Part shown: in pieces, positions 1 to 32,263 of the stretch | Position numbering within the stretch: the first letter of the stretch is position 1 | How the letters are laid out: the number at the start of each line of letters is the position of its first letter | Source of the DNA: Betaproteobacteria bacterium | Lineage (GTDB): Bacteria > Pseudomonadota > Gammaproteobacteria > Burkholderiales > CAIKXV01 | NCBI GenBank assembly: GCA_947458835.1 | Contig: CANHBC010000020.1 | Span: forward strand, 1-32,263 | DNA: 32,263 nucleotides | Reading direction: 5' to 3' | The notes under the pieces: model-generated | Told to the model about the DNA's origin: nothing | Seen by the model: the letters and a program-made list of their open reading frames with translations, nothing else | Databases searched by the model: none | Position numbers and translations under genes: made by a program

Positions 1-2503
<2,503 letters not shown>

Positions 2504-2566
2504 GCCTGGCGCAGCGCCCGCGCGGCGATAACGACCCACCGAACCACCACCTCGATCGCAGCAAAG

Positions 2567-3073
2567 ATGGCCGACCTGCACGTTTCCTGGGATGAGTACC
2601 ACCGTGATACCGAGCGCCTGGCGCTCGACGTGCTGCGTTCCGGCTGGTCTTTCGACCAGATCGTCTGCATCGCGCGCGGCGGGCTGCGCGTCGGCGACAC
2701 ACTGTCGCGGATCTTCAACATCCCGCTGGCGATCATCTCCACCCAGTCCTACGGCGGCGAGGGCGGCACGGTACGTGGCCACATCCGGGTGGCCGAGCAC
2801 CTGACCATGACCACCGCCCGCCTGGGCACGCGCATCCTGCTGGTCGACGATCTCGTCGATTCCGGGATCACGCTCGACGTGGTCCGGCGCCACCTCGAGT
2901 CGGCATTCGAGGCAACCGAGGAGGTGCGCACCGCGGTCCTCTGGTACAAGGCCGTGTCCATCGTGAAGCCGGACTATTTCGTGCACTACCTGCCCGAGAA
3001 CCCCTGGATCCACCAGCCGATGGAGCACTACGACCTGATGGATCCCGAGGCTCTGCTCGGCGAGGCCGGCTGA
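2567..3073 (+). CDS. Purine (hypoxanthine/xanthine-type) phosphoribosyltransferase
   Basis: The product has 168 residues and belongs to the type I phosphoribosyltransferase fold. The PRPP-binding loop reads ILLVDDLVDSGITL at about residues 88-101. An early IARGGLRVGD segment near 36-45 fits the PPi-binding loop. Proteins of this type salvage a purine base with PRPP to give the nucleotide. The position 63 bp after purA on the same strand supports purine salvage (hypoxanthine, guanine or xanthine). The exact base cannot be read from sequence, so no symbol is given. The ATG at 2567 is the natural start because the product begins only a few residues before the conserved core. No T-tract terminator follows. 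Confidence 0.85.
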   Translation: MADLHVSWDEYHRDTERLALDVLRSGWSFDQIVCIARGGLRVGDTLSRIFNIPLAIISTQSYGGEGGTVRGHIRVAEHLTMTTARLGTRILLVDDLVDSGITLDVVRRHLESAFEATEEVRTAVLWYKAVSIVKPDYFVHYLPENPWIHQPMEHYDLMDPEALLGEAG

Positions 3074-3108
3074 GGCCCCGGGGCCATTCAGGGCTGCGGG
3101 CCATGGCA

Positions 3109-3130
3109 GGACCATCAGGCTCGATGGTCC
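3109..3130. promoter_or_regulatory. 8-bp inverted repeat between the purine operon and the Bug receptor gene
   Basis: GGACCATC and GATGGTCC flank a 6-base loop, a perfect 8-bp inverted repeat in the 166-bp gap 3074-3239. No T-tract follows on either strand, so it is either an operator for the receptor gene or a weak transcription-end hairpin. A self-complementary GGCCCCGGGGCC directly follows the upstream stop codon, at 3074-3085. The function is inferred only from position. Confidence 0.3.
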
Positions 3131-3239
3131 AGGCGCTGTCCGGTTGCGGCTTCATGCGCCGGATGCGTGTCCCGTCCGGTAGTGGTGGAATGCAGTTTGC
3201 TTCGTCTTCAGTCACACCCTGTTTCCCTCAGGAGTCCAG

Positions 3240-4247
3240 ATGCTCAAGCCTTCCGTTTCCTCCGTCCGGCAACTGATACGGGCGGGCCTGATATCGCTGC
3301 CCCTGGCGGGGATGCCCCTCGGCGGCGCACTGGCGCAGGACTTCCCGTCCAAGCCGGTGCGCCTGATCGTCACCTTCACCCCGGGGGGCGGCGCTGACAC
3401 TACCGCCCGCGTATTCGGCGAGCGGCTCTCCGACCTCTGGAAGCAGCCGGTACTGATCGACAACCGTGCCGGCGCAGGCGGTTCCATCGGCGCCGAGATC
3501 GTCTATCGCGCCCCGGCGGACGGCTACACACTGCTGCTTGGCACCAACACCCACATCATCAACCAGGTGGTGTATCCGAAGCTGCCGTTCGACTTCACGA
3601 AGGACTTCACGTCGATTGCGGTGGTCACTGCCGGACCGATGGTCATCGCGGTCAATCCGACGAAGGTGGCTGCACAGAACGTGCGCGACTTCACCTCGAT
3701 GCTGCTCAAGGCGCCTGGCAAGTTCTCGTACGCAAGCTGCAACGTGGCGAGCCCGCACCACTTCGGGATGGAGATGTACAAGTTCGCGATGAAGATCGAC
3801 GCGATGCATATCCCTCACCGCGGCTGTGCGCCCGCGGTGGCTGATGCCGTCGCCGGGCAGGTCGACATCGTCGTCGCTACGCTGCCCCCGGCCGTGCCGT
3901 TTTTCGCGACGGGTCGACTGCGGCCGATCGGGCTGCTCGGCGCCCAGCGTTCGCCTTCGGCACCCGAGATTCCGACCGTGCGCGAGTCGGGCATTCCGGA
4001 ACTGAAGGACTTCTCGCTCGAGAGCTACTACGGCTTCATGGCGCCGCCGCGGACCCCGGCGGCAGTGGCCGGGAAGATCGAGGCCGACGTGCTGAAGGTG
4101 GCCGCCATGCCCGAACTGCGCACCAAGCTGTCTGGCGCGGGCATGGACATGATGGTGCTCAACGCTGCCGCAATGACGAAGCTGATCCGCTCCGACTTCG
4201 AGAAGTACCTGAAGGCGGGCAAGGCAGCGAACATCAAGCCCGAGTAG
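3240..4247 (+). CDS. Bug-family (TctC-like) periplasmic solute-binding protein
   Basis: The 335-residue product is an extracytoplasmic receptor of the tripartite tricarboxylate transporter type. These bind small, mostly carboxylated ligands in the periplasm. It starts with a Sec-type signal peptide of about 33 residues (basic start, hydrophobic LISLPLAGMPLGGALAQ, Ala-rich cleavage zone). The family signature follows: PVRLIVTFTPGGGADTTAR near 39-57, then VLIDNRAGAGGSIGAE, APADGYTLLLGT and the PHRGCAPAVADAVAGQVD ligand-loop segment. The start is fixed by an AGGAG five bases before the ATG. No TctA/TctB membrane subunits are in the window, as is usual for the many orphan Bug proteins of Burkholderiales. 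It converges on the catabolic operon, so it may capture that operon's substrate; this is inference. Confidence 0.93.
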   Translation: MLKPSVSSVRQLIRAGLISLPLAGMPLGGALAQDFPSKPVRLIVTFTPGGGADTTARVFGERLSDLWKQPVLIDNRAGAGGSIGAEIVYRAPADGYTLLLGTNTHIINQVVYPKLPFDFTKDFTSIAVVTAGPMVIAVNPTKVAAQNVRDFTSMLLKAPGKFSYASCNVASPHHFGMEMYKFAMKIDAMHIPHRGCAPAVADAVAGQVDIVVATLPPAVPFFATGRLRPIGLLGAQRSPSAPEIPTVRESGIPELKDFSLESYYGFMAPPRTPAAVAGKIEADVLKVAAMPELRTKLSGAGMDMMVLNAAAMTKLIRSDFEKYLKAGKAANIKPE

Positions 4248-4252
4248 CGTCC

Positions 4253-4274
4253 GGGGTCAGGTCTTGCCTTTTGC
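4253..4274 (+). repeat. Dispersed 22-bp repeat, solo copy
   Basis: This is an exact copy of the 22-bp repeat that begins GGGGTCAGGTCTTGCC and ends TTTTGC. The same word occurs at 16781, 16808 (inverted), 17603 (inverted), 20991 and 22047 (inverted), with a one-mismatch copy at 20952. Here it sits alone in the 77-bp gap between two convergent genes, directly before a strong hairpin. Confidence 0.9.
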
Positions 4275-4275
4275 G

Positions 4276-4309
4276 CGCGTGCGCTGCCGGTCGAACGGCA
4301 GCGCACGCG
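4276..4309. terminator. Strong 14-bp hairpin between convergent genes
   Basis: CGCGTGCGCTGCCG and its exact complement flank the 6-base loop GTCGAA. It lies between the ends of the convergent receptor and deacetylase genes, so it probably ends transcription or stabilises 3' ends in both directions. There is no U-tract on either strand, so it is not a classical intrinsic terminator. Confidence 0.55.
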
Positions 4310-4324
4310 TGGGCGTGCCCCGGC

Positions 4325-5212
4325 TCAGCCGCCGGACACCGACAGGTGGTGCCGCGCGATTTCCTCGCCGGTCGCCTTCCACACGCCGGGGAAGCGGTCG
4401 ATGTGTGCCAGCGCGCGGGCCAGGGGCACCATCCGGTGCGGCTGGCCGGTCACGTAGGGATGCAGCGCGATCGCCATCACCCGACCGCTGGTCGCGCCTT
4501 CGGAGTACAGCACGTCGAACTGGTCGCAGATCATCCGCTCGAACTCGACCGGGGTCTGCTTCGAGCGCACTACCGCAGCGGTATCGTTCAGCTCGTAGGT
4601 GTAGGGTACCGAGACCAGCGGGCCGTTGCCGGTGGTCATCGTGTACGGCTGGTCGTCGTTGACCCAGTCTGCGACGTAGATGCACTGCTCGGCGGCGAGG
4701 TGGTCCACCGTATCCCAGGTCTCCTGCAGCCCGGCTCCGAGCCAGCCTACCGGCCGGCGGCCGGTGGCCTGTGCGATGCGGTCCAGCGATCCGGCGATCA
4801 TCGCCCGCTCCTGGTCGCGCGGCACCTCGGTGTTGCGCTCGGTGTTGGTGCGGCAGTGGCCCATCAGTTCCCATCCGAGCTTCGTGCAGTCCTCGACCAC
4901 CTCTGGATGCTGGTCGCACATCGACGAATTGAGCGCCACCGTGGCGCGGATTCCGTGCTTCTGCAGCAGGTCCATCATCCGGTAGATGCCGACCCGGTTG
5001 CCGTAGTCGCGCTGCGCCCAGTGGCGCACCATCGGCGTGTGGTCGCCCGGCTTCGGACGCTCGTTCGAGTCGCCCGGCATCGGCGTGTCCAGGCCGAAGA
5101 ACTCGACGTTGATGATCACCCAGAGCGCGACGCGTGCGCCGCCGGGAAGCGGATACGGCGGCCGGCGGTTGATGGTGCTGAACGGAAAGGGGCCGTACGG
5201 GGTGGGTTTCAT
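4325..5212 (-). CDS. Polysaccharide deacetylase-family (PuuE-like) hydrolase
   Basis: The 295-residue product resembles the NodB/polysaccharide deacetylase fold. It is closest in layout to the allantoinase-like PuuE branch, which acts on small cyclic or acylated amides rather than on polymers. Visible landmarks are the N-terminal VALWVIINVEFF strand (the PuuE-type variant of the TFDD motif), GIRATVALNSSM, a GHCRTN segment where the second metal-ligand motif is expected, and ALHPYVTGQPHRM near the C-terminus. There is no signal peptide, so it is probably cytoplasmic. Its ATG overlaps the TGA of the upstream gene by four bases (5209-5212), so it is translationally coupled as the last gene of the seven-gene operon. 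The context suggests C-N bond hydrolysis in a catabolic pathway; the substrate is unknown. Confidence 0.82.
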   Translation of the reverse strand: MKPTPYGPFPFSTINRRPPYPLPGGARVALWVIINVEFFGLDTPMPGDSNERPKPGDHTPMVRHWAQRDYGNRVGIYRMMDLLQKHGIRATVALNSSMCDQHPEVVEDCTKLGWELMGHCRTNTERNTEVPRDQERAMIAGSLDRIAQATGRRPVGWLGAGLQETWDTVDHLAAEQCIYVADWVNDDQPYTMTTGNGPLVSVPYTYELNDTAAVVRSKQTPVEFERMICDQFDVLYSEGATSGRVMAIALHPYVTGQPHRMVPLARALAHIDRFPGVWKATGEEIARHHLSVSGG

Positions 5213-5772
5213 CGGTCGTTCGAAGCCTTGAAGTTGTCCTGTTGCAGCAGTTCGTCGGCTGACATCACGTCGCCATACTTGTGCGCGATGTCGAACAGCG
5301 CGAGACGGTGGAGCATCGAAGCCACGTCGCCCACGGTCTCTTCGGCGAGCGCGACCCGATAGCCGAACGACTTGCCCTCGACCGCGCTGGCGCGCACCGC
5401 GCCGCTGGTCGGCGCGCCGCAGATGACCAGCGACCGTGCGCCGGCCCGGGTCAGAACGCGCTCGAGATCGGACGAGAAGAACGCGCTTTCGCAGGGGCGC
5501 GGCGACACCGGCTCCGCCTCGCGCGGGGCCAGCGCGGCGATCGGCGTCGCGCCCGGCGGCAGCGAGTGCACGACCGGGACGCCCCGTTCGCGCGCCTGTG
5601 CCACCAGTTGAGCAGCGGCGGCCGTCCAGTGGCCTGCAACCGGCGTGGCCGGATGGATCACGAGCAGCGCCGGCGCCTCGCCGACGCCTCGGTCACGCAG
5701 GTAGGGCGAGTAGATGTGTTCGATCTCGGGCGTGATCAGCCCGCGCCAGCAGTAGTCTTCGAAGTCGCGCAT
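5209..5772 (-). CDS. Isochorismatase-fold protein lacking the catalytic triad
   Basis: The 187-residue product has the isochorismatase/cysteine hydrolase fold: ALLVIHPATPVAG at about 36-48, GVPVVHS, CESAFFS near 94-100 and APTSGAVRAS near 120-129. The last 40 residues align clearly with the two other paralogues in the window (LFDIAHKYGDVMS against LFDMHLKYAEVMD). All three positions that form the Asp-Lys-Cys triad in active relatives are changed: His40 for Asp, Arg92 for Lys and Ala125 for Cys. It may be a non-catalytic partner of the active paralogue encoded 19 bp upstream, or it may use different chemistry, since true isochorismatases also lack the Cys. Its stop overlaps the next start by four bases. 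Confidence 0.85.
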   Translation of the reverse strand: MRDFEDYCWRGLITPEIEHIYSPYLRDRGVGEAPALLVIHPATPVAGHWTAAAAQLVAQARERGVPVVHSLPPGATPIAALAPREAEPVSPRPCESAFFSSDLERVLTRAGARSLVICGAPTSGAVRASAVEGKSFGYRVALAEETVGDVASMLHRLALFDIAHKYGDVMSADELLQQDNFKASNDR

Positions 5773-5791
5773 CGTCGTCTGGCCCGTCGTG

Positions 5792-6478
5792 TCAATGGCG
5801 CGCGCCGGCGCGGATATGCTCGCAGGCGGTGGACAGGTCCATCACCTCGGCGTACTTCAGGTGCATGTCGAACAGGCTCGCCTTCTGGATCAGGTCGCAG
5901 CGGTCGAACACGCAGTCGGCCACCACCGCGACCGGGTAGCCGTGCGACCAGCCTTCGACCACGCTCGAGCGCACGCAGCCACTGGTGCTCTCGCCGACCA
6001 TGATCAGCGCATCGACCTGGAGTTCGTTCAGGAAGGCCGCCAGCGGCGTTCCGAAGAAGGCGCTTGCCCGCTTCTTGTAGATCACCAGTTCGCCGGGCTG
6101 CGGTGTCAGCTCCTGCTTGATCGTGTAGAGCGAGAGGTCGGGCTGGCGCCGCTTGCGGTTGGTCGGGTGGATCCGGCGCGGATCGGTCTCGAGGCGCGTG
6201 TCGTAGGTCACGTGGATTACCGGTACCCCGTTCTGGCGTGCGCAGGCGAACAGTTCCATCGTCGGCTGCAGCGCACGCCAGGCGTACTCGCCGCACGAGG
6301 CGGGGAATGATTCGATCAGCTCAGGTACCGGCTTCGCGCCGCCGTCGTACACCAGGTCGTAGAGGTCGACCGCGACCACCGCCAGCCGGCGCCCGGCGAA
6401 TGGCGCCAGCTTGCGACTGGCCATCAGCGCTGCGGTCGGGGCGTCGATCACGTCGGACCAGAGGCTTTCGGGATTCAT
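5792..6478 (-). CDS. Isochorismatase-family cysteine hydrolase (amidase-like)
   Basis: The 228-residue product belongs to the isochorismatase-like hydrolases, which include N-carbamoylsarcosine amidase, nicotinamidase and maleamate amidohydrolase. The triad is intact: Asp38 in LAVVAVDLYD, Lys135 or Lys136 before RASAFFGT, and the nucleophile Cys168 in ESTSGCVR. The family usually releases ammonia or CO2 and ammonia from an amide or carbamoyl group in the cytoplasm. It lies 38 bp after the amidohydrolase gene and 19 bp before its degenerate paralogue, within the minus-strand operon. A third paralogue at 16857-17570 shares many blocks (CGE/L..W, VPVIH, ESTSGCVR, LFDMH.KYA). A role as an amide-releasing step after ring opening is inferred from the neighbouring molybdenum hydroxylase. 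Confidence 0.9.
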   Translation of the reverse strand: MNPESLWSDVIDAPTAALMASRKLAPFAGRRLAVVAVDLYDLVYDGGAKPVPELIESFPASCGEYAWRALQPTMELFACARQNGVPVIHVTYDTRLETDPRRIHPTNRKRRQPDLSLYTIKQELTPQPGELVIYKKRASAFFGTPLAAFLNELQVDALIMVGESTSGCVRSSVVEGWSHGYPVAVVADCVFDRCDLIQKASLFDMHLKYAEVMDLSTACEHIRAGARH

Positions 6479-6516
6479 GGTTTCGTATCCTTCCGGGGCG
6501 GGCCTGGCTTGGTGCC

Positions 6517-7554
6517 TCAGGCGAGTCTAGCGCCTGAGGCCGCGGCGCGGAGCGGGGCGATCCGGAACAGTTCGGCCGCGTTGGCGCCGCGCACCCGGTC
6601 CCGCACCGCCGGCGGAAGGCGGCCGATGCGTTCCAGCGTGCCGGCCAGGTCAGCGATGGCGTGCGGGAAGTCGCTGCCGAACAGCACGTTGCGCTCGCCG
6701 TAGGTCTCGATCGCGTCTGCCAGCGCGCGGTCGGAGTAGAGCACCGAGTCGACGCGCAGGCGGTGCAGGTAGCTGCCCGGCCTGGCGGCTACCTTGCTGC
6801 GCGCATCGGCATAGGCATCGTGGCAGCGATCGATGCGCGGCATCAGGGCGCCGAGCGCGCCGCCGCCGTGCGCCAGCACCAGGTCGAGCGAGGGATGCTG
6901 GTCGAAGAAGCCGTCCATCATCATCCGCGATACCACCAGCGCGGTCTCGAACGGGTAGCCGACCGAGGCTGTGAGCTGGAACACTTCCATGCCGGCGCAG
7001 CTGCATACGGTAGGGTGCATGAACGCGGGCAGCCGGCGACGGTCGATCTCGGCGAACACTGGTTCGAACAGCGGGTCGGTGGGGGGCAGCCCGCCGATGT
7101 TGGTGAGCAGCATCACGCCGCAGGCGCCTGCATCGACCGCGCGCGCCAGTTCCTCCAGCGCGCGGTCGGGGTACTGGAAGGGCAGCGAGGCGAGCCAGCG
7201 GAAGCGGTCGGGGTGTGCGGCCTGCGCGGCGGCGAAGCTGTCGTTCATCACGCGCGCGGCGTGGGTGCTGACCGCCTCGCCACCCCAGTACACGTTCGGG
7301 CCGGTCAGCGACAGCACCGCCATGTCGACCCCGGCCGCGTCCATCGCGGCCAGCCGCTGGCCGTAGTCGAACATCTCCGGCTGCGGGAACATGAAGCGCA
7401 CGCCGTCCAGGTGGATCCAGGTACGGCCATCTGGCGCCTGCGCGACCGTGAACCTGGGCCCGCCGTGGGCGCGGATCAGTTCCAGCCATTCGCTGCACAG
7501 CATGTGCGAATGGATGTCGATTGCCGGATGCATGGCTGTCGCGTCCTCGCTCAC
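6517..7554 (-). CDS. Amidohydrolase 2 family (ACMSD-like) metal-dependent hydrolase/decarboxylase
   Basis: The product has 345 residues from GTG 7554, or 338 from ATG 7533. It has the amidohydrolase_2 pattern: HxH in IDIHSHML near the N-terminus, FMHPT in the middle, LVLAHGGGALG, and LFGSDFPHA near the C-terminus with the late metal-ligand Asp. Relatives include aminocarboxymuconate-semialdehyde decarboxylase (ACMSD) and other Zn-dependent decarboxylases or hydrolases of aromatic ring-cleavage products. The GTG start is preferred because it overlaps the TGA of the upstream receptor gene by four bases (7551-7554), matching the other junctions of this operon; the ATG seven codons later is possible. 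Cytoplasmic. A role in decarboxylating or hydrolysing a ring-opened intermediate is inference. Confidence 0.88.
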   Translation of the reverse strand: MSEDATAMHPAIDIHSHMLCSEWLELIRAHGGPRFTVAQAPDGRTWIHLDGVRFMFPQPEMFDYGQRLAAMDAAGVDMAVLSLTGPNVYWGGEAVSTHAARVMNDSFAAAQAAHPDRFRWLASLPFQYPDRALEELARAVDAGACGVMLLTNIGGLPPTDPLFEPVFAEIDRRRLPAFMHPTVCSCAGMEVFQLTASVGYPFETALVVSRMMMDGFFDQHPSLDLVLAHGGGALGALMPRIDRCHDAYADARSKVAARPGSYLHRLRVDSVLYSDRALADAIETYGERNVLFGSDFPHAIADLAGTLERIGRLPPAVRDRVRGANAAELFRIAPLRAAASGARLA

Positions 7555-8573
7555 TCGACCTGCACCTTTGCCTCGCGGATCACGCGGGCATAGCGGGCCG
7601 TCTCCTCCTTCAGGAAGGTGCCGAACTGATCCGGCGTGGTGGCGAGCGCGGTGAGGCCGGTGGCCGCCAGCGTCTCGCGTACCTCGGGCAGCTTCACCAC
7701 GCGCGCGACCTCCTGCTGCCAGCGGTTGACCACCTCGCGCGGCACTGCCGAATGCGCGGCCATGCCGAACCAGGAGGTCGAGTCGAACCCTGCCACGCCG
7801 GCCTCGGTCATGGTCGGCGTGTCCTTCAGGGTCGGCACCCGCGTCGCGGTGGCGACCGCCAGCAGGCGGAGCCGGCCGGCATCGATGAACGACTGTACTT
7901 CGGCCAGGTTCACGAACATCAGGCCGACATGGCCACCGAGCAGCGCCGCCGCGGCCGGCGCACCGCCCTGGTAGGGCACGTGGACCATGTCGATGCCGGC
8001 GTTGACCTTGAGCATCTCTCCTGCGAGATGCTGCGGCGTACCCAGGCCGATCGAACCGTAGGTCAGCTCGCCGGGTCGCTTGCGGGCCAGCGCGATCAGT
8101 TCCTTGACGCTGCGCGCAGGCAGTGCCGGGTTGGCGACCAGCACGTTCGGCGTGTTCGCGATCAGCGATACCGGCTGGAAGTCGCGCTGGGTGTCGTACG
8201 GCATCTTCTGCCGCAGCAGCGGGGTGATCACGAAGGTGGCCGCCATCATCAGCAGCGTATGGCCGTCGGCTGGTGCCCGTGCGACCGCCTCGGTGCCGAG
8301 GATGGTGCTGGCCCCGGGACGGTTCTCGACCAGCACCGGCTGGCCGAAGGTCTCGGCTGCGCGCGGTGCGATCGATCGGGTCAGCCGGTCGAGCACGCCG
8401 CCGGCCGGGAACGGCACGATGAGCCGTACCGGCCTGGACGGATAGGCCTGCGCGAGCGCGGCCTGCGGCGGCACGGCCAGTGGCAGCAGGAGCGCGCCGG
8501 CCACCGCGAGCGGTGCGCCACGGCGGGCAGCACGGGGACGGTCGGGGGAGGGGGGCGAGAGGGTCATGGTCAT
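7551..8573 (-). CDS. Bug-family (TctC-like) periplasmic solute-binding protein
   Basis: The 340-residue periplasmic receptor has the family blocks PVRLIVPFPAGGVLDRLTRS near 48-67, VLVENRPGASTILGTEAV, APADGHTLLMM and VPYQGGAPAAAALLGGHV. The N-terminus carries a signal peptide with a twin-arginine segment (RAARRGAPLAV) before a hydrophobic stretch ending in ALAQA, so Tat export is possible but not certain. The ATG overlaps the stop of the upstream molybdenum hydroxylase gene (8570-8573), and its own stop overlaps the amidohydrolase start, so it is embedded in the operon. That placement makes it the best candidate for binding the pathway's substrate. It is clearly diverged from the other Bug protein at 3240-4247, so the two may bind different ligands. 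Confidence 0.93.
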   Translation of the reverse strand: MTMTLSPPSPDRPRAARRGAPLAVAGALLLPLAVPPQAALAQAYPSRPVRLIVPFPAGGVLDRLTRSIAPRAAETFGQPVLVENRPGASTILGTEAVARAPADGHTLLMMAATFVITPLLRQKMPYDTQRDFQPVSLIANTPNVLVANPALPARSVKELIALARKRPGELTYGSIGLGTPQHLAGEMLKVNAGIDMVHVPYQGGAPAAAALLGGHVGLMFVNLAEVQSFIDAGRLRLLAVATATRVPTLKDTPTMTEAGVAGFDSTSWFGMAAHSAVPREVVNRWQQEVARVVKLPEVRETLAATGLTALATTPDQFGTFLKEETARYARVIREAKVQVE

Positions 8574-10708
8574 CCGAGGGCTGCGATGATTCGGTCGCGG
8601 GTGAGCGGCAGGTCGCGTACCCGCACGCCCAGTGCGTGGGCCAGCGCATTGCCGACCGCTGCGGCGGTCGGGCCGGTCGGCGTCTCGCCGGCACCGAGGG
8701 GTTCTTCGTCGCGCCGGTCGATCAGGTGCACCTCGACCCTTGGCACCTCGGAGAAGGTGAGCACGGGGTAGGTCTCCCAGTCGCGCGACAGGATCCGTTC
8801 GCGGTCGAACTGCACCTGTTCCTTCAGCGTCCAGCTCAGGGCCTGCAGGATGCCGCCCTCGGTCTGGTTGAGGATGCCGTCCGGGTTGATTGCCAGACCG
8901 ACGTCCACCGCGGCCACGCAGCGCGTGACGCGGAACTCCGGCTCCAGCACCACCTCGGCCACGATCGCGATGTAGCCGTAGCCGTTCTTGTACTGGGCGA
9001 AGGCGATGCCGCGGCCGCGGGTGCCGTCGCTGGCCTGGTGCGGCACCCAGCCTGCCTCCTGGGCGGCCCGTTCGATCACCGCACGGGCGCGCGGGTCCTG
9101 CATGTGTCGCAACCGGTACTCGACCGGATCCGCACCGCAGGCCTGCGCCAGGTCGTCGATGAACGACTCGGCGGCGAACACGTTGGCGTAGGCGCCGAGC
9201 GCGCGCAGCGTGGACACGCGCAGAGGCAGTTCCTCGACCCGGTGCGCGACCACCTTCTGGTTGGGCAGCGCGTAGATCACCTCGGCGTTGCGCGCCATGC
9301 CACCGCCCCCGGACATGGCGGGATCACCCTGCGGGATCCGCGGCACCGGCCGCTCCAGCTGCCAGGCGGCCAGCAGGGACACGCTGGGCTCGGTGGTCAC
9401 CACCACGCCGGGCCGCTGGGTATGCCCGTTGCTCCAGAGGTCGAGCGACCAGTCGACGATGTTGCCGTCGGCGTCGAGCGCGGCACGGGTCTTCACCACC
9501 ATCGCCGGGCCGAGCGGTTCCCAGGCGAACTCGTCGTCTCGCATCCATTGCAGCATCACCGGCCGGCCGGGTACCGCGCGCGCGAGCAGGACCGCATCGA
9601 GCGCGGCATCGTCCGCTCCGTTGTGTCCGTAGCAGCCGGGGCCGTCGACATGGTGGGCGATGACCGACTCGACCGGCAGCTGGAACACTTCCGCGAGTTC
9701 GCGCTGCAGCGGGTAGACGCCCTGGCTGTGGGTCCAGACCTCGATCGTCCCCTGCTCGAAGGTCGCCAGTGCCACGGACGGGCCGAGCGAGGCATGCGCG
9801 ATGTACGGCTTGGAGAAACGCGCCTCGAACGTACGTGTCGCGCGCGCCAGCGCCGCCGGGTCGCGCCGCTCGACGATCACCGTGTCGGTGGTCTCGCGTG
9901 TCTCGATGAAGCGGTAGATGTCCGTCGCGTCGGTCGGGAGCGGTTGCTCGTCCCAGCGCGATGCGGCGATCATCGCCTTGCGCGCCTTCACTGCCTGCTC
10001 CTCGCGTTCGGCGACCACGCCGAGGAAATCGCCGTCGCGCACCACCGCGACCACGCCGGGCATCGCGCGGATCGCCGCCTCGTCGATCGAGATGAGTTTC
10101 GCGCCGAACGAGGGCGGTCGCACGACGCGGCCGTGCAGCATGCCGGGCCGTTTCAGGTCGGCGACGAAGCGTGGCCTGCCGGCGAGCTTGTCCGGGATGT
10201 CGAGGCGGGGCGTGCTGCGCCCGACGACGGTGTAGCGGGCGACCGGCTTCGGTGGCACTTGTCCGGTCGCCTCGCGCGCCAGCAGTTCGGCATGCGGCAG
10301 GTCCCAGTAAGTGGTCTCGCGGATGCGGTCGGCGCCGGTGATGCGGCCGTCCTCGACGACCAGCCGGTCGGCGGGGATGTCGAGCCGTCGCGCGGCCTCG
10401 GCGAGCAGCACTGCGCGTATCTCCGCGCAGGCCGAGCGCATCGCGCTGCCACCTTCGGAGATCGAGCGGCTGCCGGAGGTATGGCCCTCGTCCGGCGTGA
10501 GCCGGGTATCGGCGTCGACGATACGCACCTGCACGAACGACAGGTCGAGTTCCTCGGCGGCGATCTGGGTCATCGCGGTGATGATGCCCTGCCCGAGTTC
10601 GACCCGTCCGGTGAACACCGTCACCGTGCGATCGTCGTTGAACTTCACCCAGCGGTCCAGCCGCGGGTTCGCCGACAGCATCGGCGGCACCTTCAGCGGG
10701 GCGCTCAT
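8570..10708 (-). CDS. Xanthine dehydrogenase-family molybdopterin-binding subunit (IorB/NicB-like)
   Basis: The 712-residue large subunit of a molybdenum hydroxylase has a MoCo-binding half first (FTGRVELGQGI, VDADTRLTPDEG), then the a/b hammerhead near 190-260 (KLAGRPRFVADLKRPGMLHG), then further MoCo-binding segments ending in GAGETPTGPTAAAVGNA, which holds the Glu of the conserved GxGE motif. This order matches the two-subunit isoquinoline/nicotinate-type enzymes that have no FAD subunit. They hydroxylate a carbon next to nitrogen in aromatic heterocycles with water as oxygen source. ATG 10708 overlaps the stop of the 2Fe-2S gene by four bases and follows its frame logic, so longer upstream reading is rejected. 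No cytochrome domain is present, so the electron acceptor is not evident. Confidence 0.92.
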   Translation of the reverse strand: MSAPLKVPPMLSANPRLDRWVKFNDDRTVTVFTGRVELGQGIITAMTQIAAEELDLSFVQVRIVDADTRLTPDEGHTSGSRSISEGGSAMRSACAEIRAVLLAEAARRLDIPADRLVVEDGRITGADRIRETTYWDLPHAELLAREATGQVPPKPVARYTVVGRSTPRLDIPDKLAGRPRFVADLKRPGMLHGRVVRPPSFGAKLISIDEAAIRAMPGVVAVVRDGDFLGVVAEREEQAVKARKAMIAASRWDEQPLPTDATDIYRFIETRETTDTVIVERRDPAALARATRTFEARFSKPYIAHASLGPSVALATFEQGTIEVWTHSQGVYPLQRELAEVFQLPVESVIAHHVDGPGCYGHNGADDAALDAVLLARAVPGRPVMLQWMRDDEFAWEPLGPAMVVKTRAALDADGNIVDWSLDLWSNGHTQRPGVVVTTEPSVSLLAAWQLERPVPRIPQGDPAMSGGGGMARNAEVIYALPNQKVVAHRVEELPLRVSTLRALGAYANVFAAESFIDDLAQACGADPVEYRLRHMQDPRARAVIERAAQEAGWVPHQASDGTRGRGIAFAQYKNGYGYIAIVAEVVLEPEFRVTRCVAAVDVGLAINPDGILNQTEGGILQALSWTLKEQVQFDRERILSRDWETYPVLTFSEVPRVEVHLIDRRDEEPLGAGETPTGPTAAAVGNALAHALGVRVRDLPLTRDRIIAALG

Positions 10709-11184
10709 GTTGCGGCTCCGCAGCGGGCTGCGCGCTGGATCGCGCGAAGGATGCGCGCCTGGGTGCCGCAGCGGCACAGGTTGCGGTCCATCGCGGCCTT
10801 GATCTCGTCGAGTGTCGGGTCGGGCGTGCGCTCGAGCAGGGCCGTGGCCGACATCAGCATGCCCGAGATGCAGTAGCCGCACTGCACCGCCTGCTCGTCG
10901 AGGAACGCCTGCTGCAGCCTGGCCAGCGTGCTGCCCGCTTGTGCGCCTTCCAGCGTCGTCACCTGCTTGCCTGATACCGCCCACAGCGGCGTATCGCAGG
11001 CGTTGACCGCATGGCCGTCGAGCAGTACGGTGCAGGCGCCGCACTGGCCCAGCCCGCAGCCGAACTTCGCTGCCTTCAGGTCGAGGTCGTTGCGCAGCAC
11101 GTAGAGCAGGGGCGTGTCCGGCTCGGCGGCCACCGAGTGCTCGACGCCGTTGACAGTGAATCGTGTCGGTTCAGGTAGACTCAT
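10705..11184 (-). CDS. 2Fe-2S subunit of a molybdenum hydroxylase (IorA/NicA-like)
   Basis: The 159-residue iron-sulphur subunit passes electrons from the molybdenum site. The plant-type ferredoxin cluster is held by Cys43, 48, 51 and 63 (GCGLGQCGAC then NAC). The C-terminal helical-domain cluster is held by Cys102, 105, 137 and 139 (QCGYC and NLCRCGT). The reading frame is open further upstream to 11301, but the ATG at 11184 gives the usual length and an N-terminus that enters the ferredoxin fold directly. A weak GGA lies about 8 bases upstream. This is the first gene of the seven-gene minus-strand operon, and its stop overlaps the large-subunit start. No FAD subunit or MoCo-insertion chaperone is in the window. 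Confidence 0.93.
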   Translation of the reverse strand: MSLPEPTRFTVNGVEHSVAAEPDTPLLYVLRNDLDLKAAKFGCGLGQCGACTVLLDGHAVNACDTPLWAVSGKQVTTLEGAQAGSTLARLQQAFLDEQAVQCGYCISGMLMSATALLERTPDPTLDEIKAAMDRNLCRCGTQARILRAIQRAARCGAAT

Positions 11185-11548
11185 TGGCTGATCCGCGCGG
11201 TTGCGCGATGACGGGTCCGGTGACGGAACGTTGGAGGGCGGGCGCGTGGAGCGGGGCGCCGCAGTGGACGCTCGATTGGAAAGCAAATCGACGGCGCGCA
11301 CAAGCGGCGGCCAGTGCAGGGGACGGTGGTGTGTGCGCCGCTAGGCCGCACGGTCATCATGCGCCGGGTGATTGTCGCGGCACGCACCGCGCTTCGCGTG
11401 GCATTCCCGTTGCTGGCTGGAGCGCATCCATGCCGACTCCGTGCACTGCTTGCACGAGGCGTTGCGCGACACCGGCCAGCACCCCGCGCGCTTCGGCAGT
11501 GATCGCACCGGCGGGACGACAGGCAATGGCGAGGGGACGAGGCAGGCA
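11185..11548. promoter_or_regulatory. Divergent control region between the catabolic operon and the CocE-type hydrolase
   Basis: This 364-bp stretch has no convincing gene. It must hold the promoters for the minus-strand operon and for the plus-strand hydrolase. The clearest signal is the inverted repeat TCGATT, 8 bases, AATCGA at 11272-11291, whose spacing and AT-rich half sites fit a dimeric regulator such as a LysR-type protein. No regulator gene is in the window, and no consensus -35/-10 pair stood out. Confidence 0.35.
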
Positions 11549-13291
11549 ATGGATCCGATGAAGGCTGAAGTACGCGACGGCATGCAGGTCGAGTGGAACG
11601 TGCCGATCACCATGGACGATGGGGTCGTGTTGCGCGCGGACGTGTTCCGCCCGCTCGGCGGTGGTCGACATCCGGTAATCCTCAGCAGCGGCCCGTACGC
11701 GAAGGGGCTCGAGTTCAAGGAAGGCTATCCGGCCAACTGGGCGCGGCTGGTGAAGTCCGCGCCGGAAGTGCTGGAAGGCTCCAGCAACAAGTACCAGACC
11801 TGGGAACTGGTCGACCCGGAGAAGTGGGTGCCGGAGGGCTATGCCTGCGTGCGCGTGGACTCGCGCGGCGCGGGATGGTCCCCCGGCGTGATCGACTGCT
11901 GGTCTGCGCGAGAGGCGGTCGACCTCGCCGCGTGCATCGACTGGGCCGGGTCGCGCGAATGGAGCAGTGGCAAGGTCGGCGTGAACGGCATCTCTTACTA
12001 CGCGATGAACCAGTGGCAGGTTGCCGGGCTGCAGCCGAAGCACCTGGCGGCGCTGTGCCTGTGGGAGGGTTCGTCGGACTACTACCGCGAATTGTGCCGC
12101 CATGGCGGCATCCTCTGCGACTTCCTCGACGCCTGGTACCGGCGCCAGGTCACCTCGGTGCAGTACGGCGTGGGCGAGCGCGGCGCGCGCAGCGCGGTGA
12201 CCGGTGATCCAGTGGCCGGCTCGGTCACCCTGGTCGAGGGCGAACTGGCGGCCAACCGCGTCGATCTGGGCGGCGAGGCCCGCGCGCGGACGCTGGTCGA
12301 CGACTACTACCGGGCACGGATGCCGGCATTCGAGCAGATGGTCACGCCGATGCTCTCCTGCGGCAACTGGGGCGGTATGGGCCTGCACACGCGTGGCAAC
12401 TTCGAGGGCTTCCTGCGGTCTGCCTCGCCCGAGAAGTGGCTGGAGGTGCATGGAGACACCCACTTCACGCACTTCTACAGCAACTACGGTGTGGCGCTGC
12501 AGAAGCGCTTCTTCGGGCACTTCCTCAAGGGGGAGGACACCGGCTGGGCGCAGCAGCCTAAGGTGTCGCTCAACATCCGGCATCCGGGCGAGCGGTTCGA
12601 ACTGCGCGCCGAGAACGAGTGGCCGATCGCGCGCACCCGTTTCACCCGCTACTACCTTCAGCCGCAGGGGCTAGGACTGTCCACGCAGGCGCCCACGGCG
12701 GGCGCCACGCTCGACTACGAAGCGATGGGGCAGGGCCTCACCTTCCTGTCGCCGGCGATGACCGAACCGCTGGAGATCACCGGACCCGTCGCCGCCCGGC
12801 TCTGGCTGTCGTCGAGGACGCGCGACGCCGACGTGTTCCTGGTGCTGCGGGTGTTCGACCCGGATGGCAGGGAGGTCACCTTCATCGGTTCCAACGATCC
12901 GCGCACGCCGGTCGGACTCGGCTGGCTGCGGGCATCCCAGCGCAAACTCGACCCGGCCCTGAGCGAGCCACACCGGCCCTGGCATCCGCACGACGAGCAC
13001 TGGCCGCTGCAGCCGGGGGTGCCGGTGCCGCTGGACGTCGAGATCTGGCCGACGTGCATCGTCGTGCCGACCGGCTACCGGTTCGGGCTGACCGTGCGCG
13101 GGTGCGACTACGAGTACGACGGCACCGACTTCGGTGTCACCCATGCCGCCTATCCGATGAAGGGAGTGGGGCCGTTCACCCACGCCGATCCGGCCGACCG
13201 GCCCATGGACGTGTTCGGCGGAACGAACACGCTGCACTTTCCGGACGACGACGCCCCGTACCTGCTCGTCCCAGTGGTGCCGTCCCGTTGA
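11549..13291 (+). CDS. CocE/NonD-family hydrolase (X-Pro dipeptidyl-peptidase S15 type)
   Basis: The 580-residue product is an alpha/beta hydrolase followed by the jelly-roll C-terminal domain of the CocE/NonD and X-Pro peptidase family. The N-terminal domain shows ITMDDGVVLRADVFRP near 16-31, DSRGAGWSPG near 109-118, and the nucleophile Ser in GVNGISYYAMNQW near 147-159. The later HGDTHFTHFY segment may hold the catalytic His. The C-terminal domain runs from about residue 375 and includes ARLWLSSRTRDADVFLVLRVFDPDG. Members hydrolyse esters, amides or acylated prodrug-like molecules; the substrate here is unknown. The ATG at 11549 is chosen because GAGG lies six bases upstream and the product begins just before the conserved fold. 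It is divergent from the molybdenum hydroxylase operon and may share its regulation. Confidence 0.88.
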   Translation: MDPMKAEVRDGMQVEWNVPITMDDGVVLRADVFRPLGGGRHPVILSSGPYAKGLEFKEGYPANWARLVKSAPEVLEGSSNKYQTWELVDPEKWVPEGYACVRVDSRGAGWSPGVIDCWSAREAVDLAACIDWAGSREWSSGKVGVNGISYYAMNQWQVAGLQPKHLAALCLWEGSSDYYRELCRHGGILCDFLDAWYRRQVTSVQYGVGERGARSAVTGDPVAGSVTLVEGELAANRVDLGGEARARTLVDDYYRARMPAFEQMVTPMLSCGNWGGMGLHTRGNFEGFLRSASPEKWLEVHGDTHFTHFYSNYGVALQKRFFGHFLKGEDTGWAQQPKVSLNIRHPGERFELRAENEWPIARTRFTRYYLQPQGLGLSTQAPTAGATLDYEAMGQGLTFLSPAMTEPLEITGPVAARLWLSSRTRDADVFLVLRVFDPDGREVTFIGSNDPRTPVGLGWLRASQRKLDPALSEPHRPWHPHDEHWPLQPGVPVPLDVEIWPTCIVVPTGYRFGLTVRGCDYEYDGTDFGVTHAAYPMKGVGPFTHADPADRPMDVFGGTNTLHFPDDDAPYLLVPVVPSR

Positions 13292-13310
13292 TCTGTCGGG
13301 GTACCCGACC

Positions 13311-13341
13311 GGAAGCCCGGAGCGTTGCCTCCGGTCCTTCC
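13311..13341. terminator. Imperfect hairpin downstream of the CocE-type gene
   Basis: GGAAG plus CCGGAG pairs with CTCCGG plus CTTCC around a short loop, with a small internal bulge. It follows a shorter TCGGG-GTA-CCCGA hairpin at 13296-13308. The position between the convergent hydrolase and tRNA genes suggests transcription termination, but there is no U-tract. Confidence 0.35.
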
Positions 13342-13409
13342 GCAGGTGTTACCCTGACACTTGCTGCCGCTGCCTACGGATCCCGGCATGTGACTTGCCC
13401 GGGAAACGA

Positions 13410-13496
13410 TGGTGCCGAGAAGAGGACTCGAACCTCCACAGTGTTGCCACCGCCAGGACCTGAACCTGGTGCGTCTACCAATTCCGCCATCTCGGC
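13410..13496 (-). tRNA. tRNA-Leu, anticodon CAG
   Basis: The 87-nt minus-strand tRNA starts GCCGAGA and ends CTCGGCACCA, so the 7-bp acceptor stem and the CCA are both encoded. The D-arm holds AATTGGTAGACG. The anticodon stem CCAGG/CCTGG encloses a loop TTCAGGT, giving anticodon CAG (reads CUG). A long class II variable arm lies before the GGTTCGAGTCC T-arm, as expected for leucine. CUG is the dominant Leu codon in this GC-rich genome. It lies between the convergent CocE-type gene and the divergent rnr. Confidence 0.97.
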
Positions 13497-13509
13497 ATTG
13501 CGGTCCGGA

Positions 13510-13538
13510 AATGTATTAAACCACGCGGGCTTTGTCAA
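13510..13538 (-). promoter_or_regulatory. Sigma-70-type promoter of tRNA-Leu
   Basis: On the minus strand a perfect -35 TTGACA (plus 13533-13538) is followed after exactly 17 bases by TACATT (plus 13510-13515). Transcription would begin about 6-8 bases before the tRNA 5' end at 13496. The -35 box abuts the proposed start codon of the divergent rnr gene at 13539. Confidence 0.7.
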
Positions 13539-15965
13539 TTGACCTCTCAATATAAAAGGCGATCCGGTCTCCGGACGTCGAACAAGCCGGTCTTCACGAC
13601 CATCGTCCCGGAACGGGAAAAGATCCTCGAGGCGCTGCGTGAAGCGGGCGTGCCGCTGGAGCCGGAGCGGCTGTCGGAGCTGCTGGAGGTCGCCCCCGAG
13701 TCCGCTGAAGGCTTCTCCCGCCGCCTGGCGGCGATGGAGCGCGAAGGCGAGGTGATTGCCAACCGGCGGGGGGCGCTCGGCCTGCCGTCGAAGATGGACC
13801 TGATCCGCGGCCGGGTGCAGGGGCATCCCGACGGCTTCGGCTTCCTGGTGCCGGACGACGCCACCGGCGACCTGTTCCTCGGTCCGGCCGAGATGCAGAA
13901 GGTGCTGCACGGCGACCGGGTGCTCGGGCGCGAGGTGGCCGCGCCGCGGCGGGGCAAGCGCGAGGCAGTCGTAGTCGAGGTGCTCGAGCGCGGCAACCAG
14001 CGCGTGGTGGGGCGCCTTGCCATCGAGCATGGCGTGCGCTTCGTGATCGCGGAGGACCGGCGGGTGAGCCAGGACATCCTGGTCGCGCCGGACGACGCCT
14101 TCCCGGCCAAATCCGGACAGGTCGTGGTGACCGAGATCATCGAGCAGCCGTCGCGCTACAGCCAGCCGATCGGTCGCATCGTCGAGGTGCTGGGCAACTA
14201 CGCCGATCCCGGCATGGAGATCGAGATCGCGTTGCGCAAGCACGACCTGCCGCATCTGTTCAGCGCCGAGATCGAAAAGCTGGCTGCGAAGTTCCCGAAG
14301 GAACCGCGCAAGACCGACCTGCGCGGCCGGGTCGACCTGCGCGAACTGCCCCTGGTGACCATCGACGGCGAGACCGCGCGCGACTTCGACGATGCGGTCT
14401 ACTGCGAGCCGGTGGTGCGCGCCGAGCCGGGCCGGCCCGCCGCCAGGCGCGCTCGCCGGACGATCGCGCAGACCGTCAGCGACATGGTCAAGGATGCCAC
14501 CGGCTATGGCCAGGCCCGGCCGGCGCCCGGCACCGGTGCGAGCGGCCGCAAGGCGGTGCCCGATGCCGCCTACAAGCTGTTCGTGGCGATCGCCGACGTC
14601 GGGCACTACGTGAAGCCGGGCGATTCGCTCGACAAGGAGGCGCTGGCGCGCGGCACCTCGGTGTACTTCCCGCGCCGGGTGATCCCGATGCTGCCCGAGG
14701 CGCTGTCCAACGGCCTGTGCTCGCTCAACCCGCACGTCGACCGGTTGTGCATGGTCTGCGAGGTCGACGTCGGGGCGGACGGCAGCCTGCTCGCCTACCA
14801 GTTCTACAACGCGGTGATGAACTCGAAGGCGCGGTTGACCTACACCGAGGTGGCCGAGATCCTCGACGGCAGCCCGATGGCGCAGGCGAAGAACTACCGC
14901 GACCTCGTGCCGCACCTCAAGGCGCTGGAGGCGGTGTTCCGCGTGCTGCTGAAGGCACGCGCGCAACGCGGGGCGATCGACTTCGAGTCTTCGGAGACGA
15001 AGATGGAGTTCGACGACAACGGCAAGATCCGGCGGATCGTGCCGGTCGAGCGCAACGACGCGCACCGGCTGATCGAGGAATGCATGCTGGCGGCGAACGT
15101 GTGCGCCTCGCAGTTCCTCGCCAGCCACGGCCACCCGATGCTGTACCGGATCCATGCCGGGCCCAAGAAGGACCGTCTGGAGTCGCTGCGCGAGTTCCTG
15201 CGCGGCTTCGGGTTGACCATCGGCGGTGGCGAATCCCCGCATGCGCGCGACTATGCGCGGGTGCTGGAGCAGATCCGCGACCGTGCCGACCGGCAGTTGC
15301 TGCAGACGGTGATGCTGCGTTCGCTCGCGCAGGCGGTCTACAGCCCGGACAACATCGGCCATTTCGGGCTGGCGTATGACGGCTACGGCCACTTCACCTC
15401 GCCGATCCGGCGCTATCCCGACCTGTCGGTGCATCGCGCCATCAAGGCGGTGCTGAAGAAGAAGGCCTACGCGCCGGATGGCATGGACTGGACGCAGCTC
15501 GGCCAGCACTGCTCGCAGACCGAACGCCGGGCCGACGACGCCTCGCGCGAGGTGGAGGCGTGGCTCAAGTGCTACTACATGCTCGATCGGGTGGGCGAGC
15601 ATTTCAGCGGCACGATCAGCGGCGTCACCTCGTTCGGCGCGTTCGTGACGCTTGACGACCTGCATGTCGACGGCCTGGTGCACATCTCGGAGCTGGGCAG
15701 CGACTATTTCCATTTCGATGCGGTACGCCACCAGCTGCTCGGAGAACGCACCGGCCAGCGCTACCGGATCGGCGACCGGATCGGTGTGCAGGTGGTGCGG
15801 GTCGACCTCTCCACCAGCAAGATCGACTTCGTGCTGGCGCCCGGCGCCCAGCTGAAGGGCCCCCTGGCGACCAGTGGCGCTCGGTCGGGCAAGGATGCGA
15901 GGGAGGGGAGTTCCGAGGTCGCGCCGCCGACTGCGGGGCCCAAGGGCGGGAAGAAGCGGCGATGA
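13539..15965 (+). CDS. rnr: Ribonuclease R
   Basis: RNase R is a processive 3'-5' exoribonuclease that degrades structured RNA. The 808-residue product shows an N-terminal winged-helix region (about 20-80), cold-shock domains (about 85-240), the RNB catalytic domain from about 265 with Asp282, Asp284 and Asp285 in RDFDDA, an S1 domain near 690-770 ([15 protein letters not shown]), and a basic tail ending GKKRR. About 54 residues (291-344) separate [10 protein letters not shown] from [10 protein letters not shown], where E. coli, from memory, has about eight. The inserted part is Arg/Ala/Pro-rich and polar. The start is uncertain: the only in-frame candidate near the expected N-terminus is TTG 13539, with no Shine-Dalgarno. 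It overlaps rlmB by four bases. Confidence 0.95.
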
Positions 15966-16714
15966 GCGCGCCTCTGCGTACACTTTTCGGCCTGCATGCG
16001 GTCACCGCGCGGCTGCGCGCCGCGCCGCAGTCGATCCGCGAGCTCTATGTCGACGCCAGGCGCGCCGACGGCCGCACGCGGGATCTGCTTGCGCTTGCCG
16101 CGGAGAAATCGGTGCGGGCGATGTCGGTCGACGCCCAGCGGCTGGACGCGCTGGCTGGTGGCACGGTGCGGCACCAGGGCGTGGTCGCGCGCATCGACGG
16201 CGACAGCCGGCGCAGCGTGCACTTCGATGACCTTCTGGAGGACCTGCCTGCAGATCCACTGCTGGTCGTGCTCGACGGCGTGCAGGATCCGCACAACCTC
16301 GGCGCGATCCTTCGCGTGGCCGATGCGATGGGCGTGCACGCGGTGGTCGCACCGAAGGACCGAGCGGTGGGCATCACCGCGACGGTCGAGAAGGTCGCCT
16401 CCGGTGCCGCCGAGACGGTGCAGTACGTGACGGTGACCAACCTCGCGCGGTCGCTCGACGCGCTCAAGGCACGCGGCGTCTGGTGCATCGGTGCCGACGA
16501 GTCGGGGGCCGGCGACCTGTTCGGCGCGAAGCTCACCGGTCCCCTGGCCTGGGTCATGGGCGCCGAAGGCGAAGGGCTTCGTCGCCTTACCCGTGAGCGC
16601 TGCGACGAACTCGTGCGGATCCCGATGTTCGGCGTGGTCGAGAGCGTGAACGTGTCGGTGGCAGCCGGCATCTGCCTGTTCGAGAGCCGACGACAGCGGG
16701 TTGCGGCAGGCTGA
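15962..16714 (+). CDS. rlmB: 23S rRNA (guanosine-2'-O-)-methyltransferase RlmB
   Basis: RlmB methylates the 2'-O of G2251 (E. coli numbering) in the 23S rRNA peptidyl-transferase region, using SAM. The 250-residue SPOUT-class protein has an N-terminal substrate-binding domain ([12 protein letters not shown] at 8-19) and a C-terminal knotted domain with [15 protein letters not shown] near 101-115, [13 protein letters not shown] near 197-209 and [19 protein letters not shown] near 220-238. These are the three SpoU motifs with the catalytic Arg and Asn. The ATG overlaps the rnr stop as ATGA, so translation is coupled. The rnr-rlmB pair is widely conserved. Confidence 0.97.
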
Positions 16715-16780
16715 ACGGGCGGGAACGGGCGCAGTCAGAGAAACGGGCGGGTCATTGTGGTGGGATGGGGTCGGTGGGAT

Positions 16781-16830
16781 GGGGTCAGGTCTTGCCTTTT
16801 GCCTAGAGGCAAAAGGCAAGACCTGACCCC
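16781..16830. repeat. Perfect 50-bp palindrome made of two inverted copies of the 22-bp repeat
   Basis: Two 23-base arms (16781-16803 and 16808-16830) are exact reverse complements around a 4-base TAGA spacer. Each arm is the dispersed 22-bp repeat plus one base. It lies 66 bp after rlmB and 26 bp before an isochorismatase-fold gene. As RNA it would form a very stable 23-bp hairpin. It resembles an inverted pair of REP units mobilised by a RAYT. Confidence 0.95.
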
Positions 16831-16856
16831 ACAATTCGGAATGGAGGAAGCGCGTG

Positions 16857-17570
16857 ATGGCGGGATGGGATGCATTCCTGACCGAGCAGGACAAGCAGCA
16901 TCTGGCGGTGTGGGGCAAGCAGGCGAACGATGACTTCGGCGAGCGTCCGGTACTCCTGGTGGTGGATGTGTTCCACGCGGCGCTCGGCCACGAGCGCAAG
17001 CCGATCCTCGAGTCGATCAAGGATTGGCCGATGAGCTGCGGGCTGGAGGGCTGGGAGGCGGTGGACCGCATGGTCGGGTTGATCGCTGCCGCACGACGCC
17101 ACGCCGTTCCGGTGATCCACGCGCGCGCGCTGGCGGGATTTCCTAGCGACTGGTTCCGCCGGGGTGACAAGGGCGCACGCCGCAACCGCGCGGTAGACCA
17201 CCTGCCCCCGGAGATCCGGGCGCTTGCCAACGAGTTTGTGCCGCAGGTTGCGCCCCTGCCGGGCGAACTGGTGGTCGAGAAGGTCTGCGCGAGTGCATTC
17301 GCCGGTACGCCGCTGCTGCACCATCTGCGCGCGATCGGTGCCGACACGGTCATCGTCTGCGGAGAATCGACCAGCGGCTGCGTGCGTGCGGCAGTCGTCG
17401 ATGCGGTGACCTACCGGTACCGGGTGGGCGTGGTCGGCGAGTGCTGCTTCGACCGCACCCAGGCATCGCACTGGATGAACCTGTTCGACATGCACCAGAA
17501 ATATGCCGATGTCATCGACGTCGCAGCCGCATCCGACTACTTCGCCTCGGTCGGTCGACCGCGGGAATGA
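16857..17570 (+). CDS. Isochorismatase-family cysteine hydrolase (third paralogue, repeat-flanked)
   Basis: The 237-residue product has an intact Asp37 (LLVVDVFHAA), Lys142 (VVEKVCASAFAGT) and Cys175 (ESTSGCVR), so it should be an active amidase-like hydrolase of the same branch as the protein at 5792-6478. Shared blocks include VPVIHARAL/VPVIHVTYD and NLFDMHQKYADVIDV. GGAGGA at 16843-16848 serves ATG 16857; a GTG one codon earlier is equally possible. The gene is bounded by repeat copies at 16781-16830 and 17603-17624. It separates rlmB from the rpsF operon, which are commonly close neighbours. This makes it look like an inserted unit rather than an ancestral member of the block; that is inference. 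The substrate is unknown. Confidence 0.9.
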   Translation: MAGWDAFLTEQDKQHLAVWGKQANDDFGERPVLLVVDVFHAALGHERKPILESIKDWPMSCGLEGWEAVDRMVGLIAAARRHAVPVIHARALAGFPSDWFRRGDKGARRNRAVDHLPPEIRALANEFVPQVAPLPGELVVEKVCASAFAGTPLLHHLRAIGADTVIVCGESTSGCVRAAVVDAVTYRYRVGVVGECCFDRTQASHWMNLFDMHQKYADVIDVAAASDYFASVGRPRE

Positions 17571-17602
17571 AGCGCGTTCCAGGGCTGGAATCGCGGTCCG
17601 GG

Positions 17603-17624
17603 GCAAAAGGCAAGACCTGACCCC
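17603..17624 (-). repeat. Dispersed 22-bp repeat, inverted copy
   Basis: This is an exact reverse-complement copy of the 22-bp repeat. It begins 32 bp after the stop of the isochorismatase-fold gene and ends 6 bp before the -35 box of the rpsF operon promoter. With the palindrome at 16781-16830 it encloses the gene. Confidence 0.92.
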
Positions 17625-17630
17625 CGATTC

Positions 17631-17659
17631 TTGCCATTGGCCAGCGAATCGGCCATAAT
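17631..17659 (+). promoter_or_regulatory. Sigma-70-type promoter of the rpsF-priB-rpsR-rplI operon
   Basis: TTGCCA at 17631-17636 and CATAAT at 17654-17659 are separated by exactly 17 bases, each with five of six consensus positions. The start point would be near 17666, giving a leader of about 115 nt before rpsF. The upstream element region of this promoter is replaced by the 22-bp repeat. Confidence 0.7.
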
Positions 17660-17670
17660 CAAAAGCTTGC

Positions 17671-17738
17671 CTGCATTCCGTGCAGTTTTCGGGGTGGGCA
17701 AGGGCAATTCCGACATCCGAACACATCCTTGCCTCACC
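17671..17738 (+). promoter_or_regulatory. Probable S6:S18 autoregulatory leader
   Basis: In the rpsF leader, GGTG plus GGCAAGG (17693-17703) pairs with CCTTGCC plus CACC (17727-17738), leaving one bulged T. The 23-base loop contains two CCGA words (TTCCGACATCCGAAC). A hairpin with an unpaired CCG box is the hallmark of the known S6:S18 mRNA motif used for feedback by the two ribosomal proteins encoded in this operon. A small CTGCA-TTCCG-TGCAG hairpin followed by TTTT lies just upstream at 17671-17689. The assignment rests on position, stem and CCG words; a covariance search was not possible. Confidence 0.5.
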
Positions 17739-17781
17739 GGCGTCGCATTCCGGGAGGCCCTGCAGACCACAAGGAGAGTTG

Positions 17782-18216
17782 ATGCGACATTATGAGATCG
17801 TTTTCATCGTCCACCCGGACCAGAGTGAGCAGGTCCCGGGCATGGTCGAGCGCTACAGCACGCTGATCACCAGCAAGGGCGGCATCATTCATCGGAAGGA
17901 AGACTGGGGCCGGCGCCAGCTTACGTTCCCGATCCAGAAGATGCACAAGGCGCACTACCTGCTCATGAACATCGAGTGCGACCAGTCAACGCTCGACGAA
18001 CTGGAGCATGCGTTCAAGTTCAACGACGCTGTCCTGCGTCACCTGACGGTCAAGATGACCGAGGCGGTGACCACGCCGTCGCCGATGATGCGGGAGCCCA
18101 AACCGGCCGAAGGTCGTGACCGCGACCGGGGCGATCGTCCGCGCCGCGATGGTCCGCGCGACAGCGCGCCGTCGGCGGCTCCGGCCCCGGCTGCTGCACC
18201 CGCGGCGGCGGCCTGA
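17782..18216 (+). CDS. rpsF: 30S ribosomal protein S6
   Basis: S6 binds S18 and the central domain of 16S rRNA in the small-subunit platform. The 144-residue product starts [19 protein letters not shown], then shows the conserved [19 protein letters not shown] and [11 protein letters not shown]. The tail from about residue 100 is long and low-complexity, rich in Asp/Arg and then Pro/Ala, as in many betaproteobacterial S6 proteins. AAGGAGA lies four to five bases before ATG 17782, fixing the start. It is the first gene of the operon with priB, rpsR and rplI, read from the promoter at 17631-17659 and probably controlled by the S6:S18 leader. Confidence 0.98.
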
Positions 18217-18277
18217 CGGGACGCGCGTCCGCTGCAACCGGTCGTCTGTCGATCGAGTGCAGTTGCGGAGGCCGACG

Positions 18278-18607
18278 CTGAACCGGACCGTCATCTCGGG
18301 GCGCATCGTCGAACGCGACGTCCTGCGCCATACCCCGGGAGGATTGCCGATCGTGCGCTTCTGCATCGAGCACCGGTCGGTCCAGGTCGAGGCGGGTGGC
18401 GGACGCGAGGTGTCCTGCAAGGTGAACGCGGTGGCCATCGGAGACACGGCAACAAGTGTCCCGGCCGCCGGAAGCGATGCGGAGGTGGCGGTGCGCGGTT
18501 TCCTGTGCCGTGCCGGGCTGAAGGATGAACGCCTGGTACTGCACGTGGAGGCTCTGAAGACTGCAGCGCCACCCGACGACAACATTGAATCAGCACATTC
18601 GGAGTAA
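18278..18607 (+). CDS. priB: Primosomal replication protein PriB (CTG start likely)
   Basis: PriB is a small single-strand-DNA-binding OB-fold protein of the PriA-dependent replication restart primosome. From CTG 18278 the product has 109 residues and begins [18 protein letters not shown], aligning directly with the N-terminus of E. coli PriB (TNRLVLSG, from memory), followed by [20 protein letters not shown] perfect GGAGG (18267-18271) lies six bases before the CTG. The in-frame GTG 18257 and TTG 18263 lie upstream of that Shine-Dalgarno, and no in-frame ATG is suitably placed. Gene order rpsF-priB-rpsR-rplI is the classical one, and rpsR follows after 5 bp. Confidence 0.93.
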
Positions 18608-18612
18608 CTGAC

Positions 18613-18897
18613 ATGGCATTCGGAGCCCGAGGCCGCGGAAAAGGCAAAGACGACAAGAAGAAGAAGCGTGGCGGGCGGTCGCTGTTCCGCCGCCGCAAGT
18701 TCTGCCGCTTCACCGCGGAAGGCATCAAGCAGATCGACTACAAGGACATCGACCTGCTCAAGGATTTCATCAACGAGAACGGCAAGCTGATCCCGGCGCG
18801 GATCACCGGTACCAAGGCCCATTACCAGCGCCAACTGTCGGTCGCGGTCAAGCGCGCGCGTTTCCTCGCGCTGCTCCCGTTCACCGACCTGCACTGA
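18613..18897 (+). CDS. rpsR: 30S ribosomal protein S18
   Basis: S18 forms a heterodimer with S6 on the 30S platform. The 94-residue product has a basic N-terminal extension ([11 protein letters not shown]) followed by the conserved core: [41 protein letters not shown] and [20 protein letters not shown]. The length and motifs are normal. It lies 5 bp after priB and 10 bp before rplI. With S6 it is the expected repressor acting at the leader hairpin at 17693-17738. Confidence 0.98.
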
Positions 18898-18907
18898 GAG
18901 GCCCACG

Positions 18908-19354
18908 ATGCAGATCATCCTCCTTGAAAAGATCGTGAACCTCGGCCAGCTCGGCGACGTGGTCAAGGTGAAGGACGGCTACGCCCGTAATTTCCTGATC
19001 CCCACCGGCAAGGCCAAGCGCGCTACCCCCGCCAACCTGAAGGCGTTCGAGGCCCGCCGTGCGGAACTCGAGCGCGAGTCGGCCGCCCAGCTGGCGGCAG
19101 CCCAGGCCCGCGGCCAGCAACTCGAAGGCATGACGGTGCAGATCCGCCAGAAGGCCGGCGTCGATGGCAAGCTGTTCGGTTCAGTGACCCCGGCAGATAT
19201 CACCGAGGCGCTTCGCAAGAACGACTTCCCGGTCGAGCGGACGATGGTCCGGATGCCCGATGGTCCGCTCAAGACCATCGGTGATTTCCCGATCACCGTT
19301 GCGCTGCACACCGACGTCCACGTCGCCATTACGGTGTCGGTGCTGGGCGAGTAG
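18908..19354 (+). CDS. rplI: 50S ribosomal protein L9
   Basis: L9 binds 23S rRNA at the base of the L1 stalk. The 148-residue product shows the N-domain signature [34 protein letters not shown] (residues 1-34; only key parts quoted), the long connecting helix near 40-75 (Glu/Ala/Arg-rich) and the C-domain with [14 protein letters not shown] and [15 protein letters not shown]. It is the last gene of the operon: an intrinsic terminator with a 10-bp stem starts 40 bp after its stop. Length and order are ordinary. Confidence 0.98.
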
Positions 19355-19394
19355 CAGGCGTCACGAGTCGTCGCCAGCCGGCGACGAAGCATCG

Positions 19395-19418
19395 GAAAGG
19401 GCCCTTCGGGGCCCTTTC
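19395..19418 (+). terminator. Intrinsic terminator of the rpsF operon
   Basis: GAAAGGGCCC and GGGCCCTTTC form a perfect 10-bp stem capped by a stable TTCG tetraloop, followed by TCGTTCC. It cleanly separates the ribosomal operon from dnaB. Confidence 0.88.
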
Positions 19419-19453
19419 TCGTTCCGGAGTGGTGCGGACGGAATCCTCCGCGC

Positions 19454-19475
19454 ACGGCCGCAGACTGGCGGCCGT
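19454..19475 (+). promoter_or_regulatory. 8-bp inverted repeat upstream of dnaB
   Basis: ACGGCCGC, a 6-base loop AGACTG, and GCGGCCGT form a perfect inverted repeat ending 18 bp before the dnaB ATG. dnaB needs its own promoter here because a strong terminator lies upstream, so this may be an operator or a leader hairpin. No good Shine-Dalgarno or -35/-10 pair is visible; GATAAG at 19480-19485 is a possible -10. Confidence 0.35.
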
Positions 19476-19493
19476 CGGTGATAAGCTTTCGAC

Positions 19494-20885
19494 ATGGTCC
19501 AGATCGTTTCTGCAGATTCGACCGACAGCGAACTGGCTGCGGTTCGCCATGCCCCGCACTCGATCGAAGCCGAGCAGTCGGTGCTCGGTGGCTTGCTGCT
19601 CGACAACAATGCGTGGGAGCGAATCGCCGATCTGGTCAGCGAGGGCGATTTCTACAGCGCAGACCACCGCACGATCTATCGGCACCTGGTGCGCCTGTTC
19701 GACGAGTCGCGACCGGCGGACGTGATCACCGTCGCCGAGAGCCTCGAGCGCAACGGCGAGCTCTCGCAGGTGGGTGGGCTGCCGTACCTGTCGGCGCTGG
19801 CCAACAACGTCCCCACCGCAGCCAACATCCGGCGCTACGCCGAGATCGTGCGCGAACGTTCGCTCATGCGCGAGTTGGCCCGTGTCGGTACCGAGATCGC
19901 CGAGTCAGCCTATGCGCCCGGCGGGCGCGCGGCCAAGTTGCTGCTCGACGAGGCCGAGGCAAAGGTGCTGGCGATCGCCGAAGCGGGCAAGCGGACGTCG
20001 CAGGGATTCCTCGACCTCAACGCGCTGGTGGCCGAGGTGGTCGAACGCATCGACCAACTGCACGCGCGTGGCGACAGCAGCGACGTCACTGGCGTGGCCA
20101 CCGGTTTTGCCGACCTCGACCGCGATACCTCGGGCATGCAGGCCGGCGACCTGATCATCGTCGCGGGCCGCCCGAGCATGGGCAAGACCGCGCTCGCGCT
20201 CAACATGGCCGAGCATGTAGCCCTGGTCGAGAAGCTGCCGGTCGTGGTCTTCAGCATGGAGATGTCCGGTACCCAGCTGGTCATGCGCCTGATCGGGTCG
20301 TCTGGGCGTATCGACCAGCAGCGGCTGCGAAGCGGCCGGCTGGAGGATTCCGACTGGCCGAGGCTGACCAGCGCGATCGGTGCGCTGACGCAGGCGCCGA
20401 TCCTGATCGACGAGACCGGTGCATTGACCGCGCTGGAACTGCGCTCGCGCGCGCGCCGAGCCGCGCGCAGCTTCGGTGGGCGGCTCGGGCTGATCGTCAT
20501 CGACTACCTGCAGCTGATGAGTTCCAGCGGCAGCGAGAACCGCGCGACGGAGATCTCCGAGATCTCGCGTTCGCTGAAGGCGCTGGCCAAGGAACTGCAG
20601 GTGCCGGTGATCGCGCTGTCGCAGCTCAACCGAAGTCTCGAGCAGCGGCCGAACAAGCGGCCGGTGATGTCGGACCTGAGGGAATCGGGCGCGATCGAGC
20701 AGGATGCAGACGTGATCCTGTTCATTTATCGCGACGAAGTCTACAACCCGGATTCCGCGGACAAGGGCACGGCCGAACTGATCATCGGCAAGCAGCGGAA
20801 TGGTCCGATCGGTACGGTGAAGCTCACCTTCCTCGGCAAGCACACCAAGTTCGAGAACTTCGCGCCCGTGCCAGGGCGGTTCTAG
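19494..20885 (+). CDS. dnaB: Replicative DNA helicase DnaB
   Basis: DnaB is the hexameric 5'-3' helicase at the replication fork. The 463-residue product has the N-terminal primase-binding domain (HSIEAEQSVLGGLLLDNNAW near 22-41), a linker, and the RecA-like domain from about 190. Walker A is GRPSMGKTALA near 225, LIVIDYLQLM lies near 332, and SDLRESGAIEQDADVILFIYR near 393-413 carries the DnaB-specific Arg/Ser region. The length is typical and no intein is present at the common P-loop insertion site. The ATG at 19494 gives a short, variable N-terminal tail as in relatives. It follows the S6-L9 operon, a common neighbourhood. Confidence 0.98.
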   Translation: MVQIVSADSTDSELAAVRHAPHSIEAEQSVLGGLLLDNNAWERIADLVSEGDFYSADHRTIYRHLVRLFDESRPADVITVAESLERNGELSQVGGLPYLSALANNVPTAANIRRYAEIVRERSLMRELARVGTEIAESAYAPGGRAAKLLLDEAEAKVLAIAEAGKRTSQGFLDLNALVAEVVERIDQLHARGDSSDVTGVATGFADLDRDTSGMQAGDLIIVAGRPSMGKTALALNMAEHVALVEKLPVVVFSMEMSGTQLVMRLIGSSGRIDQQRLRSGRLEDSDWPRLTSAIGALTQAPILIDETGALTALELRSRARRAARSFGGRLGLIVIDYLQLMSSSGSENRATEISEISRSLKALAKELQVPVIALSQLNRSLEQRPNKRPVMSDLRESGAIEQDADVILFIYRDEVYNPDSADKGTAELIIGKQRNGPIGTVKLTFLGKHTKFENFAPVPGRF

Positions 20886-20925
20886 ACTACCGTCGCGCTG
20901 GCGCCGGCCCCGATCGGCGGCCCCC

Positions 20926-21012
20926 CCCGATCGGGGTCAGGTCTCCCGATCGGGGTCAGGTCTTGCGTTTTGCCTCTGCGATCAGCGATCGGGGTCAGGT
21001 CTTGCCTTTTGC
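20926..21012 (+). repeat. Cluster of three direct copies of the dispersed repeat
   Basis: Three forward units lie side by side. The first is truncated (20933-20944, first 12 bases only), the second is full length with one mismatch (20952-20973), and the third is exact (20991-21012). The first two are part of an exact 19-bp tandem duplication (20926-20944 and 20945-20963, starting CCCGATCGGGG). All three are preceded by CGATC. This is the 5' boundary of the RAYT gene. Confidence 0.92.
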
Positions 21013-21173
21013 GTCGTCGCGAACGCCATGAAGAAGGGTCCGGCTGTCCGCCGTCCAGTTTCGCCCGGAAGCTCGCGTTTGGCGCCCTTGTCCTGCAGAC
21101 ACGTCCACGGCACGCTTTGACGAGGCGCCCCGCGGTGCGCCTGTCTCCTCAATGGCCGGGGTAACCACTTCCG

Positions 21174-22064
21174 ATGTCTCGTCCCCTGCGTGTCGAGTAC
21201 CCAGGCGCCGTGTACCACGTCACATCCCGAGGCGATCGCCGCGAGCCCATCTATCTGGACGCCCTGGATCGGCGAGCGCATCTTGAAGTCATTGCGCACG
21301 CGTTCGCCCGGTTCGACGCGCATGCCATGGCTTACTGCCTGATGGACAACCACTATCACTTTGTGATCCGGACACGGCGCGCCAACCTGTCACGCCTGAT
21401 GCGCCACGTCAACGGCGTGTACACGCAGCGGTTCAATCGACGGCACGGCCTTGTCGGGCATCTTTTCCAGGGCCGCTACAGCGCGATACTGGTCGATCGG
21501 GACGCCTACCTCTGGTCGCTGTGCCGCTACGTCGAGCGCAATCCCGTGGCCGCCCGGTTGGTGGATTCGGCCGCGGATTGGCCATGGTCCAGCCATCGTG
21601 CCCACGTCGCGCTGGCCGCTGCGCCCGATTGGCTGGATGTGGACGGTCTGTACGGATTCATCCTCGGTTATCCAGCGGTTACCGCCGCTCAGCGCAGGCG
21701 GGCGGCTGTGCTGCATCGCGAAAGCGTCGACGGTCAATCCGATCCGGATCTCATGCGATCCCGGCTGCGCCAGCAGGTGTTCCTGGGCGACGAACGATTC
21801 ATCGAGCGTACTCTCTCGCGGCAACGCGTGGGCTCCGCATCGCCCGACGGAGTCCCACGGGTGCAGACGCGCCGTCCGCGATCACTCGCCGCCGAACTCG
21901 GCGCCCACGCGGACCATGCCGCGGGCATGCACTCGGCCTACCGGCGCGGTGGGTTCACCATGGTGGAAATAGCGCGGCACGTCGGCCTGAGCGTTTCGCG
22001 CGTCAGTCGGCTGATCGCCGCTACAGAGGCGCGCATCGAGGTCGGGGCAAAAGGCAAGACCTGA
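21174..22064 (+). CDS. REP-associated tyrosine transposase (RAYT, Y1/IS200-like) with C-terminal HTH
   Basis: The 296-residue product is an HUH single-strand transposase of the TnpA-REP group, which recognises REP sequences. It starts RPLRVEYPGAVYHVTSRG. The HUH pair is His60-Tyr-His62 in MDNHYHFVI, and the probable catalytic tyrosine is Tyr119 in CRYVERNPVAARLV. After the Y1 domain, residues from about 245 form a helix-turn-helix (GGFTMVEIARHVGLSVSRVSRLI), an extension found in one RAYT subgroup. The last six residues (GAKGKT) and the stop codon are encoded inside the inverted repeat copy at 22047-22068. No clear Shine-Dalgarno precedes the ATG, so expression may be low. The gene is intact and could be active. 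Confidence 0.92.
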   Translation: MSRPLRVEYPGAVYHVTSRGDRREPIYLDALDRRAHLEVIAHAFARFDAHAMAYCLMDNHYHFVIRTRRANLSRLMRHVNGVYTQRFNRRHGLVGHLFQGRYSAILVDRDAYLWSLCRYVERNPVAARLVDSAADWPWSSHRAHVALAAAPDWLDVDGLYGFILGYPAVTAAQRRRAAVLHRESVDGQSDPDLMRSRLRQQVFLGDERFIERTLSRQRVGSASPDGVPRVQTRRPRSLAAELGAHADHAAGMHSAYRRGGFTMVEIARHVGLSVSRVSRLIAATEARIEVGAKGKT

Positions 22065-22068
22065 CCCC
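22047..22068 (-). repeat. Dispersed 22-bp repeat, inverted copy at the RAYT 3' end
   Basis: This is an exact reverse-complement copy. It overlaps the final codons and TGA stop of the RAYT gene and ends 14 bp before the stop of the convergent phoH gene. Confidence 0.92.
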
Positions 22069-22082
22069 GCCCCTGACCTTGA

Positions 22083-23522
22083 TCAGAGTCGTTCGCCGGC
22101 GAAGTCCGCCAGCCGCGAACGTTCACCGCGCGCGAGCGTCACGTGGCCGCCGTGGGCCCAGCCCTTCATCCGGTCGACGACGTAGCTCAGTCCGGAACTG
22201 CCTTCGGTGAGGTAGGGAGTGTCGATCTGCGCGATATTGCCCAGGCAGACGACCTTGGTACCCGGCCCGGCGCGGGTGATCAGCGTCTTCATCTGCTTGG
22301 GCGTGAGGTTCTGTGCCTCGTCGATGATCAGGAACTTCTTGAGGAAGGTCCGCCCGCGCATGAAGTTGAGCGACTTCACCTTGATACGCGAGCGGATCAG
22401 GTCGCGCGTGGCGGCGCGGCCCCAGTCGCCGGCGTCCTCGTCGGTCTGGTTCAGTACGTCGAGGTTGTCCTCGAGCGCGCCCATCCAGGGGTTCATCTTC
22501 TCCTCCTCGGTCCCGGGCAGGAAGCCGATGTCCTCGCCGACCGGTACGGTGACGCGGGTCATGATGATCTCCGAGTACAGCGTCTCATCGAGCGTCTGCG
22601 CGAGTGCGGCGGCCAGAGTGAGCAGGGTCTTGCCGGTCCCGGCCTGGCCGAGCAGGGTCACGCAGTCGATGTCCGGATCCATCAGCAGGTTGAGCGCGAA
22701 GTTCTGCTCGCGGTTGCGGGCGACCACGCCCCAGACGCCGTGCTTGGGGTGCGAATGGTCGCGGATGGTCTGCAGGATCGCCGTCTTGCCGGACTGCTCC
22801 TTCACGATCGCGTGGAACGGCCGGTCCGCTTCCATCCAGACGAACTCGTTCACCGCGAAGGTGGCGCACAATGGCCCGCTCACACGGTAGAAGGTGCTGC
22901 CGGACTGCTGCCAGGATTCCATCTCCTTGCCGTGCTTCTCCCAGAAGTCGGCCGGCAGTTCGCGCACGCCGGTGTAGAGCAGGTCGGTGTCCTCGAGCAC
23001 CTTGTCATTGAAGTAGTCCTCGGCGGCGAGCCCCAGCGCGCGCGCCTTGATGCGCATGTTGATGTCCTTGCTCACCAGGATCACCTGGCGCCGGGCATCG
23101 CGCTCCTGCAGTGCCTTGACCACCGACAGGATCTGGTTGTCCGCCTTGCCGCTGGCCGGAATCGAGGTTGGCAGTGTCGCAGCGAGCGTCTCGGTCTGCA
23201 GCAGCAGGTGCCCGGTTCCCTGGCGTATGCCGGTGTCGGTGAGCGGGATGCCGGCGCCGAGGTCGATGCCGGGCGAACGGGCAATCACCTCCTCGAGGTA
23301 GCGGCTCGCCTGGCGGGCATTGCGCGCGACCTCGGTCATTCCCTTCTTGTGGTCGTCGAGTTCCTCGAGCGTGATCATCGGCAGGAAGACGTCGTGTTCC
23401 TCAAAGCGGAACAGGCTGGTCGGGTCGTGCATCAGTACGTTGGTGTCGACCACGAACAGTTTCGTCGCGTGCGGTTTCGTGGCGACAGGCTGCCCGGCCT
23501 GGGTGCGCGTGCGCTGGATCAT
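22083..23522 (-). CDS. PhoH2-type PIN domain / ATPase protein
   Basis: The 479-residue product fuses an N-terminal PIN-like RNase domain (KLFVVDTNVLMHDP near 21-34, ITLEELDDHKKG) to a PhoH ATPase domain. In the ATPase, Walker A is LLGQAGTGKTLLTLAAAL near 290-307 and Walker B is FLIIDEAQNLTPKQMKTLITRAG near 396 onward. PhoH2 proteins are described as sequence-specific RNA helicase/RNases; the role in betaproteobacteria is not settled. GGAG lies about five bases before ATG 23522, fixing the start. It is read in the same direction as bcp, 268 bp downstream of it, with strong hairpins between them, so it probably has its own promoter. It converges on the RAYT gene. Confidence 0.93.
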   Translation of the reverse strand: MIQRTRTQAGQPVATKPHATKLFVVDTNVLMHDPTSLFRFEEHDVFLPMITLEELDDHKKGMTEVARNARQASRYLEEVIARSPGIDLGAGIPLTDTGIRQGTGHLLLQTETLAATLPTSIPASGKADNQILSVVKALQERDARRQVILVSKDINMRIKARALGLAAEDYFNDKVLEDTDLLYTGVRELPADFWEKHGKEMESWQQSGSTFYRVSGPLCATFAVNEFVWMEADRPFHAIVKEQSGKTAILQTIRDHSHPKHGVWGVVARNREQNFALNLLMDPDIDCVTLLGQAGTGKTLLTLAAALAQTLDETLYSEIIMTRVTVPVGEDIGFLPGTEEEKMNPWMGALEDNLDVLNQTDEDAGDWGRAATRDLIRSRIKVKSLNFMRGRTFLKKFLIIDEAQNLTPKQMKTLITRAGPGTKVVCLGNIAQIDTPYLTEGSSGLSYVVDRMKGWAHGGHVTLARGERSRLADFAGERL

Positions 23523-23604
23523 CGAGTCTCCGAGGGAGTGAACCTGGGTTGGCGGGAACGCAACGGCGCCACCGTCGGCTTGGCCGCGGCGGTACGGAAA
23601 CGAC

Positions 23605-23634
23605 GCGCCCCCATCGGCATGGCCGTGGGGGCGC
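23605..23634 (-). terminator. Strong hairpin, probable bcp terminator
   Basis: GCGCCCCCA and TGGGGGCGC form a perfect 9-bp stem with a further CGGC/GCCG inner stem. Read on the minus strand it follows bcp and is succeeded by GTCGTTTCC. It fits a terminator for bcp lying before the phoH start. Confidence 0.5.
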
Positions 23635-23682
23635 TGAAGACTTCGGGTGCGGGGGTGCGGCCGTCGGTCAAGACGGACAGCC

Positions 23683-23710
23683 TTTCGACGGACGCCGTCG
23701 GGCGTCGAAA
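23683..23710 (-). terminator. Second hairpin between bcp and phoH with two alternative folds
   Basis: TTTCGACG and CGTCGAAA pair over 8 bp around a 12-base loop. The overlapping CGACGG-ACG-CCGTCG (23686-23700) can form instead, so the two structures exclude each other. It may be a terminator or an attenuator-like leader for phoH. Confidence 0.35.
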
Positions 23711-23790
23711 CGTCGTGGAATCATCGCGAGGCTTTCACCCTGGGCGGCTCATTCCGTGGCTCCCCCTGCAGCGAGGTCGATGAGGTCACT

Positions 23791-24249
23791 CTACTTCAGC
23801 GACGAGACCAGCGCCAGCACCTCGTCGACGTGTCCAGGCACCTTCACGCCACGCCATTCGCGTGCGATCGCGCCATCGGCGTCGATGACGAAGGTGCTGC
23901 GCTCGATGCCACGCACCTGCTTGCCATACATGTTCTTCATCTTCATGACGCCCCACGCCGTGCAGGCGACCTCGTCGCCATCCGAGAGCAGGTGGAACGG
24001 CAGCCCGAGCTTCTCGCGGAAGGACGCATGCGACTTCAGGCTGTCCCGGGACACGCCGACGATGGTCGCGCCCGCCTTCACGAAGGCCTCGTGGTGGTCG
24101 CGGAAGCCCGCCGCCTCCGTCGTGCAGCCGGGCGTATTGTCCTTCGGGTAGAAGAACACCACGACGAAGGCGCCGCGTGCGGCGGCAAGGTCGAAGGTGG
24201 TGCCGTCGGTGGACGGTAGCTTCAGCGCGGGGGCTCGGGTCGCGGACAT
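23791..24249 (-). CDS. bcp: Peroxiredoxin, Bcp/PrxQ family
   Basis: The 152-residue thiol peroxidase reduces hydrogen peroxide and organic peroxides in the cytoplasm. The peroxidatic Cys42 lies in FFYPKDNTPGCTTEA, and the family segments VGVSRDSLKSHASF, LPFHLLSD and RSTFVIDADGAI are present. The resolving Cys found five residues later in E. coli Bcp is Ala47 here. The only other Cys is Cys96 (EVACTAW), so it probably works as a 1-Cys enzyme or through an intermolecular or atypical disulphide. It is separated from arnD by 91 bp and may still be co-transcribed with it. Confidence 0.95.
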   Translation of the reverse strand: MSATRAPALKLPSTDGTTFDLAAARGAFVVVFFYPKDNTPGCTTEAAGFRDHHEAFVKAGATIVGVSRDSLKSHASFREKLGLPFHLLSDGDEVACTAWGVMKMKNMYGKQVRGIERSTFVIDADGAIAREWRGVKVPGHVDEVLALVSSLK

Positions 24250-24340
24250 CGTCGTCTCCAGTGTGCTGTGTGTCGGGTGCGATCTTCAGGCCCGGACATT
24301 ACAACGCCGGCATCGCTGGCGGCTGCCGCGACGCGCCCGT

Positions 24341-25336
24341 TCAGCCGGCGTCCGGCAACCGGGCTGCATGCTGGGTGATGACGGCACGGTCGCGCGTCCA
24401 GCGGTAGTCGGGCGGCGGGGCGCCCGGTGCCAGGAAGGCTGGTCCCTGCAGGGCCAGCGTGCCCCTGCGCCCGGGCACCGCTCCGAACACCACCTCGTGG
24501 TGCGGGAGACGCTCCAGTTCGAGTCCGTCACAGTAGTCGCGCAGCGACAGCAGCTCGACCCCCAGGGCCTTCCAGCCGGAGAGCAGGCGCTCGAACGCTG
24601 GCAGCAGCCTTCCGCCTTCGAGTTCGGCCCGCACGGTGTAGACATGCCCGGTCGGCGGCGGCGCGACGGTGGTGAGTCCCAGCAGGTGTTCGGACACGGT
24701 GTCCGGCGTGATGCCGTCGCTGCCGATCAGTTCATCGATCGTGGGCAGCGTGGTCGGGACCTGCGGGCAGGCGATCAACTCGGCGTTGAAGGTCGGAAGG
24801 AACGGGTGCGTGCCACGGGTATCCGAGCTGTAGCCAAAGCCGAGCCGCTGGGTGTTGCGCAGTGCGTGCAGGTTCATCTGCCAGCCGGCCGCGCCATGCG
24901 CCACGGCACGAACGCCGAACACCTCGTCGAAGCGGTCGCAGGCGAGCTGCATCTCGGCGCGCGTCCACGCCTCGTCGGCGAGTGCCAGCCTGTCCTCCCA
25001 ACGCACGGGGTCCCAGCCGTGGATCCCGCATTCGAACCCGGCGTCGCGCACGGCCTGCATCTGCGGGCGGCAGCTGCCGCCGATGTCCGGTCCGGGGAGC
25101 AGCGTGCCGTTGAGCAGAGTGCGCAACCCGTAGTGCTCGAGCAACGAGATTCGCGATCCGCTGCGCACGGAACCATTGCGCATGAGGCGGCGTACGGCCC
25201 GGCCGGTGTTGTCCGGACCGAGGCTGAACAGGAAGGTCGCGCCCGCGCCCTCGCGCCGCAGCAACTCGACCAGACGCGGCACGCCCTCGCGCGTACCGCG
25301 GCAGGTGTGGACGTCTACCTTGAGGGCGAGCCTCAC
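24341..25336 (-). CDS. ArnD-like deformylase (polysaccharide deacetylase family) with altered metal motifs
   Basis: The 331-residue product aligns along its length with ArnD, which deformylates undecaprenyl-phosphate 4-formamido-4-deoxy-L-arabinose for lipid A modification. Blocks seen are RGTREGVPRL, FLFSLGPDNTGRA, HYGLRTLLNGTLLPGPDIG, HGAAGWQMN, FGYSSDTRGTHPF, PTTLPTIDELIG and VYTVRAELEGG. Two ligand motifs differ from ArnD as I remember it: DVD is DVH near the N-terminus, and HxxDH is HGWDP near residue 105. It may therefore bind metal differently or be inactive. No arnA, arnB, arnC or arnT is nearby. GTG 25336 is the only reasonable start. It lies 52 bp after mnmH on the same strand and is probably co-transcribed. 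Confidence 0.85.
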   Translation of the reverse strand: MRLALKVDVHTCRGTREGVPRLVELLRREGAGATFLFSLGPDNTGRAVRRLMRNGSVRSGSRISLLEHYGLRTLLNGTLLPGPDIGGSCRPQMQAVRDAGFECGIHGWDPVRWEDRLALADEAWTRAEMQLACDRFDEVFGVRAVAHGAAGWQMNLHALRNTQRLGFGYSSDTRGTHPFLPTFNAELIACPQVPTTLPTIDELIGSDGITPDTVSEHLLGLTTVAPPPTGHVYTVRAELEGGRLLPAFERLLSGWKALGVELLSLRDYCDGLELERLPHHEVVFGAVPGRRGTLALQGPAFLAPGAPPPDYRWTRDRAVITQHAARLPDAG

Positions 25337-25388
25337 CCGTGCGCCACCCGCCGCCCGCCGAGCGGACGCTGCGCGAAGTCCGTTCCGG

Positions 25389-26504
25389 TCATGCCGCGCC
25401 GACCTCGGCAGCGGCCGGCACCACGGCCGGCTGATGCATTCGTGCGCCAGCGGTGACCAGCGCGACCGCGGCGGCGCGCACCGACGCCGGATCGACGCCG
25501 GCCAGGTTGACCACCGGCGCCTCGAGGTGGCCCTGGTAGTTGCGGAACATCGATCGGTCGTATGCGAGGTCGTAGTGCTGCTCGAGCAGGGTCGACACGA
25601 ACGCCGGCCAGTCGCGGGCATCGACCAGGGCGCGCCAGGATTCCAGCGTGGCTGCCGGATGCAGGCCGCGCAGGCATTCCAGCCGGTCGAGCAGGCGGGG
25701 CGCGTCCTGCACCAGGTGGTCGTACTCGTCGAGCAGCAGGCGGGTACGCGTGTCGACGGAGGCTTCGATGCGCAGGGTCGGTGCCTCGCGCATGCGTGCG
25801 ATCAGCGCATCGGGCACGTGCAGCACGCCGACGCGCTTGCTCTCGGCCTCGACGTACACCGGCCGCGCCGGGTCGAAGGCGCACAGGGCCTGCCAGACCA
25901 GGGACTCGAACAGCTTCTGCGGCGGTTGCGGGTCGCCCGGCAGGTCGCCGAGCACCGAACCGCGATGGTGTGCAAGCTGCTCGAGGTCGAGCACCTGTTC
26001 ACCCATTGCGTCCAGTTCGCGCAGCAGGCGGCTCTTGCCGCAGCCGGTGCGGCCGCACAGCACGCGCAAGGACAGCGTGCCGGGCAGCACCGAGAGCGCA
26101 TCGATCACGTGGCGCCGGTAGGCCCGGTACCCGCCCTCGAGCTGTTCCGCTCGCCAGCCGATCTCGCGCAGCACGTGCACGAACGAGCGGCTGCGCTGGC
26201 CACCGCGCCAGCAGTAGACAAGGGGCGCCCACCGGCGCGGACGGTCGGCGAAGGCGGTCTCCACGTGGTGTGCGATGTTGCGCGCGGCCAGTGCGCCGCC
26301 GACGCGCCGGGCCTCGAACGCACCCTGCTGCTTGTACATCGTGCCCACCTGCGCGCGTTGCTCGTCGTCGAGCACCGGGCAGTTGATCGCGCCGGGCATG
26401 TGGTCTTCGGCGAACTCCGACGGCGACCGCACGTCGATGAGCACGTCGTGACGCGCCGGGTCGGCGAGGGCGCTGGCGATGTTCAGAGGAGCGGGATCTG
26501 ACAC
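25389..26504 (-). CDS. mnmH: tRNA 2-selenouridine synthase MnmH (SelU)
   Basis: MnmH replaces sulphur by selenium at the wobble 2-thiouridine (mnm5s2U) of Glu, Lys and Gln tRNAs, using selenophosphate made by SelD. The product has 371 residues from GTG 26504. It shows an N-terminal rhodanese domain (LIDVRSPSEFAEDHMPGAINCPV, quoted in part; YKQQGAFEARR) with the catalytic Cys98 in VYCWRGGQRS, then a P-loop domain with RTGCGKSRLLREL and LEQLAHHRGSVLG. The frame is open for 45 more codons upstream, but those residues are unlike the family and the GTG gives the normal length. It is divergent from selD, its selenium donor enzyme, across a 161-bp region. Confidence 0.94.
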   Translation of the reverse strand: MSDPAPLNIASALADPARHDVLIDVRSPSEFAEDHMPGAINCPVLDDEQRAQVGTMYKQQGAFEARRVGGALAARNIAHHVETAFADRPRRWAPLVYCWRGGQRSRSFVHVLREIGWRAEQLEGGYRAYRRHVIDALSVLPGTLSLRVLCGRTGCGKSRLLRELDAMGEQVLDLEQLAHHRGSVLGDLPGDPQPPQKLFESLVWQALCAFDPARPVYVEAESKRVGVLHVPDALIARMREAPTLRIEASVDTRTRLLLDEYDHLVQDAPRLLDRLECLRGLHPAATLESWRALVDARDWPAFVSTLLEQHYDLAYDRSMFRNYQGHLEAPVVNLAGVDPASVRAAAVALVTAGARMHQPAVVPAAAEVGAA

Positions 26505-26542
26505 GGGAGACGTTTGCTGTCGGGAGCATCCCGATGGGCGGC

Positions 26543-26554
26543 GAGTGTACACTC
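26543..26554. promoter_or_regulatory. 12-bp perfect palindrome in the mnmH-selD divergent region
   Basis: GAGTGTACACTC is a perfect palindrome, with a second repeat TCGGGA-GCA-TCCCGA at 26520-26534. Both lie in the 26505-26665 interval that must drive mnmH (minus) and selD (plus). It is a candidate operator for a dimeric regulator; on the minus strand TACACT could also serve as a -10 box. Confidence 0.35.
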
Positions 26555-26665
26555 CACGCGCATGTCGGGCCATCCCGGCATTCCGGCCGTGGCGCTGCAT
26601 ATCACGGAATTTCCAGTGTTTTTTCAATGGCCGGCACAACGTCCTTTCCTGCAGGATCCCGACCG

Positions 26666-27793
26666 ATGCCCTCCGATACCGCTGCCGGCTCTGCTGGTGA
26701 CACCGTTGCCGCCACTGCGATCGATGCCCGCCCGGTGCGCCTGAGCGAGCTGTCCCATGGCGGTGGGTGAGGGTGCAAGCTTACGCCAGCGGTGCTGAGC
26801 GAAATCCTGGCCGCGTCGCCCGCCACGGCGGCGATCACGCGCGCCTTCCCTGACCTGCTCGTCGGTCGCGAATCGAGCGACGATGCAGCCGTGTACCGCC
26901 TGAACGACAGCCAGGCGCTGATCGCGACCACCGACTTCTTCATGCCGATCGTCGATGATCCGTACGACTTCGGCCGAATCGCTGCCACCAACGCAATCTC
27001 CGACGTGTACGCGATGGGCGGCACGCCGATCATGGCCCTGGCGCTGGTGGCCATGCCGGTGGCGAAGATCGGCGCCGCGGCCGTGCAGCGCATCCTCGCA
27101 GGTGGCGAAGCGGTCTGTGCCGCGGCGGGCATCCCGATCGCCGGCGGCCACAGCATCGACTCGGTCGAGCCGATCTACGGGCTGGTCGCGCTCGGACTCG
27201 TGCATCCGTCCCGGATCAAGCGCAACGACCAGGCGCGAGCCGGCGACGCACTGGTGCTGGGCAAGGGACTGGGCGTGGGCATCCTGAGTGCCGCACTGAA
27301 GAAGCAGGTGCTCGATGATGCCGGCTATGCACGGATGATCGAGAGCACCACCCAGCTCAACGCGATCGGAGCAGAGCTCGCCGCACGCGACAGCGTGCAT
27401 GCGCTGACCGACGTCACCGGCTTCGGGCTGCTCGGCCACGCGCTCGAGATGGCCCGCGGCGCCTCGCTGGTGGCCGGCATCGAATGGGCGTCAGTGCCCG
27501 TGCTGCCCGAGGCACTCCCGCATGCCGAGCAGGGCATCGCTACCGGGGCGTCCGGACGCAACTGGCAGAGCTACGGCGCCGACATCACCCTGCCGGACTC
27601 CATGCCCGAGTGGCAGCGCAACCTGCTGACCGATCCGCAGACCAGCGGCGGCCTGCTGGTGGCGTGCGAGGCCGACACTGCAGATGCGCTCGTGGCCGAG
27701 ATGCGCGCGGCCGGCTTCTCGTTCGCAGCGCGCATCGGCGGCCTGGAGGCGCCGGGGGCTGGCGGCGCTGGCGGACGCGTGGTGGTGCGCTGA
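26666..27793 (+). CDS. selD: Selenide, water dikinase SelD (selenoprotein; in-frame TGA = Sec35)
   Basis: SelD makes selenophosphate from selenide and ATP, the donor for selenocysteine-tRNA and for MnmH. From ATG 26666, with AGGA eight bases upstream, the frame reads LSELSHGGG, then TGA (26768-26770), then GCKLTPAVL, and continues to the stop at 27793. The family motif has Sec or Cys exactly there, so the TGA is read as Sec35 and the product has 375 residues. The rest is typical: DDAAVYRLND, ATTDFFMPIVDDPYDFGRIAATNAISD (in part), MGG, GGHSID and the C-terminal LTDPQTSGGLLVA. Starting at the internal GTG 26792 would remove the active-site residue and the following Lys. It implies that SelA, SelB and tRNA-Sec are encoded elsewhere in the genome. 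Confidence 0.95.
26771..26800 (+). promoter_or_regulatory. SECIS-like hairpin downstream of the selD UGA
   Basis: GCTTA plus CGCC (26779-26787) pairs with GGTG plus TGAGC (26791-26800, one bulged C) around the loop AGC. It begins eight bases after the TGA. The position and small apical loop followed by GGU fit a bacterial SECIS element bound by SelB. The fold was drawn by hand and includes two G-U pairs. Confidence 0.5.
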
Positions 27794-27830
27794 GCGCGCC
27801 GGTGCTGGACAGCCCGGCGCCACAGCGCGA

Positions 27831-28505
27831 TCACCGGGCTTTCAGTACATTGCGGATCTCGGGCCACAGCGTATCCAGCATCAGCGGCTGCGCGGCGACG
27901 GTGGGGTGGATGCCGTCGGGCTGGAAGAAGTCGCGTTTTTCGGCGAACGGCTCGAGGATGAATGGCACCAGCGGCGTCTTGGTGTTGCGCGCCGCCTCCA
28001 CGAACACCTGCCGGAACTTCTCGCCGAACGTGCGGCCGTAGTTGGGCGGCAGGCGTACGCCGACCAGCAGCGGCCGGGCACTGACCTTGCGGCTGGCCGC
28101 GACCATGTATTCGAGGTTGGCGCGGGTGGTCTCGAGCGATACCCCGCGTAATCCGTCGTTGCCGCCGAGGGCGATGATGACGGCCTGAGGCCGGTGGCGC
28201 GCGAGTTCGGCGTCGATGCGGTTGCGGCCACCGAGGGTGGTTTCGCCGCTGATGCTGGCGTTGACCACCTGCCAGGCGAGATTCTCTGCCCTCAGCCGGC
28301 GTTCCAGCAGGGCGACCCAGCCGGAACCCTGCGGCAGTCCGTACTCGGCGGACAGGCTGTCGCCGAACACCATCAGCACCGGCGTGGCGACCGGCTGGGC
28401 AGCGAGCGGGGCGGGCATCCAGGACAGCAGCGCCGACAGCAGCGGGACGGCGATCCGCAGCGACCGGACCGAAGACAGGAAAGACGACAGGATGGATGAC
28501 GACAA
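27831..28505 (-). CDS. tesA: SGNH arylesterase / acyl-CoA thioesterase I-like (TesA)
   Basis: The product is a periplasmic lysophospholipase/esterase of the GDSL (SGNH) family. From TTG 28505 it has 224 residues: a signal peptide (RSLRIAVPLLSALLS, cleavage near APLAAQ), block I VFGDSLSAEYG with the nucleophile Ser, block II NASISGETTLGG, block III IIALGGNDGLRG, and block V DGIHPTVAAQP with the catalytic Asp and His. The start is uncertain: no ATG gives a complete signal peptide, since the only nearby ATG (MPAPLAAQP) falls after it. With the TTG start the gene overlaps the divergent ybbA by 14 bp. The tesA-ybbA-ybbP arrangement is the same as in E. coli. Confidence 0.88.
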   Translation of the reverse strand: MSSSILSSFLSSVRSLRIAVPLLSALLSWMPAPLAAQPVATPVLMVFGDSLSAEYGLPQGSGWVALLERRLRAENLAWQVVNASISGETTLGGRNRIDAELARHRPQAVIIALGGNDGLRGVSLETTRANLEYMVAASRKVSARPLLVGVRLPPNYGRTFGEKFRQVFVEAARNTKTPLVPFILEPFAEKRDFFQPDGIHPTVAAQPLMLDTLWPEIRNVLKAR

Positions 28506-29256
28506 GCGGCACGCTCCGGCATTGAAGGCAGTCGATCTTACTAAACGGGTCACCACTGGCGAGTCATCGCTGCTGATCCTGTCCAGGGTCAGTTTCGAAA
28601 TCGAGGCAGGTGCCTCGGTCGCGGTTCTGGGCGCCTCCGGCTCGGGCAAGACGACCCTGCTCGGCCTGCTGGCCGGGCTCGACGTGCCCACCGAAGGCCG
28701 CGTCGAGGTCCACGGCGAGGACATCTTCCGGCTGGACGAGGATGGCCGCGCCGCGCTGCGCCAGCGGCTGGTCGGCTTCGTGTTCCAGTCGTTCCAACTG
28801 CTGCCGGCGCTCACCGCGCTGGAGAACGTGATGCTGCCGCTGGAACTCGCCGGACGGTCCGATGCGCGCGAGCAGGCCTTGCCGCTGCTCGAGCGGGTGG
28901 GGCTGGCGGCCCGCGTCGGGCACTACCCGAGGCAGCTGTCCGGTGGTGAGCAGCAGCGGGTGGCGCTCGCCCGGGCGTTCGTCACGCGGCCCCGGCTGCT
29001 GATGGCCGACGAGCCCACCGGCAACCTCGATGCCGCGACCGGCAGCGGCGTGATCGAACTGATGTTCGAACTCAACCGTGAACAGGGCACGACGCTGGTG
29101 CTGGTCACCCATGACGAGCAGCTCGCCCGTCGCTGCGGCCGGCGCCTGCGGATCGCCGCCGGCGAACTGGTGGCGGACGAGTCGGATCTGAGGCCCGCGG
29201 CAGCCGGCACGCCGGTGGCCGAGCCGACGTCCGCGCCGGCGGTGCACGCGGCATGA
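28492..29256 (+). CDS. ybbA: ABC transporter ATP-binding protein YbbA
   Basis: The 254-residue ATPase belongs to the LolD/MacB-type family that powers FtsX-like permeases. Walker A is GASGSGKTT near 44-52, the Q-loop FVFQSFQLLP near 96-105, the signature LSGGEQQRVALARAF near 146-160, Walker B LLMADEPTGNLD near 166-177, and the switch His is in VTHDEQ. The ATG at 28492 follows an AGGA by 11 bases and gives a short, variable N-terminus before the DLTKRV strand. The stop overlaps the start of ybbP (ATGA at 29253-29256), so the two subunits are translationally coupled. The exported substrate of YbbAP is not firmly known. Confidence 0.94.
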   Translation: MDDDKRHAPALKAVDLTKRVTTGESSLLILSRVSFEIEAGASVAVLGASGSGKTTLLGLLAGLDVPTEGRVEVHGEDIFRLDEDGRAALRQRLVGFVFQSFQLLPALTALENVMLPLELAGRSDAREQALPLLERVGLAARVGHYPRQLSGGEQQRVALARAFVTRPRLLMADEPTGNLDAATGSGVIELMFELNREQGTTLVLVTHDEQLARRCGRRLRIAAGELVADESDLRPAAAGTPVAEPTSAPAVHAA

Positions 29257-31766
29257 CTGGCGCGGCGAGCATGCTGCGGCTGTCGGCGCGGCTGGTCGCG
29301 CGCGACTGGCGCGCGGGGGAACTGCGGGTCCTCGTCGCCGCCCTGGTGATCGCCATCGCTGCGGTCACCAGTGTCGGCTTCTTCTCCGACCGCGTCCGGC
29401 TGGCACTGGTCGAGCAGGCCAATGCGCTGCTCGGGGCCGACCTGATCGTCGTGTCTGACCGGCCGATCGAGCCGGCGATTCGCCAGGAAGCGGAGCGCCT
29501 CGGACTGGCACAGACTACCGTGCTGCGCTTCCCGAGCATGGTCGTCATCGGCGAGCGCGCTCAGCTGTCCGAGGTGCGCGCGGTGGGCGAGGGCTACCCG
29601 GTCAAGGGCGAGATCGCACTGTCGCCCCGGCACCTCGAGCCGCCGGTGGCCACGCGCAGCGTGCCGGCGCGCGGTACCGTCTGGGTGGATACGCGGATGG
29701 TCGCGCTGCTGGGCGTCGACGCTGGCCAGTCGATCGAACTCGGCGACCGGTCGTTCACGATCGCCGGCGTGTTCGAGCGCGACGCCGAGGCCAGCGTGGG
29801 CTTCCTGTCGATGTCGCCACGCATCCTGGTCAATGCGCTCGACCTGCCCGACACGGGACTGGTGCAGCCGGCGAGCCGGATCAGCCACCGGCTGATGCTC
29901 TCCGGCACGCCGTCGGACGTCGCGCGCTTTCGTAACTTCGTCGCGCCTCGGCTGGGCGCGGGGCAGCGGACCGAGGACGTGCGCGAGGCGCGTCCCGAGC
30001 TCCGTAGCGCGATCGAGCGCGCCGAACGCTTCCTCGGACTGGCCGCGCTGGTGAGCGTGATCCTGGCCGGCGTCGCGGTCGCGCTCGCGGCGCGGCGGTT
30101 CCTGCAGCGTCACCTCGATGCGTGCGCGATGATGCGCTGCCTGGGCGCTCCGCAGCGGCAGATGGTGGGCCTCTACCTGGGTCAGTTCCTGCTGCTCGGC
30201 GGCGTGGCCAGCGCGATCGGGGTCGCCATCGGCGCGGCCGGCCAGCAGGTGCTGGTCCAGGTACTCGGATCGCTGGTGTCCGCCTCGCTGCCTCCGCCGA
30301 CGCTGGCACCTGCGTTCAAGGGCCTGGTCACCGGCGTGGTCCTGCTGCTCGGGTTCGGACTGCCGCCGCTGGTCGCGCTCGCATCGGTGCCGACGCTGCG
30401 CGTGCTGCGGCGCGACCTCGGTGCGCCCGGGCGCGGCAGCCTCCTGTCGTGGCTGGCCGCCGGCACGGCGATCGCGTCGCTGGTCCTGTGGGAAGCCGCC
30501 GACCTGAAGCTCGGCCTGGCGATGCTCGGCGGCACGCTGGCCATGGTGCTTGTCTGCGCGGGCTGCGCCTGGCTCGCCATGCGCGCCGCCGGCCGCCTGG
30601 CAGGCGGTGGCCGCGGACGCGGCGCGTTCACCTGGCGCTACGGCATCGCCAACCTCAACCGGCGTGCACTCGGCAGCATCGTGCAGATGACCGCACTCGG
30701 CCTCGGCCTGATGGCGCTGCTGCTGCTCACGCTGGTGCGCGGCGAGTTGCTGGACAACTGGCGCCGGTCGCTACCGGCCGACACGCCCAACCAGTTCCTC
30801 GTGAACATCCAGCCCGACCAGGTCGAGCGGGTGCGCGCCTTCCATGTGCAGGCGGGCCTTGCGGCGCCCCAGGTGCAGCCGATGGTCCGAGGCCGCCTGG
30901 TCTCCCTCAACGGACGGCCGGTCCAGCCGTCCGACTATGGCGACGAGCGTACTCGGCGGCTGGTCGACCGCGAGTTCAACCTCTCGTTCATGGCCGACCT
31001 GCCCACCGACAACCGGATCCTCGCCGGCCGGTGGTGGACGCCAGCGGACCGCGGCGCCGCGCTGGTGTCCTTCGAGCAGGGGATCGCGGAGCGCATCGGC
31101 GTGCGCGTCGGCGACACGGTGGTCTACGACGTAGCCGGCACCCGGCGCGAGTTCATCGTGGCGAGCCTGCGCCGGGTCGACTGGGACTCCTTCCGCACCA
31201 ACTTCTTTGTCGTCGCCGCCCCGGGGGCGCTCGACGGGCTGCCGGTCAGCTACGTCACCGCGTTCCGCCTGCCCGAGGGACGTGAGGGCTTCACCCACGC
31301 ACTGATCCGCGAATTCCCTAACCTGCTGGTGATTGACGTCGCATCCATCCTGTCCCGGGTCCAGCAGATGATCGACCAGGTGTCTAAGGCGGTCGAGTTC
31401 CTCTTCCTGTTCACGCTGGCCGCCGGGCTGGTGGTGCTCTACGCGGCGATTGCCTCGACCCGCGACGAGCGCATCCACGAGGGTGCGATCATCCGCACGC
31501 TCGGCGGCTCGCGCCGCCAGCTGCAGGTGGTGCACCTCGCTGAGTTCACCGCGATCGGCGCGCTGGCCGGAGGCGTGGCGGCGTTCGGTGCGAGCGCGCT
31601 CGCCTGGGCGCTCGGTCGTTTCGTGCTCGGCGTCCCGTTCACCTTCGACCCTTGGGTGTGGGTCGCCGGGCTGCTCGGGGGAGCGGTGCTGGTGGGTGCG
31701 GCGGGCTGGGTCGGCACGCTGGACACCACCCGGGCGCCGCCGCTGGCGACGCTGCGCCGCCTCTAG
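29253..31766 (+). CDS. ybbP: ABC transporter permease YbbP (FtsX-type, fused double unit)
   Basis: The 837-residue inner-membrane protein is the permease partner of YbbA. It has an N-terminal membrane segment (VLVAALVIAIAAVTSVGFF near 25-43), a large periplasmic domain to about 260, then roughly nine more hydrophobic segments in two FtsX-like groups (about 265-480 and 710-830). A second periplasmic domain lies between them at about 500-690. This two-part FtsX layout is typical of YbbP and unlike MacB, which has one unit fused to its ATPase. The short N-terminus starts in the ATGA overlap with ybbA. The last gene in the window begins 57 bp after its stop. Confidence 0.94.
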   Translation: MTGAASMLRLSARLVARDWRAGELRVLVAALVIAIAAVTSVGFFSDRVRLALVEQANALLGADLIVVSDRPIEPAIRQEAERLGLAQTTVLRFPSMVVIGERAQLSEVRAVGEGYPVKGEIALSPRHLEPPVATRSVPARGTVWVDTRMVALLGVDAGQSIELGDRSFTIAGVFERDAEASVGFLSMSPRILVNALDLPDTGLVQPASRISHRLMLSGTPSDVARFRNFVAPRLGAGQRTEDVREARPELRSAIERAERFLGLAALVSVILAGVAVALAARRFLQRHLDACAMMRCLGAPQRQMVGLYLGQFLLLGGVASAIGVAIGAAGQQVLVQVLGSLVSASLPPPTLAPAFKGLVTGVVLLLGFGLPPLVALASVPTLRVLRRDLGAPGRGSLLSWLAAGTAIASLVLWEAADLKLGLAMLGGTLAMVLVCAGCAWLAMRAAGRLAGGGRGRGAFTWRYGIANLNRRALGSIVQMTALGLGLMALLLLTLVRGELLDNWRRSLPADTPNQFLVNIQPDQVERVRAFHVQAGLAAPQVQPMVRGRLVSLNGRPVQPSDYGDERTRRLVDREFNLSFMADLPTDNRILAGRWWTPADRGAALVSFEQGIAERIGVRVGDTVVYDVAGTRREFIVASLRRVDWDSFRTNFFVVAAPGALDGLPVSYVTAFRLPEGREGFTHALIREFPNLLVIDVASILSRVQQMIDQVSKAVEFLFLFTLAAGLVVLYAAIASTRDERIHEGAIIRTLGGSRRQLQVVHLAEFTAIGALAGGVAAFGASALAWALGRFVLGVPFTFDPWVWVAGLLGGAVLVGAAGWVGTLDTTRAPPLATLRRL

Positions 31767-31805
31767 CAAACGGGCCCGGCCGCGCGGCGGGCGCGTCCGG
31801 ACCCT

Positions 31806-31814
31806 TGCTATACT
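31806..31814 (+). promoter_or_regulatory. Extended -10 promoter element before the last gene
   Basis: TGCTATACT has the TGn extension plus a -10 hexamer TATACT (five of six consensus positions). No -35 box is visible at the right spacing, as is normal for extended -10 promoters. The -10 box ends nine bases before ATG 31824, so the transcript would be nearly leaderless. Confidence 0.45.
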
Positions 31815-31823
31815 GGCTTCGCC

Positions 31824-32263
31824 ATGTCCCCTGCGATGCCCGCGATGATGATCGAAGTGCTCCTCGCGCTGCTCGCCCTGTTCGCGCTGGTCGCCTTCAC
31901 GTGGCTCGCGCTCAAGCTCGGGCAGCTGCAACGCTCCCTCGCACGCGCCCCGGAGGACCTGGCGACGCTGCTCGACGAGAAGCACCGCGCGATGCTGGTC
32001 GACCTCCACGAGGCGCTGGCGGGTTCGGCCGAACGGGTGACGCTGGCGCAGGCGACCCAGGCCGACTTGGTGCGCTCGAGCGTGTCCCAGGAACTGCAGC
32101 AGACGCGCGAGGCTATCCAGACCCTCCAGCTCGCCCAGGGCCGCGAGCTGTCCGCCAGCCGCGAGACGATGGCGCAGCGGCTGGCCGATCTTTCCGCGGC
32201 GCTCCAGGGCCGGCTCGACGCGATGCGCAGCGAGACGCTCACCCGGCTGCACGAGACGCTGTC
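31824..32263 (+). CDS. Probable RmuC-family protein, N-terminal part (runs off the window)
   Basis: The frame is open from ATG 31824 to the window end, giving 146 codons. Residues about 9-32 form a membrane anchor (IEVLLALLALFALVAFTWLAL), followed by a long Gln/Glu/Leu-rich coiled coil (about 35-146) with words such as SVSQELQQTREAIQTLQ and ALQGRLDAMRSET. This is the N-terminal layout of RmuC, whose C-terminal nuclease-like domain limits DNA rearrangements. That domain would lie beyond the window, so the call rests on architecture only; another membrane-anchored coiled-coil protein is possible. No Shine-Dalgarno precedes the ATG, and further in-frame ATGs follow at codons 5, 8 and 9. Confidence 0.55.
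   Translation, partial: MSPAMPAMMIEVLLALLALFALVAFTWLALKLGQLQRSLARAPEDLATLLDEKHRAMLVDLHEALAGSAERVTLAQATQADLVRSSVSQELQQTREAIQTLQLAQGRELSASRETMAQRLADLSAALQGRLDAMRSETLTRLHETL

Follow-up and report, generated by a model that had tools for sequence, protein, structure and literature searches.

TIRtrons were named, in the available part of their description (Di Nocera, De Gregorio, and Rocco, 2013, PMC3733652), as elements with a RAYT-like gene and terminal inverted repeats (TIRs) carrying the motif GGGGWSAS, and in some of them the TIR families occur in dimers or clusters. According to the accessible portion of a later survey (Quentin et al., 2018, PMC6006769), 20 of 26 TIRYTs were assigned to TnpA_Y1 subclass 2.1, with helix-turn-helix (HTH) tails. 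This subclass is equated with Bertels group 1 in the survey's table, is second only to IS200 in size, and has genes in 14.9% of the surveyed strains; the same portion reports that no REP-like sequences were found for it and leaves its association with TIRs for confirmation. HUH cleavage, as set out in the available part of PMC8266576, yields a 5'-P-Tyr together with a 3'-OH, which may serve as a primer for synthesis or as the attacking group in strand transfer, and the enzymes of relatives cut at CT or CA.

The window, meaning the whole stretch of 32,263 nt that was analyzed, very probably contains a TIRtron. The exact 22-mer GGGGTCAGGTCTTGCCTTTTGC occurs six times in it, at 4253(+), 16781(+), 16809(-), 17603(-), 20991(+), and 22047(-). 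The copies at 20991 and 22047 flank an ORF (21174-22064) in inverted orientation, the latter overlapping its last codons, and are the terminal inverted repeats of the transposase gene; the other copies lie between predicted ORFs. The original prediction had described this arrangement correctly, with all copies intergenic by ORF prediction save that at 22047 and two inverted copies on either side of an HUH/Y1 transposase gene. Its positions also held for five of the exact copies and for the degraded ones (at 20952, a 22-mer with one mismatch; at 20933, a truncated one), and its 16808 is corrected to 16809. Tandem duplications at TIR borders, termed scars here, have the form X-P-X-TIR, in which a host flank X is doubled along with a truncated TIR P. 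The features of the window are as follows (X, P, and period in nt).

4253 to 4274, + strand: single TIR between convergent ORFs (22-mer search, ORF context)
16759 to 16786, + strand: scar, GGTGGGAT plus GGGGTC doubled in tandem (16759-16772 and 16773-16786; period 14, X=8, P=6)
16781 to 16830, no strand: head-to-head TIR pair forming one 50-nt hairpin mini-element (-29.6 kcal/mol, z -10.5)
17603 to 17624, - strand: single TIR upstream of rpsF (22-mer search; the same gap in G009 is without a TIR)
20926 to 20944, + strand: scar unit, flank CCCGATC plus truncated TIR GGGGTCAGGTCT (period 19, X=7, P=12)
20945 to 20973, + strand: second CCCGATC flank, then the one-mismatch TIR at 20952-20973 (copy search)
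20991 to 21012, + strand: upstream TIR of the transposase, exact (repeat search)
21174 to 22064, + strand: HUH/Y1 transposase (TIRYT), 296 aa (Pfam Y1_Tnp, E=9.2e-12)
21351 to 21359, + strand: HUH motif H60-Y61-H62 (alignment of 15 sequences)
21528 to 21530, + strand: presumed catalytic Tyr119 in YVERNP (alignment of 15 sequences)
21951 to 22019, + strand: C-terminal helix-turn-helix, residues about 260-282 (HTH_23, E=0.0025; model helices)
22047 to 22068, - strand: downstream TIR, exact, supplying the last codons and stop of the transposase (repeat search)

Residues H60, Y61, H62, Y119, N123, and P124 of the transposase were invariant in the alignment of 15 sequences. The best PDB match of an AlphaFold2 model of the protein (mean pLDDT, 78) by Foldseek was 4er8, a REP-associated transposase (TM score, 0.73 by target length and 0.43 by query length), and the NCBIfam REP_Tyr_transpos model was narrowly missed (73.6 versus a cutoff of 80 bits). 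The predicted C-terminal HTH is present, weakly by sequence (the HTH_23 hit, at E=0.0025, does not reach the Pfam cutoff) and as model helices at residues 263 to 270 and 274 to 293 (pLDDT mostly 82 to 92). The original reading of the locus as a RAYT/REP system agrees with the RAYT-like transposase, for which 4er8 is the best match, and with the presence of its own repeats; it fails on the repeats themselves, which have neither a GTAG/GTGG foot nor a REP hairpin. One other relative was detected in the genome carrying the window (G000) at an E value of 0.01 or better, a paralogue on contig C140 that is 33% identical. This second RAYT (L119) lies amid nine listed copies of a repeat of its own (105-206 and 1845-2832), one of them an overlapping weak match, and the repeat (e.g., AAACCCGTGTCTGACCCGGGATT) is partly self-complementary and has a GGGTCAG core in common with the window family. 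The transposase of G009 (L149, C137) matches residues 1 to 258 only, in an open frame of 267 aa, and its HTH end may be lost.

A search of G000 (3.76 Mb, 257 contigs) with a tolerance of up to 3 mismatches placed the 22-mer at 79 sites, 63 of them exact, and the reversed 22-mer, used as a control over the same 3.76 Mb, gave 0 matches; the repeat is thus abundant genome-wide, as had been expected. GGGGTCAG, which agrees with GGGGWSAS, was present in the 63 exact copies. The copies grouped into 37 clusters, of which 35 were located between ORFs according to a codon-based ORF call (17 convergent, 13 tandem, 3 divergent, and 2 at an edge), with one inside an ORF and one over the end of the transposase gene. 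A TIR pair with a 43-nt gap was also seen in frame within an error-prone DNA polymerase gene (L114:1059-1145 on contig C238 of G000; NCBIfam NF004225 for L114). This pair is at the same place in four species (L114, L152, L172, and L184), among which the tails differ and the inner sequence differs in part.

Folding of a single 22-mer gave -0.8 kcal/mol (z, 0.29), and the original observation that the repeat has no internal hairpin of its own was upheld; the monomer lacks one because two head-to-head TIRs together make one hairpin of 22 to 25 bp. All G000 clusters with both orientations read + then -, with GGGG outward and tails inward. Inverted pairs with up to 120 nt between the arms numbered 28 in G000, and the addition of 33 from the sites sampled in G005, G007, and G009 brought the total to 61 over four genomes, pairs less than 20 nt from a locus end being left out. 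The arms of these pairs are near-identical and the loops vary. The most frequent gap length was 9 nt (21/61 pairs, with other lengths in 40/61), and 13 of the 16 nine-nucleotide gaps with three perfect closing pairs contained a GNA loop, or TNC on the other strand (P = 7e-10 versus an expectation of 1/8, if loops are independent), as did 18 of all 21 nine-nucleotide gaps. Orthologous or neighboring sites contribute some of the loops and scars (e.g., three scars in L077), and the counts are not fully independent; counts of gaps, flank sharing, and scars cover all 79 copies in G000 and sampled sites only in G005, G007, G009, and G003. Loops of the form d(C-GNA-G) are unusually stable in DNA. Relics in L192 (G002) and in L194 and L287 (G010) included the mini palindrome GGGGTCAG-t-CTGACCCC, and GGGGTCA-ggca-TGACCCC and GGGGTC-gcggca-GACCCC were further relics at the same set of loci; the mini palindromes resemble hairpins that have undergone internal deletion, and neither genome has a close RAYT.

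The mini-element at 16781-16830 sits between rlmB and an isochorismatase-like gene, and the corresponding rlmB-side gap contained no element in G009 and G003 and a diverged element in G010. In four genomes, the interval from rlmB to rpsF lacked the isochorismatase-like gene (window 16854-17570): G005 and G007 had a TIR cluster in its place, and G008 and G001 had no TIRs there. The window also has an inverted repeat of 60 nt at 77% (5820-5879 and 17477-17536), whose arms probably belong to two related hydrolase genes. The gap between dnaB and phoH contained the transposase in G000 and TIRs alone in G005, neither transposase nor TIRs in G001, G006, G008, G009, and G010, and TIRs at contig ends in G007; in G002, G003, and G004, no sequence spanning the gap was recovered. 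G005 and G007 have their transposases, 67 to 69% identical, on other contigs. One clean pair of empty and filled sites was found in all, in which CTCCCC is directly followed by GGTGTGGG in G010 (empty) and the order is CTCCCC-CGAG-hairpin-GGTGTGGG in G005 (filled), with CCCC on both sides leaving the exact joint ambiguous. The dnaB gene was interrupted by about 1.26 kb, possibly an intein, in G006, G007, G008, G009, and G010 (L133, L135-L137, and L142), and no such interruption was seen in G000 (window 19494-20885), G005, and G001.

Genomes of the genus with a close RAYT (E below 1e-80; n = 5) carried 79, 31, 72, 43, and 22 copies, and those without one (n = 6) carried 0, 6, 0, 14, 3, and 6 copies, the 14 being in G006 (84% complete). 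Copy number tracked the close RAYT within the genus (exact Mann-Whitney test, P = 0.0022, species not being independent points); several of these genomes are 83 to 89% complete, and the counts are of the 22-mer with this tail at up to 3 mismatches, so that variants may be missed. The proposed association of RAYT presence with copy number was therefore found within the genus (22 to 79 versus 0 to 14 copies) and did not extend to G064, a genome of another family (93% complete) with 26 copies and only a distant RAYT (E, 3e-24), in whose surroundings the window repeat was not found. Outside the genus, copies were seen in 12 of 89 genomes; a RAYT match at 1e-20 was obtained in 43 genomes, of which 30 had no copy of this exact tail. 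The TIRs of relatives have other tails, where examined. The close transposase was present as one copy per genome in G000, G003, G005, G007 (plus an adjoining 35-residue piece), and G009, and several near-identical full copies in one genome were found in none of the 11 genus genomes searched. G078, a relative in the order from another family (contigs C14-C98), had five full-length-like close relatives at E values below 1e-90, as well as weaker pieces and two short pieces with identical scores, unlike the single copy of the genus.

Among genes for related proteins, 64 of 72 had a TIR core in the 320 nt upstream, and in 47 of these it lay 40 to 62 nt before the start. The consensus of this core was GGGGTCAGGTCTTG, part of which is fixed by the search pattern itself, and the tail was variable. 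The core set contained 73 rows (the window and 72 of 80 loci, the other eight being omitted by hand because their flanks were short or their match lengths odd), and 72 of the rows were free of internal stops. The tail GGGGTCAGGTCTTGCCTTTTGCCTC recurred at L304 and L321, in two MAGs that bear the labels Rhodospirillales and Kiloniellaceae. Inverted repeats were found at 46 of the 79 RAYT loci scanned (of 80; L309, with a match reaching the locus end, was excluded), 38 of them with the core, and that of L354 is an unrelated longer repeat. Tail distance was correlated with protein distance for both the N-terminal (r = 0.38) and C-terminal (r = 0.43) parts (0/999 permutations), with partial correlations of 0.26 for the C terminus and 0.14 for the N terminus. 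Reading of the tail by the HTH is not claimed, the C-terminal partial value being only somewhat above the N-terminal one.

Clean scars were present at 28 of 188 TIR boundaries in the genus and at 0 of 686 control GGGG positions, with a shared flank of 7 nt in 13/28 and P of 6 to 8 nt in 13/28; the second scar region of the window spans 20926-20963. Beyond the genus sample, RAYT loci gave 29 scars at 212 cores (22/85 loci, some with two or three) and 0 at 2,885 controls, and P was exactly GGGGTCA in 14/29. When the two sets were pooled, P was 7 nt in 20/57 scars and 6 to 8 nt in 31/57, and the flank was mostly 5 to 9 nt. The junction was without an extra shared base in 36/57 scars, about chance level, so that slippage homology is not indicated. 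Other systems duplicate flanks too: the REPIN clusters of SBW25 are described, in the available part of PMC3116915, as tandem repeats with flanks included.

Left and right host flanks were inverted copies of each other over at least 3 nt in 21/61 pairs (permutation mean, 2.6; maximum, 10 among 10,000) and over at least 5 nt in 9/61 pairs (permutation mean, 0.5; maximum, 4), with no symmetry in 17/61. The base preceding GGGG was rarely A, being C or T at 53/65 boundaries in G000, and it was G or T at 41/45, 25/26, and 13/13 boundaries in G005, G007, and G009, respectively. Some of the inverted flanks could be older palindromes, such as CGGTGGGGGTC...GACCCCCACC in G010 at the L168 site. At L107, the right flank AGTATAGGG is ancestral, which favors the left ACTT as the copied flank, but the left side does not align; at L095, L161, and L164, divergence of the empty sites was too great to separate ancestral from copied flank. 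A mobile unit that carries flank between loci was rejected, as different loci had their last 5 or 6 flank bases in common at counts that column shuffles also reached. Only in G000 did agreement over the last 4 bases surpass that in each of the 500 shuffles (36 versus a mean of 17 and a maximum of 32), and CGAG was present at one G005 insertion and at the transposase TIRs of G005 and G003; together these are a hint of flank carried between loci.

These observations are probably best explained by a TIRtron with genome-wide, nonautonomous mini-element progeny of two TIRs each and by nicking and joining on single-stranded hairpins. A single-stranded TIR pair would fold into a long hairpin, which rather than the single 22-mer would be the spreading unit; the enzyme would nick about 7 nt 5' of GGGG, the end would be joined just after GGGGTCA (near its border with the following G), and brief extension of the nicked 3' end before joining would produce the tandem scars. 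Confidence in this nick-and-join model at -7 and +7, drawn from genome comparison, falls just short of the halfway mark, and the break-point after GGGGTCA is one base off the cut between C and A or between C and T that is expected from relatives. The inverted flanks may arise when the hairpin is extended from its own 3' end over a few nucleotides of the joined flank, a fold-back step that is suggested tentatively. The wider proposition that transposases with GGGGTCAG TIRs are active single-strand nick/join enzymes with one cut some 7 nt 5' of GGGG and another directly after GGGGTCA, spread as long hairpins with ultra-stable C-GNA-G caps, and leave inverted, not direct, flank duplications through 3' fold-back copying ahead of the second join is likewise doubtful as a whole, if possible.

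The scars, inverted flanks, and mini palindromes might instead have been made by replication slippage or template switching at palindromes together with SbcCD-type attack, the transposase having only brought the TIRs. Perfect hairpins of 22 to 25 bp are classic substrates for this (8 to 16 bp is cited as the SbcCD minimum in the available part of PMC3733652), and relics with arms of 6 to 8 nt were found in G002 and G010, both without a close transposase. However, scar ends recur across many taxa (flank mostly 5 to 9 nt; P of 6 to 8 nt in 31/57), and junction homology is absent in 36/57 scars, which leaves this account rather unlikely. It is improbable that the hairpins are bidirectional transcription terminators under host selection with little current mobility: 17 of the 33 classifiable G000 clusters are between convergent ORFs and flank pairs lengthen the stem (e.g., AAAGACGGG...CCCGTCTTT in G005), whereas a T-run is absent from most flanks, by eye in the sites displayed, and recent spread is suggested by the 63 exact copies in one genome and by the different tails of sister species.

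A classical RAYT/REP system of the GTAG type would account for the fold, which is that of the E. coli REP transposase, and for an own repeat family with REPIN-like head-to-head pairs; with a 22-mer that lacks a GT[AG]G foot, a monomer without a hairpin, a C-terminal HTH, and a gene bounded by TIRs, it is very improbable here. Equally improbable is a plain IS200/IS605 insertion sequence accompanied by MITE derivatives, to which the HUH/Y1 transposase with flanking ends, the short derivatives, and the five full-length-like relatives in G078 would conform. The multicopy transposase and Y---Q motif of IS200/IS605 were not found: there is a single close copy per genome in G000, G003, G005, G007, and G009, with the 33% paralogue in addition in G000, and the motif is YVERNP (Y---NP) as opposed to Y---Q for IS200 in the accessible portion of PMC6006769.

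The TIRtron with hairpin progeny resembles the described TIRtrons and TIRYTs in its RAYT-like HUH/Y1 gene between inverted TIRs unrelated to GTAG REPs, with GGGGTCAG fitting GGGGWSAS in a family of 79 copies, 37 clusters, and 28 inverted pairs; it differs in its GNA loops, tandem scars, and inverted flanks, which are not found in the available part of that description (PMC3733652). Among the papers listed by literature searches, GNA loops or border scars in TIRtrons came up in no title or abstract, which is no proof of absence; of those listed for TIRYTs, PMC3733652 and PMC6006769 alone were relevant, and of those listed for the motif GGGGTCAGGTC as text, none dealt with bacterial repeats, judged by title and abstract start. 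REPIN/RAYT groups 2 and 3 share the HUH/Y1 enzyme and head-to-head pairs as the apparent mobile unit, as far as the available parts of PMC3116915 and PMC8266576 go, whereas this element has no GTAG foot, no monomer hairpin, and an HTH tail. The likeness to IS608 and ISDra2 (IS200/IS605) is in the fold, and the differences are one close copy per genome, Y---NP, and single ends without a hairpin. Judged by motifs, the element fits the features of TnpA_Y1 subclass 2.1: NH[VYF]H, FQ/W[EQ], and Y[IV]..NP are represented by NHYH, FQ, and Y---NP (YVERNP), with a long HTH_23-like C-terminal extension (weak by Pfam) and few copies per genome; in contrast to the survey of that subclass, the TIRs form a dispersed family here. 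The element class is thus already known, and the GNA loops, scar rule, and inverted flanks are absent from the available parts of the descriptions compared. For subclass 2.1, the genomes suggest a substrate in the form of a TIR hairpin, often GNA-capped, with probable cut sites at about -7 and +7.
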